Source: Fimbriimonadaceae bacterium
GTDB taxonomy: Bacteria > Armatimonadota > Fimbriimonadia > Fimbriimonadales > Fimbriimonadaceae
Direction: 5' to 3'
Length of the DNA: 64,000 nt
Assembly: GCA_019187105.1 (NCBI GenBank)
Contig: JABAQM010000001.1
Location: 744,001 to 808,000, forward strand
In this document: positions 1 through 64,000 of the stretch, in pieces
Layout of the letters: each line of letters starts with the position of its first letter
Position numbering within the stretch: the stretch's first letter is position 1
Program-made: the position numbers and the translations under genes
Notes under the pieces: model-generated
The model's input: only the letters and a program-made list of their open reading frames with translations
Database searches by the model: none
Told to the model about the DNA's origin: nothing

Positions 1-694
1 CTTTGGCGCCTCTTTCCTCCACGTTTTGCCCAGCCTCGTCCTGGTGTTTGCGCAGCCGCACCTTGGGGCGACGCTCGTTCTGATCGTCACCTGGTTAGCG
101 GTGTCCTGGTTTATGGGCGTACCGGGCAAGTTCATTATCGGTGCGATCGCCCTCGCCGCCGCCCTGCTGGTGTTCAGCGTCAAGACACCCGGCATCCTAA
201 GCGACTACCAGCTAAAGAGGCTTGAGGGCATGGTTGTCAGCGATGAGCGTGGAAAGGGGTATCAGCAAATGAGAGCCTCTCTTGCCTTTGGAGTGGGCGG
301 TGTCTCCGGCTCTGGATTCCTCAAGGGAGAACAGAAAGCCGCCGGCAATATTCCCGAGCAACGAACCGACTTTATTTTCACCATCATCGGCGAAGAAGGC
401 GGGCTTGTGGGCTCAACTCTTGTTCTGGCGGCATTTCTCTTTTTCTTTTATAGAATCTGGTTGGTGACCTACCAAGCGCCCGACGAGTTTGGAAGAGGCA
501 TAGCTGCCGGCATCCTCTCCGTTCTTGGATTCCATACGGTAGTGAACCTGGGCATGAATCTGCAGCTCACGCCCGTCGTGGGCCTCTGGCTCCCATGGAT
601 GAGCTACGGAGGGACCGCGATCTGGCTATGCATGGCGTGCCTCGGCCTTCTCCTCAGCATTCGTTTGCGTACGGACGCTTCCATGTTTAGCTAG
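1..694 (+). CDS. FtsW/RodA/SpoVE family SEDS protein, 3' part
   Basis: SEDS-family integral membrane protein; family members are peptidoglycan glycosyltransferases for cell elongation (RodA) or division (FtsW), working with a class B PBP in the inner membrane. The frame is open from base 2, so the gene enters from the left edge. Visible are the QPHLGATLV motif (family QPDLGT), several hydrophobic helices, the loop GFLKGEQKAAGNIPEQRTDFIFTI (family pattern G...QK...LPE.HTDFIFA.IGEE) read here in pieces, and near the C-terminus NLGMNLQLTPVVGLWLPWMS. RodA and FtsW cannot be separated from this fragment; the FtsK gene that follows fits either. Confidence 0.9.
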   Translation, partial: FGASFLHVLPSLVLVFAQPHLGATLVLIVTWLAVSWFMGVPGKFIIGAIALAAALLVFSVKTPGILSDYQLKRLEGMVVSDERGKGYQQMRASLAFGVGGVSGSGFLKGEQKAAGNIPEQRTDFIFTIIGEEGGLVGSTLVLAAFLFFFYRIWLVTYQAPDEFGRGIAAGILSVLGFHTVVNLGMNLQLTPVVGLWLPWMSYGGTAIWLCMACLGLLLSIRLRTDASMFS

Positions 695-702
695 CGGGCC
701 TG

Positions 703-708
703 TATAAT
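703..708 (+). promoter_or_regulatory. -10 box giving a probably leaderless ftsK mRNA
   Basis: A perfect TATAAT lies 6 bases before the ATG at 715. With usual -10 to +1 spacing, transcription would begin at or within a base or two of the start codon, so the message would lack a 5' UTR. No Shine-Dalgarno sequence is present and the -35 region (around 680) is not canonical. Confidence 0.6.
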
Positions 709-714
709 CCCTGT

Positions 715-2928
715 ATGCAGCCAGCCACGGATCGGCAGGCCGCACGGAACACGCCTAGGACGGAGCAGATCGCGAATGGACAGTCGCGTCGCCGTCTGGC
801 CGAGCCCGTGCATGACCGACGTCACGATGTCGCGGGAATCCTCCTGCTTGCCCTTGCAGGCATTCTCCTGATCGCCCTCGCCCTTGGCAATGCGGGAGCT
901 GTTGGGCAGTTCCTTCACGACTCCATCAGATTGTTCTTTGGCAGAGGCGCCTGGCTGACGCCCATTGTGCTGGGCTTTATTGGCATTTCCCTGATCGCTG
1001 GCCGATCGCGGTGGGAATGGGGGCGCATGAGTTGGGGGCTCAGCATTCTGTTTGTCACTGTGGTCGGCGCCATGGCGGGATCCGTTAGAGGAGACTTCTT
1101 CGATCCGTCGATCGTTGCCGGCTCGGGCGGCTACGTTGGAGCCGTGATCGGTTGGCTCCTCGACATGCTCCTCGGGGTCGCCAAACCCGTTGGTTTCGGA
1201 GCCCTTGGCATGGTGGGGCTGATCCTCTGCCTTGACGCACCGATTCGATCGGTACTATCGACGCTTGCGGCCCGGGCTCGACAGGTGAAGCCTCCCGTGG
1301 CCAAACTTGGCCAACAGCGAGAGCGGCCAATACCAACCCCGATGGCAGCAGTTCGTATGCCGGAGCCGGAGGCTATTGCTGGCGAGCCTATCCGGAAGAA
1401 GCCTGAGCCCCGGATCAGCGACACGATAAGCACGAGCGCCACGACGCTCGAAGCGATACCAAAGGAAGGCTATACTCTTCCCCCGCTCAACTTGCTGGTG
1501 GACCCTCCCGCACGGCCGAAGCGTTCGCCCGAGGAAATGCGCCAGAACATCGAGATACTGGAAGGAACCCTTGAGCAATTCAACATCGACGCCAACGTCG
1601 TCGAGATCGCCACCGGTCCAACCATAACCCGCTACGAGATCCAGCTTGGCCCCGGAATTCGTGTCGCCCGAATAACCGCTCTGGCCGACAATATCGCGAT
1701 GAACCTGGCTGCCTCCCACGTCCGGGTCGAAGCACCCATTCCCGGCAAGGCCGCGATCGGCGTGGAAGTGCCGAACGTCCACCGATCGGTGGTATCGCTG
1801 CGCGAGCTGTTTGATGCCGACGAAGTCCGCACCAACCCTTCCCGCCTCGTGGTCGCCCTGGGACAGGATGTAAGCGGCAACAATCGCTATGCTGACTTAG
1901 CCAAAATGCCTCATCTCTTGATCGGCGGGGCAACCAACAGCGGCAAATCGATAGGGCTGGCGACCATTATCACTTCCCTACTCCTGCGAAACACGCCCAA
2001 GGATGTGAAATTGGTGCTCATCGACCCAAAGCGGGTTGAACTTAGCCTGTTCGACCATGTGCCCCATTTGATGTGCCCTGTCGTACGCGACATCAAGGAG
2101 GCGCCCGGTGTTCTCCGAGCAGTTTGGCGCGAGATGGACCGGCGCTACGACATCTTTGCCGAGGCAGGCGTCCGAAACATCGACGGCTGGAACGAACGGG
2201 CGAGCTTCCAGGAGAGGATGCCCTATATCGTGGTGGTGATCGACGAACTTGCCGACTTGATGATCCAAGCTGCTGCTGAAGTGGAAACCAGCATTTGCCG
2301 ATTAGCTCAGCTTGCCCGAGCGACTGGAATCCACCTGGTTATCGCGACCCAGCGTCCATCTGTCGATGTCATCACGGGAACGATCAAAGCGAACATCGCT
2401 TCCCGAATCGCTTTTTCCGTGAGCAGCCAGATCGATTCACGGACCATCTTGGATCAGAAGGGCGCCGAGGACCTTGTCGGACGGGGTGACATGCTGTTCT
2501 TGCCGATAGACGAGAGCAAGCCCGTTCGAATCCAGGGGTGCTACGTTGGCGAAAAGGAGATCGAGTCGATTTGCGGCCATTGGCGCGCGCAAGAGAAACC
2601 GCAATACGTTCTCAACCCCATCCAAGTGGCGCTCGAAGACCGAGAGGCGGAACTTGCCGAACAGGAGAACGATCCCCTCTGGGAAGAATGCGTACGGTTC
2701 GTGGTGGATCGGACCCAGGCATCGACTTCGATGCTACAGCGGCGGTTTTCCATCGGATTTCAGCGGGCTTCCCGGTTGCTCGACCTCATGGAGGAGCGCG
2801 GTATCGTTGGACCGCGAGACGGTCCGCGGCCGAGGCAGGTCCTCATCGACGCGATGGAGGTCGATCAGCTCTTCGGCCGCCAGACATTCCTGCAGCTTGA
2901 GCGGGAAGAATGGCAGGAAGACGAATAA
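715..2928 (+). CDS. ftsK: DNA translocase FtsK/SpoIIIE
   Basis: Septum-anchored ATPase that pumps chromosomal DNA during division. 737 residues: four hydrophobic segments (about 39-58, 80-95, 106-122, 137-172), a Pro-rich linker, the alpha/beta motor domain from about 265 with Walker A GGATNSGKS at 404-412 and Walker B IVVVIDELAD near 505-514, and a C-terminal winged-helix gamma domain (about 660-725, SMLQRRFSIGFQRASRLLD) that in homologues reads KOPS sequences. The Walker A loop has Asn where most FtsK proteins have Gly (GATGSGKS), still consistent with GxxxxGKS. It follows the SEDS gene by 20 bases but has its own TATAAT. Confidence 0.96.
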   Translation: MQPATDRQAARNTPRTEQIANGQSRRRLAEPVHDRRHDVAGILLLALAGILLIALALGNAGAVGQFLHDSIRLFFGRGAWLTPIVLGFIGISLIAGRSRWEWGRMSWGLSILFVTVVGAMAGSVRGDFFDPSIVAGSGGYVGAVIGWLLDMLLGVAKPVGFGALGMVGLILCLDAPIRSVLSTLAARARQVKPPVAKLGQQRERPIPTPMAAVRMPEPEAIAGEPIRKKPEPRISDTISTSATTLEAIPKEGYTLPPLNLLVDPPARPKRSPEEMRQNIEILEGTLEQFNIDANVVEIATGPTITRYEIQLGPGIRVARITALADNIAMNLAASHVRVEAPIPGKAAIGVEVPNVHRSVVSLRELFDADEVRTNPSRLVVALGQDVSGNNRYADLAKMPHLLIGGATNSGKSIGLATIITSLLLRNTPKDVKLVLIDPKRVELSLFDHVPHLMCPVVRDIKEAPGVLRAVWREMDRRYDIFAEAGVRNIDGWNERASFQERMPYIVVVIDELADLMIQAAAEVETSICRLAQLARATGIHLVIATQRPSVDVITGTIKANIASRIAFSVSSQIDSRTILDQKGAEDLVGRGDMLFLPIDESKPVRIQGCYVGEKEIESICGHWRAQEKPQYVLNPIQVALEDREAELAEQENDPLWEECVRFVVDRTQASTSMLQRRFSIGFQRASRLLDLMEERGIVGPRDGPRPRQVLIDAMEVDQLFGRQTFLQLEREEWQEDE

Positions 2929-2930
2929 GT

Positions 2931-2954
2931 AGGGCCGCCTCGTTGGGCGGCCCT
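2931..2954. terminator. Terminator-like hairpin between convergent ftsK and prepilin gene
   Basis: AGGGCCGCC (2931-2939) pairs perfectly with GGCGGCCCT (2946-2954) across a 6-base loop. There is no T-run on either side, so it would be an imperfect, possibly bidirectional terminator for the two convergent genes. Confidence 0.5.
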
Positions 2955-2973
2955 GGTGGTCCTGCGAGACCGA

Positions 2974-3786
2974 TTATTCGTAAATGTCTTTACGAGAGGA
3001 GAACCAAGGTCGCTTTAGGCCGCCATATATCATCCGCTTGGCATGGCCATCGACCCAAAGCGCTTGCGCCGCACCGCGGTGCAAAAAGTGGAAGTGATCC
3101 TTTAGCGACTGCCGATTGGGCGGTGCATCGAACCAGTCGTCCGGCTGTAGGAAGTTGCACAGGTTCACCCTCGAAAGGTGCTCCCAAGCGAGCAGGGTTT
3201 CGGCAGCTCGCTCGACCTCCGAATTCTTCGCGCCTGTCAGAACGTAAAGATTGCGGACGGTGTCGAAAGTTCGGCAAGCCGGGCCGAACTCATTACCCCT
3301 GGCTTTGGGGTTCCGACTGTAATAAGCCGATCCGTAGCCAGGATTGAAGTAGTTCAGGGAAATCGCCATCTGCCAGTCCGGTTTGCTGTTTGGACAGCGC
3401 TTGACGGCCTGGTTCTTGATGTAGGGATCGAGAGCACCGGGTCGGGGTGGATTCTTGGCGCGCTCGTAGATTCGTCCGGTGAAACCACCGGAGTTGCCCG
3501 TGTTGTTATTGTCGTATCCCAGCCACATTTGTTGCGGCGCAAAGCCATTGATGGGCTCATACATCGCTGCCGGGAACCACGTGTCACTGTGGTCGGCGAG
3601 ATACAGGTGGGCGGCATTGCCGATCTGCCGAAAGTTGCTCAGACAGGTCGCGGCCTTTCCGCTTTCTTTAGCCTGGGCGAATACCGGGAAGAGAATCGCC
3701 GCCAAGATGGCGATGATCGCGATGACGACCAGAAGTTCGATCAACGTGAACGCACTTCGCTTCGAAGGGAATCGAGAATGGCTCAT
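2974..3786 (-). CDS. Prepilin-type N-terminal cleavage/methylation protein, paralogue 1
   Basis: 270-residue pseudopilin-like secreted protein. A short basic leader is followed by [20 protein letters not shown], the type IV prepilin peptidase site and hydrophobic helix (residues about 12-31), then FPVFAQAKE and a two-Cys globular domain. The C-terminal part has the H-x9-DG motif ([12 protein letters not shown]) typical of large DUF1559-like prepilin families in Planctomycetes, Armatimonadota and Verrucomicrobia. Start ATG 3786 aligns with the two paralogues upstream on the same strand, but no Shine-Dalgarno sequence precedes it. Function beyond export/pseudopilin assembly is unknown. Confidence 0.9.
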
Positions 3787-3801
3787 AAGAATTATTGCTG
3801 A

Positions 3802-3831
3802 TCTGTCCCTGAAAGGACCCTCAGGGACAGA
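3802..3831 (-). promoter_or_regulatory. Leader hairpin of prepilin paralogue 1
   Basis: Perfect 11-bp inverted repeat TCTGTCCCTGA / TCAGGGACAGA with an 8-base loop, 15 bases before the ATG on the - strand. It could end transcription from paralogue 2 or structure the 5' UTR of paralogue 1. Confidence 0.6.
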
Positions 3832-3839
3832 CGTTTCCT

Positions 3840-3855
3840 ATTCATCCTACATCGA
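3840..3855 (-). promoter_or_regulatory. Conserved promoter-like element of prepilin paralogue 1
   Basis: On the - strand this reads TCGATGTAGGATGAAT; the same 16-mer recurs before paralogue 2 and with two changes before paralogue 3, each time about 50-57 bases before the start codon. TAGGAT could be the -10 hexamer. Confidence 0.45.
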
Positions 3856-3898
3856 AATCAGGGCCTGGGTTACCCAATTCTGCGTAGAATGATGCCGA

Positions 3899-4714
3899 CT
3901 ACCACTCGTAAATGTCCTTGCGGGACGAAAACCAGGGCCGCTTGAGCCCTCCGTAGATCATCCGTTTTGCATGGCCATCCACCCACAGGGCCTGAGCGGC
4001 GTCTCGGTGGAGGAAGTGGAAATGGTCCTTGAGATCCTTCCGGTTTGGGGGTGAATCGAACCAGTCCTCAACCTGGAGGAAGTTGCACATATTAACCCGA
4101 GCCAGGTGCTCCCACGCCAGTAGTGTCTCGGCCGCCCGCTCGACTTCCGAGTTCCTCGCTCCGGTCGTCACGTACAGGTTGTTGACGACGTCGAACGTCT
4201 TGCAAGCGGGTCCGAATTCGTTCCCCCTTGCCTTCGGATTGCGGTTGTAATACGGTGAGCTATAGCCTGGACTGAAGAAATTCAGGGCGATAGCCATTTG
4301 CCAGTCTGGCTTGCTGTTTGGGCAACGCTTGACCGCTTGGTTCTTTATGTAAGGGTCCAGGGCGCCCGGTCGAACGGGGTTCTTTGCCCGCTCGTAGACT
4401 CTTCCGTAGAAGCCGCCGGAAATGCCGGCGTTGTTGTTGTCGTAGCCGAGCCAGAGCTGTTGCGGGGCAAAGCCTTGCATCCTGTCATACATGCTCGACG
4501 GGAACCAGGTGTCGTTGTGATCGGCCAGATAGAGGTGTGCGGCATTACCGATTTGCCTGAAGTTGCTCAAGCACGTCGCAGCCTTGCCACTTTCTTTGGC
4601 CTGGGCGAACACGGGGAATAAGATTGCTGCCAGGATCGCGATAATGGCGATGACGACCAGAAGTTCGATCAGGGTGAACGCCTTTCGAGTCGCTCTAATA
4701 CGAGAATGGCTCAT
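3899..4714 (-). CDS. Prepilin-type N-terminal cleavage/methylation protein, paralogue 2
   Basis: 271 residues, closely similar to its neighbours throughout: basic leader, [20 protein letters not shown] helix, [16 protein letters not shown], and the C-terminal [10 protein letters not shown] with the H-x9-DG motif. The start is supported by AAGGGG about 10 bases before ATG 4714. It most resembles paralogue 3 (shared [18 protein letters not shown] segments). Tandem triplication with retained full length suggests three functional pseudopilin-like surface proteins rather than decaying copies. Confidence 0.9.
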   Translation of the reverse strand: MSHSRIRATRKAFTLIELLVVIAIIAILAAILFPVFAQAKESGKAATCLSNFRQIGNAAHLYLADHNDTWFPSSMYDRMQGFAPQQLWLGYDNNNAGISGGFYGRVYERAKNPVRPGALDPYIKNQAVKRCPNSKPDWQMAIALNFFSPGYSSPYYNRNPKARGNEFGPACKTFDVVNNLYVTTGARNSEVERAAETLLAWEHLARVNMCNFLQVEDWFDSPPNRKDLKDHFHFLHRDAAQALWVDGHAKRMIYGGLKRPWFSSRKDIYEW

Positions 4715-4727
4715 ATGAATTTTCCCC

Positions 4728-4760
4728 TTGGCCCCGGCCAGGTAACCCTGCCGGGGCCAA
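4728..4760 (-). promoter_or_regulatory. Leader hairpin of prepilin paralogue 2
   Basis: TTGGCCCCGGC (4728-4738) pairs perfectly with GCCGGGGCCAA (4750-4760); with one bulged C the stem can extend inward through CAGG/CCTG. On the - strand the stem runs straight into the AAGGGG ribosome-binding site of the gene, so folding may influence its translation. Confidence 0.6.
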
Positions 4761-4770
4761 ATTGGTACTC

Positions 4771-4786
4771 ATTCATCCTACATCGA
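4771..4786 (-). promoter_or_regulatory. Conserved promoter-like element of prepilin paralogue 2
   Basis: Identical to the element before paralogue 1 (TCGATGTAGGATGAAT on the - strand), 57 bases before the start codon. Confidence 0.45.
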
Positions 4787-4829
4787 AAAGGCCCAAAACG
4801 ATTCAAGTTTTGAGCCCATGACTGCCGAT

Positions 4830-5642
4830 TTACTCGTAGATGTCCTTGCGAGAGGAGAACCACGGTCGCTTGAGCGAACCGTAAACGAGCCGCTTTGCGT
4901 GGCCATCGACCCAGAGGGCCTGAGCCGCGTCGCGGTGCAGGAAGTGGAAGTGGTCTTTCAACGGCTTGCTGTTAGGCGGCGAATCGAACCAGTCCTCGAC
5001 CTGAAGGAAGTTGCACATATTGACGCGCGCTAGGTGCTCCCACGCCAGAAGCGTCAGAGAAGCCTCCTCGACCTCGGAGTTCTTGGCTCCGGTCGTAATG
5101 TACAGGTTGTTCACGACATCAAAAGTCTTACAGGCCGGTCCAAACTCATTTCCGCGCGCCTTTGGGTTGCGGTTGTAGTAGTTTGAGCTGTAACCTGGGC
5201 TAAAGAAGTTTAATGCAATGGCCATCTGCCAGTCAGGCTTGCTGTTTGGACAACGCTTGACCGCTTGGTTCTTGATGTAGGGATCGAGAGCGCCCGGTCG
5301 AACCGGGTTCTTCGCTCGTTCATAAACGTGGCCATAGAAGCCACCGTCGATGCCGTAGTTGTTGTTGTCGTAGCCGATCCAGAGCTGCTGGGGAGCGAAG
5401 CCCTGCATTTGCTGATACATACTTGCCGGGAACCAAGTGTCGCTGTGGTCCGCAAGGTAAAGGTGGGCGGCGGTGCCGATCTGCCTGAAATTGCTTATAC
5501 AGGTAGCCGCCTTGCCGCTTTCCTTTGCTTGCGCGAAGACAGGGAAGAGGATCGCCGCCAAGATAGCGATGATAGCGATCACGACCAGGAGCTCAATCAA
5601 TGTGAAAGCCCTCCGGATCGATTTGATTCGAGAATGGATCAT
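4830..5642 (-). CDS. Prepilin-type N-terminal cleavage/methylation protein, paralogue 3
   Basis: 270 residues, third member of the tandem family with the same prepilin helix and C-terminal H-x9-DG motif. The open frame extends 18 codons further upstream (to 5696), but the start at ATG 5642 is preferred: it aligns with the other two copies, and GAGGGG lies 8 bases before it. The upstream part is leader sequence containing a hairpin and the conserved promoter-like element. Confidence 0.9.
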
Positions 5643-5658
5643 AGAATATTCCCCTCGA

Positions 5659-5677
5659 TCCTCGGAGAATCCGAGGA
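5659..5677 (-). promoter_or_regulatory. Leader hairpin of prepilin paralogue 3
   Basis: TCCTCGG / CCGAGGA, 7 bp perfect with a 5-base loop, directly before the GAGGGG ribosome-binding site. Its sequence is unrelated to the hairpins at the same place before paralogues 1 and 2. Confidence 0.55.
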
Positions 5678-5690
5678 CAGGTACGTACTT

Positions 5691-5706
5691 ATTCATCGTA
5701 CATCGG
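5691..5706 (-). promoter_or_regulatory. Conserved promoter-like element of prepilin paralogue 3
   Basis: CCGATGTACGATGAAT on the - strand, 14 of 16 bases as before the other two paralogues, 49 bases before the start codon. Confidence 0.4.
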
Positions 5707-5750
5707 AAACGGCCAAAACGATTCCGGTTTTTTGACGGTGACTAACTATT

Positions 5751-5776
5751 GCGCCCAGGCAATGTGGCCTGGACGC
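5751..5776. terminator. Hairpin downstream of the superoxide dismutase gene
   Basis: GCGCCCAGGC and GCCTGGACGC form a 10-bp stem with one mismatch around a 6-base loop, 17 bases past the stop of the - strand sod gene. No T-run follows, so it is only terminator-like. Confidence 0.4.
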
Positions 5777-5792
5777 TATGTCAAACTTGAGG

Positions 5793-6422
5793 TCACGGGA
5801 CCATGACGGCTTCGCCGCGCCGATTAACTGCATCCCAATCGATCACCTGCAAATACGCGTCGATATACTTGGCGCGGGCGGTCTGGAAGTCCAAATAGTA
5901 CGCGTGCTCGTACACGTCCATGGCCAGGACGCAGGTGTGATTCCAAATTGGGAACGTGTTCTGCGCATCCCCGATATAGTTGAAAACGCGCTTCTCCGCG
6001 TGGTCATAGGCAAGGTACACCCACCCACGGCCCGCAATCCCGGTTGCCTTGAAGTCGGCGGCCCAAGCTTCGAAGGAGCCGTAAGCGTCTCGAATCAGAT
6101 CGGCTACCTTGCCAGTGGCTGGACCACCTTGGCCACCAATCGTATCGAAGTAGATGTTGTGATTGATGTAGCCTTCGTAAGCAAAAGTGTAATCAACCTT
6201 AAGCGCTCGCATCATGCTGTAAATCTGGTTGGCTTTGGCGGGATCCACCTCCATCTCGGCCAGCGCCTTCCGAATCTCGTTCGTCTTGTTGGCGTAGCCC
6301 TGCCACAGCTTCAGATGTTCGTCATGGGTTTTTTGGCTGATACCAACCCGCTCGGTGGAATAAACCTTGTCGGGAATCGACTGCGGAACGTCGACCAGCT
6401 TCACACTAAGTACTTCCGTCAT
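5793..6422 (-). CDS. Superoxide dismutase, Fe/Mn family
   Basis: Converts superoxide to oxygen and hydrogen peroxide. 209 residues from ATG 6422, chosen because AAGGAG lies 6 bases upstream. Family marks are GYANKTNEI in the first helical hairpin, INHNIYFDTIGG, the motif YGSFEAWAADFKATG and MDVYEHAYYLDFQ, whose Asp and His are the last two metal ligands. The first two His ligands are probably in HDEHLKLW and NHN. The metal cannot be told from sequence. In frame upstream of the chosen start is a twin-arginine signal-like segment (see separate entry and finding). Divergent from the DinB gene. Confidence 0.85.
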   Translation of the reverse strand: MTEVLSVKLVDVPQSIPDKVYSTERVGISQKTHDEHLKLWQGYANKTNEIRKALAEMEVDPAKANQIYSMMRALKVDYTFAYEGYINHNIYFDTIGGQGGPATGKVADLIRDAYGSFEAWAADFKATGIAGRGWVYLAYDHAEKRVFNYIGDAQNTFPIWNHTCVLAMDVYEHAYYLDFQTARAKYIDAYLQVIDWDAVNRRGEAVMVP

Positions 6423-6545
6423 ATTGGACTCCTTTGCATCGGTGCGAGGTACCACCCGCAGACCGGACAGAACAACACCTGCAGCCGTTGCCACGAGGAG
6501 GTCTCGGCGCGTGAGCCGTTGCTCCGGAAGCGGCTCGTCTGATTG
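6423..6545 (-). other. In-frame twin-arginine signal-like extension upstream of sod
   Basis: Reading the sod frame upstream from its ATG gives a continuous open segment including QRLTRRDLLVATAAGVVLSG, a textbook Tat pattern (T-R-R-D-L-L then an Ala-rich hydrophobic stretch). No ATG, GTG or TTG precedes the RR pair before the in-frame TGA at about 6566-6568; the nearest near-cognate codon is ATC at about 6560. It is either an unusual start, a lost start codon, or a vestige of an exported form. Confidence 0.5.
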
Positions 6546-6606
6546 TGGTCGCTCTTCGATAGAGCTTCAGGGTACCTGCGCATCTCACTTCACCGCACCC
6601 TTACCG

Positions 6607-6612
6607 TATAGT
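6607..6612 (+). promoter_or_regulatory. -10 box of dinB-like gene, leaderless spacing
   Basis: TATAGT ends 7 bases before ATG 6620; no ribosome-binding site is present. The downstream AACGTTC resembles AACGTT in the promoter at 23955. Confidence 0.5.
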
Positions 6613-6619
6613 AACGTTC

Positions 6620-7093
6620 ATGCACTACTATCTCATGCCGACCCTTCCAATGGGTCCGCAGGTGATGCGAACGATCGTCAGGAACATCCCTCCCGACAAG
6701 CTGGATACGCCCACACATCCGGGGCGGTTTACTCCCCGTCAGGTCATCGCGCATCTGGCCGACTGGGAGCCGGTCTTGCTCACCAGGATGAAAATCGCGA
6801 TCGAGAACCCTGGCGGGCTTGCCCAAGGGTATGACGAAATGCAGTGGGCCATCGACCACGAGTATCACAAGCTCGATCCCCACGTTCAGGCGGATCTGTT
6901 CATTCAGCGGCGGCAAGGAACCATCGAGTTCCTTGAAGGACTGTCACCGGATCTATGGGATCGTCAATACAACCATTCCGAGCGGGGACTGATGTCGGTG
7001 TATGACACCGCGAACATGTTGGTCGGCCACGACATGTACCACGTGGAACAGCTGATCCACCTCGTGGACTCTAAGACGGCCGGAACCTGGTAG
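6620..7093 (+). CDS. DinB family protein
   Basis: 157 residues, the usual size for the DinB/YfiT four-helix-bundle superfamily of putative metal-dependent enzymes, thiol transferases and stress proteins. Residues of the expected His triad are visible: H in AHLADWEPV (about 47-50) and two in GHDMYHVEQL (about 136-140). The last stretch matches the typical H-x3-H-x-x-Q-L ending. It runs convergently into the CHASE2 gene with 6 bases between the stops. Substrate unknown. Confidence 0.85.
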   Translation: MHYYLMPTLPMGPQVMRTIVRNIPPDKLDTPTHPGRFTPRQVIAHLADWEPVLLTRMKIAIENPGGLAQGYDEMQWAIDHEYHKLDPHVQADLFIQRRQGTIEFLEGLSPDLWDRQYNHSERGLMSVYDTANMLVGHDMYHVEQLIHLVDSKTAGTW

Positions 7094-7099
7094 TACCTC

Positions 7100-8839
7100 C
7101 TAACGGCCGTCGCCATAGCCAAAAACCGGAATCGGACCGTGACCCTCGAAGCCACGAATTATTCGCTCCCCGATCCGCGTCAAGATTGCTGAACCTCTGA
7201 TTTCGGCGGCAAAGGCCGGACCGAACAGCGTATCTACACCCAGGGCACGGCATTCGTCGACGAGCCGAGAGGCAAGGTGTAGCGTTGACCCGAAGCTTCG
7301 CAAGTCGCTGGTCCGGTCGGCGGTTGCCCACGAGGCCGGTATCGGGCCACATTCGATTCCGGCAATAGCTGTCTCAGCGAGTTTTGATCGCAGCTCCTCG
7401 AGGCAGGCGAGCGCAACCTCAGCATGGCTTCGGTGACCTTGAGGTCCAATTACGGCAACGATTGAGTGCGAATCGCGTACCTCAAGCTGACCGCCACAGC
7501 GGCTGATGATCGGTTCGGTAACGGCCGCGAGGGAGCCCCCGGCATCCAAACCGACAACGTCGGAACGCGCCCCCAACTCGATGAACATGACGGTGGCGTC
7601 GAGTAGTTTGCCTCCCTTCCCGGGGGCCGGAGCCCGTTGGGTCCCTATCCCTTGTCTTTTCCGCATTCCACCTTCGGCAACGAGGGCAAAGCAAGCGGCA
7701 AGGAGTACGGAAACGGTCGGCCCTACCGTGTCGAAGGCGGTGTTGGTCATCCGCAAGCCGTATTGGGGAGAGAGGACGGCGATGAGGAGTGCAACGACGA
7801 CCGTGCCAAGCAGCCAAGACGGTTTGAACGACGCCGCTCCGAAAGCCGCGACCAAAGACAGTGCCAGAGCCCAGCCGAGATTCCATTCGAGCGGCCACCG
7901 CTCGATTCCGCCCTGGTTGGGCTGTAGGGCCGTACTCACCTGGTGACCAAGAATGTCGGCCGTCGACCGGGTACCGATGGGCGTCTTATGCCGATCTTCC
8001 TGATCGCCGATGATAACGAGACGGTCTCGCGCCCAACTCAAGGAATCACCCGCGAGTAGATCCGCGAAGTTGCGGCTATCATGAACGGCCCCTTGGACCC
8101 ACATCGTCGAGTAAACGCCATCCCCTGCGGTTGGCCAAATGCGGCGGCCGGAATGCAGGCGGCAACCGTCACTGTCCTCGCGAATATCGAAAAGAGATAG
8201 GCCGAGCAATCGTAAGGTCGCGGCGAATGCTGCATGAGGAACCTCGATGCCGGTACCGGCATCGTCCAAAAACGGAATCAGGCCTACGACTTTGCCTCCC
8301 TGCACCACGAAATCTGCTGACGCCACCGTGCAGTTGGGCGCAGGCGGAACCGGCGCCGCGTAATTACCGCGGAACGCACGCTCCTGGCCAGGGTTCTTCG
8401 GTCGCGAACTCGGGGGCCGGACCAAGATGACAGCCATCGGGTTCGCCTCCGCGATCGCGCGCCGAAAGGCCTCATCTGATGCCGAAGGCGTGTCGAACGG
8501 CATCGCGAAAAGCACCACCCTCGCTCCGGCTGCCTTGAGTTTGCCGACCGCATTCACAAAGTGTTTTCGCGGCAACTGGGTGACCCCGCCTTCCAAGCGC
8601 AAGCGCTCCATGGTCGCTTGATTTACATGGAGAATCAAGACGCGAGGATCGGGCTTCAACTGCTGAAGGTCACCCTGAGAGGCGACCTCAATCCGTCCCT
8701 CAAGATCCTGCGCCCAAGTGGTTTGGATGATCAGGGCGTACGTAACGAGGACGCCAGCAATGGCAGCGAGAATGGCGGTCAAGCGCAACAGCGGCCGTGA
8801 CCAGTTCACGCCTATTCGCTCCGGCAAAGCGCCATCCAT
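7100..8839 (-). CDS. CHASE2-domain membrane protein with degenerate class III cyclase domain
   Basis: 579 residues: N-terminal membrane helix (about 19-40), extracytoplasmic CHASE2 domain (about 45-300), two to three membrane helices (about 320-400) and a C-terminal domain with the outline of a class III nucleotidyl cyclase. The catalytic residues are not conserved: the first metal Asp of FADI is Glu (VMFIELG), the KxxGD position reads RDSHS so the second Asp is His, and the transition-state Asn of VNxAxR is His (LHLASRL), though the Arg remains. It is therefore probably a receptor with a nucleotide-binding or purely signalling output, not an active cyclase. Confidence 0.8.
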   Translation of the reverse strand: MDGALPERIGVNWSRPLLRLTAILAAIAGVLVTYALIIQTTWAQDLEGRIEVASQGDLQQLKPDPRVLILHVNQATMERLRLEGGVTQLPRKHFVNAVGKLKAAGARVVLFAMPFDTPSASDEAFRRAIAEANPMAVILVRPPSSRPKNPGQERAFRGNYAAPVPPAPNCTVASADFVVQGGKVVGLIPFLDDAGTGIEVPHAAFAATLRLLGLSLFDIREDSDGCRLHSGRRIWPTAGDGVYSTMWVQGAVHDSRNFADLLAGDSLSWARDRLVIIGDQEDRHKTPIGTRSTADILGHQVSTALQPNQGGIERWPLEWNLGWALALSLVAAFGAASFKPSWLLGTVVVALLIAVLSPQYGLRMTNTAFDTVGPTVSVLLAACFALVAEGGMRKRQGIGTQRAPAPGKGGKLLDATVMFIELGARSDVVGLDAGGSLAAVTEPIISRCGGQLEVRDSHSIVAVIGPQGHRSHAEVALACLEELRSKLAETAIAGIECGPIPASWATADRTSDLRSFGSTLHLASRLVDECRALGVDTLFGPAFAAEIRGSAILTRIGERIIRGFEGHGPIPVFGYGDGR

Positions 8840-9053
8840 CGATACTGTACCTGCGTTACTGGGCTTCCTCCTAATTCAGTTTCACTGGGACCTCGGACCC
8901 AGGTTTATGACGACCACCATGCTTACATTCATTAAGCTTTTGCACTATCACTAAACGTTTCATCGGCTTCGGCTCGAAATGTTCCCACCGGCGCAACACC
9001 AATCGGCTTGCGGATCACTTTGTACACCAGGTCACCCGACCAGGACAAGAACG
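8840..9053. other. Divergent intergenic region
   Basis: 214 bases between two divergent genes, AT-richer than the surroundings around 8925-8960 (CATTAAGCTTTTGCAC). It should hold both promoters but no convincing -35/-10 pair stands out. Confidence 0.4.
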
Positions 9054-10091
9054 ATGATTTACCAAGCCGTACTCGCGATGCTGGCCGTCATGCCGGCAGA
9101 CTCGTCATTCGAGGTTTTCCAATTAGATATTAAGTCGGACAAGGGCTTCATTAAAGACAGTGAATGGGGCCGGTTCCGATTTAGGCACGATGGATTTCCC
9201 ACCGTCATGTACCTAAATGCCGTTATCGATGGCGCGTGGGTCATATCAAACCAGCCGATTTTCAGTGTAGAAGGCGTCGGAGCCGCTCAGAGCGTCGATG
9301 TCCAGTTCAATCTCATGTCGCCGCGTGGAGTAGACCGAACATCAGTCATGTTCGGCGGTTCGTTGACCCCGACACCGATTGGGGCTCCCCCTTCGATGAC
9401 GGGGCCTCTGCCGGTGTTCGAAGACATCGAAATCATTTACTCCGGCATAAAGGGCGGAGGAACTGAACCTGAATTTGCTCCCCCTCCGCTACCTCCTCCT
9501 CCCCCACCCCCCGGCGAGGATGACAAAACCAATGAGGACTTCCCGAATCAGGAAGCCGGAAAGAACGAATGCGTACCCGCCGCAGTCAGCAACAGCCTCA
9601 ACTTCCTTGCCGCCTCGAATGGCATCGGAGCCATGGATCCCGCGATGATTTCGATCGAAGCGCTGAAGCCGTGGCTGGGCTGGACGGCCGGTGGTTGCGG
9701 CTTCAGCTGGTGGCAGGGCAAAGACAACTATATGAAGCGCCGCAAGTTCCCAATCAAGACCCGCAAGATCGACGGCGACGGATTGGACGACGTCTACGAC
9801 GTGATGCCCGGCGCCGATGTCGAGATCATTCTCAGCGGTACCGGCGGTGGCATGGCCCACATGGTCGCTGTGACCGGCATCCAGCCGAACGGCTATGGCG
9901 GCTATAGCGTCCAGGTAGCCCACGACCGGAATCAGGAAAGCAAAACGGACGGCACCGAAGGGACTGACACACTCGAAACCGACGCCGAGGGCAAGGTGGT
10001 GAAGGGCCCGTGGTGGGCAGTTGGCCGAAAGATCCTTCAGACCGTCATCGAGACCTACGAGCCGCCTAAGAAGATCGGAGCAGGCGGCTAA
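9054..10091 (+). CDS. Secreted protein with C39-like cysteine peptidase domain
   Basis: 345 residues from ATG 9054 (AGGACAAGAACG before it; a start at 8979 would add a non-signal-like tail). A short hydrophobic N-terminus (IYQAVLAMLAVMPA) is followed by a beta-rich domain (about 20-130), a Pro linker with seven consecutive prolines, and a C-terminal papain-like fold. The latter shows Q166, C173 in NECVPAAVSNSL, H269 in AHMVAVTGI and D291 in AHDRN, the order Gln-Cys-His-Asp of C39-type peptidases. Substrate is unknown; a perfect hairpin follows the gene. Confidence 0.7.
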   Translation: MIYQAVLAMLAVMPADSSFEVFQLDIKSDKGFIKDSEWGRFRFRHDGFPTVMYLNAVIDGAWVISNQPIFSVEGVGAAQSVDVQFNLMSPRGVDRTSVMFGGSLTPTPIGAPPSMTGPLPVFEDIEIIYSGIKGGGTEPEFAPPPLPPPPPPPGEDDKTNEDFPNQEAGKNECVPAAVSNSLNFLAASNGIGAMDPAMISIEALKPWLGWTAGGCGFSWWQGKDNYMKRRKFPIKTRKIDGDGLDDVYDVMPGADVEIILSGTGGGMAHMVAVTGIQPNGYGGYSVQVAHDRNQESKTDGTEGTDTLETDAEGKVVKGPWWAVGRKILQTVIETYEPPKKIGAGG

Positions 10092-10110
10092 GTCCCAGTC
10101 CTTCGTTCAC

Positions 10111-10139
10111 GGAGCACCCGGCAGAGGGCCGGGTGCTCC
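10111..10139 (+). terminator. Perfect hairpin after the C39-like gene
   Basis: GGAGCACCCGGC pairs over 12 bp with GCCGGGTGCTCC, loop of 5 bases, 20 bases past the stop codon. A T-run is missing. Confidence 0.6.
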
Positions 10140-10172
10140 TACAACTTTGGGGTGAAGTAAGATCGCCCTACG

Positions 10173-11435
10173 ATGACGCTTGCCCTGATTGCTGCCTCCC
10201 TTGTTCCGACACCGATCCAGAACCAGATGATCGCAGCCCCATTGCAGGGCGCGATGAACCCGTGCGAGCCCAGCATCGCGATCAGCCAGAAAGACCCGAA
10301 CGTCGTAGTGGGCGGGGCCATCCTCGATCGGGTGATGTTCACCGCCGACGGTGGCAAGAACTGGCAGGAGACGCGGTTGCGTTCCACTTACGGAGTCCAC
10401 GGCGACCCGACCCTGATCTCTGACGTCAATGGTCACTTCTACTATTTCCATCTCTCCAATCCACCAAAGGACGGCGACTGGATCGACCGGATCGTGTGTC
10501 AGAAGTCCAAGGACGGCGGTCGGACTTGGAGCGAAGGTGTCGGGATTGGCCACAACCCACCAGCAGATCAGGACAAACAGTGGGCTGTGGCCCATCCTTC
10601 AAAGCCCACGCTGTACGTGACTTGGACCCAGTTTGAGCAGTACGGCAGCCGCGACCCCCTCAAACACAGCGACATCATGTTTAGCGGAACCGTGGATGGG
10701 GGCGACAACTGGTCGAAAGCCATGCGGATCAACGACATCCGAGGCGATTGCCTTGATGGCGACAACACCACTGAGGGAGCGGTTCCGGCAGTGACAACGG
10801 ATGGCACCGTGCATGTCGTCTGGTCGAACCGAGGCATCCTTTGGTACGACCGCAGCAAGGACGGGGGCAAGACCTGGCTACCGCACGACCGGGCGATCGG
10901 CGGCCACTACGGCGGTTGGGATATGGCCATCTCGGGCGTGAGCAGGTGCAATGGTATGCCGGTTCTGGTTGCCGACACCGGTACCGGCGCGACCAAAGGC
11001 AATCTCTACATCCTCTTTGCCGACCAGCGAATGGGAGCGAGCGATACCGACATCTTCCTCATGCGATCTGCGGACGGTGGCGAGCACTGGAGTCAGCCGG
11101 TGCGTGTGAATGGCGATGGCCCAGGCAAGCAGCAGTTCTTCCCTTGGCTAGCGATTGACCGGACGACCGGTTACCTTTACGCCGTGTACTTCGATCGGCG
11201 AGCTTACGATAACGATCAGACCGACGTCTATGTCGCCTGGTCGGTGGACGGCGGCAAGTCGTTCAAGGAGATGAAGATCAGCGAGAAGCCCTTCACGCCG
11301 ACCAACCAGGGGTTCCTGGGGGACTATAACAACATCTCGGCCCACAAGGGCGTCATCGCCCCAATTTGGACTCGAATGGACGATGGCAAGACGACCGTTT
11401 GGACTGCCATCTTCAAGCATGCAGACCTGAAGTAG
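10173..11435 (+). CDS. Sialidase-fold (BNR/Asp-box) secreted protein
   Basis: 420 residues with a short hydrophobic N-terminus. Six Asp boxes (S/T-x-D-x-G-x-x-W type) mark a six-bladed beta-propeller: FTADGGKNW, SKDGGRTW, TVDGGDNW, SKDGGKTW, SADGGEHW and SVDGGKSF. The family includes sialidases and many glycan-binding or hydrolytic exoproteins; no full sialidase catalytic set was recognised, so the substrate is open. TAAGAT lies 9 bases before the ATG, suggesting a very short or no leader. The next gene starts 2 bases after its stop. Confidence 0.75.
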   Translation: MTLALIAASLVPTPIQNQMIAAPLQGAMNPCEPSIAISQKDPNVVVGGAILDRVMFTADGGKNWQETRLRSTYGVHGDPTLISDVNGHFYYFHLSNPPKDGDWIDRIVCQKSKDGGRTWSEGVGIGHNPPADQDKQWAVAHPSKPTLYVTWTQFEQYGSRDPLKHSDIMFSGTVDGGDNWSKAMRINDIRGDCLDGDNTTEGAVPAVTTDGTVHVVWSNRGILWYDRSKDGGKTWLPHDRAIGGHYGGWDMAISGVSRCNGMPVLVADTGTGATKGNLYILFADQRMGASDTDIFLMRSADGGEHWSQPVRVNGDGPGKQQFFPWLAIDRTTGYLYAVYFDRRAYDNDQTDVYVAWSVDGGKSFKEMKISEKPFTPTNQGFLGDYNNISAHKGVIAPIWTRMDDGKTTVWTAIFKHADLK

Positions 11436-11437
11436 CC

Positions 11438-11947
11438 ATGGCAGATCTTCCTCTTCCCGCGCTTCCGGACCCGAGCTCGATGCAAAGGCTGCATCCCGCC
11501 ATTCGCAAGGTCTGGAGGTACGGCGCGATCGTTGGCGGCTTGTTCACGGTCCTCGCGCTTGCCGGTGTGGGCGCTGGAATCGGTGCAGCCATCGGTGGCA
11601 AGGCCTTGATCGGGGCGGTTGCCGGACTGGGTGTGGGCATCGTCCTGGTCGCATGGTCGGTCTCGCTAATCGAGCGGCAGTATCAGAACTGGGGCTACTT
11701 GCTCACGAACGACGCCCTCATTGCTCGCTGGGGCGTGTTCTGGCGAACGGCACGCTATGTTCCGCGCGACGCCATTCAACATGTCGACATGAACCAGGGC
11801 CCGATCGACCGGCGCAACGGTCTCGCGCAGATCCTGGTTTACACCGCGGCCACTCCAATGGCGGTCGTGACGATCCCCGGCCTCTCACTGGACGAGGCCA
11901 AACGAATCCGCGACCTCCTGCTGCCTCGGCTCGACGACACGCCATGA
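11438..11947 (+). CDS. Bacterial PH-domain membrane protein, YdbS type
   Basis: 169 residues. Two N-terminal membrane helices (about 24-75) are followed by a bPH2 domain with YLLTNDALIARWGVFWRTARYVPRDAIQHVDMNQGPIDR read in outline: the motif R-x-A-R-x-V-P-x-x-x-I-Q-H-V is typical of the YdbS/YdbT pair. Start ATG 11438 is 2 bases after the preceding stop; its own stop overlaps the next start (ATGA). The pair is widespread in Gram-positives and others; in Bacillus it affects resistance to secreted antimicrobials, role here unknown. Confidence 0.8.
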   Translation: MADLPLPALPDPSSMQRLHPAIRKVWRYGAIVGGLFTVLALAGVGAGIGAAIGGKALIGAVAGLGVGIVLVAWSVSLIERQYQNWGYLLTNDALIARWGVFWRTARYVPRDAIQHVDMNQGPIDRRNGLAQILVYTAATPMAVVTIPGLSLDEAKRIRDLLLPRLDDTP

Positions 11948-13437
11948 GGCTGCACCCTCTCTCCTTGCTCACCGGCATTCTGCAGGCCATGCGGCAGGTT
12001 TTCGGGCTGATCGTCTTCGGCGTCGCCTACTCCTTCATGGGCGTGCGCGAGGACGGCAACCTGATTCAGATCCTCTTTGTCCTTGGCTTTGGCCTGTTGT
12101 TCACGGTTGGCTCTAGCCTTAGCCGGTACCTCACGACTCGCTACGAGGTCACTCCAAGTGACGTGGTGATCGATACCGGCTGGATCTGGAAGCGGCACCG
12201 GGTCGTTCCTCGAGCTCGAATCCAAGAGGTCCATGTCGAGCAGAAGTTCCTCCATCGCATTCTCGATATCGTCGTGGTCAAAATCGAAAGCGCCGGCACT
12301 GGGGAATCCGAAGTGGTGCTGGATGCCCTGAGCCGCAAAGATGCCGATCGGCTCAAGGCGACAATTTTTGGGAACGACGCCCCGCCAATCGTGCGGACCG
12401 CCACCGCTCCTCGCGACATCGTTTACTCGATCGACGCGGTCAGGATCATGTGGTCCTCGATGCTTGAGAACCGGGCCCTCTATCTGATCGCGGGCGTCGT
12501 CGGACTCCTGACCCCGCTGCTCGAAAGCGACGCGTTCCGAGACCGGTTCTTCAAATTCGCCTTCGTGACCGGAGAACGCGTTCCCTTGCAGACCTGGATA
12601 ATGATCGGACTCTTCATCCTCATCGGGGGATGGCTGTTCAGTATCGGCCTGGGGTTCTGGCAGTATCACGGTTTCCGAATCGAACGGCATCCCAAGGGGC
12701 TCCAGATCTCCCACGGGCTGGTGAACCTGACGACCCGGGTGATATCGCCCAGGCGCGTACAAGGACTGACCATCATCCAGGGCTTCCTCTACAAGCTCGC
12801 CGGGCTCTATTCGGTTACCGTACAGTCGGCCGGGGTCAAGATATCGGAGGGAGCCATGTCCGGCCAGGGATATCTGTCTCCTGCGGCAACCGCCGAAGAG
12901 ACCTTCAAGCTCGCCGACCTCGTGTTTCCTGGCCTTGCCATTGGCGACCAGCGCGGCTGGCGATCGTTGCCGCATGTATCACCTCTTCTGTCAGCCGTAA
13001 GGACGTTTCTGGGAACCGCGCTGTTGCTCTACCTGCCCATCGCGGTCGCATACTTCGGATTCCGCCCTTACAGCCCGAACATCGGACGATTCTTCGACGC
13101 CAACGGCTGGGCGCTATGGGCGCCGGCGGCACTCTCCGTACTGTTCTCGATCATGGCCTTCGGTCGTTCGCGGGCGATTCGATACCGGATCCAGGGGGAT
13201 TTCATGATGTGGCGTCGGCGGACGCTGACGAGCTCGTTCAATACGGTTCCGATATCCCGCCTGCAGTTCTTCGAGATCGCGGAAGGCCCGTTGCAGCGAA
13301 AGCTTGGGCTCTTGTCGATCAAGACGGCGGTGCCGGGCGTCAGCTTGCCGGTCGATGATGTTGGGCCAGAGACGGTCGTTCAGCTTCGCGATGAGGCCCT
13401 CGGCATTCGCCGCCAGCATCCCGGCCGCGGCGTGTAG
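11944..13437 (+). CDS. Bacterial PH-domain membrane protein, YdbT type
   Basis: 497 residues, translationally coupled to the previous gene by ATGA overlap. It contains three bPH2 modules separated by membrane-helix pairs: the first after two helices (YEVTPSDVVIDTGWIWKRHRVVPRARIQEV), the second around residues 235-310 (GFRIERHPKGLQISHGLVN with RVISPRRVQGLTI), the third at the C-terminus (YRIQGDFMMWRRRTLTSSFNTVPISRLQF). This is the YdbT domain order. Likely forms a membrane complex with the YdbS-like partner. Confidence 0.8.
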   Translation: MRLHPLSLLTGILQAMRQVFGLIVFGVAYSFMGVREDGNLIQILFVLGFGLLFTVGSSLSRYLTTRYEVTPSDVVIDTGWIWKRHRVVPRARIQEVHVEQKFLHRILDIVVVKIESAGTGESEVVLDALSRKDADRLKATIFGNDAPPIVRTATAPRDIVYSIDAVRIMWSSMLENRALYLIAGVVGLLTPLLESDAFRDRFFKFAFVTGERVPLQTWIMIGLFILIGGWLFSIGLGFWQYHGFRIERHPKGLQISHGLVNLTTRVISPRRVQGLTIIQGFLYKLAGLYSVTVQSAGVKISEGAMSGQGYLSPAATAEETFKLADLVFPGLAIGDQRGWRSLPHVSPLLSAVRTFLGTALLLYLPIAVAYFGFRPYSPNIGRFFDANGWALWAPAALSVLFSIMAFGRSRAIRYRIQGDFMMWRRRTLTSSFNTVPISRLQFFEIAEGPLQRKLGLLSIKTAVPGVSLPVDDVGPETVVQLRDEALGIRRQHPGRGV

Positions 13438-13451
13438 CCGAGCATCACCAG

Positions 13452-13457
13452 CATAAT
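13452..13457 (+). promoter_or_regulatory. -10-like CATAAT before the Fe-S oxidoreductase
   Basis: CATAAT ends 8 bases before GTG 13466 and there is no ribosome-binding site for that codon, which again fits a leaderless message. An ATG at 13493 is the alternative start. Confidence 0.35.
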
Positions 13458-13465
13458 AACCGGAA

Positions 13466-15445
13466 GTGGAGCAAGCGACCCGGATCGAATTCATGCATCT
13501 GCCGGACTGGCAGAAGGTCCTGTTCTACGTTCTCGCCTTCGCCAGCATCGGCGTTATGTTCGCACAGATCTGGCTCCGCGCAAAGGTGTGGCGGCAGGGT
13601 CAGCCGATCGATTGGAAACCGAACTGGCTCGCCAACATTCGCACCTACATCCTGGAACAGAAGAAGGTGAGAAGCAGCCGGCCCCAGGGCGGCGCGCCGA
13701 TGCACCTGCTCATCTTCTATGGCTTCCTGAGCCTGCTTCTCGCGACCACGCTGCTCGCGGTGAACACGTATTCGCCTTGGAAGTTCCATCGGGGGACGTA
13801 CTACCTGGTGTACGAGCTAACCTTCGACCTGCTCGGCGCCCTGTTTGTCATCGGGCTGGTCTGGGCGATCGTGCGAAGAACTGGGTTCCGGCCAAAGGCT
13901 CTGACGAGCGAATGGCAGGACAACTGGGCCCTCGTCCTGCTGCTCGTGGTCGGCGTGACCGGCTACGTGCTGGAAGGCGCTCGCATCGCCAACGACCCCA
14001 AGCCATGGGACGCGTGGTCGCCGATCGGCTTCGCAACGGCGAAGCTGATGGGTTCCCTTTCCCCTTCCGTCTATCTGGGAATCTGGTGGTTCCACATGGT
14101 GTGGGTCTTCGCCTTCTTTGCCCTGATCCCACAAATGCGGCTGCGCCACATCGTGATGGCAATCCTAAGCGCCGGAGGCAAGAGCGAGCAGCCCTGGGGC
14201 GAGCTGAAGCTAATTTCGCTCGAGGAGGTCGAAACGACCGGGCAGATCGGCGTCACCCTCGCCAAAGACTATTCCCGCTGGCATTTGATGTCGCTCGACG
14301 CCTGCATGGAATGCGGGCGCTGCACCGAAGTCTGCCCCGCCCATAACGTCGGCAAGGTGCTCAATCCGAAACGGGTGGTTCAGGACATCCGCAGTGCGAT
14401 GGTGAGCCAAACCCCGGTTGCGGAAGCCGTCAGCGAGGAAGCGCTCTGGGCATGCACGACGTGCAACGCCTGTGTGGAGGCTTGCCCGGTTCTCATTCGG
14501 CACGTCGACATGATCGTCGATGCCCGCCGCAACCTCGTGGCGGAAGGCAGGCTTTCTGGCACTGCCGCCGTCGTGCTCCGGCAGATTGGGAGCACCGCCA
14601 ACGCGTGGGGCGCCCCCCGGTCCTCGCGCGAAGACTGGATGAAGGACCTCGATATTCCACTCTGCCGCGACGGCGTCGACTTCGATTGGCTCTTCTGGGT
14701 GGGGTGCGCCGGCGCAACCGACCCCGGCGCCGTCAAAACGACCAAAGCCGTCGCCGAGCTTCTCAAGAAGGCGGGGGTGAAGTTCGCCTGTCTGGGCCAG
14801 GAAGAAGCTTGCACCGGCGATCCGGCCCGCAGAATCGGCGACGAGTTCCTCTTCCAGGAGCGCGCCATGGAGAATGTCTCGGTCTTCCAAAAGTACGGCG
14901 TCAAGCGCGTGGTCACTCCGTGCCCGCACTGCTTTAACACCCTAAAGAACGAATACGGCCAGTTCGAAGGCAAGATGGAAGTCGTCCATCACACGCAGAT
15001 GCTCGCCCAGTTAATCGGCGAGGGAAAGCTGAAGGCAGCCGCTCCCGGACAGGATTCCGTGACCTATCACGATCCCTGCTACCTCGCCCGCGTGAACAAT
15101 GAAAGCGACGCCCCGCGTGCGCTGGTGGGGTCGAAGACGCACCTTAACGACGAGGTCTTCCTCGGTCAGCCCAGCGGTAACGGGGTACTGGCCGAGCCCG
15201 AACGGATCGGTCGCAAGACGCTCTGCTGCGGCGCGGGCGGCGGACGGATGTGGATGGAGGAGGAGCCGAGCCAGCGTCCCGCCAACCGCCGCGCGGAAGA
15301 GCTACTTGCCACCAGAGCGAAGACAGTGGCCGTCGGTTGCCCCTTCTGCCGCATCATGCTCGACACCGGCATCAAGCAGGCGACGGACGACGAGATACGG
15401 CTCGTGGACCTAGCCGAACTCGTTCGAGAAGCCAACCAGGGCTGA
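13466..15445 (+). CDS. Membrane-bound Fe-S oxidoreductase, HdrD/glycolate-oxidase-subunit like (CCG domains)
   Basis: 659 residues. About five N-terminal membrane helices (to residue ~230, nitrate-reductase-gamma-like), then two 4Fe-4S motifs, CMECGRCTEVCP near 280 and CTTCNACVEACP near 330, then two CCG domains (TPCPHCFNTLKNEYG; CCGAGGGRMW with GCPFCRIML). This architecture matches proteins proposed to pass electrons between ETF or other soluble donors and membrane menaquinone; the physiological donor is not evident from neighbours. Start is GTG 13466 or ATG 13493. Confidence 0.85.
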   Translation: MEQATRIEFMHLPDWQKVLFYVLAFASIGVMFAQIWLRAKVWRQGQPIDWKPNWLANIRTYILEQKKVRSSRPQGGAPMHLLIFYGFLSLLLATTLLAVNTYSPWKFHRGTYYLVYELTFDLLGALFVIGLVWAIVRRTGFRPKALTSEWQDNWALVLLLVVGVTGYVLEGARIANDPKPWDAWSPIGFATAKLMGSLSPSVYLGIWWFHMVWVFAFFALIPQMRLRHIVMAILSAGGKSEQPWGELKLISLEEVETTGQIGVTLAKDYSRWHLMSLDACMECGRCTEVCPAHNVGKVLNPKRVVQDIRSAMVSQTPVAEAVSEEALWACTTCNACVEACPVLIRHVDMIVDARRNLVAEGRLSGTAAVVLRQIGSTANAWGAPRSSREDWMKDLDIPLCRDGVDFDWLFWVGCAGATDPGAVKTTKAVAELLKKAGVKFACLGQEEACTGDPARRIGDEFLFQERAMENVSVFQKYGVKRVVTPCPHCFNTLKNEYGQFEGKMEVVHHTQMLAQLIGEGKLKAAAPGQDSVTYHDPCYLARVNNESDAPRALVGSKTHLNDEVFLGQPSGNGVLAEPERIGRKTLCCGAGGGRMWMEEEPSQRPANRRAEELLATRAKTVAVGCPFCRIMLDTGIKQATDDEIRLVDLAELVREANQG

Positions 15446-15746
15446 GTACGGCATCCGGCTGGAGATCGTGACGCTGGACGTTCTTCTTGAACCCATCCTC
15501 ATACAGTAGCTTGTGCTTGCCATAAGCTATGGCATCTACGGTGTCAATGAAGGAATGCCTGACAGCACCGGGTATCGCCTCCTTCGAAATCGGTGACCGC
15601 GGCTTCGATGGTCGGCGAGAGCGCAGTCTCGGCACTTGCATCGTCATCGTTCCACCGAAAGACCCACCGTCATGAGGAATACTCCTCGCAAGCGTAGCAT
15701 CGTGCGCCCCACGGGTCGGCGATGCGGCCCGTCGGGGAAAAGCGAT
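15446..15746. other. Intergenic region without a convincing gene
   Basis: 301 bases between the Fe-S protein and the regulator. A short + strand frame (15528-15674, about 48 codons) and a longer - strand frame are open, but neither has a ribosome-binding site or recognisable motifs. No hairpin or promoter stood out. Confidence 0.4.
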
Positions 15747-18701
15747 ATGCATGGCATGCTTCAGATCAAGCTCTTGGGGAAACTCGAGGCTCAGGTTCGT
15801 GAGATGCCTCCCGTGCAGCGGTTCCGTTCTACGTCCTCTGCCGCGGTGTTAGCCTATTTGGCGCTGTTCATCAACAGGGCTGTGAGCAAGGATGAGATCT
15901 GCGACGCGGTTTGGCCAGAGAGCGACAGGTACTTGGCCAGAAGCGCACTTCGGACAGCGCTACACTCCTTGAGAGCCGCGGTTAGTAACGGCATGCCAGG
16001 AGACGCCCTGATCCGAAGCGACCGCAACTCGGTTTGGCTTGATCCCGACTTCGTCACATGCGACCACAAATTGTTCCAGGATCAGGCACGAGAGGGGTTA
16101 TCGGCGAGCAGTGCATCCGATAGATCCGAGTTGCTTGCTCGAGCGTTCCACATCGTCAACGGACCGTTGCTGCCCGAGATTGAGGATTGGTGGGTTAGAC
16201 CACACAAAATTGCGTTCGAAGAGGTTTTTGGCCAGGCCGTGAGCCAGCTGATCCGTGACTTGACCGCCCTGGATCAAGTGGAAACGGCGATCGCGATCGG
16301 GCGGCTCGCAGTATCTGTGGCTCCCTTGCGCGAGGACATCCATATCGAGCTCATCCGGTTGTTCAACTCTTTGGGTCGGGGATCCGAGGCGATCAAGCAG
16401 TACGAACTTTTGGAAGGGCTTCTTGTCGAGCAGTGGGGTGAACACCCCTCGGATGCAGCTACTCAAGCGCTCGACTCACAGCCCGAAGTTCGGAGTATCT
16501 CCACGATCGCCAGTGCCGTTCGTGCCCAAGCAACGCGCATGTTTGGACGCGAAGCCGAGACAAGATACATCGTCGGGCTGCTATCGGGTGGAGCCAGGCT
16601 TGTCAGTATTGTCGGCTTTGGCGGGTGTGGAAAGACGGCGATTGCGAAAGCCGTCATGGATCATTTTGACAAAGCCGTTTTCGTCGACCTTGCTACAATC
16701 CGCACGTTAGATTCGGTTATGTCGCAAGTCGCGGCGGCTATCGGGATGCGAGACGCGATCTTCGAGAAACTACCTAAGCATGTCGCGGCGGAGATCGAAA
16801 GGTGCGGGATCCTGCTTGTGCTTGACAATGCCGAACACATCGTCGGTAAGGTGTCTGACGCGGTGGCGGCCTTGCTCTCTGACACAACAACCTGCCGAGT
16901 TTTGGTTACTTCAAGGACTCCTTTGGGTCTCGCCTCGGAGAGGGTCTTGCGCCTCAATCCATTGCCACTGCCCGAGACTGAATGGCCACTCGCGCGGATT
17001 CTCGAGACTCCGACCGTGCAAATGTTTGAACACCGTGCGCGCTTCGTTTCAGACTGCTTCGCTGTCACTACCCAAAATGTAAGCGCCGTGGTGGAGCTTT
17101 GCCGACGCACGGACGGCATCCCTTTGGCCATCGAACTCCTTGCTGCCAAAGTCGAATCATTATCGCCAGCCCAGATTCTTGTTCGGCTTGCCGACCGGAC
17201 TCACACGCTCAAGCGAGCTTCAGCGGACATTTCCACGCGTCATCGGTCTCTTGAGCTGGCGGCGGCATGGAGCTATGAGTTACTTGACTCAAACCAGCAA
17301 AGGGCACTGCGTGCGTTGAGCGTTTTCCGGCAGAGCTTTGCACTTGAAGATGCCGAGGTTATCGCGGCGTGCGCCATCGGCGGGGACACCGTCGAGGCGC
17401 TCTTCAGAGCCTCCTTGTTGGAACAGGAAGTGCACGACGGAGACGTCCGGTTTCGGATGTTGGCACCCCTCAGGGGCTTCGCCTGGGATCGGCTCCTACA
17501 ACATGGAGAAATGGAAGAGGTCTGCCTCCGGCACAGGAAGCGCTATCTAGAAAAGGCGGAACAGATCTGGCGCGATATAGATGGTGGGTCGCCAGGGAAG
17601 GCGGCCGACGAGGCAAAACTGGATGAGCACAACTTTCTGCAGATCCTGGATTGGTCCATAGATTGGCCGGACTGGGCCCCAGACGCGCTTCGCCTGTGTT
17701 CCTGCCTGACGCACTACGTCAATCTCCGCGCGCGAAACAGCGTATGGATGCCCAGACTACAGAGACTGCTCCAGGTTCATGAAGACACTTTGGATGACGA
17801 GAGCAAGGCTCGCGGATGGGTCGCGGTAGGCGCCATTGCAATGTTCCAACCGGACATGGCCCTTTGCTTGTCCTCCCTGCGAAAGGGCTTTAACCTCTAT
17901 CAGAGACTTGGCAACAAAGTAAACATCGCCGGTGCGGCGAATACCTTGGGACTTGCGCTTGTCTGCATGCCGCACAACGATCCCCATAATGTTGAGGAAG
18001 CCCTGCCCCTGCTGGCTCGGGCACTGGAGGACATTGATGGCCAGGACGACGCTGCGCACTGGAACCCGAAGACGCTTCGGGCGGCGATCTTGAGTAACTT
18101 GGCCGCCGGGTACCGAGTTCAGAACCGCAATCTTGAAGCTTTGGAATCACTGAGAGAGGGTCTCCGCCTAGCCTTGGCGGCTGGTGCGTATCGCTATGTT
18201 CCAGGCATTCAGCTGGGCATCGCTGACAACCTCATGGATCTGTGCCGGTTTGACGAGGCAAAGTTGTTTGCTTCGAGCGCGTTTGAATCGGCAGAGTCGA
18301 TTGACTCTCTATTTCTTAAGTTTCAGTCTCGGATGACGCTCGCATGGACGTGTCACGAACTCGGTGAAAAAAGAACAGCTGTCGAAGCCGCTTGCGAGGG
18401 CCTCCTGCTTGCCAGGAAAACAGGATCGGCTTACGCGGTCGCGACCGCGTTGATTGCCATGGCGTGCCTGTTACAATCACTTGGCCACGGCGTCATAGCT
18501 CAAGCACTCTTTGACTGTGCCTGCCGTGTCTCTCCGTTGGAACTCGGGAATATTCGTGGTCCAGCCGCCAGTTCGATACCGGAGATGTGTGCCAACAGTG
18601 TGCCTGGTCTGCCTATCGGGCCCGATGACCCGGTGATCGACGAATTGGTCAGTTTAGCGCGTGCCATGTTACTTCAGTCTGGGACTTCTCCAGGTTCGTA
18701 A
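15747..18701 (+). CDS. AfsR/SARP-like transcriptional regulator with STAND ATPase and TPR-like repeats
   Basis: 984 residues from ATG 15747, preceded by GGGGA; the frame is open further upstream. The N-terminus is a winged-helix OmpR/SARP DNA-binding domain plus bacterial transcriptional activator domain (QIKLLGKLEAQ, AVWPESDRYLARSALRTALHSLR, BTAD to ~250). Then an NB-ARC/STAND NTPase with Walker A GFGGCGKT (~290-297), Walker B LLVLDNAEH (~355) and the GLP-like GIPLAIELLAA, and a C-terminal helical-repeat region to the end. Such proteins activate adjacent gene clusters in response to a ligand; a candidate target is the PEP-CTERM gene that follows by 63 bases. Confidence 0.85.
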   Translation: MHGMLQIKLLGKLEAQVREMPPVQRFRSTSSAAVLAYLALFINRAVSKDEICDAVWPESDRYLARSALRTALHSLRAAVSNGMPGDALIRSDRNSVWLDPDFVTCDHKLFQDQAREGLSASSASDRSELLARAFHIVNGPLLPEIEDWWVRPHKIAFEEVFGQAVSQLIRDLTALDQVETAIAIGRLAVSVAPLREDIHIELIRLFNSLGRGSEAIKQYELLEGLLVEQWGEHPSDAATQALDSQPEVRSISTIASAVRAQATRMFGREAETRYIVGLLSGGARLVSIVGFGGCGKTAIAKAVMDHFDKAVFVDLATIRTLDSVMSQVAAAIGMRDAIFEKLPKHVAAEIERCGILLVLDNAEHIVGKVSDAVAALLSDTTTCRVLVTSRTPLGLASERVLRLNPLPLPETEWPLARILETPTVQMFEHRARFVSDCFAVTTQNVSAVVELCRRTDGIPLAIELLAAKVESLSPAQILVRLADRTHTLKRASADISTRHRSLELAAAWSYELLDSNQQRALRALSVFRQSFALEDAEVIAACAIGGDTVEALFRASLLEQEVHDGDVRFRMLAPLRGFAWDRLLQHGEMEEVCLRHRKRYLEKAEQIWRDIDGGSPGKAADEAKLDEHNFLQILDWSIDWPDWAPDALRLCSCLTHYVNLRARNSVWMPRLQRLLQVHEDTLDDESKARGWVAVGAIAMFQPDMALCLSSLRKGFNLYQRLGNKVNIAGAANTLGLALVCMPHNDPHNVEEALPLLARALEDIDGQDDAAHWNPKTLRAAILSNLAAGYRVQNRNLEALESLREGLRLALAAGAYRYVPGIQLGIADNLMDLCRFDEAKLFASSAFESAESIDSLFLKFQSRMTLAWTCHELGEKRTAVEAACEGLLLARKTGSAYAVATALIAMACLLQSLGHGVIAQALFDCACRVSPLELGNIRGPAASSIPEMCANSVPGLPIGPDDPVIDELVSLARAMLLQSGTSPGS

Positions 18702-18764
18702 CGGTTTGGTCACACTTGCCCTTGTAGAGTGTCAGTGTAGGCGGGTAGGCCGCCGAAAGAAAAT

Positions 18765-19445
18765 ATGAGAGCAACGACAATTCAAGAAGTTCTGGTCGCG
18801 TTTCGCCTAAGTGGCGTGGCAGGACTGTTTCTGATGTGCGCCGCAACGGCAAACGCAAGTCTGGTAACTAACGGCAGTTTTGAGTCACCAGGATTTGCAG
18901 GCTCGCACCTCATCGTTCTGCCGGGCGACCCATCCATCACAGGTTGGACAATTGCTGGCGACGGGCGTGATATTGTTCTACACCATGCGCCCGACGTTGG
19001 GAACGCTACGGGAAACCCTACTTTCAACTTTGCTCAGGACGGTGATTACTACTTGGACTTGAGCGGTACCGGGTCGCCGCACGCGACTATCTACCAGGAC
19101 TTGACCACAGTAGTCAATACTTCGTACAAGCTGTCGTTTTACATTGGAGCGACCAATGAGAACGCCCCTGCACCAACGATAAATGTTCAGCTCGACGGTA
19201 CAAGTTCATTGTTGAACACAACTCTCACGCCAAGTGCTCCTGGCACGAACATCATCTGGACATTGCAAACGTTTAACTTTGTCGCCGATTCTACGACAAC
19301 TAGGTTGAGTTTTTGCGGGACCTCTGCTCTCGATGATAACGCTAGCTTTGTAGACAACGTGTCCGTTGAAGTAGTGCCTGAACCTGCTTCGCTGTTGGCA
19401 GTTTCAGCTGGACTCGCCGCGCTTTCGCGGCGTCGTCGCAGGTAA
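18765..19445 (+). CDS. PEP-CTERM sorted secreted protein
   Basis: 226 residues with a Sec signal peptide (hydrophobic ~15-31, ANA-S) and a C-terminal sorting tail VPEPASLLAVSAGLAALS followed by a run of arginines, the exosortase/PEP-CTERM signature. The middle begins LVTNGSFESPGF and has a jelly-roll DUF642-like pattern (SFYIGATNE, FVDNVSVE), as in carbohydrate-binding surface proteins. GAAAG lies before ATG 18765. The cognate exosortase is not in the window. Confidence 0.85.
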   Translation: MRATTIQEVLVAFRLSGVAGLFLMCAATANASLVTNGSFESPGFAGSHLIVLPGDPSITGWTIAGDGRDIVLHHAPDVGNATGNPTFNFAQDGDYYLDLSGTGSPHATIYQDLTTVVNTSYKLSFYIGATNENAPAPTINVQLDGTSSLLNTTLTPSAPGTNIIWTLQTFNFVADSTTTRLSFCGTSALDDNASFVDNVSVEVVPEPASLLAVSAGLAALSRRRRR

Positions 19446-19535
19446 GAGCTGTCAGCCCAAGCTCGGCATGTACCTACTATCTCTTAATAAGGCACACCGC
19501 TGGGACAATCTTGCAGTAGTGGGTGGGACGCAAGA

Positions 19536-19587
19536 CATGCATCGCTCCGTACGGTGGCAGATCGTCGCGTGCGCAGAGCGATGCATG
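19536..19587. repeat. Solitary half-copy of the GCATGCATCG palindromic element (copy E)
   Basis: CATGCATCGCT (19536-19546) and its exact inverse AGCGATGCATG (19577-19587) enclose a 30-base loop. The arms are identical to hairpin 1 of the elements at 29-31.7 kb, while the loop sequence is unrelated to theirs but has the same length. Outer GGGTGGG and CCAACCC flank it imperfectly. It lies between convergent genes; no second hairpin was found. Confidence 0.75.
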
Positions 19588-19702
19588 CCAACCCAACCAG
19601 GATGGTCGGGTAACCCATTTGCGCGGCAACCTGCAACCAATATCCGACTCCTGTCAAGATTCCTCCGGCGAGGGCCCCGTTCGGAATGACGGACTTCAGC
19701 CC

Positions 19703-21058
19703 CTACAATTGCACGTCCGAAACCGCTTGATCGACGAAGACGTCGTAGCGCAGCGACGGCACCAATCCGATTTTGCGACATGCGATCGCCAACCGGAAGT
19801 GCCCGCTCCCCGGAAAGATGATCTCAGAGATCGACGCGTCGTCGCTCACCTTGATCGTCCTCACCAGTTCGAGTTGGTTTATCTTGAATTCGGCCGTATC
19901 GAGATACATGATCGAGCCGCCGTCTTCAGCGCGGACATAGCCAAGCCGCTGCTCCACGTTCGCGATACTGCACCGCGTGCGAACCGTCGTGGAGACCTCA
20001 TAGATCTTCGATGGCGCCTGAGGATCAAACCCCACCCGGAATAGGAGAGAAGGCGAGTCATTGGAGCCGGTAATGGTGTTGCGGCCATGCACTTCTCGCC
20101 CGTCATCCTCTAGGAGCTTGGTAACGTCGTGGTCGGTCATCTCCTTGCCAGGAGGCCCGACCGTGTAATAAGCCGCCGGCACGGCTGTCGCGGCGGGCCG
20201 GTAACCATAGAAGGCAATCATGAGAGCGAGCGGATCGGGCTCGACGCCGAACCACATCTCGTAGCACTCCCCGGGATCAAAGGTTCCGTCGCCAGGGTAG
20301 TCGTCCCACCATTCGTAGGTGTGGTTCTCGCTCGGATTGGTGCCCCGAGTTCCCCACAGCATGGGCTGATCGGCCAGCGAATACGTCCCGACGGTCCCGT
20401 CATAGGCGCGGTAGTAGCTGACCTGATGGGACCCGTTGTTGTCGTCTCTCCCGCCCATCTGAAACTCCAAGCCGGTGCCGCGCAAATCGGCGGAGAGCAA
20501 GTATTGGGTATCTCCCTGGAGGATGCCGAGATCGAACACCACACCGCTGAGCGTGCCGTCCATCGGCGGCATGGTGTTGTAGCCGAAGGTCTCCGCAGTC
20601 TGGACGACGAGATATAGCTGCTCCGTGTAGCCCTGGGCCCACATATGCTGCATGAACTGGGCCTTCCTGCCTCGCATCGTGGGATTCAGGCGATATTGGT
20701 CCCCAATAATGGCGTTGCCGGCGTAGTACCAGCCGAAGAACCACCGATTCGAGCCGGCCATTGTAGGGGGTCCGTAGGTGTCGGCGCCTGGAGGCGAGTT
20801 CCAGAGCTCCTGACTGCGGTCATTCTCGAAAGTGTCGAAAATGACATCGAGCACATCACCATTCGGGTGCCGATTCCCACTGTCAGCCAGGTAGATCCAC
20901 GGGCCAACCTGCCTGCCACTCGCGTCGATCTTGGCAGCCCGAATCGGAACAGCATGAATCGCTTGACCAGTTGCGACCCTGAGCTGCTGTGCCACAACGT
21001 GGGTAGCCAACCCACTGAGCAATAGAATTCCTAGGATCACCTTCTTAAGCGCTCGCAT
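19703..21058 (-). CDS. Secreted protein of unknown function
   Basis: 451 residues with a clear signal peptide (MRALKKVILGILLLSGLATHVVAQ, cleavage after VVA). Rich in Gly, Tyr, Trp and Asp, with DDYPGDGTFDPGECYEMWFG resembling a type of calcium-binding acidic loop, and a repeat-poor beta-rich body. No family recognised. It resembles the secreted hypothetical proteins common in Armatimonadota that start from a statistics-of-events style template, but that is only an impression. Convergent with the PEP-CTERM gene. Confidence 0.7.
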   Translation of the reverse strand: MRALKKVILGILLLSGLATHVVAQQLRVATGQAIHAVPIRAAKIDASGRQVGPWIYLADSGNRHPNGDVLDVIFDTFENDRSQELWNSPPGADTYGPPTMAGSNRWFFGWYYAGNAIIGDQYRLNPTMRGRKAQFMQHMWAQGYTEQLYLVVQTAETFGYNTMPPMDGTLSGVVFDLGILQGDTQYLLSADLRGTGLEFQMGGRDDNNGSHQVSYYRAYDGTVGTYSLADQPMLWGTRGTNPSENHTYEWWDDYPGDGTFDPGECYEMWFGVEPDPLALMIAFYGYRPAATAVPAAYYTVGPPGKEMTDHDVTKLLEDDGREVHGRNTITGSNDSPSLLFRVGFDPQAPSKIYEVSTTVRTRCSIANVEQRLGYVRAEDGGSIMYLDTAEFKINQLELVRTIKVSDDASISEIIFPGSGHFRLAIACRKIGLVPSLRYDVFVDQAVSDVQL

Positions 21059-21120
21059 ACCTACATGATAGGGCAGGTTGGTGCAATCGAACCGGTTTTT
21101 CCGGGTAGCTTAGGCGACCC

Positions 21121-21444
21121 GTGGTGATTGGCTTAGGTACCGACATTGTCAGCATCGACCGAATTCGGGCAGCGATGGGTAACCCGCGCTTCGTCGAGCG
21201 AATCCTCACTCCAGCCGAGCGGACGTTTTGTTCGGATGCCGAATCGGTTGCCGGTCGATGGGCAGCCAAAGAAGCCATCCAAAAGGCCCTTCCCCGTCGT
21301 CTGAAGTGGACCGATATCGAAGTCCTTCGCGACTCGCGTGGCGCGCCCTACGTCTCCAAGCCCGCAGGCGAACAGATCCTTGTGTCCATAGCCCATGAGC
21401 GGAACTTCGCCGTCGCGACGGCACTTGTCATGGGTGCGGATTAG
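21121..21444 (+). CDS. acpS: Holo-[acyl-carrier-protein] synthase
   Basis: Transfers 4'-phosphopantetheine from CoA to the acyl carrier protein. 107 residues, short but complete: VIGLGTDIVSIDRI carries the Mg-binding Asp, FVERILTPAERTFC the second conserved block, GRWAAKEAIQKAL the catalytic Glu/Lys helix, and VSIAHERNFAVATALV the C-terminal strand. GTG 21121 is the likely start (a second GTG follows). Its stop overlaps the convergent rhamnose-isomerase gene by 4 bases. Confidence 0.92.
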   Translation: MVIGLGTDIVSIDRIRAAMGNPRFVERILTPAERTFCSDAESVAGRWAAKEAIQKALPRRLKWTDIEVLRDSRGAPYVSKPAGEQILVSIAHERNFAVATALVMGAD

Positions 21445-22625
21445 GCGTAGGCCGAAGTCGACAGAGTCTCCAGGCGGCTCCCGCGCGCTTCACCAAGACG
21501 TTCTTCCAAACCGCTCTCGCGATAGCTCCTGAGGGGATCGGTGGGCAGTTGGCGTGACGACCGCCAAGCGCCAAGGATTTCGGCCACGTCGGCGAAGAAC
21601 GCCTCCCGCAGAATGTTCTCGGCGGCAACGATATCCATCGCATCCTGCGCGGCGCGAAGCGCATCCCGATCGACCAAGCACGCCTTCGCAAACAGCTCCT
21701 GAGCGGTCACCGCAGTCTGGATCATCGCCTGAATCTTGGGTTTCAGGTTGTGGGACTGATCCACCATGTAGGCGATGTGCGAGGTCTCCAGGCCGTGGAC
21801 GTCCGATGCTCCAACGATCTCGCTAAAGATGCGAAAGACCGCATAGGGGTCGATGCTCCCGAGGGTGAGATCGTCGTCGGCGTATCTTCGGTCGTTGAAA
21901 TGGAATCCGCCAAGGCGGCCCTCCGTCAGCAAAATGCCGACGATTTGTTCGATGTTCGTCCCTTGAAGGTGGTGTCCCGTATCCACAAGCACTTTCGCCT
22001 TGGGGCCGGCGTGCTGGCATAAGGTCAGCGAAGCTCCCCAGTCGGCAATGTCGGAGTGGTAGAACGCGGGTTCGAATGGCTTATACTCGACCAGCATCGT
22101 CGTCCCATCGGGCAGCAGCTCGTGCCAGCGCTGCAGCGCTTCGATCATCAGCATCCGGCGTCGAATGAGATCGTCCTGCCCTGGGTAGTTCGTGCCGTCG
22201 GCAAACCAGAGGCTCAGCAGTTTGGATCCGGTCTCACCGAGGAGGTCGATACAGTGACGAACATGATCGTCGGCTGCCTGGCGGGCGGCTGGACTTGGAC
22301 TGCAGACGCTACCGAACTTGTAGGCCTGGTCCTGGAAGAGATTGGGGTTGATCGAGCCGATTCGAACACCATAAGATTCGGCTAGCTTACGAATCGTGTC
22401 CGCAGATCGGTCAGGGGGGAAATCCCACAGCACATGAACGGCGACGGAAGGACAGCAGCCCGTATAGCGGTGAACCACGCCGGCATCGTGAAGCTTCTCG
22501 TCGATCGTGGCGGCCGCAGCGGGCTGATAAAACTTGCCGAAACGGGTTCCTGTATCGGCGAAGCCCCACGAAGGGACCTCGATGCTGAATCGGTCGAGGC
22601 GTTCCAGAACCTGTCTCTCGTTCAT
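21441..22625 (-). CDS. L-rhamnose isomerase-like TIM-barrel sugar isomerase
   Basis: 394 residues. The segment LLSLWFADGTNYPGQDD, the metal-site stretches VEYKPFEPAFYHSD, LVDTGHHLQGTNIEQIV and HFNDRRYADDDLTLGSIDPY match the Pseudomonas stutzeri-type L-rhamnose isomerase (RhaI) family, which interconverts L-rhamnose and L-rhamnulose and acts on other aldoses. No kinase or aldolase of the pathway is adjacent. It is last in a - strand series sucD, SH3 protein, rhaI-like, with 6 bases to the preceding stop. Confidence 0.85.
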   Translation of the reverse strand: MNERQVLERLDRFSIEVPSWGFADTGTRFGKFYQPAAAATIDEKLHDAGVVHRYTGCCPSVAVHVLWDFPPDRSADTIRKLAESYGVRIGSINPNLFQDQAYKFGSVCSPSPAARQAADDHVRHCIDLLGETGSKLLSLWFADGTNYPGQDDLIRRRMLMIEALQRWHELLPDGTTMLVEYKPFEPAFYHSDIADWGASLTLCQHAGPKAKVLVDTGHHLQGTNIEQIVGILLTEGRLGGFHFNDRRYADDDLTLGSIDPYAVFRIFSEIVGASDVHGLETSHIAYMVDQSHNLKPKIQAMIQTAVTAQELFAKACLVDRDALRAAQDAMDIVAAENILREAFFADVAEILGAWRSSRQLPTDPLRSYRESGLEERLGEARGSRLETLSTSAYA

Positions 22626-22631
22626 GGCCGC

Positions 22632-22991
22632 CTAAGCGAACGGAGATTTTGAAACGTCTTCATGACCCACATGGGTAGAGGGAACCCAGCCGATCGTGCC
22701 ATTCTGCTTTCGGCAAAGGGTCCAGCCGCCGAGAGCGAGCAGAACGTCTACCAGCTCCCCCTTTTCGCATTCGAGCTCCATGGCGGAGTAGTCGGCAAGG
22801 GCGGTTGCCGTCGGCCGCTTTTGATCCAAGTACTTTTCGTGGACCCATCCTTGCCGACCATCGGGGCCCGCGCACCACCACCATCCGGGAAACTCGTCGT
22901 CCGGACGGCCGACCCGCACAGGATCGCCCTTCCGCACCATGAGGGGGTTGTCGTACGTTCTTCGATAGGCGCGTTGAATTTGTGCTTGCAT
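22632..22991 (-). CDS. Small protein with two SH3-like repeats
   Basis: 119 residues, no signal peptide. Two variant SH3 modules: first PLMVRKGDPVRVGRPDDEFPGWWWCAG with GRQGWVHEKYL, second ATALADYSAMELECEKGELV with GTIGWVPSTHV. The ALADYSA/GWVPSTHV pattern is close to eukaryotic-style SH3 folds. It starts 4 bases after the sucD stop, so it is probably co-translated. Binding partner unknown. Confidence 0.75.
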   Translation of the reverse strand: MQAQIQRAYRRTYDNPLMVRKGDPVRVGRPDDEFPGWWWCAGPDGRQGWVHEKYLDQKRPTATALADYSAMELECEKGELVDVLLALGGWTLCRKQNGTIGWVPSTHVGHEDVSKSPFA

Positions 22992-22995
22992 GGCG

Positions 22996-23877
22996 TTAGC
23001 GCACCCCTGCGGCGAGGGCGTCTTTTATCAGAATGGGCACCTGGCTCGTTTCATCGGCGACCTTCGCCCCGGCCGCCTGTAGCGCGTCGACTTTGCTCTG
23101 GGCGGTTCCCTTTCCTCCGCTGACAATCGCGCCGGCATGACCCATCCTCTTGCCCGGAGGAGCCGTCCGGCCGCTGATAAATCCGACAACGGGCTTGCGC
23201 ATCGTTTTGATGAATTCGGCAGCTGCTTCCTCATCCGTACCGCCGATCTCGCCGACCATCACGACCGCCTCGGTCTTGGGGTCGGCCTCGAACATCTCAA
23301 GGGTCTCGTAAAATCGCGTTCCAGGCAAGGGATCGCCGCCAATTCCGACGCAGGTCGTCTGACCCAGACCCGCACGCGTAAGCTCCCACACGATTTCGTA
23401 CGTGAGCGTTCCGCTTCGGCTTACCATGCCAATCGGTCCAGGGGCGAAGATGTGGCCCGGCATGATGCCCATCTTGCATTCGTTGGGCGTGATGATCCCC
23501 GCACAGTTGCCCCCCAATAGCCGCGTGGTACCGGTGGCCCGAAGTTTGTTTACGACCTTGAGCATGTCGGCGATGGGGACGCCCTCGGTGATCAGGACCA
23601 CGAACGGGATGCCGGCGGCTTCACATTCGAGCACGGAGTCTGCCGCAAATGGCGCGGGAACGAAGACTAGAGCAGCCGTTGGCTGCGTCTGGGCGACGGC
23701 CTCAGCCACCGTGTCGAAAACCGGAACTCCATGCTCCACCTGGCCGCCCTTGCCGGGGGTTACGCCCGCCACCACGGTGGTGCCGTATTCGATCATTTGG
23801 CCGGTGTGAAAACTCCCTTCCCTACCAGTAATGCCGGTCACGAGTACGCGGGTGTTTCGGTCGACGAGGACTGCCAT
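22996..23877 (-). CDS. sucD: Succinyl-CoA synthetase alpha subunit
   Basis: Alpha subunit of the TCA-cycle enzyme forming succinate and NTP from succinyl-CoA. 293 residues; [33 protein letters not shown] is the CoA-binding Rossmann start, GNCAGIITP the conserved loop, and [14 protein letters not shown] (near residue 247) holds the phosphorylated histidine. The beta subunit gene sucC is not within the window on this side. Confidence 0.96.
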
Positions 23878-23930
23878 CGGTGGACTGAGTTTACCGGACG
23901 AGAAATTCTTTGGAAAATTTGGTCGTGCCC

Positions 23931-23960
23931 TTGAAAACCTGTGATGCAGGGTTGTACCAT
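23931..23960 (+). promoter_or_regulatory. Promoter TTGAAA-18-TACCAT with leaderless spacing
   Basis: -35 TTGAAA (23931-23936) and -10 TACCAT (23955-23960) are 18 bases apart; the ATG at 23967 follows the -10 box by 6 bases and there is no ribosome-binding site. Confidence 0.5.
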
Positions 23961-23966
23961 AACGTT

Positions 23967-24590
23967 ATGGCAACCGCTTTTTGGGGGAGGACGCGAGGAG
24001 TCGTGGTCGCCCTGCTCTTTTGCATACCGCTCGTCGCAATGGCACGGCCGGTCAAGGTCGAGATCAAGGGTCGCGTCGCTTACAACGTTATCAAAGGGGG
24101 ACTAACCAACGTTAAGGCGGGCGACCCGGCGACGATGTCGTTCCTGGTGGACTCGAGCGTCTTCGGCAACAACCCGTTCTATCCGACTCGAGGCTATAAC
24201 ATCGACCTCGCCTCGTTTCGCTTCAACGTCGGCGGCGTCGAGCTTCCGATTTCGAATCCACAGCCCGATGGAACCGCATTCTTCGTCCTTCGTGACAACG
24301 ACCCCGCCGTCGACGGCTTCTTCATGTCTCAGGGAGAGCTGAGCTATCCGATGCCGGTAGCGGTGACGATCCCGGGTCTCAACCCAGTTCACGAGCTGGT
24401 CTTCTCGCGGACCTTCTCCAGTGGGAACGTCCTGCCGAGCCTCGACATTCTCCGCAGTCTGAAGCGGTTCGGCTACGAGTACATGAGCTCGTTCCAGTGG
24501 ACAGTTGGCCGATTCGGCACGTACGGGATGGAGATCAACTACGAATCGATCCAGCTCTCGGCAAACGTCGTCCCGGTCTGGAATCCCTGA
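23967..24590 (+). CDS. Secreted protein of unknown function
   Basis: 207 residues from ATG 23967; a longer frame from 23910 would add residues upstream of the promoter-like -10 box and of the signal peptide. N-terminus ATAFWGRTRGVVVALLFCIP with cleavage near AMA-R. The mature part is beta-rich and opens VKVEIKGRVAYNVIKGGLTNVKAGD, as in PEP-CTERM-free relatives of secreted proteins with a G-x-V-x-x-N opening strand; no family assigned. Followed by a strong hairpin. Confidence 0.65.
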   Translation: MATAFWGRTRGVVVALLFCIPLVAMARPVKVEIKGRVAYNVIKGGLTNVKAGDPATMSFLVDSSVFGNNPFYPTRGYNIDLASFRFNVGGVELPISNPQPDGTAFFVLRDNDPAVDGFFMSQGELSYPMPVAVTIPGLNPVHELVFSRTFSSGNVLPSLDILRSLKRFGYEYMSSFQWTVGRFGTYGMEINYESIQLSANVVPVWNP

Positions 24591-24619
24591 TTCCCCGGCT
24601 ACACTTTTCGGAACCGTGC

Positions 24620-24642
24620 GCGCCACCCGATTCGGGTGGCGC
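24620..24642. terminator. Bidirectional terminator-like hairpin
   Basis: GCGCCACCCG (24620-24629) pairs perfectly with CGGGTGGCGC (24633-24642), 3-base loop, followed on + by TTACTTTA. It sits between the stops of convergent genes at 24590 and 24643. Confidence 0.7.
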
Positions 24643-25467
24643 TTACTTTATGCTCCCTACCGACACGCCGCGGACGAAATAGCGCTGAAGGAAGAGGAAC
24701 AGCACCAGCAGCGGAGCCATGACGATAACCGCGGCCGTCATCTGCAGCGGCCAATTCGTCGCTCCATAGCTGTTCTGAAACACGCTGAGGCCTACTTCCA
24801 GCGTCCGCATCTCCATGCGGTTGGTGGCGAGCAACGGCCAGAAGAAGTCGGTCCAGATCGCGAAAAAGGAGAAGGCGCCGGCAGTGGCGAGTGCCGCCTT
24901 GCTCATGGGCAGTGCCACCCGGCGGTAGATGCTGAGATCGGAGGCTCCGTCGATCCTGGCCGCCTCATCGAGCTCTCGCGGGATCTGCATGAACGCCTGC
25001 CTGAGCAGGAAGACGTTGAACGAGCTGCTGAGAGCCGGAACGATGAGGGCCGCGTAGGTGTCGAGCCATCCAAAGGAACGGACCATCAGATAGACGGGAA
25101 TCTGGGTGACAGGTCCCGCAAACATCATCGAGCCGAGAAACAAGTTGAACAGGACGTCGCGGCCCTTGAACCTTAGCCGCGCGAATCCGAAGGCAGCAAG
25201 CGAACAAACGACGAGCTGGCCGGCAACACTGACCGTTGTCACGATAACGGAGTTGAGCGCGAAGCGCAGCACCGGAATATCCGGCATGAAAAGGACGGTC
25301 GGATAGTTCTCCCAGTGGACGACCTTCGGCACCAGTTCTCCCACCTTGGGGATCGACGCCTTGCTTTCGTGGAGCGAGACCAGCACCATCCACGCGAACG
25401 GCGCCATCAGAAACGCGGCTAAGAAGAGGAGGAGTACGTACGTGCCGGCCGCCCTAGCAACCTTCAT
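24643..25467 (-). CDS. Carbohydrate ABC transporter permease, MalG/UgpE family
   Basis: 274 residues, six membrane helices. The EAA loop that contacts the ATPase reads ELDEAARIDGASDLSIYRRVALP. Similar permeases pair with a MalF-type permease, a sugar-binding lipoprotein and a MsmX/UgpC-type ATPase, none of which is in the window; the gene is downstream of the MerC-like pair. Substrate cannot be inferred. Confidence 0.88.
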   Translation of the reverse strand: MKVARAAGTYVLLLFLAAFLMAPFAWMVLVSLHESKASIPKVGELVPKVVHWENYPTVLFMPDIPVLRFALNSVIVTTVSVAGQLVVCSLAAFGFARLRFKGRDVLFNLFLGSMMFAGPVTQIPVYLMVRSFGWLDTYAALIVPALSSSFNVFLLRQAFMQIPRELDEAARIDGASDLSIYRRVALPMSKAALATAGAFSFFAIWTDFFWPLLATNRMEMRTLEVGLSVFQNSYGATNWPLQMTAAVIVMAPLLVLFLFLQRYFVRGVSVGSIK

Positions 25468-25500
25468 GGTCCGGAGTTTAGCCGAGCGCCAACGCCACGG

Positions 25501-25761
25501 TTACTGCTCGACGGTTGGGGCCACCCTTCGCTTCTTCAGCCAAGTGACGAGCCGGCTGCGGCGGCTGAGTTCGTTCTGCAGCTGGCACGCTTCGCAATCC
25601 CCAATACGGATCGGCAAGTTCACCGTGCCGGGATCGAGACGCTTCAGCCCGTTTCCGAACTCTTGAGCGCTGTGATTGCAGGCAACCGGCGGCACGAGTT
25701 GGATGACCATCGGTTGATGGGAGCCAAGAAAGGCGAGCACGCCGGCAAGATAGATGCCCAT
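25501..25761 (-). CDS. Small hypothetical protein with one hydrophobic segment and Cys motifs
   Basis: 86 residues; GIYLAGVLAFLG could be a short membrane anchor, followed by a CN and a CEAC motif and a basic tail. It begins 41 bases after the MerC-like stop on the same strand and ends 33 bases before the ABC permease start. No ribosome-binding site. No family recognised; it may not be real, although without it there is a 335-base gap in a compact operon. Confidence 0.4.
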   Translation of the reverse strand: MGIYLAGVLAFLGSHQPMVIQLVPPVACNHSAQEFGNGLKRLDPGTVNLPIRIGDCEACQLQNELSRRSRLVTWLKKRRVAPTVEQ

Positions 25762-25802
25762 GTGAGGAAGACGCGTCCCACGCCGGAATCAGTTCCAATC
25801 CG

Positions 25803-26264
25803 CTACCGTTCGGTGCCGTCGCCCATGTCCCGCCCTTCGTGGTGCGGGCAATGGCAGCCGCCGTGGCACGCCCGGGAGAGCTTGGTGTTGACCACATGGA
25901 ACATCACCAAGCTAAGGCCACCGGCAACCGAGAGGATGGTCGTGAGCAAGTTTTCCTGGGCGGCCGCGTGGTCGTGACTTCCGATGACGAAGTGCGATAC
26001 CGCCACCAGGCCGATACCCGCCACATAGAGCAGTGCCGGCTTGGTCGATCGGTGGTGCTGGTAGCCGGCATAGATGGCGAAGGCGCCGATCGTGATCGCG
26101 AGTCCGAAGAAGATCAGCTCGGCCGGGCGGCTACCCAAGAATCCCAGGCCCAGCACGGACAGCAACGATAGAGCAACGCCGACCAGCAGGCAGTGGACGG
26201 CGCAGACCATGCTGGCGACCGCCCCGATCCGATCCAAAACGTATGCTCGGCTCAACGTTGCCAC
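25803..26264 (-). CDS. MerC-like membrane protein
   Basis: 153 residues with four membrane helices. The first helix carries CAVHC (GAVASMVCAVHCLLVG), the MerC-type dithiol for Hg(II), and helix 4 ends in a Cys/His-rich cytoplasmic tail (ACHGGCHCPHH). MerC-fold proteins also occur in non-mercury contexts; no merA or merR is present, so a general soft-metal role is as likely. Forty bases downstream of serC on the same strand. Confidence 0.75.
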   Translation of the reverse strand: MATLSRAYVLDRIGAVASMVCAVHCLLVGVALSLLSVLGLGFLGSRPAELIFFGLAITIGAFAIYAGYQHHRSTKPALLYVAGIGLVAVSHFVIGSHDHAAAQENLLTTILSVAGGLSLVMFHVVNTKLSRACHGGCHCPHHEGRDMGDGTER

Positions 26265-26304
26265 TCCCTCTTCTACAACTTATTGCACCAGCCCGTCACG
26301 ATAA

Positions 26305-27399
26305 CTAGCCGTTTTTGGCGGCAAATGCTCGCATGTACTCGGCCAGCGCGCGGCAGCCCTCGATCGGAAACGCATTGTAGATGCTTGCGCGAACGCCCCC
26401 CACCGATCGGTGGCCCTTCAGCTCCGCCATTCCGTTCGCTTTGGCGCCCTTCAGAAACTCGTCCGTCAGCTCGTCGTTTGCAAGCGTCCACGTGATGTTC
26501 ATGATGCTGCGCGACTCCGGCTGGGCATGAGCCTTGTAGAAGCCGCCGGAACCGTCGATCGCGTCGTAAAGGACCTGCGCCTTCTCTTTGCACTGGCGGT
26601 TCATGCCGGCCAGCCCACCCTGCTTCATCACCCATTGGTACACGAGACCGCAGACGTAGATGCTCCAGCAGTTCGGAGTGTTGTACATCGACTTGTTCTC
26701 GATCATCAGGCGATAGTCGAGCATCGGATGGGTTTGGGCAGGCAGCCGGTCGACGAAACGCGGGCTCATGACGACGACCGCTAGCCCGGCGGGACCCATG
26801 TTCTTCTGGGCGCCTGCATAAATCATGTCGTACTTGCCCACATCGACGGGTCGCGAGAGGATGTCCGAGGACATGTCGCAGACCAACGGAACGTCCAGGC
26901 TCGGGTCTTCGAAAAACGCCACCCCTTGAATCGTCTCGTTGCTGGTGAAATGAAGGTAGGCGGCGCCGGGCGTCACCTTCAGGTCCGCGAATTTCGGCAC
27001 CCGGTCGTAATTCGTCTCCTTGGCGTCGAAGATCTTGTTCACCGCCCCGACCATGCAGGCGGCTTCGAGCGCTTTTTTGCCCCATGCGCCGGTGATCACG
27101 TAATCGGCGGTGCTGCCTTCCTCCAAGAAGCTCATCGGCAGCATCGAGAACTGCAGCGAGGCGCCGCCCTGAAGCAGCAGCACCTGGTAGTCGTCGGGCA
27201 CGCCAAAAACCTTTCGAAAGTCAGCTTCGGTCTGCTGGGCGATCGCGTCGAAATCCTTGCCGCGATGGCTCATCTCCATCACGCTCATACCGGCGCCTTT
27301 GTAGTTAACGAGGTCATCCCGAACCTGCTCGAGAACTTCGACAGGCAAGGCACACGGGCCGGCGGAAAAGTTATAGATGCGACCGTACGGCTGACTCAT
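26305..27399 (-). CDS. serC: Phosphoserine aminotransferase
   Basis: PLP enzyme converting 3-phosphohydroxypyruvate to phosphoserine (serine pathway; also acts in pyridoxine synthesis). 364 residues from ATG 27399, where the family N-terminus RIYNFSAGPCALP begins; the frame is open 20 codons further. The PLP lysine is in AGAQKNMGPAGLAVV (near residue 197), and NTPNCWSIYVCGLV, EGCRALAEYMRAF are typical. CGGGAG directly abuts the ATG, too close for a normal ribosome-binding site. Confidence 0.96.
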   Translation of the reverse strand: MSQPYGRIYNFSAGPCALPVEVLEQVRDDLVNYKGAGMSVMEMSHRGKDFDAIAQQTEADFRKVFGVPDDYQVLLLQGGASLQFSMLPMSFLEEGSTADYVITGAWGKKALEAACMVGAVNKIFDAKETNYDRVPKFADLKVTPGAAYLHFTSNETIQGVAFFEDPSLDVPLVCDMSSDILSRPVDVGKYDMIYAGAQKNMGPAGLAVVVMSPRFVDRLPAQTHPMLDYRLMIENKSMYNTPNCWSIYVCGLVYQWVMKQGGLAGMNRQCKEKAQVLYDAIDGSGGFYKAHAQPESRSIMNITWTLANDELTDEFLKGAKANGMAELKGHRSVGGVRASIYNAFPIEGCRALAEYMRAFAAKNG

Positions 27400-27424
27400 C
27401 TCCCGCAGTTTACCGGGAGCGAAT

Positions 27425-28363
27425 CTAGCTTCCGACCTCAACCAGACCCAAGATCGCAAGGCCGGTGCATTGGCCGGTGGCGGCGTCGACGAATCGGTAG
27501 GCGACCGAGTAGGTGCCCCGTGTCGCTGGCACGTCGTGCGATTCTCCTTCCCCGGAAAAGCTGACGAACGCCTTCGACCGATACCGGCGCAGGTAGGCGC
27601 GGCGGTTTGCCGATGGCAGGGGCTGGAGCAGCAGCTCCGTTACCACGCCGGGTGCGTTCGCTCCGGTTACCGAGAATCGAACGGCCTGAGCGAGTCCCGT
27701 CGCGGTGAGCCGGATGCCATCGCCGGCGAAGGGCGAAGCAGGCGGCAGGAGCGGCGGCAGCGCCTGGTCGTCGACTTGCAGCAGTTTGATCGTGAGGCGG
27801 GTGAAGACCTGCTGTCCGGTGGGCGTCGGCTCCTCCGGCCCGATGCCGGCTTCCATCGCCGTTTGCGCGGCATACTGGTTCCAGGCGTTCACTTGTTCCC
27901 GAGTCATCTCCCGCCAGAGCGATCCCGCCCGGGTCATGCGGCTGCGAGCCAGCCATTGGGCGTCGGTTCGCGGGTCACGCGGCATCGTCCGGGTTCGTAC
28001 GACGGTGCCGTAGCGGCTGCGGATGAAGGTGACATTGCCCGTGGAACCATGCAACGCCTGACCGAGCAGGGTGGTGACCAGTTTCGCCATATCTATCGTA
28101 TCGGCAGCGGCGATCACGCTCTTCACGGTTGATGCGCGTCCAAGCCAGCCCATATCCGCGGCCAGACCCATGTCCACCCCAGGGTCACGCCGGGTTCGTG
28201 CCAGGGTCAAGCAGCGGGCGCACACAGCCGCCACGGTCATGATGGGGCGTGCTGGACATGCGGGGGGAGATCGCCCCAGGAAGTGGAACGGGCGTTCCCG
28301 TCGAGGATGAACTGCGGCGAAGAAAGCTAGAATGTATTCAGGCAGGAATGGCGTCAGGGACAT
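27425..28363 (-). CDS. Hypothetical protein, conserved-looking
   Basis: 312 residues from ATG 28363, supported by GGAG 7 bases upstream; an internal ATG at 28090 (MAKLVTTLLGQALHG...) looks like a more natural protein start but has no ribosome-binding site. The part after 28090 has DPRTDAQWLARSRMTRAGSLWREMTREQVNAW, a helical block seen in structural-protein-like or phage-associated DUFs, and a beta-rich C-terminus ending YRFVDAATGQCTGLAILG. The upstream 91 residues include CARC. 25 bases before serC on the same strand. Function unknown. Confidence 0.6.
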   Translation of the reverse strand: MSLTPFLPEYILAFFAAVHPRRERPFHFLGRSPPACPARPIMTVAAVCARCLTLARTRRDPGVDMGLAADMGWLGRASTVKSVIAAADTIDMAKLVTTLLGQALHGSTGNVTFIRSRYGTVVRTRTMPRDPRTDAQWLARSRMTRAGSLWREMTREQVNAWNQYAAQTAMEAGIGPEEPTPTGQQVFTRLTIKLLQVDDQALPPLLPPASPFAGDGIRLTATGLAQAVRFSVTGANAPGVVTELLLQPLPSANRRAYLRRYRSKAFVSFSGEGESHDVPATRGTYSVAYRFVDAATGQCTGLAILGLVEVGS

Positions 28364-28468
28364 TTAACCGCTCCGCTTGCTTGGCATGTTGCCGTAAATA
28401 CTCCCATAACGAGTCAAGCATCGACGGTTGTCACCATGCCGGCGACTTCTCGATCGGTAAAGGGTTAG

Positions 28469-28496
28469 TTGACCTAGGTACGACCTATGGTACGAA
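28469..28496 (+). promoter_or_regulatory. Promoter-like TTGACC-16-TACGAA at the head of the cassette-like array
   Basis: TTGACC (28469-28474) and TACGAA (28491-28496) are 16 bases apart, 18 bases before the first array gene (28515). It is the only good promoter candidate found for the four co-oriented array genes. Confidence 0.4.
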
Positions 28497-28514
28497 ACCG
28501 CCCGTGAAGACGAG

Positions 28515-28982
28515 ATGAACACTCACTGGTATGGAGCAAAATACGATCTCGCCACTTACTGCTCTGCTTGGGGCCTTGGGCTGGTCGCCCTCGTCGCAAT
28601 GTTCGCTGGTTGCTCTGGGAAGCCCGCACCATCAGTCGATAGCCAGAAAGTGGTTGGCTCCTACGTCCTATACAAAGTTGAACCCGTGTTCACTGTCGAA
28701 CGGACGAGTCAACTCCTCGTCGGCACGGAGATGCGAATCAACCAGGATTTGACGGGCTGGTTCTTCTCCCGGGATTACCAGGGCCGATTTACAATCGACG
28801 GTGATGTCCTCGTCTTCCATTGCGAGAAGTCAGGATTGTTATTCGGCAACCTTGATGGAACCGATAAGAGAACAAATCTGGCAAAGTTCCTACGACGGGC
28901 CAATGGCGAGTTGGTAATCAATGATTTAGATCAAGGGAGGGTCATTGAGAGGTGGCTATTTAAAAGGATGAGGACGTACTGA
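28515..28982 (+). CDS. Array gene 1: small lipoprotein of unknown function
   Basis: 155 residues. A long N-region is followed by a hydrophobic stretch and a lipobox-like MFAGC with the Cys at 33, so it is probably a lipoprotein. The mature part reads like a small lipocalin/META-type barrel (KVVGSYVLYKVEP, LTGWFFSRDYQGRFTIDGDVLVF). No family assigned. It is the first of four single-gene units that alternate with palindromic elements; codon use and AT content look different from the serC side. Confidence 0.65.
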   Translation: MNTHWYGAKYDLATYCSAWGLGLVALVAMFAGCSGKPAPSVDSQKVVGSYVLYKVEPVFTVERTSQLLVGTEMRINQDLTGWFFSRDYQGRFTIDGDVLVFHCEKSGLLFGNLDGTDKRTNLAKFLRRANGELVINDLDQGRVIERWLFKRMRTY

Positions 28983-29050
28983 GGCACCAGATGCTACTTG
29001 CCTGCTGCACAATGACGGACAACCCTTAACTAGATGCCGCCTCCACCAGT

Positions 29051-29310
29051 GGGCGGGTGGCCAGACTGTGGGGGTAGGGTGGCCGCAACCATTCTCTCCG
29101 CTCGGGTGGCATGCATCGCTTCGCCCTACTACTCGTGTCTGCCACAACTCAGCGATGCATGTGTTGGGACCCTTCAATGAACATGGTAGGGGTGAAAGTG
29201 GGAAGATGGAACATGCATCGGAGTCAGGTACGGGATCGCACGGAAGACGCTCATCCGATGCATACTCGGCCCATGGGCGGTGGGTGAGGAAGGTCGCGGC
29301 CACCCGCCCG
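29051..29310. repeat. Nested palindromic element A
   Basis: Outer perfect 12-bp inverted repeat GGGCGGGTGGCC (29051-29062) / GGCCACCCGCCC (29298-29309). Inside are hairpin 1 with arms CATGCATCGCT (29110-29120) and AGCGATGCATG (29151-29161), 30-base loop, and hairpin 2 with CATGCATCGG (29212-29221) and CCGATGCAT (29255-29263), 33-base loop. The left end carries a second outer repeat (GGGTGGCCGC at 29077-29086). The inner right arm is damaged (GATGCATACTCGG instead of GATGCATGCCACCCG). Confidence 0.85.
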
Positions 29311-29355
29311 CCTTATCCGGCGTGGCTCCCTGAAGACCAGGAGATTATCAGCTAA

Positions 29356-29787
29356 ATGACACACCGAAACATACTCCATTCGACGTGCGCCCTTTTTCTT
29401 GGTGCCGGCCTTACCTTCCAGTTGACCGGACGAGAACATGTAGACGAGCTAGTCGTTCGGAAGCTGACGGTCGTCGATCCTACTGGCAAGCCCCGAATCA
29501 TAGCGAATGTTGACGCTAGGGGGTCATCTTCAGTGATTCAAATGCGTGATCAAGATGGCAAGACTGCCATTACCATGCGCGAAAGCAGGCTGGGACCCGC
29601 CGTGTTCCTCCACGGTAAGGGTGACCATGGATTCATCCAACTGGAGTTACTAGGCAGGAACCCCGCGATCGCCTTAGAGAGTAACGACGGCAGGATGGCT
29701 TCCATACGATTTGGAAAGGATGGCTGGTATTTTGAGGTTGAGAACCATAAGGGTCGTAAACGTGAGTTTTCTTATGTATCCAAGTAG
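29356..29787 (+). CDS. Array gene 2: small secreted/anchored protein of unknown function
   Basis: 143 residues with an N-terminal hydrophobic segment (STCALFLGAGLTFQL). The rest consists of short beta repeats of the kind L-x-V-x-D-x-x-G-K-P-R-I-x-x-N/V (VRKLTVVDPTGKPRIIANV, VIQMRDQDGKTAITMRE, FIQLELLGRNPAIAL, MASIRFGKDGWYFEV), a pattern found in several uncharacterised bacterial beta-solenoid-like proteins. Starts 45 bases after element A; stops 3 bases before element B. Confidence 0.65.
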   Translation: MTHRNILHSTCALFLGAGLTFQLTGREHVDELVVRKLTVVDPTGKPRIIANVDARGSSSVIQMRDQDGKTAITMRESRLGPAVFLHGKGDHGFIQLELLGRNPAIALESNDGRMASIRFGKDGWYFEVENHKGRKREFSYVSK

Positions 29788-29790
29788 AGC

Positions 29791-30030
29791 GGCGGGTGGC
29801 CGCAACCATTCTCTTGGTTCGGGTGGCATGCATCGCTTCGCCCTAGCTACTCGTGTCTGCCACAACTCAGCGTTGCATGTGACGGGACCCTTCAATGAAC
29901 ATGGTAGGGTGAAAGTGGGAAGATGGAACATGCATCGGAGTCAGGTACGGGATCGCACGGGAGACGCTCATCCGATGCATGCCACCCGGCCCATGGGCGG
30001 CGGGTGAGGAAGGTCGCGGCCACACGCCCG
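29791..30030. repeat. Nested palindromic element B
   Basis: Outer repeat GGCGGGTGGCCGC at the left pairs with GCGGCCACACGCC (30016-30028), one mismatch. Inner 16-bp perfect repeat CGGGTGGCATGCATCG (29820-29835) / CGATGCATGCCACCCG (29973-29988). Hairpin 1 arms 29827-29837 and 29869-29879 (one mismatch, GTTGCATG), 31-base loop; hairpin 2 arms 29929-29938 and 29972-29981, 33-base loop. Loops nearly identical to those of A and D; right end like A. Confidence 0.85.
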
Positions 30031-30052
30031 TCAGGGACGCCTCCGCCAAAAC

Positions 30053-30838
30053 ATGAATACTCACAACGCGGCCATTTCTTTAAGAACTGGCAAGGCAAGC
30101 GAGGGTGCTGCAAGGGGTGGCACACGCACGAGTTTTACTATAAGCAAGATCCTAGAAATTGCCAGTGCCACCTCCATCGGCGAGACGGCGAATGTTTGGG
30201 CTTTTTCTGGGAAGGATTCAAATGCGATGGCTCGGCAGCTGAATGAGTCTCTGGTTGGCTTTGATTGCCGCTATCTGCCGGCGATTGAACGCACTGACGT
30301 GGAAGGTCATAGGGCGTCCACCTGCCTGTCAGTCGATTCCAGCATCTGGCCTTCCGCTCTCGATCAATTCGCAAATGACATGGTTGAGGGAACCTTTCTG
30401 GGGCTATGGGTAGGCAAGACTCAGGACCTTTTCGAGCACGAAGGTGACATTGATACCGTGATTGAACTTATCAGCCCATTCACTGACGGTGTGCCAAGCA
30501 AGATCGCGATAACTGTTGTTAACAATCGCTTCTTTCAACAAGCGCACTTGGAACGCCCTGAATGGCCCCCGTACCCTTTGACTTCGTTTGAGCAGGGGCC
30601 CGACTGGGAGTTCCTTGGCATCGATGTCGCTGATCGCTTTCTCCTTTCCGGTGTTTCCAACTGCGGAATTCAGTGGGGAGATGACGTGTTCGACCATCAG
30701 TTCGGATCTGCGCTGAATCCCTACCAATTGTTCGAGTCAGTACAGATTGCTGAGTCGTTTGCTGAGGCGATTGCACTTGCGGTGCCGGATCACGCACCAT
30801 TCTTGCTGTACCGCTTGTATGCCTTTCGATCAGATTGA
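30053..30838 (+). CDS. Array gene 3: hypothetical protein
   Basis: 261 residues, acidic, no signal peptide or membrane helix. It has a mixed alpha/beta composition with an aromatic-rich stretch (HLERPEWPPYPLTSFEQGPDWEFLGIDVADRFLLSGVSN). No family recognised. Start 22 bases after element B, stop 50 bases before element C. AT-richer codons than flanking housekeeping genes suggest foreign origin. Confidence 0.6.
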   Translation: MNTHNAAISLRTGKASEGAARGGTRTSFTISKILEIASATSIGETANVWAFSGKDSNAMARQLNESLVGFDCRYLPAIERTDVEGHRASTCLSVDSSIWPSALDQFANDMVEGTFLGLWVGKTQDLFEHEGDIDTVIELISPFTDGVPSKIAITVVNNRFFQQAHLERPEWPPYPLTSFEQGPDWEFLGIDVADRFLLSGVSNCGIQWGDDVFDHQFGSALNPYQLFESVQIAESFAEAIALAVPDHAPFLLYRLYAFRSD

Positions 30839-30888
30839 CTTGCATCGCCAAAGTGGGGGAACTGGACTAACTCGGGTCGGGCGGCGGG

Positions 30889-31165
30889 GCGGGTGGCCGC
30901 GGCCATCCTTTGTAAACAATGGGTGGCATGCATCGCTTTTGGCAAAAGCTATGCCTTCACCCCGAGCAGCGATGCATGTTCTGGCGACCGATGACCACCT
31001 CGCGAGTAAGCTGGCCCCATGATTGCAGGGCCGAATCATGAGTCCGTGGGATCATGCATCGGGGAGTTCGATGGGCGGACATCTGTGGCGTCACCCGATG
31101 CATGCCACCCGATCTTAGGGGAGGAACGAGGAAGATTGCGGCCACCCCCCGCGGCCACACGCCCG
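30889..31165. repeat. Nested palindromic element C (divergent loops)
   Basis: Same arms as the others: inner 15-bp repeat GGGTGGCATGCATCG (30921-30935) / CGATGCATGCCACCC (31096-31110); hairpin 1 arms 30927-30937 and 30968-30978 with a 30-base loop; hairpin 2 arms 31053-31062 and 31095-31104 with a 32-base loop. Loops and the 74-base spacer are unrelated to those of A, B and D. The right end is compound: a D-type end (GATTGCGGCCACCC) directly followed by a B-type end (GCGGCCACACGCCCGTCAGG). Confidence 0.85.
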
Positions 31166-31194
31166 TCAGGGAAGACTTGCAAGGGTGTTTGTTA

Positions 31195-31434
31195 GTGAGT
31201 AGTGAGACTGGATTGGTTCGGAAACGCTATCTGAAAAGCCTTGCAATAGCCTTAGCTGTTACAGCTGTTGTAACAGGGTCACTCATCCTCAACCCAGGTG
31301 GTACCCCGGTCTGGCGGATGTCAGCACGGGATCAAGAACTTGCTTACGACGCGTTAAGCGGTATTGCTCCAACGGCATTCATGGTTACCTTTCTCGTCGC
31401 TTACCTTTTCTGTCGCAGGAATCCTCGAAGGTGA
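31195..31434 (+). CDS. Array gene 4: small membrane protein
   Basis: 79 residues from GTG 31195, with AAGGG about 9 bases upstream; the frame runs back into element C but that part is repeat sequence. Two hydrophobic segments (YLKSLAIALAVTAVVTGSLIL and TAFMVTFLVAYLFC) flank a short loop; ends in RRNPRR. No family recognised. Starts 29 bases after element C, stops 36 bases before element D. Confidence 0.55.
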   Translation: MSSETGLVRKRYLKSLAIALAVTAVVTGSLILNPGGTPVWRMSARDQELAYDALSGIAPTAFMVTFLVAYLFCRRNPRR

Positions 31435-31470
31435 CAATGCTGTGTCATGGGCGCCGGGTGGGAGGGGCTC

Positions 31471-31711
31471 GACGGGTGGCCGCAACCATTCTCGCCGTTC
31501 GGGTGGCATGCATCGCTTCGCCCTAGCTACTCGTGTCTGCCACAACTCAGCGATGCATGTGACGGGACCCTGCAATGAACATGGTAGGGTGAAAGTGGGA
31601 AGATGGAACATGCATCGGAGTCAGGTACGGGATCGCACGGGAGACGCTCATCCGATGCATGCCACCCGATCTTAGGGGAGGAACGAGGAAGATTGCGGCC
31701 ACCCGCCCGAC
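31471..31711. repeat. Nested palindromic element D
   Basis: Outer perfect 13-bp repeat CGGGTGGCCGCAA (31473-31485) / TTGCGGCCACCCG (31693-31705). Inner 16-bp repeat 31500-31515 / 31653-31668. Hairpin 1 arms 31507-31517 and 31549-31559, 31-base loop; hairpin 2 arms 31609-31618 and 31652-31661, 33-base loop. Left part and loops match B; the right ~50 bases match C instead. Ends 9 bases before the stop of the convergent MacB-type gene. Confidence 0.85.
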
Positions 31712-31720
31712 GGGAGGCAC

Positions 31721-32947
31721 CTACTCTCTCCGAAGGGCAACGATCGGATCCAGCTTCGCGGCGCTGATCGCCGGATAGAGGCCAAAAACCACCCCGATCA
31801 GGGCTGAGAAAATGGACGCGGCGATGGCGGCTTGGACCGGAAACGGCGTCGGCAAGCCCTCTGGTGAGGGCCACTTGACCGAAGCGGTTGCCAGGGTCAC
31901 GGCCAAGCCGAGCAGCCAGGCGATGCCCATCCCGATGAGGCCCCCGACCAGGCTCAGCGTGGCGGATTCCACCAGGAATTGCGTGAGCACGGACGCTTGC
32001 TTGGCCCCAACCGCCTTGCGGAGTCCGATCTCCTTGGTTCGCTCGGTGACGGAAACCAGCATGATGTTCATGATGCCGATGCCCCCGACGAGGAGGGAGA
32101 GGGCCGCGATGGCGGCGAGTACGATGCCGGCCACGCCGAAGACGCGGTTGATCACGCCCAGCAGCGACTCGCGCGAGTCGACGCGGTAAAGCACCCGGTT
32201 ACCCGATCGCTGCATAAGCGCCTGCCACACCGCATCCATCGCCTGGGTTACGGGAACGCCAGGTCTTGGACGGGTGGTGATCATGGAGACCGTCTCCCCG
32301 CCGATCCACTTATCTTGGGCTGTGGTGATGGGCAGGAGGACGTCGCGGGCGGTGGTCTGGCCCATGATGTCGAGCCGTTCGAGCACGCCCACGACCTGCA
32401 GCGTGATGCCGCTCATGGTGAGGTACTGGCCCAGCGCGTTGCCATCGAAAAGCTGATCACGGATCTCCTCTCCGACGAGGCAGACGTTGGCCCGCTGGTC
32501 CATGTCGGACTTTTCCAGGTAGCGCCCAGCCACGAGGTTAAGCCGGTTGAGTTTGGAAAAATGCTCGTTGCTGGCGAAGACGCGAATGCTCGAGACCTCG
32601 CGGTCCCCCCGGACGACCTTGGTCGCCGGCACCTGGACAATCGGCGCGGCCACGTCGAGGACGGAGACGTGGTCCATGAGGTAGGTCACGTCGTCGTTGG
32701 TAAGACCCTCGATGCCTCCCTGGGTCTGTCCCCGCTCACCCCGGCCGCGATCGTAAGCGATGATGATGGTATCGGACCCGAGCTTCTTGAACTCGTAAGT
32801 CATGAAGTACGTGAACCCGTTCGAGACCATCACAATGAGCGTCACACTCATCACGCCGATGATCACGCCGAGCATTGTCAGGAAGGCCCGCAGCTTGTGC
32901 AGCCGCAGCATGTCGAGCGCAATCCGAAAGCTCTGAAGGAGGTTCAC
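31721..32947 (-). CDS. ABC transporter permease, MacB/FtsX type
   Basis: 408 residues: one N-terminal helix (LTMLGVIIGVMSVTLIVMV), a large periplasmic MacB_PCD domain, then three C-terminal helices of the FtsX domain (GIVLAAIAALSLLVGGIGIMNIMLVSVTERTKEIGLRKAVGA is diagnostic, read in outline). Such permeases form tripartite efflux or mechanotransmission systems with an HlyD-type adaptor, present directly upstream, and a separate ATPase, absent here. GTG start follows the adaptor stop without a gap. Confidence 0.9.
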   Translation of the reverse strand: MNLLQSFRIALDMLRLHKLRAFLTMLGVIIGVMSVTLIVMVSNGFTYFMTYEFKKLGSDTIIIAYDRGRGERGQTQGGIEGLTNDDVTYLMDHVSVLDVAAPIVQVPATKVVRGDREVSSIRVFASNEHFSKLNRLNLVAGRYLEKSDMDQRANVCLVGEEIRDQLFDGNALGQYLTMSGITLQVVGVLERLDIMGQTTARDVLLPITTAQDKWIGGETVSMITTRPRPGVPVTQAMDAVWQALMQRSGNRVLYRVDSRESLLGVINRVFGVAGIVLAAIAALSLLVGGIGIMNIMLVSVTERTKEIGLRKAVGAKQASVLTQFLVESATLSLVGGLIGMGIAWLLGLAVTLATASVKWPSPEGLPTPFPVQAAIAASIFSALIGVVFGLYPAISAAKLDPIVALRRE

Positions 32948-34579
32948 CTAGTCAGGGCCGCCTTCCATCATTCCCTTCCGCGGAGGCCCTTTGTATGCCG
33001 GCCGCAACACCACCTGACCCTCCTTGACGCCGCCCGTGATCTCGACCTTGGCATTCGTAACCAGTCCCGTTTTGATCCGAACTTTCTGGGGCTTGCCAGG
33101 CTTGTTGCCGACCTTCGGCCCTTCAATCTCGACAAAGCGGCCCTCGTCGTCTTTGCCAACGTATTCCGCCGGCAGGGTCAGCACATTTTCGGCAGCCGCT
33201 ACCGCAAGCCGGACCTTTGCCGACATCCCGCTCCGGAGGCGTGGTTCTTGGGTACGGAGGCGGATCTCGACCTCATACTTCACGACTTGGTCGGAGGTAG
33301 CGGCTGCGGCCTGTGTTCCCGTCGCCTTGCTGGCTGGGGCGATGCTGTAGACGTAGCCATCGAGCTTGCGGTCGGGCAACGAATCCACTTCGACCGAAGC
33401 CTTCATGTTTCGGCTCAGCTTGACGACGTCGATCTCGTTGACGTCGAGCTTCACCATCATGCCCGTCTGATCCTCGATCCGCACGATGGTGGTTCCGGTG
33501 CTAAACCCTGACAGAGGGGAAACCAATTCACCGACCTGCATCGCCCGGACGGTCACCACGCCGTCGATAGGCGATCGTATCTCGGTCTCCCGCAGGAGGC
33601 GGCGGCTGTCATTCAGGACACTCCGAATCTGGTCGGCTGAGGCTTGACTCTGGTTGCGGCTCTTTTCCAGGGCGGCCACGTCTGCGAGCGCCGCTTCGCT
33701 CGTCCGGACATCGGCGACGGCCATCTGGTACTCCATCTGCTTCGTTCGATCCTGGAACGAGTTGGCCTTTGCTCGGTCGAGTTCCACCCGCGCCTGCTTC
33801 AAGCGCTGCTCTGCCTGTTGCCGTTCGATGAGCTGCTCCCGATCCAGGCGGTTAGCTCGATCCTGAGCCGTAGTCAGCCGCGCCCGCGCGAGGTCGCGCT
33901 GCAGCCGGGCTTCCTCGACGTCTCGCTGGGAGACAAAGCCTCGATTAAGAAGCTCCGAACGACGCGTCAGCTCTCGTTCCGAATTCTCGACGTTCGCGTT
34001 GGCCTCGGTGAGGTTGCTCTGGACCAGCGAGCGCTCGTTCGGATGCTCGGTCTGCATAAGCAGGTCGAGGTCCTTTTGGGAGGCATCGAGAGCAGCTTGC
34101 GCGGCGGAAATTGCCGTTTTCGTCAGGGTCGGCTGGACCCGGCGTTCCTCCTCGAGCTGCTGCAACCTGAGCCTGGCTCGTCGGAGCGCCTCGGCGGAGG
34201 TCTTTCGCCGCTGCTGGATTTCGATCGATGTCCGCTCCGTGGCACTCGTGGCGCCGCGGAGCTGCGCCTCATCCTGCTGAACCCGCAATTCGGTCTCCTG
34301 CGGGTCGATAATGGCGATCAGGTCCCCCTTTCTGACGACGTCTCCCTCATCCACCATAAGCCGCTCCAGTCGGCCACCGACTTTGCTTTTAACTTCGACA
34401 TTCCTAACGGCATCGATGATGCCGCTCTCGACAACCTCGTCCTTTACGGAACCCTTGCCGACCGTTGCCTTCAGTTCGGCCGCCTGCTTGGGCGCGCCGC
34501 CCATCCCTCGCATGGCTAGCCAGCCGAGCAGGAGCACGACGATCCCCAGCCCCACAATCCACTTCAGCGCTCGCTTCAT
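32948..34579 (-). CDS. HlyD/MacA-family periplasmic adaptor
   Basis: 543 residues. N-terminal membrane anchor (WIVGLGIVVLLLGWLAM), lipoyl/barrel-sandwich start (VEVKSKVGGRLERLMVDEGDVVRKGDLIAIID), a very long alpha-helical coiled hairpin (about 95-330, longer than in MacA), lipoyl second half (IRSPIDGVVTVRAMQVGELV) and beta-barrel domain. Partner of the MacB-type permease in the same operon. The long hairpin would suit contact with an outer-membrane channel. Confidence 0.9.
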   Translation of the reverse strand: MKRALKWIVGLGIVVLLLGWLAMRGMGGAPKQAAELKATVGKGSVKDEVVESGIIDAVRNVEVKSKVGGRLERLMVDEGDVVRKGDLIAIIDPQETELRVQQDEAQLRGATSATERTSIEIQQRRKTSAEALRRARLRLQQLEEERRVQPTLTKTAISAAQAALDASQKDLDLLMQTEHPNERSLVQSNLTEANANVENSERELTRRSELLNRGFVSQRDVEEARLQRDLARARLTTAQDRANRLDREQLIERQQAEQRLKQARVELDRAKANSFQDRTKQMEYQMAVADVRTSEAALADVAALEKSRNQSQASADQIRSVLNDSRRLLRETEIRSPIDGVVTVRAMQVGELVSPLSGFSTGTTIVRIEDQTGMMVKLDVNEIDVVKLSRNMKASVEVDSLPDRKLDGYVYSIAPASKATGTQAAAATSDQVVKYEVEIRLRTQEPRLRSGMSAKVRLAVAAAENVLTLPAEYVGKDDEGRFVEIEGPKVGNKPGKPQKVRIKTGLVTNAKVEITGGVKEGQVVLRPAYKGPPRKGMMEGGPD

Positions 34580-34732
34580 CCCTCGTTCGCCTTACGATAC
34601 CGGGACGGAACATCTGGGTCTAAAGTCCCGCCCGGGCGGAGGCCCTTGCCCTCCCGACTTTAAGTGGAACCCCCGGTTCCGCCGGGTATAATCCCACGGT
34701 TGCCGACCTGAATCGGCATTTTGAACCTAAGT
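34580..34732. promoter_or_regulatory. Divergent region with rpsD promoter
   Basis: TATAAT at 34687-34692 is the -10 box for rpsD, about 40 bases before its ATG. A palindrome GGAACC/GGTTCC (34666-34671/34675-34680) overlaps the -35 zone and could be an operator. Inverted TAAAGTC/GACTTTA copies lie further upstream. Confidence 0.55.
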
Positions 34733-35341
34733 ATGGCGACTTATCGAGGTAGAAAAACCGACATTTGCCGACGCGTCGGCTTCAACATCTGGGGCGAGGC
34801 GAAGTGCCCGAGCAGCAAGAGACCGTATCCGCTCGGCCAACACGGCCCGAACCTGAAGGACCGACGACAATCGGAGTACGGCGAGCAGCTTTTGGCCAAG
34901 CAGGTCATCCGCCGCTATTACGGCATGCTGGAGAAGCAGTTCCGCCGCACCTTTGAGAAGGCGCAGAGGATGCATGGCAACAGCGGCCTCAATTTCCTCA
35001 GGCTATTGGAACTGAGGCTCCAAACCGCGGTTTACCGTCTCGGCTATGCAAAGACGATCTTTCAGGCCCGCCAGATGGTGACCCATGGCCACATCATGGT
35101 GAATGGCCGCCTCGTCGACATTCCCAGCTACCAGCTGAAGGTCGGCGACCAGATTGAGGTTCGAGACGTCGATGCCGCAAAGGGTATCGCCCGACGCAAC
35201 CATTACGAAGGCGCCCCAGTGCCTGCCTACATGGAGCCGGATGTGCCCAACATGAGGGGCAAGATCATCGCGCTTCCGGAGCGAGAGGACTTTCCGAAGT
35301 TCTTCCAGGAGCAGCAGGTCGTCGAATTCTACGCACGCTAA
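34733..35341 (+). CDS. rpsD: 30S ribosomal protein S4
   Basis: Primary 16S-binding protein for 30S assembly. 202 residues from ATG 34733 (family start [15 protein letters not shown]). S4 RNA-binding domain near 95-160 ([38 protein letters not shown]). Two of the Cys positions of zinc-type S4 remain (C in DICRRVG, C in AKCPSS). The gene stands alone between a promoter and a strong terminator rather than in the rpsK-rpoA operon. Confidence 0.97.
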
Positions 35342-35357
35342 GTTTCTCATCCCACTT

Positions 35358-35393
35358 AAAGAGCCGGACCGCGACGGTCCGGCTCTTTTTCTT
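35358..35393 (+). terminator. Rho-independent terminator of rpsD
   Basis: AAAGAGCCGGACC pairs over 13 bp with GGTCCGGCTCTTT, 5-base loop, followed by a T-rich tract. The best intrinsic terminator in the window. Confidence 0.93.
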
Positions 35394-35404
35394 AACCCGG
35401 CACC

Positions 35405-37699
35405 TTAGTTGATGCCAGTTCCCGTTCCGATACCTTGCCCGCGCCGGCCCACGCCGAAGTTGGTGTTTACCGGAAGCGCTTTGAGACGGATGAAGAACGA
35501 GATTTCCCTTCCAGAGCGGAAGCCGACGGGCGCATCCTTGTAAGAAAGAATGGCCTCCGCACAGTGCAGGTCGTAGATCAGCAGGTACTGCTGGTTCTCG
35601 AACTTCTTGAGGAACCCGTTGTAATTGAACAGCACGTTGGCGGAAAGCTTGCCGATCTTCCAGCCTTGGACCAGCAGGTTGGCATTTGCCCACGTATGCC
35701 GGGAAGCATCGTAGCGTGCGCCCGCCGAAACGAACGTACTGCCCATCCACCACTGCAGGTCAAATCGGACGTTGCTCCAGAGCGATCGAAAGGAGTCATA
35801 GTTGGCCGACGTCCGGAATCTGAAGTCCTGGGTCGGTTCCCAGACGGATTCGAGATTGACGGTTTGCCAGCCGACTTGCTTCTGACGAACCTGAAGAACA
35901 TCGAATGACGTGTTGGCGGAGACGCGCACGGAACGAATCGGGCGATAGGAGAGCCCGGTATCGACGCGGTTCGTCTCGCCCGTGCGGTCCTGGGCCAGCG
36001 GGGTGAACCCGTAAGGCCGCAAATAGGAATAGCCCACGTTGAACGACGTGTCTTCACCGAGCCGATAACGAAACTCCGGACGAAAGTCCAGAAGGTACTG
36101 GGCGGTGTCGTCGTCATAAAGCCCCTGTCGAAAGCGGGCGCCGTAGGAGAAGGTCGCTCGGCTTCGACCCAGCGTCTTCTGGGGAATCCGCACTTCGAAC
36201 GTATGGCGAGTGACGGGATTTCTCGAGGCCGTATCGAGCCATTCTCCGCTCGTCCATTCGAGGCTGAAGTCCTGGGTTTGGGCAAAGCGGTTGCCCATGA
36301 GCCGCCTGGCATCGGTCGAAAAGGTGAAAAGTGGCGTGCGATCAACGGTTGGGAAGAAATTGGCGACTTCCCCGACGGGAATCGTCTTCGTGAATTCCAG
36401 GGCGGCCCGGCCAAAGTTGAAATCTCGACTGGCAATATGGTTGACAGAAACGACCTCTCGCTCGATATCGTTGCCGGTCCCACTTCGCGAAGCGCTTTTT
36501 GCCAGCTTCAGATCCGTCGCCCACGAGATACCGACCAATCGCCGCTTGTCATTGAGCCCATAGCTGTCGTTCACCGACCGAAAGTCGCCGCTCTGGCTGT
36601 AGCTTCGCGAAAACTGCAGCTGCGTCGTGTCTCCTCTGCTCTGGGGAATCGTCAAGGTGCTCGTCCCATTGCTCGAGATACTGGCGGGGGCCGTCAAGTA
36701 GTTGTTTTGTTGGAGGTTTCCCATAAAAACAAACCGCGATCGACCCAGCTTCATCTGGTGATGAAGGTTGCCGGTAACGGTGCGGGGCCCCTGCGGGAAC
36801 GCATATATTGAGGCTTTTCCTAGAAGCTTATCGGTTTCATAATAGTAGTCCCCACCGAGTGCGGGACCGAGCTTCTCGAAATAATCGAGCCTGTAAAACA
36901 GGGCGCTGTCGCCTGGCAACGGCATACCTAACCGATTCTTAATGTAATAGCCTTCGTCATCCGATCTCCCGACCTCAGGTGTGTACTTTTCGTTCAAGTC
37001 GTTCAGCGGGATGACTAGGAATGGCAGCCGAAGAATCGTCGTGTTAAGCACTTTTATTTGCGCATCATAGAGGATTGCCCGCTTACCTGGTTTGATATCC
37101 GCCGTCTTCGAAAGAATCTCATAGTGTGGACGCTCTTCGTCGCAGGACGTCGCCTGACATATCTCACAAATGAGTTGGTTTTCGTCACCGTAACCAGACA
37201 TCCCACTCACGAAGAGATCGTCTTGAAGCTGGCTGCGGCCGGTGCCGGGTCTTATCACCGCCGTGCTATCCACAAAGCGATATGTTCGGCGGTCGAAGTT
37301 GATCTGTATTGCCTCTCCGTAAATGGTCTCCTCTTCTCCGTCGATGATCGCGTTGCCCTCGAGAAAGAACACGTTATCTCTGAGATGACCTTGGGCTCGT
37401 TCCGATTTTACATCGTATCCGCGGTATGAAAAGTGAACGTCTCCTTCCAGGGTGATCTCGTCGCCGTTTCGTTTCACGAATCGCGCGGACTTGAGTTCAA
37501 ATCGCTGGAGGTTCGACGGCGGTTCCGGACGCGGCGGGCCCTCTTTCTTGGGTAAAGGCGGCTCGAAGGGAGACCGATTGGGCGGCGGTGGTTGAGATCG
37601 CCAGTACCCAAGCCCTCGTCGAATCGCCCCTGCAGCATCTTGGGCCATTACGGCTGTGCTGGCCAATATCAGAATCAGGACAGGGGCAAGTCGTTGCAA
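35405..37699 (-). CDS. lptD: LPS-assembly protein LptD-like (OstA) outer-membrane barrel
   Basis: 764 residues with a signal peptide (LAPVLILILASTAVMA). After a Pro-rich linker comes the OstA/LptA-like N-terminal domain (FELKSARFVKRNGDEITLEGDVHFSYRGYDV), a CEICQATSC cluster reminiscent of the disulfide region of LptD, and a ~480-residue beta-barrel with alternating pattern. Likely inserts LPS or a related glycolipid into the outer membrane. Likely start is TTG 37699, 7 bases after the LptF/G stop. Confidence 0.85.
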   Translation of the reverse strand: MQRLAPVLILILASTAVMAQDAAGAIRRGLGYWRSQPPPPNRSPFEPPLPKKEGPPRPEPPSNLQRFELKSARFVKRNGDEITLEGDVHFSYRGYDVKSERAQGHLRDNVFFLEGNAIIDGEEETIYGEAIQINFDRRTYRFVDSTAVIRPGTGRSQLQDDLFVSGMSGYGDENQLICEICQATSCDEERPHYEILSKTADIKPGKRAILYDAQIKVLNTTILRLPFLVIPLNDLNEKYTPEVGRSDDEGYYIKNRLGMPLPGDSALFYRLDYFEKLGPALGGDYYYETDKLLGKASIYAFPQGPRTVTGNLHHQMKLGRSRFVFMGNLQQNNYLTAPASISSNGTSTLTIPQSRGDTTQLQFSRSYSQSGDFRSVNDSYGLNDKRRLVGISWATDLKLAKSASRSGTGNDIEREVVSVNHIASRDFNFGRAALEFTKTIPVGEVANFFPTVDRTPLFTFSTDARRLMGNRFAQTQDFSLEWTSGEWLDTASRNPVTRHTFEVRIPQKTLGRSRATFSYGARFRQGLYDDDTAQYLLDFRPEFRYRLGEDTSFNVGYSYLRPYGFTPLAQDRTGETNRVDTGLSYRPIRSVRVSANTSFDVLQVRQKQVGWQTVNLESVWEPTQDFRFRTSANYDSFRSLWSNVRFDLQWWMGSTFVSAGARYDASRHTWANANLLVQGWKIGKLSANVLFNYNGFLKKFENQQYLLIYDLHCAEAILSYKDAPVGFRSGREISFFIRLKALPVNTNFGVGRRGQGIGTGTGIN

Positions 37700-37706
37700 G
37701 GAGGTT

Positions 37707-38783
37707 CTATTCAGCCCTCCTCAAGAAGGCCAGTCCTAGCACAAGGAACACGATATTAGGCAGCCAAGCCGACATCATCGGTGACATCCAACCATTGCGC
37801 CCAAAGATCTCCGTGGAAATGACATAGGCGTTGTAATAGAGCAGAACAAGAATGATGCTAAGCAGGACCCCCATAAACGCCCCACTGCGAGCAAAGCTGA
37901 CCGCCATAACTGGTCCGGTAAACGCAAAAACCAAACAAGCTGCTGGAACGCTGAAACGTGTATGGTAGTTAATTTCTGCTTTCTTCGTATCCCGTTTGAG
38001 CCGCCTGCCTTCCTGAATGTCTCTCTCTAATTGAGCAAGCGTTTTCTCCTCCGTCATCGTCGTCTGCGACATCATCGAATCGATGTCGATTCGCTCATTG
38101 ATGACAACGTTCTGGCGTGGCTTTACCACGGTGAGGTTCTCGCCCTTCATTCCCCGTACGATCGTGTCGTTCAAAGTCCAAACGCCATTTTCGTACAATC
38201 CGCGCTCGGCGGTGTAAACCCATACCTCGTTTGGGCGAGGTCTTTCGACAAGGAGTACCCCAGAAAGCTGCAAACTTCCTGCCCTCGATCGCGCTATGTG
38301 CTGGATTTGAACGAAATACTGCTTGAGGTTGAACGTGACGTTGGTTCTCAGGTCAGATCCGAGCGCGGTCGCACCGGTTTTCGCCATCAAACGATTGGCT
38401 TGCCGTTCCGTTCGCGGCATCACCCGTTCAACAATATAGAAGTTTAGGACAGAAACCAGCACGCCAAAGAATCCGATCGGCAGGACCACCCGAAGGATTG
38501 AGACGCCGGCGGCGCGCATGGCCGTCAGCTCGGTTTCGCGGGTCAGGCGCGACATCGCGAGCGAGGATGCGAGCGCCATTCCAACCGGAAGGGTCATGTT
38601 TAAGAAGAACGGCGTTTTGTAAAAAACGATTTGGACGATCGCCTGGACCGGCACGTCCTGCATCGGCAATTGCTTGAAGAGCGCGATCAGGATATTCGCC
38701 TGGAACATCAGCACCACGGCGAGCGTTCCGATCAGGAACGGGATGAGGAGTTCCTTTATGAGATAGCGGTCGAGGCGCTTTAT
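37707..38783 (-). CDS. LptF/LptG family permease (YjgP/YjgQ) with apparent ATA start
   Basis: 358 residues if translation begins at ATA 38783-38781, where the family sequence KRLDRYLIKELLIPF begins. GGGGAAG lies about 8 bases upstream, and ATA overlaps the TAA stop of the preceding gene as ATAA, mirroring the ATGA overlap one gene earlier. No ATG, GTG or TTG fits nearby; starting further up would add tens of unrelated residues inside the upstream gene. Six membrane helices with a periplasmic beta-jellyroll domain. Transmembrane part of the LPS extractor with LptB; one homologue only, so F or G is not assigned. Confidence 0.88.
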   Translation of the reverse strand: MKRLDRYLIKELLIPFLIGTLAVVLMFQANILIALFKQLPMQDVPVQAIVQIVFYKTPFFLNMTLPVGMALASSLAMSRLTRETELTAMRAAGVSILRVVLPIGFFGVLVSVLNFYIVERVMPRTERQANRLMAKTGATALGSDLRTNVTFNLKQYFVQIQHIARSRAGSLQLSGVLLVERPRPNEVWVYTAERGLYENGVWTLNDTIVRGMKGENLTVVKPRQNVVINERIDIDSMMSQTTMTEEKTLAQLERDIQEGRRLKRDTKKAEINYHTRFSVPAACLVFAFTGPVMAVSFARSGAFMGVLLSIILVLLYYNAYVISTEIFGRNGWMSPMMSAWLPNIVFLVLGLAFLRRAE

Positions 38784-39589
38784 GAGCTGGTCTTCCCCCG
38801 TCTGAATGCCAGGACTACGATACCGGCGACGAGCAGTACCTGACCGAGGATCATCAACATACTGACGTTCGGGGGGAACGCTCGGACGCTCCAAGGGATC
38901 CCAACGATTGCAGCCATCGCGCCAACCCATAGGGCGATGGCCCTGGCGGCGAACGAAACGTTCCAGAAGCGGCCCCCCAGCAACAGCAGGGCCAGTTCCG
39001 CACGGCACTCCTCACAATAAAGCTCGTGGCAGGGATTCGAGTGGCCGCAGCGCGGGCACACGATCGGGTCGAACAGGCCGGGGCGCGCAGGCATCTGCTT
39101 CCAGGCATTCACCATCCTCCGCTCTTCGATGTAAATCTGCGGCGAAATCGAGCTTAGCAGCCGGTCGCCGATGGCGACGGCCGGACCGACGTGGCCGTAC
39201 TGCCATAGCGTCGATGCGATCGGAAGAATGTAGCTTGGGTTGCCAGGCCGCAAAGCGAGGCCCTGATAGCAGTCGGCGACTCGCTCGATGTCAATTTGCT
39301 TTAGTGCGCGGCGATTAAGAAAGTGGCGGCTGAACGGTAGGAGGACCATCGTGCCAATCGTTGCGGCAAAGAAGAGGGGTGCCATTGCCGGGTCGGGAGG
39401 ATCGATTGTAAGCGCTCCCAACCCGAGAGCAACCCCGATGGCCAGCACGCCCACCCAAGCCTCGATTTCGCCCCCAACCATCGCGTGAACGATGGTGATG
39501 ACCCAAGCCACCACGAACATCCAGCCGACGCAGGCGAACACTCCTGCCAAGGGATGGGCGGCGACCTTTTGCACGAGGGTGGCGGTCAC
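38780..39589 (-). CDS. Membrane protein with cytoplasmic zinc ribbon
   Basis: 269 residues. Three to four N-terminal helices (about 14-105), a helical TPR-like segment (IERVADCYQGLALRPGNPSYILPIASTLWQYG), a four-Cys zinc ribbon CPRCGHSNPCHELYCEEC (about 176-193) and two C-terminal helices. Overlaps plsY by 4 bases (ATGA) and the LptF/G gene by 4. No family recognised; the context suggests a role in envelope lipid traffic. Confidence 0.75.
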   Translation of the reverse strand: MTATLVQKVAAHPLAGVFACVGWMFVVAWVITIVHAMVGGEIEAWVGVLAIGVALGLGALTIDPPDPAMAPLFFAATIGTMVLLPFSRHFLNRRALKQIDIERVADCYQGLALRPGNPSYILPIASTLWQYGHVGPAVAIGDRLLSSISPQIYIEERRMVNAWKQMPARPGLFDPIVCPRCGHSNPCHELYCEECRAELALLLLGGRFWNVSFAARAIALWVGAMAAIVGIPWSVRAFPPNVSMLMILGQVLLVAGIVVLAFRRGKTSS

Positions 39590-40302
39590 TTTCCGGCCTC
39601 GTGCTTTTCAGGCTCGGTGGATTCGGTTTCTTGAGCCTTCGCTTCGGTTTCCTCGTCAAGCGGCTGTCGATCTGGCTCCTCGGCCGCTGACTCGTCGGGT
39701 GGAGCATCATCTCGCGCCTTCTTGGCGCCAAACTTCGGCTCCGTGCCGTTTCGCAGCCGTTCGATGTTGGCCCGATGTCGATAAACGATGAACAGGGCGA
39801 GCGCAACATACAACACCTTGAGACCGACTTCGACATCCATGAGCAAGGCGCTTGTCGCCACCGCAAATCCGGCCACGATGCTGCTCAGGCTGACATACCG
39901 TGTCGGGATCATCACGATAAGGAACGCGCCGAGGGCCACCGCAGCTCGGACCGGATCGCCACCAAGCATCGCTCCCAAGCCGGTGCTGATGCCCTTGCCG
40001 CCTCTGAACTTCAGAAAGGGTGAAAACGAATGACCCAGCACGGCAAGAAGGCCGATGCTCACGGCAAGTAGATGGCTGTCGTACCATTCCCTTGCGAGCA
40101 TTGCGGGAACGAAGCCCTTGAGAATATCCAGCGCGAAGACCACGAGCGCCGCCTTAATCCCCAACGCCCGGCTGACATTGGTTGCGCCGATATTGCCGCT
40201 ACCAACCTTGGTGATGTCGATCCCGCGAGCTTTGGCAACCCAAAGACCAAACGGCAGGGAGCCAAGCAGATAAGAAACGACCGCCAGAACCGGCCAGCTC
40301 AC
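39586..40302 (-). CDS. plsY: Acyl-phosphate:glycerol-3-phosphate acyltransferase
   Basis: First acylation step of phospholipid synthesis. 238 residues; the PlsY motifs SYLLGSLPFG, GSGNIGATNVSRALG and FKGGKGISTGLGAM-like (KFRGGKGISTG) are present with five helices. A 50-residue acidic C-terminal tail (EPDRQPLDEETEAKAQETES) goes beyond the usual length of about 200. GTG start immediately follows the glnE stop. Confidence 0.93.
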   Translation of the reverse strand: MSWPVLAVVSYLLGSLPFGLWVAKARGIDITKVGSGNIGATNVSRALGIKAALVVFALDILKGFVPAMLAREWYDSHLLAVSIGLLAVLGHSFSPFLKFRGGKGISTGLGAMLGGDPVRAAVALGAFLIVMIPTRYVSLSSIVAGFAVATSALLMDVEVGLKVLYVALALFIVYRHRANIERLRNGTEPKFGAKKARDDAPPDESAAEEPDRQPLDEETEAKAQETESTEPEKHEAGK

Positions 40303-42945
40303 TTAACTCCGTAGCCTCGCGACGGTCTCGTCGAAGATCATCCTCACACCTGAGCGAGCTTCCTCGTGCCGACGCATGAATTCATAGCCGTTGCCTAGTC
40401 CCAGGGACGCAGCAAGGTGTGACTGCTTTTCAGGATTCTCAGGGATGATGTCGGCTTCAAATCCCAGTAGCCGAAGGTGGTGCCGAACGGCGACAAGGTG
40501 GGAATGAGCAGCCATCAACGCATCGGCTTCAACCGCATTTATCAACATCCGGCCCAACAACATCCGAATTCTATCCGCTGTTTTGGGCTCGGGAACTGGC
40601 ATGGTCGATAGCAACGACATGACGAGGAGCTGCGTTAGCCACTCGATGTCGCCCAGACCGCCTTCACCAAGCTTGACGTGACGTCGGCGCAAGTGGGGCG
40701 GCACGCGCTCAGTCTCGATGCGCTGCTTCATGGACAAGAGGTCTTCCAGGACGGCCTGGCTCCACGGTTCGGCGCGAAGGACTTGGTCAATCGCACCAGC
40801 GGCGTGTTCGCCTCTAATCGTTCGGAAGCGGCAAAGGGCAAAACGCTCCCAGTTCTCCATCTCCGTGCTGGCATACACCTGCAGTGCATTGTAAGTCCGC
40901 ACAAGGAGCCCCTTCCGACCGTCGGGCCGCAGGCGTAGGTCGATGCCAAAGTCCGCACCCCTGCGCCGCAGCTGTCCGGCGAGATCAACAAACCGCTGGG
41001 CCGCTACCTCCATTTCACGCTGCTCCGCTTCGCCGGAAACGATAAGAAGCACATCCGCATCAGAGCCGAACGTGGCCTCCTGTGCCGCAAGGCTCCCCAG
41101 CGCCACGATATCGGATTGGAGCCCAGCTGCTCTAGCGAGCTGCAGCAGGGTCGCGTCCATCAGGTCGGAGAGCCGCTCACCGAGATCAAAGGAAGGGTCG
41201 AGCACCCACTGAGCGGCGAGGCGATCGCGGATGCGTACAAAGGTTGCGGCAACCTCTTCCAGCGTTCCTGCCGCCTCAATACGGTCGGAGATTCCCGACC
41301 ATTCCTCAATCTCTCCAGAAATAATGGCCTCAGTCAATTCAGGGTTGCGCTGAAAATCTTCGATCAGCGCTGGAGTCCGCTCCGCGATGATTCGGATTCG
41401 GTCCAGACTCGACTCATTTTCGTGAATGGAACGGTAGAAAGCATCGGGCTCGTAGAGGGCATCGATCCACTTCGTGATAGGGCCGGCATCGGCGCCCAAA
41501 CGGCGGAGTACTTCACGCTTTTCTGTGCAGCCGTGGTTCGTAGACAACAGCCGCTCGTACACTTCCCGAGTTTCCTCTCGGCGTGTCTCTAGGCTCACGT
41601 GGAGGTCGTCACAGGAAGCAAAGGCTAGCGAGCGCCGCAGCATTTCCAGCTCGGTGGGAGACTTGGGCACCTCGTGGGTCTGGTTATCGGAGACGAGCTG
41701 GATACGATGCTCACACTGTCGGAGCCAGGTGTAGTTGCCCGTGAGGAGACCGGCGTCGGAATCTGTGAGAAGGCCGGCGTCCCTAAGGCCGGCAAGTGCT
41801 TCAAGCGTGGATCGACACTGAACCGTCGGCACGCGCCTGCCATGAAGAGCTTGGAAAATCTGGGTGAGGAACTCGATATCGCGAATCCCTCCTCGACCGC
41901 GCTTTAGGTCTCCTGGGCTCGATAGCTCCTCCATCCTTTCGCGCTGATTCAGCCACTCCTCGACCATCCATTCTCCGCGCTGGGGAAGGAAGCAAGTCGC
42001 CAAGCGCATGTCCTCCCACCGCGTCGCGAGGTCGGATGAACCGCTCACCATACGGGACCGAATCAGCGCCAGGTGTTCCCAAGGCTCCGCGTGCGCATTG
42101 TAGTAGGCCTCGACTGCCCGCATGCGATTGACGATCGGTCCGGTGGAGCCAAAAGGCCGCAGCCTTAGATCGACGCGGTAAAGCATGCCCCGGCTCATGC
42201 GGTCCGCCAGGGATCGACTCAGCATTTCGGCAAAGCGAATGGCGTGGGGCTCCATCCGGTCGGGAACGTCGTCATCGAGGATAAAAACCAGGTCAACGTC
42301 GCTGCTGTAATTCAACTCGTGCCCGCCTAGCTTGCCCATCCCAATGACGTGAATCGGGCACGGCGCGGAGAGTTCCTTCTCGCGGCAGTATCTTGCCCAA
42401 GTCGCTTCGCGGGCGGCCGCGATCAAGCCATCGGCGAGGTCACTGATTGCACGCCACACCGACTGCTGATTCCAGTTTCCGGTCAAGTCGTTGACGGCGA
42501 TGCCGAGTGTCCAACGCTGCTTGAGATATCGAAGCCGGTCCAGGGCGTGGGAATCGGAGATTGCCTGCTCGACCATGCCCCTGGCCTCGGCAAGGACCTT
42601 CTCAGCTTTGGGCGCCAGTGTCAGGACGGCAGGATCCACCACGATATCGGCTAACTCGGGGTTCTGAACGAGAACGTCGGAGAGGCTGCGACTGGATCCC
42701 AGGATCTGAACGAGAACTGCGGCAATCTCCGGATACTGGTCCAGGAAATCGAAGAGCGTGGCGGGATTGGAGACGCCTTGCAGCCACCGCTCGAAGTTGG
42801 CGAGGGCAAGGTCTGGGCTTGGGACATGCTGCAGTCTGGGCTCAATCCAGCCAACGATGTCGCGATGGAACTGACGTTGGAGCCGCTCCCGAGAGCGGTC
42901 CGCTGCATCGGGATCAGCAAATGGCGATTCTGCCATTTCGTCCAT
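40303..42945 (-). CDS. glnE: Bifunctional glutamine synthetase adenylyltransferase/deadenylase
   Basis: 880 residues (family about 950). Two nucleotidyltransferase domains each followed by a helical bundle: first motif GMGKLGGHELNYSSDVDLVFI (near 202, one stretch given), second GSLAAQEATFGSDADVLLI (near 640). Adds or removes AMP on glutamine synthetase in response to nitrogen status via PII. GGAG lies 5 bases before ATG 42945. Second in an operon starting with the rlmI-like gene. Confidence 0.94.
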   Translation of the reverse strand: MDEMAESPFADPDAADRSRERLQRQFHRDIVGWIEPRLQHVPSPDLALANFERWLQGVSNPATLFDFLDQYPEIAAVLVQILGSSRSLSDVLVQNPELADIVVDPAVLTLAPKAEKVLAEARGMVEQAISDSHALDRLRYLKQRWTLGIAVNDLTGNWNQQSVWRAISDLADGLIAAAREATWARYCREKELSAPCPIHVIGMGKLGGHELNYSSDVDLVFILDDDVPDRMEPHAIRFAEMLSRSLADRMSRGMLYRVDLRLRPFGSTGPIVNRMRAVEAYYNAHAEPWEHLALIRSRMVSGSSDLATRWEDMRLATCFLPQRGEWMVEEWLNQRERMEELSSPGDLKRGRGGIRDIEFLTQIFQALHGRRVPTVQCRSTLEALAGLRDAGLLTDSDAGLLTGNYTWLRQCEHRIQLVSDNQTHEVPKSPTELEMLRRSLAFASCDDLHVSLETRREETREVYERLLSTNHGCTEKREVLRRLGADAGPITKWIDALYEPDAFYRSIHENESSLDRIRIIAERTPALIEDFQRNPELTEAIISGEIEEWSGISDRIEAAGTLEEVAATFVRIRDRLAAQWVLDPSFDLGERLSDLMDATLLQLARAAGLQSDIVALGSLAAQEATFGSDADVLLIVSGEAEQREMEVAAQRFVDLAGQLRRRGADFGIDLRLRPDGRKGLLVRTYNALQVYASTEMENWERFALCRFRTIRGEHAAGAIDQVLRAEPWSQAVLEDLLSMKQRIETERVPPHLRRRHVKLGEGGLGDIEWLTQLLVMSLLSTMPVPEPKTADRIRMLLGRMLINAVEADALMAAHSHLVAVRHHLRLLGFEADIIPENPEKQSHLAASLGLGNGYEFMRRHEEARSGVRMIFDETVARLRS

Positions 42946-42956
42946 CGTTCTCCATG

Positions 42957-44093
42957 TTATTCGAGGATGAACTCGGCAACATTAAGGTACTTCGCCTCAG
43001 GGAACCAGGCCGGGCAAGGGTGGTCCGCTGGCTGTCCCCAACTATGTTGAGCTATCCGTCTCCTTCCTGCGTCTTTCAGCGCGTCCATACAACTTTTCTG
43101 GATTTCATTTAATGTAACCTGGTGGCTGCAGGAGCAGATGACGAGGTGTCCCAATTTAGCCAGTTTTGGTATGGCCAGTCGTGCTAACTTGTATATTGCT
43201 CCCAAAAGTGATCGGCGTTGCCCCCTGTGTTTGGCGATTGGAGGTGGATCGAGGATGATCCAGTTCCAGGCGTGATCGTCAGTGCCTTCCAGCCACTCAA
43301 ACGCGTTGGCGGCAACGAAATCGATCGCCACACCGTTGAGGGCAGCGTTTTTATCCACGGTTGCACCAAGAACCGGATCGATGTCGACTGCCGTCACTTG
43401 CCCGCCGACCGAAGCAGCGGCAATGGACAGTTGGCCGACGCTGCAGAAGATATCGGCCACGCGGTCACCGGACCGTACCCCATTCCGAAGGCGCTGGCTG
43501 GTCGTCAATTGATCGAGATAAAAGCCTGTCTTTGGGCCATTCAGCAAGTCGACCTCAAACTGAAGCCCCCCACGCTTGACCTGCCGAACGGTGCTCCCGG
43601 ACCCTTGGAGGACACCCGCGTAGGGCTCCAAGCCCTCGGCTCGGCGTCCCGAAAAGTCGCTTCTTTCGACAACGAGCGAGAGGGAGAAGCTTGCGAGGGC
43701 CCCAAGCCACAGGTGCTTGCACCGCTCCATCGCCAGGGAACGAACCTGAACGGCAACTGCATCCCCATATCGGTCGATCACTAAGCCAGGCAGCGAATCT
43801 GCTTCTCCATAAACCCACCGGAAAGCCTCGCCGTTAGCGACAAAACTGCTTCTGGCCCCCAGGCACTCCTGGAATCGGCGAACGAACCAGTTCACGTCGA
43901 TGACCTCGGAGCTGCGACTCAAAAGCCGAAGGGGCGCGTGGCTGACCGGGTTCCAGGTCGCCGTACCCAACGGCCCTCCTGTTGGGCTGGCCAGCGTCAC
44001 AATCGAGCCGGCTTCGACCTCTGCCGTCTCGCTCAAAATAAGGTCGCGAGGTATCCACGGATGGGCGGGGAGCTCATCCGCAGCGATCGTCAT
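42957..44093 (-). CDS. Class I SAM-dependent rRNA methyltransferase, RlmI-like
   Basis: 378 residues from ATG 44093; the frame extends upstream into the divergent ABC-F promoter. N-terminal PUA domain (VEAGSIVTLASPTGGPLGTATWNPVSHAPLRLLSR), the family linker SLPGLVIDRYGD, SAM-binding GDRVADIFCSVGQLSIAAA and catalytic ILDPPPIAK with a Cys-rich ICSCSHQV. RlmI methylates 23S C1962; the homologues' substrate is assumed. AGAGG directly precedes the ATG. Confidence 0.88.
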   Translation of the reverse strand: MTIAADELPAHPWIPRDLILSETAEVEAGSIVTLASPTGGPLGTATWNPVSHAPLRLLSRSSEVIDVNWFVRRFQECLGARSSFVANGEAFRWVYGEADSLPGLVIDRYGDAVAVQVRSLAMERCKHLWLGALASFSLSLVVERSDFSGRRAEGLEPYAGVLQGSGSTVRQVKRGGLQFEVDLLNGPKTGFYLDQLTTSQRLRNGVRSGDRVADIFCSVGQLSIAAASVGGQVTAVDIDPVLGATVDKNAALNGVAIDFVAANAFEWLEGTDDHAWNWIILDPPPIAKHRGQRRSLLGAIYKLARLAIPKLAKLGHLVICSCSHQVTLNEIQKSCMDALKDAGRRRIAQHSWGQPADHPCPAWFPEAKYLNVAEFILE

Positions 44094-44160
44094 CCTCTGC
44101 AACTCGGCGGCAACCACGGCGAGTTCGAAGGTACCCAACCGGCGCAAGTACACTCTCGAC

Positions 44161-46062
44161 GTGCTGCTGGAAGTCGTCGACCTCAGGAAGGGATTTCTCG
44201 GCGATGAGCTGTTCGCCGGAGTCACTTTCAAAATCGATCGGCGCGAAAAAGTTGCGCTTGTCGGCCGAAACGGGGTCGGCAAGAGCACGCTGGTCAAGAT
44301 CCTTATCGGCGAAGTGGATCCAGACCAGGGATCCCTCCGCTGGGCCCGTGGAACATCGGTCGGATACCTGCGGCAGCATGCCCAGCTCGATCCGGCTCGG
44401 ACCGTCTTCGAAGAGGCCGAGTCGGCCCAAGCGCATCTGCGGGAGCTGCAGGACCGCCTCCGAGAATTGGAGGCGAAGCTAGAAGATCAGCCCTCGGAGG
44501 ACGACCTCGAGGAGTTTGCTCGGATCCACGAGCATTTGGAGGCTTCCGGTGGATATGCAATCGACCGGGACCTCAAGTCCGTGCTCGCCCGCATGGGATT
44601 TTTGGAAGCTGACTATGGCAAGCCGGTGGGTGCGCTGAGCGGAGGCGAAACGACGCGACTGATGCTGGCGAAGCTCCTCATCGAGGAACCCGATCTATTG
44701 ATTCTCGATGAGCCGACAAACCACCTGGATTTGGAGGCAACGGAGTGGCTTGAGGGCTGGATCCGTGGGTATGGCGGGAGCGTGCTGGCGATTAGTCACG
44801 ACCGCACGTTCTTAAACAACATCGCGGAGCGCGTTCTTGACATGCGCTTCGGTGAGGTCAGGTCCTACCAAGGGCCTTACGATCGATTCATCGAGCTGCG
44901 AGAGGAAGACGACGCGCGGCTTGCCGATCAGGTCGAGAAGCAACAAGTCCAGATGGCGAAGCTTGACGACTACGTGCGACGGTTCATGAACAGCCAACGG
45001 ACTGCCCAAGCACGGGGCCGCCTGAAGCAGCTTGAGAAGCTTCGCGCAACCGCACTGCAGGCGCCCTCCGAGGATAAGGGGCTGGCGGTGTCTTTCGGTA
45101 AGGTCAGCCGCTCGGGTGACATCGTCATCGAGTCCAAAGGGTTGGCGATGGCCTTTGGCGAGCGCAGGCTGTTCACCAATCTCGATTGGACGGTCCGGTG
45201 GAGCGAGAGGTGGGGCGTTATTGGCGGCAACGGCGTTGGAAAATCCACGCTCGCGAGAATCATCCTAAAGCAGTTTGAACCGGTTGCCGGGACGGCTCGG
45301 TTAGGCGCCAATGTGAAGGCTGGGTACTTCTCCCAGGATGCCGGAGACCTCGACCCAAAGCGAACCCCGGTTCAAGTGCTAAACGGAGAGTTTGGCCTCA
45401 CGGAAGAGAGGGCACGAGACTTCCTCGGCCGTTTCTTGTTGAGCGGCGACGATTCAATCCGGCCGATTGGCAGCCTCAGTGGTGGTGAGCGAAACAAGCT
45501 CGCCTTGGCACGGTTGATCCTTTCGGAACCCAATCTCCTCATCCTCGACGAGCCGACCAACCATCTCGACATCGATTCGCGCGAGGCGCTGGCCGAAGTC
45601 CTAAGTGACTTCAAAGGCACGTTGGTCCTGATCTCCCATGACCGGTGGCTGCTTGAGAATGTCACCGACCACACCTTGGAGATTCGACGCGATGGAGCGA
45701 CCCAGTTCCCCGGTCATTACGGCGAATTCCGCCGATCAAAACCCACAGCGGCCGGTAACGCTCGGCGCGTCGTTCAGCCTTCCGGTTCAGCTTCAAATGG
45801 CATGACTCCCCGAGAGCTTAGCAAGGAAATCGACCGAGTGAATAAGCTTGTTTCGTCTGCCGAAGCCAACGTCGCGTTAAAGGAGAAGGAATTGAGGGAA
45901 CTCGAGCTCCTAATGTCAGATCCGACGCAGGTCGAGGACATCCGGGGACTCAGCATCCGCCACGCCGAGACCCAGGCACAGTTGGACCACGCCACCCAGG
46001 AGTGGTTTAAGCTCTCGATGCAGCTCGAAGAGCTGCACGAGCAGCGCGGAACCAAGCTCTAA
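44161..46062 (+). CDS. ABC-F family ATPase (Uup/YheS type)
   Basis: 633 residues from GTG 44161, 67 bases from the divergent rlmI-like gene. Two ABC cassettes on one chain without membrane segments: Walker A GRNGVGKST and GGNGVGKST, signatures LSGGETTRL and LSGGERNKL, Walker B LLILDEPTNHLD in each. An interdomain linker (about 240-320) and a C-terminal coiled coil (MTPRELSKEIDRVNKLVSSAE and following) are of the ABC-F translation-factor type. Acts at the ribosomal E site; may protect stalled ribosomes or confer resistance. Confidence 0.93.
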   Translation: MLLEVVDLRKGFLGDELFAGVTFKIDRREKVALVGRNGVGKSTLVKILIGEVDPDQGSLRWARGTSVGYLRQHAQLDPARTVFEEAESAQAHLRELQDRLRELEAKLEDQPSEDDLEEFARIHEHLEASGGYAIDRDLKSVLARMGFLEADYGKPVGALSGGETTRLMLAKLLIEEPDLLILDEPTNHLDLEATEWLEGWIRGYGGSVLAISHDRTFLNNIAERVLDMRFGEVRSYQGPYDRFIELREEDDARLADQVEKQQVQMAKLDDYVRRFMNSQRTAQARGRLKQLEKLRATALQAPSEDKGLAVSFGKVSRSGDIVIESKGLAMAFGERRLFTNLDWTVRWSERWGVIGGNGVGKSTLARIILKQFEPVAGTARLGANVKAGYFSQDAGDLDPKRTPVQVLNGEFGLTEERARDFLGRFLLSGDDSIRPIGSLSGGERNKLALARLILSEPNLLILDEPTNHLDIDSREALAEVLSDFKGTLVLISHDRWLLENVTDHTLEIRRDGATQFPGHYGEFRRSKPTAAGNARRVVQPSGSASNGMTPRELSKEIDRVNKLVSSAEANVALKEKELRELELLMSDPTQVEDIRGLSIRHAETQAQLDHATQEWFKLSMQLEELHEQRGTKL

Positions 46063-46068
46063 GCGCGG

Positions 46069-46803
46069 TCACTTGATGGCGACAAAGTGGATCCGGTCCG
46101 ACTTGGGCCGGACGGGATCAAGTGTATAGCTGTTGTAGGTATAGATCGACGAAAACCCTGAACGGTAAAGGTAGTCCACGACTTCGCGCTCAGGATGCGC
46201 TCGCTGGACGTGGAGTTCGTTGAAGTGCGCATCGTTAACCCAGAAGTCCATGTTCACCCGAATCAGCCTCGTCGCGGGATCATAGTCGCCGACCCACTTG
46301 TAGCGAATCTTTGACCGGGGCCGCAGGTCACGCTGGTCGAAGAGTTTGGCTTCGAATGCGTACGCGGTGTTGAGGTCGAATATGAACGAGCCTCCCGGCC
46401 GCACGTGATCGGCAACGCACTTGATCGCTCTGGAAAGACCCGCCGAATCGGCGATGTAATTAAGGCTGTCGAAAAATGAGAATGCCGCGTCAAATGTTCG
46501 GCCAAGCTCAAAATCTCTTGCGTCCGCGACTTGATATTCGATCGGATATCCGCGGCCGGCTGCGCTTGCCTTGGCTCGCTCGATCATCGGCGCCGAGATG
46601 TCGATTCCAGCCACGTCGTGGCCCTGCTGAGCCAGCATTTCCGCCACCGTGCCCGTACCGCAGCAAACATCGAGGAACGAATTGGGCCGCTGCCCGTGCG
46701 TCGCGAGCAACAGCCGGTAATAGTCCACCCACATGTCGTAGGGGACCTTGCTCATTAGCAGGTCGTAGTAAGGGGCAACTGGACCGAACGCGGTCGTTAA
46801 CAC
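46069..46803 (-). CDS. Class I SAM-dependent methyltransferase
   Basis: 244 residues from GTG 46803. A longer frame to 46863 is open only because it reads through the tRNA-Leu gene. GPVAPYYDLLMSKVPYDMW is the typical start; SAM motif FLDVCCGTGTVAEMLAQQG and DARDFELGRTFDAAFSFFDSLNYI follow. Substrate unknown. The start is only 11 bases downstream of the tRNA 3' end and lacks a ribosome-binding site, so tRNA processing would leave a nearly leaderless message. Confidence 0.85.
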   Translation of the reverse strand: MLTTAFGPVAPYYDLLMSKVPYDMWVDYYRLLLATHGQRPNSFLDVCCGTGTVAEMLAQQGHDVAGIDISAPMIERAKASAAGRGYPIEYQVADARDFELGRTFDAAFSFFDSLNYIADSAGLSRAIKCVADHVRPGGSFIFDLNTAYAFEAKLFDQRDLRPRSKIRYKWVGDYDPATRLIRVNMDFWVNDAHFNELHVQRAHPEREVVDYLYRSGFSSIYTYNSYTLDPVRPKSDRIHFVAIK

Positions 46804-46814
46804 TTGGGGAGTTT

Positions 46815-46900
46815 TGGTGCGCGGGAAAGGACTCGAACCTTCACGCTTTGTGGGCACTACCACCTCAAGGTAGCGTGTCTACCAATTTCACCACCCGCGC
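46815..46900 (-). tRNA. tRNA-Leu(GAG)
   Basis: 86 bases with encoded CCA. Acceptor GCGCGGG/CCCGCGC, D-arm with TGGTAGACACGC, anticodon stem CTACC/GGTAG with loop TTGAGGT (anticodon GAG), long class II variable arm and GGTTCGAGTCC T-arm. All parts read on the - strand. Confidence 0.96.
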
Positions 46901-46938
46901 ACGCTGAGCGACGAGATTATACCGCCGCCAATCCGGTT

Positions 46939-47469
46939 TTAGGCTTTGATCCAGCCGCCGGGCAGCGTCTCTCGCACCAAGCTAAGACCCTTCGAATACT
47001 CCGCGAACCGGATGCTCAGCTCACGATACATCGGCGCCTCATCGGTGTAGCGACCGTAGTCGAAAGTGCTTACAACATAGTAGCTCTCTTGACCTTGCTT
47101 GAGGTAGTCGCAAAGCAGGTCCCGTCCATCCTGCAGCTTCAAGTGCTTGAGGAAGTCTGGGAACAGGCCGGACCAGAACAAGATGAAATCGCCAATGTGC
47201 CGGTGAACCTGTCGCTCTCGCTCAAAGGAGGTGGCATTCATTCGAACATCGCCCTCGGCAAGCATCTCCGAAACGGAGCGAAGCCGGTTGCCGATGGGAT
47301 CGCGCAGGGCAAAGATCTTGTCGGTGTGGCTGAACGCCACCATGATCTTCGCCAGATATGCCTCGATCTGGGCGTCGGAGGCCATTCCGAGCCGCTCCGA
47401 GAGGGCGGTGTGAACGCCTTCCAGGAACATTCGGTATAGCAGATCGTTGTCCTTATGATTCCGTTCCAT
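46939..47469 (-). CDS. Conserved hypothetical protein
   Basis: 176 residues, cytosolic, helical, rich in Arg, Leu and aromatic residues (HRHIGDFILFWSGLFPDFLK, YVVSTFDYGRYTDEAPMYRELSIRFAEYSKGLSLVR). No family recognised with confidence. Shares a divergent promoter region with the zinc-ribbon protein at 47649, and precedes tRNA-Leu on the same strand. Confidence 0.75.
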   Translation of the reverse strand: MERNHKDNDLLYRMFLEGVHTALSERLGMASDAQIEAYLAKIMVAFSHTDKIFALRDPIGNRLRSVSEMLAEGDVRMNATSFERERQVHRHIGDFILFWSGLFPDFLKHLKLQDGRDLLCDYLKQGQESYYVVSTFDYGRYTDEAPMYRELSIRFAEYSKGLSLVRETLPGGWIKA

Positions 47470-47485
47470 GACTGGTTTTCCGTGT

Positions 47486-47640
47486 TGTCTTAGCTTAATG
47501 AGGTTTTTCCGCTATGACGTGCTGGATTCGCCTATATCCATCCTGAAGCGCCAAAACCAGGAAAAGTTTCGTGGGTGGCCGAAATTGGGACCAAGGACCT
47601 GGCACAACGGGACCATTTGGATGCGTCTAAGCTAATGACA
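47486..47640. promoter_or_regulatory. Divergent promoter region with a motif mirrored on both strands
   Basis: TAAGCTAATGACA (+ strand, 47628-47640) recurs as TAAGCTAAGACA on the - strand (47497-47486), each 10-20 bases before the respective start codon. It may be a shared -10 region or operator. Confidence 0.35.
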
Positions 47641-47648
47641 AGAACGAC

Positions 47649-48575
47649 GTGAATACTTGCCCGCATTGCCGTGCCCCGTTTCCTGCTGGCGCGCAGTTCT
47701 GCATGAGCTGCGGTGCCAGGCTCGCTGTTATGGCGGCGCCGACGCCCCAAGTCGCGATGGGACCTCCCCACCGAGTGCCTTCAACCGGAAGCCGACCTTG
47801 GGTCTGGCTTCTTCTTGGCTTGGTGGCCCTGGCCGCGCTTGGATTTGGGACAGCGGGACTGCTAAAGGTTCTGGGCAAGGCGCCAAACGCCGATTTGGCA
47901 AAGATCGAGGGGCAAGGGACCGACGGAAACCTCATCAGGGCGGAGGGGTCGTCGAACTCGGGCCTTGAGAAGATCCAGCAGAACACGCCTGAAAGGAAGG
48001 TGATGCCGGACGACGTCCGAGCCTGGCTGGAACACCTGGAGCGAACCGAGAAAAAGCTGGTCGAGATGACGACCGGCCAGATTTCACAGGCTGCCGTTCT
48101 TGCATTTCAGCTGAAGAGCATCGGTGGAACCGCCGAGAGCCTTCTGCAACAGATGGCTGAGGGCGTCGATGAAAGCGAAGTCAAGTCCCCTGCCGCGCCT
48201 GCCGAAAACAAGACTCAGGAGATATCGGCTCAGTGGCGCGAACTTCGGACCTTCTTCGAATCGGTGCCACCACCTGCTGAATGCCGTCCCATCTATGACG
48301 ACTATGCGCGGTCGCTGGACGATGCCCAGTACTACATGGAGACCATTCTGCAAGCACTTGGCGATATGTCAACCGGAGCAGCGAAGCCAGAAGAGCTGAT
48401 CGCGAAACTGCAGGGCATCAAGAACGACAACCGAAATCACCTCGATGCCTACAGAAAGAAGGCCGATGAGGGCGTCGGAACGATTTGCAACAAATACGAC
48501 ACCACGAAGTGGTTTTCAATCACACCTGATGTCGGTGGCGAAGGTGGAATGCTAAAGTCGCTCGGCGGCTTCTAA
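47649..48575 (+). CDS. Zinc-ribbon membrane protein of unknown function
   Basis: 308 residues from GTG 47649. An N-terminal zinc ribbon NTCPHCRAPFPAGAQFCMSCG is followed by a Pro linker, a membrane helix (about 58-78, WVWLLLGLVALAALGFGTAGL) and an extracytoplasmic helical domain (PDDVRAWLEHLERTEKKLVEM; QWRELRTFFESVPPPAECRPIYDDYARSLDDAQYYMETIL). Similar layouts occur in many unassigned bacterial proteins. Followed by the M48 peptidase after 37 bases. Confidence 0.7.
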   Translation: MNTCPHCRAPFPAGAQFCMSCGARLAVMAAPTPQVAMGPPHRVPSTGSRPWVWLLLGLVALAALGFGTAGLLKVLGKAPNADLAKIEGQGTDGNLIRAEGSSNSGLEKIQQNTPERKVMPDDVRAWLEHLERTEKKLVEMTTGQISQAAVLAFQLKSIGGTAESLLQQMAEGVDESEVKSPAAPAENKTQEISAQWRELRTFFESVPPPAECRPIYDDYARSLDDAQYYMETILQALGDMSTGAAKPEELIAKLQGIKNDNRNHLDAYRKKADEGVGTICNKYDTTKWFSITPDVGGEGGMLKSLGGF

Positions 48576-48599
48576 CGCAACGTCTCGCAGCATTCCACG

Positions 48600-48605
48600 T
48601 AAACT
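48600..48605 (+). promoter_or_regulatory. -10-like box with leaderless spacing before the M48 gene
   Basis: TAAACT ends 7 bases before ATG 48613; no ribosome-binding site lies between. Confidence 0.35.
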
Positions 48606-48612
48606 TGACCAA

Positions 48613-49467
48613 ATGGATCGCAAAACGTTTCCTGGCATCAGTGCCGACGCCTTCGTTTCGGAAAACGACCGCCGCGCTCTGGCTGCTCTTAAGAAAGTCC
48701 CGCTGCTGCCGCAGGTGATCCAAAAGTTTTACGAAGTCGGCCTCGACCGCTGGATTTATTGCTGGAATATGGCGATGAGCGTTCGGTGCGGACCAAAGCA
48801 GTTTAAAACGCTCTATGAGATCATGCGCGAGTCGTGCGATGTGCTCGACATGCCCGAGCCAGAGCTTTACATCACGAGTAATCCGTTTCCCAACGCATTT
48901 GCCGGAGGCGTCGAAAGGCCCTATATCACGTTGCGATCCTCCATCGTCGATACCTTGAACGATGAGCAGCTCTATCATCTGATGGGCCACGAGCTCGGCC
49001 ATTTGAAGGCCGGCCATATTCTGTACAAGTCGGTCGCGTCCGTACTCGTTCCTCTGTTGGAGCTCATCGGAAGGCGCACGTTTGGCCTCGGTGACGTGGC
49101 CAGTATCGGACTCGTCCTTGCCATGGCGGAGTGGTCTCGCCAAGCTGAAATCTCGGCAGATCGGGCAGGACTGCTTGTGGCTCAAAACTTCGATATCTCG
49201 GCTACCGCGAACTTAGCCCTCTGCGCCGGCCCAAGCCGCTTCAGCAGTGAAATGAGCCAGGAGGCATTTATGGATCAGGCCCGCAGCTATATGGACATGA
49301 ACACGATGGACAGCATTGGCAAAATGCTGATCTTCCTGTTCTATAGCGCGACGGCAACCCATCCGATGCCTGTCCATCGAACACGGGAGCTTGAGCGCTG
49401 GGTGACCGCTGGTGAATTCGATCGCATTATGCGCGGCGATTACCTCCGAACGAGTGGAGCGGCCTAA
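48613..49467 (+). CDS. M48-family zinc metallopeptidase
   Basis: 284 residues without a classical signal peptide. The zinc site HELGH has ligands H126 and H130 with catalytic E127, and the third ligand is probably E179 in QAEISADRAGLL. One amphipathic to hydrophobic segment (SVASVLVPLLELIG) lies after the site. Similar cytosolic or membrane-attached M48 proteins (HtpX relatives) degrade misfolded proteins; the target here is unknown. Confidence 0.85.
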   Translation: MDRKTFPGISADAFVSENDRRALAALKKVPLLPQVIQKFYEVGLDRWIYCWNMAMSVRCGPKQFKTLYEIMRESCDVLDMPEPELYITSNPFPNAFAGGVERPYITLRSSIVDTLNDEQLYHLMGHELGHLKAGHILYKSVASVLVPLLELIGRRTFGLGDVASIGLVLAMAEWSRQAEISADRAGLLVAQNFDISATANLALCAGPSRFSSEMSQEAFMDQARSYMDMNTMDSIGKMLIFLFYSATATHPMPVHRTRELERWVTAGEFDRIMRGDYLRTSGAA

Positions 49468-49598
49468 CGTCCAGCGCGTTAGGAATTAGGACCTAAAGGA
49501 CCGTAAAGGTCCCGAAACATCACAGGCGGTTCGTCCTAGGACCGTGTGGTCTCGATCAACAATACCGACACAACCCGTGACGGGAACTGGAGATTGAG
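49468..49598 (+). other. Leader with small hairpins before the lyase gene
   Basis: CCTAACG/CGTTAGG (49463-49469/49477-49483) overlaps the upstream stop codon, and GGACC/GGTCC (49498-49502/49508-49512) follows. The segment also repeats AGGACC three times. It may end the upstream transcript; no known riboswitch was recognised. GGAGATTGAG precedes ATG 49599. Confidence 0.35.
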
Positions 49599-51545
49599 AT
49601 GAAAAAGACTTGGATCGGACTATTCACTACTGCTGCTGCGATGGTTTCTGCTCAGCAGCACCCGCTCTTTGATTCGCTCGACATAGAAGACGCCAAGGCG
49701 AAAGCTCACTATGACTGGCGCCACCATGGGATATCCGATGGTGCTGGCAATGGAGAGTTTCGGAATTGGGGTGGGACTTTTGTTCCCGCCACGGCCGACG
49801 AAATCGCCTCGATGCTTGATCGCATCCAGAACGTAACCGGTAACCAGTCGGCCAATGATCGGTTCCGACGCTGCAAAGAGAATCTATCGGACACCCGATT
49901 CAAAGGCATGCACGAATTCTTGGTCAATCGTGCGAACAACATGAAGAGCGTTGCCTCTTACCAGTATCAGAACAGCGATGCACTCCTGCACGTTGCCCGC
50001 AATGCCCAAGACCTGATCTTCACCTGCGCCTACGTTTACCGGGTGAATGGCGATGCCGAGCTTCGCGATCGCGCAAAGCAGGAGCTCCTGAACATCGCCT
50101 CTTTCCCTGACTGGCATCCGATGTACAACACGATGCACGTCCCCGCCGAGTTTGCCACCGCGGCAAGCCTTGGGATGCAGTGGCTCAATGCCGAACTTAG
50201 CGAAAGCGAGAAGCAGACGATCCGCGGCGCCATCATCGATAAGGCGCTGAACCCTGCCCTTGAGCAGTATCGATCGGGTGATCCGCTACATTGGTGGCAG
50301 TGGTCGGGGCTCAACATCAACGTCGTCTCGAACAGTGGCCTGATCCTGGGTGCGCTTGCCGTTAGGGACACCGAACCTGGGCTTTCAGCAGAAGTCCTTG
50401 CCCACGCCAAGAAGAGTCTGGCGATCGGAATTGATAGCTACGCTTCCGATGGCGGCTGGATCGAGGGTGCCGGCTACTGGGAATATGCGACCAACTACTT
50501 GGCCATGGCTTCCGATCGCATGGCCGCAGAAGTGAACGACGACCTTGGCATCGGCCTCGCCGCCGGATTGGAGCGAACCGGCGACTACCGAGTCTATGCA
50601 GGCGGTCTCGGCGAGCAGACATTCAACTTTGGCAACGTTCTGTCAAACAACACCGCCTGCCCGGCGCTGATGTGGCTTGCCGAAAAGTTCAGCAAACCCG
50701 AGTATGCCGACTACCAGCTCCAGCGGATCGCGAACCGACGTCCGCAACCGCTCGACATGGTTTGGTACACCGCGCCATTGAGCTCGATGAGCGAGATGAA
50801 CAAAACATCGATCTTCACCAACGTCCACCAGGCGTTCTTCCGGAGCGGCTGGACCAAGGACAGCATGGCTGCGGCTGTAAAGGGTGGCGACAATACCGCC
50901 AACCACACCCATCGTGACCTTGGCCACTTCATGATCGATGCCCTTGGCGTGCGATGGGCCGAAGATCTGGACAGCACGATCGAAGACCATAACCGTGGTT
51001 ACCGATCCAGCGCCCAGGGCCACAACACCATGGTATTCGCCGGTCTCGACCAGAACCCCATGGCAAAGGCCGCCATCCAGCACAACCGCACCACTGGAGC
51101 CAAGCCATTCGCAATCGTAGACCTGCAGATGGCGAACGCCGGCAATCTCCGCTCGTGGCGGCGCGGCATGATGTCGATCAGCGACAAGGCGATCGTCGTT
51201 CAAGACGAATGGCGTGGCAACAAGAAGACCAGCGCAGTCTGGCAAATGCATACCAAGGCGGCCATCGAGATCGAGAATCGCAACGCAACCTTGACCCTGA
51301 ACGGCAAGAAGATGAAGGTGGTGATCCGGTACCCGCGCAATGCCGACTGGTCGGTCGCTCCCGTCGAGGTTCCGGAAGGCGAGCAGCCCGTGCATGGAGT
51401 ACAGAAGCTCCAGATCAATACCACGACGAAGTCAGGCCTGAATCGCTTGGTCGTTGCCTTTATCCCGCAGGACGCTAACGCTCCGAAGTTCACGACGATT
51501 GGCGCCGTAAGCCTCGATAAGTGGACCACCGGTGGCGGGTTCTAG
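49599..51545 (+). CDS. Secreted heparinase II/III-like or alginate-lyase-like polysaccharide lyase
   Basis: 648 residues with signal peptide (KKTWIGLFTTAAAMVSAQ). An (alpha/alpha) toroid to about residue 360 contains PMYNTMHVPAEFATAASLGMQWL and HWWQWSGLNINVVSNSG; then the beta-sandwich heparinase domain with the metal/active-site block NTANHTHRDLGHFMIDALGVRWAEDL read in outline. Such enzymes beta-eliminate uronic-acid polysaccharides; exact substrate not assignable. Single gene, convergent with cysS with no spacer. Confidence 0.85.
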   Translation: MKKTWIGLFTTAAAMVSAQQHPLFDSLDIEDAKAKAHYDWRHHGISDGAGNGEFRNWGGTFVPATADEIASMLDRIQNVTGNQSANDRFRRCKENLSDTRFKGMHEFLVNRANNMKSVASYQYQNSDALLHVARNAQDLIFTCAYVYRVNGDAELRDRAKQELLNIASFPDWHPMYNTMHVPAEFATAASLGMQWLNAELSESEKQTIRGAIIDKALNPALEQYRSGDPLHWWQWSGLNINVVSNSGLILGALAVRDTEPGLSAEVLAHAKKSLAIGIDSYASDGGWIEGAGYWEYATNYLAMASDRMAAEVNDDLGIGLAAGLERTGDYRVYAGGLGEQTFNFGNVLSNNTACPALMWLAEKFSKPEYADYQLQRIANRRPQPLDMVWYTAPLSSMSEMNKTSIFTNVHQAFFRSGWTKDSMAAAVKGGDNTANHTHRDLGHFMIDALGVRWAEDLDSTIEDHNRGYRSSAQGHNTMVFAGLDQNPMAKAAIQHNRTTGAKPFAIVDLQMANAGNLRSWRRGMMSISDKAIVVQDEWRGNKKTSAVWQMHTKAAIEIENRNATLTLNGKKMKVVIRYPRNADWSVAPVEVPEGEQPVHGVQKLQINTTTKSGLNRLVVAFIPQDANAPKFTTIGAVSLDKWTTGGGF

Positions 51546-53036
51546 TTAGATATCGGACTTAACCTTCCAGGTCGTACCATCCGGGGTGTCGCGAAGCTCG
51601 ATTCCCAAGGCTTCAAGCTCGCCCCGGATGGCATCGGCTTCGGCGAAATTCTTCGCCGCCTTCGCCTGGGCTCGCCGCTCGATGGCGGCTTCAACCATGC
51701 TCACATCCACGAGGGCCCTGGCCGAACTCGTGGCCGCCGGCGACTCTAGACGCACGATGCCCAGCAACTCGTTGATGCGGTCCAGGAACCGCTTCCCCGC
51801 TTGGGCCGAGGCCACGCTGATGGCCTCCGCCTCGCGGAAAATATGGCCGGTGCCTTCGTATGCCTTGGCCAACGCTACACTGGTGTTGAGGTTATCGCAC
51901 ATCGCGTCTAGGGACTCTTCGTACAGCTGGTCCAGAGAGTGTCCGAGCGCGTCATCCCCGCTGCGTCCGGCTTGGATACCATTGGCAACGATGCGGTCAC
52001 ATTCGGCGAAGCGCTCGACCGCTTTGACCGCGTCTTCAAGGGTCTGAAGGGTGAAGTTCAACGGCTTGCCGAAATGCACCGACATCAGGGCCCAGCGCAG
52101 CGCGAGTGGATCGATTCGTCGGTCGTCGACAAGGTCGCGAACCGTGAAAAAGGTCCCGTCTCGCTTCGACATCTTCGAGCCTTCGACCTGCAAGAACCGG
52201 GTGTGCAGCCAATGGTTGGAGAACGGTTTGCCCGTGAGCGACTCCGACTGGGCGATTTCACATTCGTGGTGGGGGAAAATATTGTCCTCTCCGCCCGAGT
52301 GCAAGTCGATCGTATCTCCGAGATAGGCCCGCGCCATAACCGAACACTCAATGTGCCACCCAGGAAAGCCCCACCCGAACGGGCTATGCCATTGCATAAG
52401 GTGCTTGTCGTCCTTCTTCCAAATCGCGAAATCGGCGTTGTCGCGCTTGTTCTCGTCCACCACGAGGCCGTCACGAACCCCTTCGAGCAGCTTGTCGCGC
52501 GTGTTGCCGCTCAGCTTTCCGTACTCGGGAAACGAGGCAACCGCGAAATAAACTCCCGTCGGCGTCTCATAGGCATGGCCGTTGTCGATAAGCGTTTGGG
52601 CGGCCAGGATCTGCTCCCGCACATGCTGAGTGGCCTTGGGGCGGATGTCGGGCTCGCTGAAATTGAGTCTCGCCCAGTCCTCCTTAAAGCGCTCGGCGTA
52701 GTATTCCGATAGCTCCCAGACGTTGTGGAACTGCTCGCCTTCTTTGCTCCGCAGCGCGCGCTCCATCTTGTCCTCGCCGCTGGCATCGGCCATATCGTCT
52801 TGCGTCAGATGGCCCACGTCGGTGATGTTGGTGACCCACGTGACCTTCCAACCAATCGCCCGTGCCGTCTTCACCACCAAGTCGGCGGTCAGGAAGCTGC
52901 GGAAGTTGCCGATGTGTGCGTAGCTGTAGACCGTGGGCCCGCAGGTATAGAACTTGAGATGGCCAGGCTCCTGGGGAACGAGCGGCTTGACGCGGCCGCT
53001 GAGCGTGTCGTGCAAGAGAAAATCACGGGCCGTCAT
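51546..53036 (-). CDS. cysS: Cysteinyl-tRNA synthetase
   Basis: Charges tRNA-Cys. 496 residues; zinc-binding and HIGH-type N-terminus FYTCGPTVYSYAHIGNFRSF, GWHIECSVMA and FPHHECEIAQSE zinc/active-site parts, KMSKRDG (KMSKS motif), and a C-terminal helical bundle to DTPDGTTWKVKSDI. Divergent from the thioredoxin-like gene with 20 bases between starts. Confidence 0.97.
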   Translation of the reverse strand: MTARDFLLHDTLSGRVKPLVPQEPGHLKFYTCGPTVYSYAHIGNFRSFLTADLVVKTARAIGWKVTWVTNITDVGHLTQDDMADASGEDKMERALRSKEGEQFHNVWELSEYYAERFKEDWARLNFSEPDIRPKATQHVREQILAAQTLIDNGHAYETPTGVYFAVASFPEYGKLSGNTRDKLLEGVRDGLVVDENKRDNADFAIWKKDDKHLMQWHSPFGWGFPGWHIECSVMARAYLGDTIDLHSGGEDNIFPHHECEIAQSESLTGKPFSNHWLHTRFLQVEGSKMSKRDGTFFTVRDLVDDRRIDPLALRWALMSVHFGKPLNFTLQTLEDAVKAVERFAECDRIVANGIQAGRSGDDALGHSLDQLYEESLDAMCDNLNTSVALAKAYEGTGHIFREAEAISVASAQAGKRFLDRINELLGIVRLESPAATSSARALVDVSMVEAAIERRAQAKAAKNFAEADAIRGELEALGIELRDTPDGTTWKVKSDI

Positions 53037-53056
53037 CTAGAATACGAAGTGTACCG

Positions 53057-53422
53057 ATGCGCGCCGTTTGCCTGATCCTCGCCCTCATCGCCATCCCGGG
53101 CTCCATCGACTGGCGAAAGGACCTTGAGAAGTCAGTGGCGAAGGCGAAGCGCGAGAAGAAGGAGCTTGCCCTCTATTTCAAGACGACCTGGTGCAAGTGG
53201 TGCGACAAGTTCGATAAGACGACCCTGATCGATGATGCGGTGGTCGAGGCGATGGGGACCAGGGTTGCCGTGAAGATCGATGCGGAAAGAAACCGCGCCC
53301 TCGTGCGGAAGTACGCCGTCGCCTGCTATCCGACGATCCTCCTCATGGATGCCAACGGCACCATCCGCACCCGAATCGAAGGCTACAAGACAGCGGATGA
53401 ACTACTGCCGGCACTGCGGTAG
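53057..53422 (+). CDS. Secreted thioredoxin-fold protein
   Basis: 121 residues. Signal-like N-terminus (RAVCLILALIAIPGS), then a thioredoxin fold with active site W-C46-K-W-C49 and cis-Pro in ACYPTILLMD. The CxxC with aromatic pair and the preceding KKELALYFKTTW are typical of the periplasmic thioredoxin_7-like family that reduces or maintains disulfides. Confidence 0.88.
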   Translation: MRAVCLILALIAIPGSIDWRKDLEKSVAKAKREKKELALYFKTTWCKWCDKFDKTTLIDDAVVEAMGTRVAVKIDAERNRALVRKYAVACYPTILLMDANGTIRTRIEGYKTADELLPALR

Positions 53423-53567
53423 CAGTGGAAGCCAGCCGGTTAACGTCGTATCGTTAGCATGGCGGCCACACTGGTGGTCAGCGAAGCACCCATCTTTCTC
53501 CGACACATTAACTAAACCGCCCCAGTACGGCCAGACCAACGTAGTTTGTTGTACATTAATCCTTGCG

Positions 53568-55421
53568 ATGCCCACGACATGGCGATCCATATCTACGACG
53601 ACCACGGTGTTCCGTGCCCTGGCAGTTTCTCTGGCCTCTCTCTTGATCCGTGCCGCCGCGCCACAGGACTTACCCGCCTGGAAATGGCACTTATCGAACC
53701 AATCCACGCCAATCACATCCGTAGCATTTGCACCAAACGACACAGCCTTTGTCACGGCGGCCCCTTCCGACTGCATAAGAATTTGGGACGTAAACACGAG
53801 CATTCCAAGACAAGTAATTGGAACAAGCACTGGAACCATCGCATGTTCACCTGATGGGAAACTGATCGCCTCCGCATACTTTAGCTCGGTTAAGCTTTGG
53901 AATTCTGAATCAGGCTCACATCAGGATACCTTCCACGTACATTCTGAGGCGGTGACTTCTTTAGTCTTCTCAAGAGATGGAAACACCGTTATTTCTGGAT
54001 CCCAGGACAACTCTGTAAAGATCTGGGACACGCAGACTGGCTCCACGCTAACAACGATGGTCGGACATTCAGCAGACGTGAATTGCGTTGCCATTTCCGA
54101 TGATAATCAAACCATAGCTTCTGGATCCTCAGACGGTACCGTAAAGCTCTGGGACAAGAACACGGGCTTCTTGGTTCATAGTTTTCCTGGCGTCGGCACA
54201 ACGTATACCATCGCATTATCTCCAGGAGGTGCCTTCTTAGCGGCTGCCGGATCAGATGCCCAAGTTCGCGTTTGGAATGCCGCCACTAAGGCCCTTGTTG
54301 CAACGCTCTCCACCCACACCGCAGCTGTTCGCAGCCTCGTATTTTCTGGACAGTTTCTCGCTTCAGCCTCCGACGATCGGACAGCTTACATCTGGAACAC
54401 CGCTAATTGGACGCTACACGAAATGTTGACGGACAGCAGCGGACCAGTAAGGGCTCTCGCTTTCTCTCCAGACGGAACCATGCTCTGTATGGGCTCCACG
54501 CGAAGGGTTTGGAGTCTATGGGCAACACCTGCTTTCGAGCATATGCGATCATTTTATGGGCATCCGACTTGGGTCGCAGACGTGGCCACTTCAGCTGACA
54601 ATACTATGTTTGCTTCCTCTTCAGGTGGTGGCAAGGTTATCCTCTGGAATATGGGCACTGGCTTGCCGATCCGGACCCTGGTTGGTCACCAAGGTACGGT
54701 GCATACTGTTAGCATTTCTAGAGACAGTGGTCTGATTGCCTCTGGAGGCGATGACAGCCGCGTAATTGTTTGGAATCCTTTCGACGGAGGCATCATAAGG
54801 CTTCATTCGCACCCTAATCTTGTGCTGGCAACAGACTTTGGCCCAAACAGAATGCTGGGAACTGGTTGCTATGACAAACTGGTACGGATTTATGACGAAC
54901 TATCTGGTGAAATTGTGAGGACTTTATCCGGTCATTCTGGAGCTGTGCGCGCAGTACAATTTTCCCCAACCGGAGAGATACTTGCCTCGGGATCAGCCGA
55001 CGGGACCATTCGGCTTTGGAACGTGCAGTCAGGGGCATTAATGAAAACGCTTGGATCGGGGGCTGAGTCGCTCTCATTTTCCAGAGACGGATCGATGCTG
55101 GCAGCAACTTGGGGCAATACTGTCCGTGTTTGGGACGTGACATCAGGGTCGCTCCTAAAAACTTTGTCTGGCCATACAATGACCGTCACTGGGGCCACCT
55201 TTTCCCGGGATGGAAACCTTGTGTTTTCCGGCTCGCAGGACGGCACAGTGCGGGTCTGGAATCTTCTAAAGGGCACCTTGCTGCGTAAGTATGACGGAAT
55301 GTCGCAGGTAACGAGTTTGACGATAAGCGCAGATGGACTCTCTTTGGGGATTGGAGGAATTTCAAGTGGGCTCATGTCGACCCAACGCTCAAAGCCATCG
55401 CTAGGTGTAGCGAACTATTGA
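53568..55421 (+). CDS. Secreted 14-repeat WD40 protein
   Basis: 617 residues from ATG 53568 (the frame is open back to 53280 within the thioredoxin gene). Signal-like segment FRALAVSLASLLIRAAA is followed by fourteen WD40-type repeats, for example VTSLVFSRDGNTVISGSQDN-SVKIWD and VRAVQFSPTGEILASGSADG-TIRLWN (joined here with a hyphen), enough for two seven-bladed propellers. Rich in Ser/Thr and AT-richer than neighbours. Probably a periplasmic or surface scaffold; partners unknown. Confidence 0.85.
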   Translation: MPTTWRSISTTTTVFRALAVSLASLLIRAAAPQDLPAWKWHLSNQSTPITSVAFAPNDTAFVTAAPSDCIRIWDVNTSIPRQVIGTSTGTIACSPDGKLIASAYFSSVKLWNSESGSHQDTFHVHSEAVTSLVFSRDGNTVISGSQDNSVKIWDTQTGSTLTTMVGHSADVNCVAISDDNQTIASGSSDGTVKLWDKNTGFLVHSFPGVGTTYTIALSPGGAFLAAAGSDAQVRVWNAATKALVATLSTHTAAVRSLVFSGQFLASASDDRTAYIWNTANWTLHEMLTDSSGPVRALAFSPDGTMLCMGSTRRVWSLWATPAFEHMRSFYGHPTWVADVATSADNTMFASSSGGGKVILWNMGTGLPIRTLVGHQGTVHTVSISRDSGLIASGGDDSRVIVWNPFDGGIIRLHSHPNLVLATDFGPNRMLGTGCYDKLVRIYDELSGEIVRTLSGHSGAVRAVQFSPTGEILASGSADGTIRLWNVQSGALMKTLGSGAESLSFSRDGSMLAATWGNTVRVWDVTSGSLLKTLSGHTMTVTGATFSRDGNLVFSGSQDGTVRVWNLLKGTLLRKYDGMSQVTSLTISADGLSLGIGGISSGLMSTQRSKPSLGVANY

Positions 55422-55428
55422 CTCGCTG

Positions 55429-56424
55429 TTACCAATCGCTCTGGCTGGAGGCGTCCATATCCCAGCCATGGCATTCGCCCTGAGCCAGGCGCCACGATCC
55501 CGCGAGACCGATCATGGCGGCATTGTCGGTGCAATAGCGGATCGACGGGGCGTAGAAGGCAAGGCCATAACGAGAGCACAATTCTTCGAGCGCCGAACGA
55601 AGTGCGAAGTTAGCCGCGACGCCACCCACGAGGCAGAGCCCCTGGGGACGGTGGTCTTCAATCCCCCTCTTTGCAACTCGTCGAAGCGCCTCGACAATCG
55701 CCGACTGGACCGCGAGCGATGCACTGGGTATATCCAAATCCGGGTTATCTTCAGCCAGTCGGAGCGCGGCCGTCTTGAGCCCGCTGAAGCTCACGTCGTA
55801 GCGGCCCTTTACTTCGGCTACGGGCAGCCTGTACCTCCCTGGATGTCCTGCCACCGCCGCTTCCTGGATGGCTCGCCCACCGGGGTAGCCGAGCCCGAAT
55901 ACCCGGGCGGACTTGTCGAAGGCCTCCCCCGCAGCGTCGTCGATGGTCTGTCCGATGATCTGGTACTCCCCGGGGCCGCGCACCACGACCAACTCGGTGT
56001 GGCCGCCGCTCACCATCAGCGTCAGATGGGGAAAGCCTGGCTGGGCTTCGAGGTACACGCTTAACAGGTGGCCCTCAAGGTGGTTGACGCCGATGACCGG
56101 CAGTCGGCGGTCAAACGCGATGGTTTTGGCAGCGGTCACCCCCACCGATAGGGCGCCAACCAACCCAGGACGATTGGTGACAGCAACCGCACGGACCGCA
56201 TCCATGCTGGTCCGCGCCTGCTCGAGTGTGAGTTCCAGGCAAGGGAGCACCGCTTCGACATGGGCTCTTGCTGCAGCTTCCGGCACCACGCCACCCCACT
56301 TTCGGTGAAGTTCCTCTTGGGAGCTGACGATGAGCCCAAGAACACGGCGGCCATCCAGGAGGGCGCAAGACGTCTCGTCGCAGCTGGTCTCGATGGCCAG
56401 GAGTGGCCCCTCGAACCAAGTCAT
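55429..56424 (-). CDS. tsaD: tRNA N6-threonylcarbamoyladenosine transferase
   Basis: Catalyses the final step of t6A37 formation with TsaB/TsaE. 331 residues; ASKHA-fold motifs AIETSCDETSCALLDG, metal site NHLEGHL and EAAARAHVEAV, MVSGGHTELVVV, and GGVAANFALRSAL are visible. Its start overlaps rimI by 4 bases (ATGA). Last gene of the long - strand operon. Confidence 0.97.
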   Translation of the reverse strand: MTWFEGPLLAIETSCDETSCALLDGRRVLGLIVSSQEELHRKWGGVVPEAAARAHVEAVLPCLELTLEQARTSMDAVRAVAVTNRPGLVGALSVGVTAAKTIAFDRRLPVIGVNHLEGHLLSVYLEAQPGFPHLTLMVSGGHTELVVVRGPGEYQIIGQTIDDAAGEAFDKSARVFGLGYPGGRAIQEAAVAGHPGRYRLPVAEVKGRYDVSFSGLKTAALRLAEDNPDLDIPSASLAVQSAIVEALRRVAKRGIEDHRPQGLCLVGGVAANFALRSALEELCSRYGLAFYAPSIRYCTDNAAMIGLAGSWRLAQGECHGWDMDASSQSDW

Positions 56425-56897
56425 GAATTCCAGCCTTGTAGGTCATGGAGCCACATGAGGAGGGCGTCTTCCCCGTTATCGGGGTAATACCGCCGGCGAC
56501 GGTTGGTAACGACGAAGCCGAAGCCCTCGTAGAGGAGACGAGCAGCGTCGTTGCTGGCGCGAACCTCAAGCGTCGCGCAGCGGATGCCGGCATCCCGGGC
56601 CTGGCGGAGAATATGGCTGATAAGCTGCCTGGCAATGCCGCGGCGACGATAAGTCGGATCGACGACCACATTGGTCACGTGGGCTTCGTCGATGACCTTC
56701 CACAAGCCCGCATAGCCGATAACCTCATCGTCGAGGGCGGCCACAACAAACACAGAGTGGGGATTCTCAAGCTCGTTTCGAAAGCCACGCTCGCTCCACG
56801 GCGATCCGTGGACGGCGACTTCAAGGGCGAGCACTTGCGACAGATGATGTTCGTTGAACGGGACGATGCGGATCGGCACGCCTTTGGCCGCCTTCAT
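56421..56897 (-). CDS. rimI: Ribosomal protein S18-alanine N-acetyltransferase (GNAT)
   Basis: 158 residues with the GNAT fold: acceptor-loop SPWSERGFRNELENPHSVF, motif A VTNVVVDPTYRRRGIARQLISHIL and motif B LEVRASNDAARLLYEGFGFV. Close linkage with tsaD is common in bacteria. Overlaps livF by 4 bases. Confidence 0.9.
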   Translation of the reverse strand: MKAAKGVPIRIVPFNEHHLSQVLALEVAVHGSPWSERGFRNELENPHSVFVVAALDDEVIGYAGLWKVIDEAHVTNVVVDPTYRRRGIARQLISHILRQARDAGIRCATLEVRASNDAARLLYEGFGFVVTNRRRRYYPDNGEDALLMWLHDLQGWNS

Positions 56898-57598
56898 CCC
56901 CCCAAGTAGGCCTCTTTGACCTTTGGGTCGTGAAGGAGGTCTTGGCCGGATCCTTCCAGGACGACCACGCCGGTTTCAAGAACATACGCGCGGTTGGCAA
57001 TCTCAAGGGCACGATTGGCATTCTGCTCGACGAGAAGGACGGTGACCCCTTCCTTGTTGATGTCGTGAATGATCCGGAAGATCTCGGTCACGAGATTCGG
57101 AGCGAGACCGAGGCTGGGCTCGTCGAGGAGAAGAAGCTTGGGCCGGCTCATGAGCGCGCGACCGATCGCCAGCATCTGTTGTTCGCCTCCGCTCAACGTC
57201 CCTGCGTTTTGCCTAATGCGCTCCTGCAAGCGTGGAAAACGCCGCATGACTTCGCCCATATCCGTCTCGATGCCGTCATTGTCCTTCCGCACGAAGGCCC
57301 CGAGTTGCAGGTTCTCGTGGACCGTCATGTTGGTGAAGATCCGGCGGCCCTCCGGCGAATGGCTGAGGCCCATCCGCACGATCTGGTCCGGAGCAGTCGA
57401 AGTGATTGTGTCGTTGCCGAACGTGATCGTGCCGTTGCGCGGACGGATCAGGCCGCTGATGGTTCTTAGCAGGGTGCTTTTACCGGCGCCGTTCGATCCG
57501 ATAATGCTGACGATCTCTCCAGGACGAACGTCAATGCTGACATTCATCAGCGCGTGGATCGCGCCGTAATAGACGTTGATCGATTGGACCGTCAGCAT
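56894..57598 (-). CDS. livF: Branched-chain amino acid ABC transporter ATPase (LivF type)
   Basis: 234 residues: Walker A GSNGAGKST (about 35-43), signature LSGGEQQML, Walker B LLLLDEPSLGL and C-terminal EASNRAYVLETGVVVLEG-like end. LivF normally works with LivG, LivH, LivM and a binding protein. These are absent here; the gene lies between FKBP and rimI. Confidence 0.9.
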   Translation of the reverse strand: MLTVQSINVYYGAIHALMNVSIDVRPGEIVSIIGSNGAGKSTLLRTISGLIRPRNGTITFGNDTITSTAPDQIVRMGLSHSPEGRRIFTNMTVHENLQLGAFVRKDNDGIETDMGEVMRRFPRLQERIRQNAGTLSGGEQQMLAIGRALMSRPKLLLLDEPSLGLAPNLVTEIFRIIHDINKEGVTVLLVEQNANRALEIANRAYVLETGVVVLEGSGQDLLHDPKVKEAYLGG

Positions 57599-57610
57599 AG
57601 GCGGTGGTCG

Positions 57611-58261
57611 TTAGCCCTTCTTCTTAAGCTCCAGGCACTCGAGTTCGAACACGAGCGTGCTCATGGGCGGGATGACCGGGGGTCGGCCATCTGCACCGTA
57701 AGCCAATTCATAGGGAATCGTGACCTTGCGTACTTCACCCTTCTTGATGCCGATGAGCCCCTGGGTGAAGCCGGTGATGAGCCGGGTAACCCCGATCTCG
57801 ACCGGAAACGCCTGGCCGCGGTCCTTGCTGGAGTCGAATTTCTTGCCATCCAAGAATGTGCCGGTGTAATGGACTTGTACTGTGTCCCCTTCACTCGCCG
57901 CGTCGCCCTGTCCCTGCTTTATGGTTTCAATTTCGATCACTGGTTTGACTCCTTGCTTGTCAACGCGCAGGACGGCGATTTCGACCTGCCCGACTTGTCG
58001 CTGCTCGCCATTTAGAGTCGTGGTGACGTCGTAGGTCGCGGTGCTTCCGCGTACTTGATCAAGCACAAAGGCGTCCCAATCGGGAATCGCCCCCGATTTT
58101 CCGACGACCCAAACTTTGAGCTCGCCGCGCATCTTTGACCGGTCCTTGCCCGGAATCCAACTGACCTTTGCGGTAACGACGTCCCCCGGTGCGGCTCGGG
58201 CATTTTGGATCGGCTCGCTCAGGGCGTGTCCAATGCAGAAAGCAACCAAGTGGGACAGCAT
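57611..58261 (-). CDS. Secreted FKBP-type peptidyl-prolyl isomerase
   Basis: 216 residues. A short hydrophobic N-terminus may be a signal peptide (LSHLVAFCIGHALS). The first half (about 20-105) is an unrecognised beta domain; the second half is a complete FKBP domain with VQVHYTGTFLDGKKFDSS, LITGFTQGLIGIKKGEVRKV and YGADGRPPVIPPMSTLVFELE. Assists folding of exported proteins. 18 bases after rqcH. Confidence 0.9.
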   Translation of the reverse strand: MLSHLVAFCIGHALSEPIQNARAAPGDVVTAKVSWIPGKDRSKMRGELKVWVVGKSGAIPDWDAFVLDQVRGSTATYDVTTTLNGEQRQVGQVEIAVLRVDKQGVKPVIEIETIKQGQGDAASEGDTVQVHYTGTFLDGKKFDSSKDRGQAFPVEIGVTRLITGFTQGLIGIKKGEVRKVTIPYELAYGADGRPPVIPPMSTLVFELECLELKKKG

Positions 58262-58279
58262 GGAGGGAGGATACCAGGG

Positions 58280-59869
58280 CTATTTCAAGTCCACGTGAAG
58301 TGTTTTCTCGTGAGTGTAGAGCGCGGTTCCCGGAGGCGCACCTCGCGGCTTCCTGACGTGCTTCTTGAGGGTGTAGTCGACCGCCACATAGCTGCTGTGC
58401 TTGCTAGGGCTGTTGCGCACGACGAGCTCAGCTGCGGCAAGCAGGGTTTCCTTTGGCACCTTGGTGGGCTGATTCCCCGTTGGGATGATGGCATGCGCAG
58501 ATACTGCCCCTCTCACATGCAGCCACCAGTCATTCGGTTTGGCAACCCGGTGTGTCAGGTAGTCGTTGGCGGTCGCATTGTCACCGTAGAGGATCCGCCA
58601 TCCTCCGGGTCCGGTGGTCTCCCTGACAGCGAACCCCTCGAACGGGCGCTCAGCAGCGCTAGCGGCGACAACCTGCTGGTGCAGCCAGCGATGCGCCCGG
58701 CAGGTGGCGGCCAGGTCGTCGATCTCCTGTTCCGAATCCGTTGACTCGATTTGGAACATCACCGAATCCAGAGCGGCCAGGTCGCCCTCCAGCCGCTCCA
58801 GCGTGATCCGATTGGACTCTTGGCCGGCTTTCGCCTTCTTCGCCTTCGTAAAGTACCGCTCGGCGTTCTCAACTGGGGTCAAATCCGGCTTCAAGGCTAT
58901 GGTCAGGGGTTCCCCGTCGTAACCGATCACGTCGAGCTCCGTGTCCTGACCCTTGATCTGATAGGCGTAGGCAAGGATCAGCTCACCTCTTTGCTGGAGT
59001 GCCGTCGCCCCCCTTGCGGTGTCGAGAGCGTTCTGCAAATCGCGTATCGCGAGCTCCCGTGCCAATCGAACGCGCTTGAGCTGCCCCAGCAGGCTCTGAC
59101 GTCGGCGATCGACATGGACCCTCTCGAGAAACTCCTCTGCCGCTTGCTCGACGGCTATCGAGAAGCTTTCGCGGGGAACCGCTTCACCCAGCTCTCCGAT
59201 GGAAAGCGGATACGCGCCGCGGTTCGGCGCGAAGACCGGATGGTAATCGTTCGCACGGGCGGCTCGCTGGAAAGCCTCCAAACCGAAGTGCCGAATCCAC
59301 TCTAGGGTAAACGGGGCGGCGCCTTCGGAATCCTTGAGCTCGTCACCCTCCCGGGCCTCTAACAAGGATGGGCGCTCTTCGAAGGGAGGTGGCAGGTACG
59401 GGCGACCGACGAGCACGGGTCGGCGGCTCTTCGTGATTCCCACGGACTTCATCGGCGCCGCGCATCGGCCCTGTGGATCGACGAGAATGACGTTGCTGTG
59501 CTTGCCCATGATCTCCACCACGAGCACCCATGAACCGGCGTCGGTTTCGAACCAAAGGTCGACGATACGGTCGAATCCACGCTGAACCGCCGCCGTGAGG
59601 CTCGCTCCTTCGAGTCGCCTCCGAAGTTCCGTCGCGAATGTGGGACCGCTCGCATCCAGCTTCTTGAGTCGGGTCGAGAGATGCAGCCTCGGAAAGTCAG
59701 GATCGGCGCTTAGCAGAAGCCAGGCGGCTCCGCCCTTGTAAAGCTGCATTTGTACGGTCAGGTCGTCCCGCTGGACAAACTTTTGGGCTCGAGCTCCGAT
59801 CCATGGCTGCAGTTCGTGCACCACGGCGCGGACTCCGAGCGAATCGAACGGCAACCGCTTCGCGCTCAT
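58280..59869 (-). CDS. rqcH: Ribosome-associated quality control protein RqcH (NFACT family)
   Basis: 529 residues, a bacterial Rqc2/NEMF homologue that binds obstructed 50S subunits and adds Ala tails to stalled chains. N-terminal NFACT-N (LRRRLEGASLTAAVQRGFDRIV with the conserved DR), a central coiled-coil (about 260-360, RRQSLLGQLKRVRLARELAI) and the C-terminal NFACT-R/DUF814 (YGDNATANDYLTHRVAKPNDWWLHVRG). Overlaps the nuclease stop by 4 bases. Confidence 0.92.
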   Translation of the reverse strand: MSAKRLPFDSLGVRAVVHELQPWIGARAQKFVQRDDLTVQMQLYKGGAAWLLLSADPDFPRLHLSTRLKKLDASGPTFATELRRRLEGASLTAAVQRGFDRIVDLWFETDAGSWVLVVEIMGKHSNVILVDPQGRCAAPMKSVGITKSRRPVLVGRPYLPPPFEERPSLLEAREGDELKDSEGAAPFTLEWIRHFGLEAFQRAARANDYHPVFAPNRGAYPLSIGELGEAVPRESFSIAVEQAAEEFLERVHVDRRRQSLLGQLKRVRLARELAIRDLQNALDTARGATALQQRGELILAYAYQIKGQDTELDVIGYDGEPLTIALKPDLTPVENAERYFTKAKKAKAGQESNRITLERLEGDLAALDSVMFQIESTDSEQEIDDLAATCRAHRWLHQQVVAASAAERPFEGFAVRETTGPGGWRILYGDNATANDYLTHRVAKPNDWWLHVRGAVSAHAIIPTGNQPTKVPKETLLAAAELVVRNSPSKHSSYVAVDYTLKKHVRKPRGAPPGTALYTHEKTLHVDLK

Positions 59870-60705
59870 TTGAGGGTTCTATTGAGGAGGTCTGCCAACC
59901 GATAGGCGGCGGTTGCCATTCGGCGTCGGCTGATCTCCCGTCCCCTCTTGAGATATTCCCGGCCCGGCACGTCGTTCTCTGGAGTGGAATAGACGAAATC
60001 GACCGCAAGGTCGCGGCTTTCTCTTGCCCAAGCCATGGGATCCGTATCGCCGAGGTTGTTGATCGACTTGCGTGGAAACTCCCTTAGAATCGCGTTGGCC
60101 TGGCCGGCGATCGTCAGCTTGCCCGCCTCCGTGAGCGGCCGCTGGGTTTCACCGTAGCCGCAGCATGCGATATCCCAGAGAAAGTGCAAGTTCCGAACTT
60201 CGAAGCTCGTACCTTCCGGGGTTCGGATCTTGTATTCATTACCCCCGCGGTCCCCGGACGGCCAGGCCTGGCTCGGTCGCGACGTGCCATGGAGTGGCTG
60301 GTGGACGTCACCTACGAAATGGAGGAGGTAGTTGAGGGCCTCACGGCGTGCCAGTGTCGGTTGCTTTCGGTCGGAAAGCACGCCAGAGAGCTTACGGATC
60401 GCCCAAACGACATGTTGTTCCCCGCCGCTGAAAGAGTTGGAAGTGTCGCCCTTTCGGAAGGGGAGGTTAATGTAGTGCCAGGGACCATTCTCTCGCGTCT
60501 TGGTGTCGTCGGCCCAGCACGCTGCTGCGCGGTGGTCGCGATACTCGGGTTCGGGAGCGGATCGCAATAACTCGACGGCCTGCCTCTTTGCAGCGGGCGT
60601 CAGACCTCTCCACGCCATCTCGCTGATAATCATGTGGCCCGTATCGATGTGGGCATTTGCCGCGCAGGCAACCGTTACGATGGCAAGGACGAGCTTCCCT
60701 TTCAC
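59866..60705 (-). CDS. Secreted S1/P1-type nuclease
   Basis: 279 residues from GTG 60705 with a signal peptide (LVLAIVTVACAANA). Zinc-ligand blocks of the S1/P1 (phospholipase C fold) family are visible: TGHMIISEMAW, CWADD, WHYINLPF, LLHFVGDVHQPLHGTS, GDRGGNEYKI and NLHFLWD. The usual N-terminal Trp that ligates zinc is not present; cleavage after ANA would expose His instead. Degrades single-stranded nucleic acids outside the cytoplasm. Confidence 0.9.
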   Translation of the reverse strand: MKGKLVLAIVTVACAANAHIDTGHMIISEMAWRGLTPAAKRQAVELLRSAPEPEYRDHRAAACWADDTKTRENGPWHYINLPFRKGDTSNSFSGGEQHVVWAIRKLSGVLSDRKQPTLARREALNYLLHFVGDVHQPLHGTSRPSQAWPSGDRGGNEYKIRTPEGTSFEVRNLHFLWDIACCGYGETQRPLTEAGKLTIAGQANAILREFPRKSINNLGDTDPMAWARESRDLAVDFVYSTPENDVPGREYLKRGREISRRRMATAAYRLADLLNRTLK

Positions 60706-60732
60706 AAGTGGTGAGGGTACCTGTGGCCCAGA

Positions 60733-61677
60733 TTAATATCCCCTCTTGGGATCCACCGGTTGAACAACATCGCCCCGGACAAGGTTGACAAGGAGCTCAA
60801 TAAGAGCCATTTGCCGCAGGGCTTCCACCGAGTCGCCATCACCCGCCCGGTGCGGGCTCATGACGACATTGTCAAGGTCCTGGAAAGGGTGCTTCGAGGG
60901 GAAAGCTACGTGATCTCCTGGCTGGGGGTACTGATACCAGGTGTCGATCCCGGCAGCCTGAACCGTGCCAGATCGGCACGCCTCGAAGAGCGCGGATTCG
61001 TCGATGATGGCGCCGCGTCCCACATTGACCACCAACCTTGGATGCCTGAGCAAGCCAAGCCGTTCGGCATCGATCAGGCCCACGGTTTGCGGCGTCAGTG
61101 GCGCGCAGACGACCAGGGCATGGCAGTCGGGTAGGACCAGATCGAGGTCGCCGTGACCATCCGCGTGTTGCTCCGGATTGCGGCGGATGCCCACCACCTC
61201 CATTCCTAAAGCCTCCAGCACCGCTCCAACTCGACGTCCGATCGCTCCGTAACCGAGCACCGCCGCTCGCTTTCCGAACAGGTTGATTCCCTGTCGGTCG
61301 TCCATCCTGCCGTACCAGTGGCCCTCGCGCATGCGGCGGTCCCCGTCGACGATGCCTCGGGCGGCAGCGATAAGCAGACCCACCGCCATCTCCGCCGCGG
61401 CGTTCGCGTTGTGATGGATGTTGTAGAGAGCCACTTCCGGGAAGCCGGCCAAAGTCTCGCGGAGCGTTTGGGGAATACCGGCCCATGGAACGATGACAGC
61501 CTTCAGGTGCGGCAGTGTCAGCTGCTCTGGTGTGGCACTTGGCGTGATCCAGAAGACGGTTTCGTGCAGTGGCTCTTTGTCCACCGAAACGGTCGCCAGT
61601 CCGCCAAGGGCTTGGCGAATCCCGCTTACGTGATCGTCCCCCAGATCAGAATAAATGCTGACATGGGGGATGCTCAC
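60733..61677 (-). CDS. NAD-binding D-2-hydroxyacid dehydrogenase family protein
   Basis: 314 residues. Rossmann motif GYGAIGRRVGAVLEALG at about 146-162; catalytic Arg in VNVGRGAIIDESAL; the Glu/Asp position reads GIDTWYQYP and the catalytic His is in VMSPHRAGDG. The extra aromatic stretch WYQYPQPG is typical of a subgroup of unknown substrate. GTG start 61677. Confidence 0.88.
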   Translation of the reverse strand: MSIPHVSIYSDLGDDHVSGIRQALGGLATVSVDKEPLHETVFWITPSATPEQLTLPHLKAVIVPWAGIPQTLRETLAGFPEVALYNIHHNANAAAEMAVGLLIAAARGIVDGDRRMREGHWYGRMDDRQGINLFGKRAAVLGYGAIGRRVGAVLEALGMEVVGIRRNPEQHADGHGDLDLVLPDCHALVVCAPLTPQTVGLIDAERLGLLRHPRLVVNVGRGAIIDESALFEACRSGTVQAAGIDTWYQYPQPGDHVAFPSKHPFQDLDNVVMSPHRAGDGDSVEALRQMALIELLVNLVRGDVVQPVDPKRGY

Positions 61678-61689
61678 GGTTTGGTGAAT

Positions 61690-64000
61690 CTACTGCTTCT
61701 TCGGGCGGGTTCGATATTTGTCGTACAGCCGAGTCTGCTTGTTGGTCAGGGGTATCTCCCGACCTTCGATCCAAGCGCGGAGGACATTGGTTTTGGTCTC
61801 CACGATCTCGCCGTCGGTGAGGATGAGCGTGCCGTCCATGCCCGCGGCGATCGATCCAAGCCGATTATCGATACCCAGAACCTGGGCGGCCCGCAGCGTG
61901 ACGAGCCGGGCGGCTTCCTCTCGGTCCATGCCGTAGGCTGCTGCCCAGCCGGCTTGGTCCCGCAGTTGGCGAACGTTCTTGTCGTTATCGGTCGTGAGGC
62001 AGAACTTCACGCCTGCCTTGGAAAGGCGCGCCGGCAACGAGTAATACCAGTCAACGGGAAGGTCGCCGGAGGGGGTGCGATAAACCGCGTTGAGGATCAC
62101 CGGCACCTGCTTTGCAGCCAGCCATTCGGCAATCTCGCCTGCGCCCGAGCACCCATAAAGCACGATCTGAACCCGCTCTTTCTCCGCCCATTCAACTGCG
62201 GACCGGATTTCGGCAGCCGAATTGACGCTCAGCATAACCGGCATCTGGCGCGCGGCCACCATCGCCATCGCCTCCTGGCGATGGTCGACCGGTACCGGTT
62301 TTTCCGGTGCGGCCGACCGCTGTCGGAACAGATAGTCACGGGAGTCGTCGAGCGCCTTCGTCAGGTCTTGAAGCATCTGGGATGCCGATTGGGACCCCCC
62401 TCCACCCTGCTGCAGGCCCGCCATCATATCGTCATGTTCGTGAACGTCTCCCAGTTCCTCGCAACGGCACCTCCCATCCAAGTCGTCCTCCCCACCGCCA
62501 AAACCTCTGCTGGCGCCGAGATAAGCCAGGGCCGCACCGCTCTTCACGGTTAGGTCCTCCCACGTGTAGCCTTCGGTGTTGATCAGAGCGGCTTGTCCGG
62601 CAGCGCCACTGCCACCCGGGCGAACGAGGACCGTGAGGATCCCCTGCTGGCGGGCGACCGCCATCGTCTCCCATTCAGGGTTGATCGCTCGCTCCACCTT
62701 GTAGTCCGGGTGGAAGGATCCTCGCTCGGACGAATCGTCGCTGGCCGGAACCTGTCCGATCTCGTTCAATCCGATCGTCGTGATCGGGTCGATCAAGCCG
62801 GGATAGAGGTGCTTGCCGCGCCCATCGACTCGCTCACCACCATTGGCGGCCAGGTTCTTCCCTACTGCCTCGATCTTGCCAGTCGCCGAGATTCGAACGT
62901 CGCCAACGAAGGGATCTCCTGTCATCGGGTGAACCGTCGCTCCGGCAATCAGAGTCGACTTGCGGGGATAGCGGGCGGTCCCGGCGCGGGTATCGAGCGG
63001 TCCAATGCCGAACTTGGCCGTGGTTGGCTCGATGGCGGGACTGTTGGCCAAAGAAGCCTGAGTCTCTGCGGGTGACGCACCCTGGAGGACCCGCTTAGCC
63101 TCCAGCAGCTCTCTTTCCCGGTCTTTGCGCTGCTGTGCGTCGTTCGCTCGGTCGAATCGCTTCACGCCATCGACGTAAGTTTCCAAGCACACGGCGAAGA
63201 TGCTCGTAGGTTCGGCCGTCCAGATCGCGAGGTCGGCGTCCTTTCCGACTTCGAGGGAACCGGAGCGGTCGGCGATGCCAAGTTGGCGACAAGGCTCGAT
63301 CGTCACAAAGCTGAGGGCCCTTTCTGCGGAAACCCCGCCGTAGCGCATGCTTTTGGCAGCTTCCTGATTCAATCGTCGAGCGTGATCGCCGCTGTCACTG
63401 TTGACGCTGACCACGACTCCCCGCTCGGCCATCAAGGCGGCATTGTACGGGATCGCGTCATAGGCCTCGAGCTTGTAGCCCCACCAATCCGAGAAGGTGC
63501 TTCCTCCAACGCCGAGTTCAGCCATCTCGTCGGCGATCTTGTAGCCCTCCAGGACGTGTTGGAGCGTGGCGAGCTTCCCGCCATATTCCTTCACCACGCG
63601 CATCAGCATGAGCATCTCGTCGGCGCGATAGCCATGGCTGTGCACCCATCGTTTGCCCGCGACGATTTCGCCCAGCCCTTCGAGCTGCAAGTCTCGGCGC
63701 GGCTCGAGTTTCGATTTGCCGGACCGGAAGGCATCCCATTCGTCGTTGTATTCCTTGCCAAGCTGGAGCGCACGGCGGATGGATTCCTCAACACCCATGC
63801 GCGTCCGCGGTCGCCAGGTCATCAGATGAGTGCCGATGGGAGCCGGTCGACCACCACCGAAACCGCCGGTATCCTCGCGGATGGGGTTCTGGCCGAGGGC
63901 GAACTTAACCCCTTCGGGAGCCGAATCAATGTGGAGCTGATCCGGCCGAAGTCCCCACCGCCACTTTGCCGTGTTCGACTGTCCGCCGATGGCGTTTGCC
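61690..64000 (-). CDS. Amidohydrolase with tandem domains, 5' end outside window
   Basis: The frame remains open past ATG 63822 to the right edge, with QSNTAKWRWGLRPDQLHIDSAP-like family sequence (WRWG, GVKFALGQNP), so the start is off-window. Visible are the C-terminal half of one amidohydrolase domain (VHSHGYRADEML, VSVNSDSGDHARR, GSLEVGKDADLAIW) and a second, nearly complete domain (IAGATVHPMTGDPFVGDV, GLIDPITTIG, CLTTDNDKNVRQ, GSIAAGMDGTLILTDGEI). Paired amidohydrolase proteins of this kind are frequent in Planctomycetes and Bacteroidetes, probably periplasmic. Substrate unknown. Confidence 0.88.
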   Translation of the reverse strand, partial: ANAIGGQSNTAKWRWGLRPDQLHIDSAPEGVKFALGQNPIREDTGGFGGGRPAPIGTHLMTWRPRTRMGVEESIRRALQLGKEYNDEWDAFRSGKSKLEPRRDLQLEGLGEIVAGKRWVHSHGYRADEMLMLMRVVKEYGGKLATLQHVLEGYKIADEMAELGVGGSTFSDWWGYKLEAYDAIPYNAALMAERGVVVSVNSDSGDHARRLNQEAAKSMRYGGVSAERALSFVTIEPCRQLGIADRSGSLEVGKDADLAIWTAEPTSIFAVCLETYVDGVKRFDRANDAQQRKDRERELLEAKRVLQGASPAETQASLANSPAIEPTTAKFGIGPLDTRAGTARYPRKSTLIAGATVHPMTGDPFVGDVRISATGKIEAVGKNLAANGGERVDGRGKHLYPGLIDPITTIGLNEIGQVPASDDSSERGSFHPDYKVERAINPEWETMAVARQQGILTVLVRPGGSGAAGQAALINTEGYTWEDLTVKSGAALAYLGASRGFGGGEDDLDGRCRCEELGDVHEHDDMMAGLQQGGGGSQSASQMLQDLTKALDDSRDYLFRQRSAAPEKPVPVDHRQEAMAMVAARQMPVMLSVNSAAEIRSAVEWAEKERVQIVLYGCSGAGEIAEWLAAKQVPVILNAVYRTPSGDLPVDWYYSLPARLSKAGVKFCLTTDNDKNVRQLRDQAGWAAAYGMDREEAARLVTLRAAQVLGIDNRLGSIAAGMDGTLILTDGEIVETKTNVLRAWIEGREIPLTNKQTRLYDKYRTRPKKQ

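Follow-up and report, generated by a model that had tools for sequence, protein, structure and literature searches.

A canonical REP arm is 20-50 nt long and has a loop of 2-5 nt. REPINs, the REP doublets that form hairpins (Bertels and Rainey 2011, PMC3116915), consist of inverted palindromic arms, are non-autonomous and extragenic, number dozens to hundreds and are tied to a Y1 transposase of the RAYT (REP-associated tyrosine transposase) group, together with which the repeats diversify (PMC3116915, PMC6006769). Published REPs carry a GT[AG]G foot (PMC6006769), and a change of the guide from GTAG to GTGG moves the cleavage by TnpAREP to CC (PMC8266576). Further systems for comparison are the double palindromes ppf 607 of P. 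putida and pfs 4255 of P. fluorescens and, among the TIRYTs, the TIRtrons and TIR repeats (PMC3733652); in the TIRtron type, long repeats with partial self-complementarity enclose a RAYT-like gene and are also dispersed as singles or dimers (PMC3733652). IS200/IS605 elements combine a Y1 enzyme with a foot and hairpin at sharp, asymmetric ends and make no target duplication, and integron cassette arrays carry one small gene per folding element.

The locus compared here occupies positions 28515-31711 of a window of 64,000 nucleotides, the whole stretch of DNA analysed, from a Fimbriimonadaceae bacterium. The alternation of genes and elements given in a preliminary description of this DNA was found as stated: four genes, all on the + strand, alternate with four nested palindromes of 240-280 bp (A-D) in the order gene 1, A, gene 2, B, gene 3, C, gene 4, D. 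The genes begin about 25-50 bases past an element and stop 3-70 bases short of the next one. The features are listed below by window position.

28515-28982, + strand: gene 1, 155 aa, orphan with a lipoprotein-like N-terminus; GC 0.51 versus 0.59 for the window
about 29052-29308: element A, an inverted pair of long-loop REP-like arms inside an outer frame; right inner arm damaged
29104-29164, + strand: left arm of element A, GGGTGGC-ATGCATCG-N34-CGATGCAT
29356-29787, + strand: gene 2, 143 aa, orphan
29791-30028: element B, beginning 3 bases past the gene 2 stop
30053-30838, + strand: gene 3, 261 aa, orphan
30888-31163: element C, core diverged, right outer end doubled
about 31195-31434, + strand: gene 4, 79 aa, orphan, probably encoding a membrane protein; start codon uncertain
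about 31471-31707: element D, B-type core (165/167) and C-type right end (37/38)
31721-32947, - strand: gene for a MacB/FtsX-type permease at the border of the islet; ~13 bases separate its stop codon from the end of element D
19536-19592, - strand: vestigial single arm of the same family as the arms of A-D, immediately downstream of the low-GC3, PEP-CTERM-like gene at 18765-19445

The outer inverted repeat (GGCGGGTGGCC/GGCCACCCGCC), the inner repeat (CGGGTGGCATGCATCG) and the two hairpins previously reported for each element are all present, the right inner arm of A being damaged (ATGCATACTCGG). Alignment of all copies revealed the arm as the repeated unit, composed of the foot GGGTGGC, the stem ATGCATCG, a loop, CGATGCAT and then GTT. 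A full element is two inverted arms within the outer frame, and a half element is one arm plus one outer end. With few exceptions, the 21 arms have the foot in front of the stem; the foot contains GTGG, consistent with the GT[AG]G guide of REPs, and the elements end in CC, their right end reading ..CCACCCGCC. The arm loops are 31-39 nt long, mostly 32-35, and vary in sequence among copies; since loops of this length lie outside the canonical short arm, we call the elements REPIN-like and not canonical REPINs. Compared with shuffled sequence, both D (z -4.4) and C (z -3.0) fold far better. Two base pairs on the loop side of the stem covary (G-C/C-G and U-A/G-C/A-U): 0/500 shuffles reach the covariation score, 94% of cells are paired, 14 cells are double-changed compared with 6.1 in shuffles, and a permutation test of the arm covariation gave p < 5e-5. 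Because these loop-side pairs covary though the loops vary, the arm is taken to be kept as a folded single strand. Rfam returned no match for the array at a permissive threshold, nor for eight other element regions at gathering scores.

An array of this layout, with single strands that fold, could in principle be a divergent integron in which A-D are the attC sites of an unknown integrase. We consider this extremely unlikely, since the attC core (GTTRRRY/RYYYAAC) is found in none of A-D, as had already been observed, four tyrosine recombinases score no higher than 121 bits against the 265-bit integron-integrase cut-off (TIGR02249), two of these four look XerC/XerD-type, and the frame is shared with a RAYT. 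The elements also differ from those of integron arrays, which carry the attC core and go with IntI, in being dispersed as half copies. The preliminary description had proposed a new cassette or recombination system with its enzyme encoded elsewhere; a mobile family with the enzyme encoded elsewhere is supported by the RAYT that shares the foot and frame, recombination between elements shows in the mosaic D, and the genes in between are low-GC orphans. An integron-like or site-specific cassette system is not supported, as there is neither an attC core nor an integron integrase and the enzyme inferred here, a RAYT, is a single-strand Y1 transposase.

Six Y1-transposase (PF01797) matches are present in the genome. 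The one at C1:3302414-3302956 belongs to the REP-associated tyrosine transposases: it scores 93.5 bits against NF047646 (REP_Tyr_transpos; cut-off 80), matches TnpArep (PDB 4er8) and has an HVH motif, as expected of an HUH-type enzyme. Its flanks read, in order, GGCGGGTGGC, a spacer, GGGTGGC with the hairpin CCGGGTTCGCGCAGCTAACCCGGG, the gene, the inverted hairpin with GCCACCC, a spacer and GCCACCCGCC, so that the resident RAYT has the same foot and outer frame as A-D and a different stem. The ATGCATCG stem flanks none of the six Y1 genes. The RAYT-type arm is also dispersed as single copies with the same outer frame, and several RAYT/REP pairs coexist in the genome. Two RAYT units of 712 bp (C1:3302344-3303055 and 3304141-3304852) are 100% identical; they begin exactly at the GGTGGC-hairpin and end exactly at GCCACCCGCC, their flanks differ on both sides, and one of them adjoins RHS sequence. 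The left junctions are unambiguous, and the right junction of the second copy, which sits in a 127-base overlap of the contig ends, is provisional; as this overlap falls within one RAYT copy, the chromosome probably closes there. The sharp borders of the identical copies define the element ends, indicating that the outer frame is such an end and that the unit moved recently. Hairpins of their own (GGAGCGCAGGCGTCTCGCCTGC; GGGAGTGCGCGAGCTTGCTCGCGC) flank at least two more of the Y1 transposase genes, and two Y1 transposase genes lie near GACCCC..GGGGTC repeats.

The A-D family is scattered elsewhere in the same genome, a point on which the preliminary description was silent. By sequence searches, the 3.3 Mb genome contains 13 copies of the 16-mer CGGGTGGCATGCATCG (reversed control, 0), and 21 arms were listed at about ten loci, either single or as inverted pairs. 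Paired arms (two REPs inverted) are found in A-D and at loci 908, 1147010 and 2595699, and single arms or half elements at loci 301443, 389264, 865700 and 2426435; many copies outside the array are single arms or adjoin larger or ordinary genes. Scattered, non-coding sequences of 240-280 bp with terminal inverted repeats could in principle be ordinary MITEs belonging to a double-strand DDE transposon whose terminal repeats are GGCGGGTGGCC. This is very unlikely, since these termini also enclose a gene for a Y1 transposase, solo arms exist, and no convincing shared word flanks A-D as a target-site duplication. Scattered MITEs with target duplications had been named beforehand as an outcome speaking against a cassette system; the scatter is there, and convincing target duplications at A-D are not.

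A, B and D are close copies of each other, with cores that are 95-99% identical, and the core of C has diverged; neither this nor the mosaic build of D is mentioned in the preliminary description. Four elements in 2.7 kb, three of them near-identical, arose in 0/200,000 simulations of random transposition, indicating that three young copies within 2.4 kb require a local process, be it duplication, conversion or a crossover at the arms. The mosaic element D is the exact product expected if an element of B type crossed over with one of C type and the intervening DNA was deleted, and gene conversion fits equally. The right-end flank GCCCGTCAGGGA is common to C and B. An empty-site test at the MacB-like flank found no synteny in 19 same-family genomes, and no same-genus genome was found.

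The four genes have a GC of 0.51-0.52 and a GC3 of 0.44-0.60, compared with a GC3 of 0.74-0.84 for their neighbours. Comparison of the genes bore out the earlier view that they are unrelated to one another, and searches of Pfam, NCBIfam, PADLOC and PHROG gave no convincing family for any of them, in line with their description as having no recognisable family. Gene 2 has no relative in 85 family genomes, and gene 3 none in a search of the genome contig collection; one weak match of gene 3 (25%, E 3e-4) lies on a Nitrosospira plasmid, directly after an RHS gene and overlapping it. AlphaFold models from single sequences were unusable (pLDDT 49 for gene 2 and 33 for gene 3). Genome-wide, low GC3 (<0.62) is found in 12/17 hand-picked neighbour genes of elements versus 4/46 in the background (p about 3e-6). 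Elements elsewhere are often near RHS fragments, with large and ordinary genes also among their neighbours. At 862000-865800, 2423000-2427000 and 389449-393995, low-GC orphans and broken pieces of RHS genes are grouped with elements, and these may be orphan RHS tips and immunity genes. At C1:1147008-1151000, a ATGCATCG element and an arm of the CCGGGTTCGCG type, which is that of the RAYT family, enclose three low-GC orphan genes.

One orphan gene per element in a single orientation, together with the low GC3 beside elements genome-wide, the fit of D to a B-type by C-type crossover and the GCCCGTCAGGGA flank of C and B, would agree with a cassette array, in which recombination at the palindromes (single-strand excision by RAYT, or RecA crossover) adds or removes each gene together with an element as one unit; such an array would be integron-like in function and unrelated to integrons. 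However, isolated copies are often half elements or stand beside ordinary or large genes, arms of the RAYT group in relatives adjoin ordinary genes, gene conversion explains the mosaic equally well, attC and IntI are both lacking, and a search covering genes 2 and 3 found no second location for either, which makes such an array unlikely. It is likewise improbable that REPIN-like doublets bound exchangeable single-gene units and that cutting or recombination by RAYT shuttles orphan genes, perhaps of the RHS immunity type; if true, this would be a cassette system based on a single-strand transposase, not an integrase. A gene-palindrome-gene array alone is insufficient to call a cassette system, and the association of these elements with low-GC genes that are orphans or linked to RHS can be tested.

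We consider it likely that A-D are REPIN-like non-autonomous elements spread by RAYT, and that the array is a low-GC orphan islet with local multiplication and recombination of the elements. For the chemistry, the mobilisation in trans and the order of events in the array, we infer the following course. RAYT, a Y1 single-strand tyrosine transposase, would act in trans on two inverted arms in an outer inverted frame, probably recognising on single-stranded DNA the GGGTGGC guide foot and the hairpin formed by the ATGCATCG/CGATGCAT stem with its long loop, and would cut at the outer ends directly after ...CCACCCGCC. The elements may have settled after gene ends in a low-GC orphan islet, and may then have increased in number on the spot, with recombination or conversion between copies, as the mosaic D suggests. 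Because the resident RAYT combines the same foot and frame with a different stem, its action on the ATGCATCG-stem elements would follow from foot and frame. Against the RAYT-linked, REPIN-like reading stand the lack of the ATGCATCG stem beside all six Y1 genes, the loops and size, which are outside canonical REP, the clustering, which needs local duplication or conversion, and the copy number of about ten loci, which is not that of a high-copy REP or REPIN family.

Like REPINs, A-D have inverted palindromic arms, are non-autonomous and extragenic and have a tie to a Y1 RAYT; they differ in their arms of about 65 nt with the 31-39 nt loops, the extra outer inverted frame, the GGGTGGC foot, the smaller number of loci and the other stem carried by the resident RAYT. 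The likeness to the TIRtron type lies in the framing of the RAYT gene and the dispersal of its repeats, whereas the sequences are unrelated, and here foot, hairpin and outer end make up an ordered frame common to two stem families. With IS200/IS605 ends they share the Y1 enzyme, the foot and hairpin, the lack of target duplication and, in the RAYT copies, the sharp asymmetric ends; however, the enzyme here belongs to the REP-associated subgroup and the elements are symmetric doublets. The elements add to the RAYT-linked repeats a family whose build, with long loops and a double frame, is unusual, in a group apparently little described for REPs: the two REP surveys checked make no mention of Armatimonad, and in the literature searched we found no paper joining Fimbriimonad and REPs.

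RAYT homologues (about 34-50% identical) are present in 22 other genomes of 85 in the family. Many RAYT relatives in other genera (38-50% identical) are flanked by GGGTGGC/GGGTGCC feet and hairpins of other sequence; long-loop hairpins stand beside the relatives L119, L130, L138 and L141, and the frame GCCACCC..GGTCACCC..GGCCACCCG beside L127 and L130. The exact ATGCATCG arm was absent from 85k genomes (its own genome left out) and from IMG/VR, and a DNA search of 60 relatives for the arm found none, so that the stem family is private to the lineage as far as searched. A lone 14-mer match in one genome (G032) was taken as chance. The foot, the frame and the enzyme group are shared with relatives, unlike the stem. 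In a relative belonging to another genus (G066), several loci carry single long-loop arms of the form GGGTGGCACTGGT-N-ACCAGTG followed by ATT, and two of these loci are separated by 330 bases.
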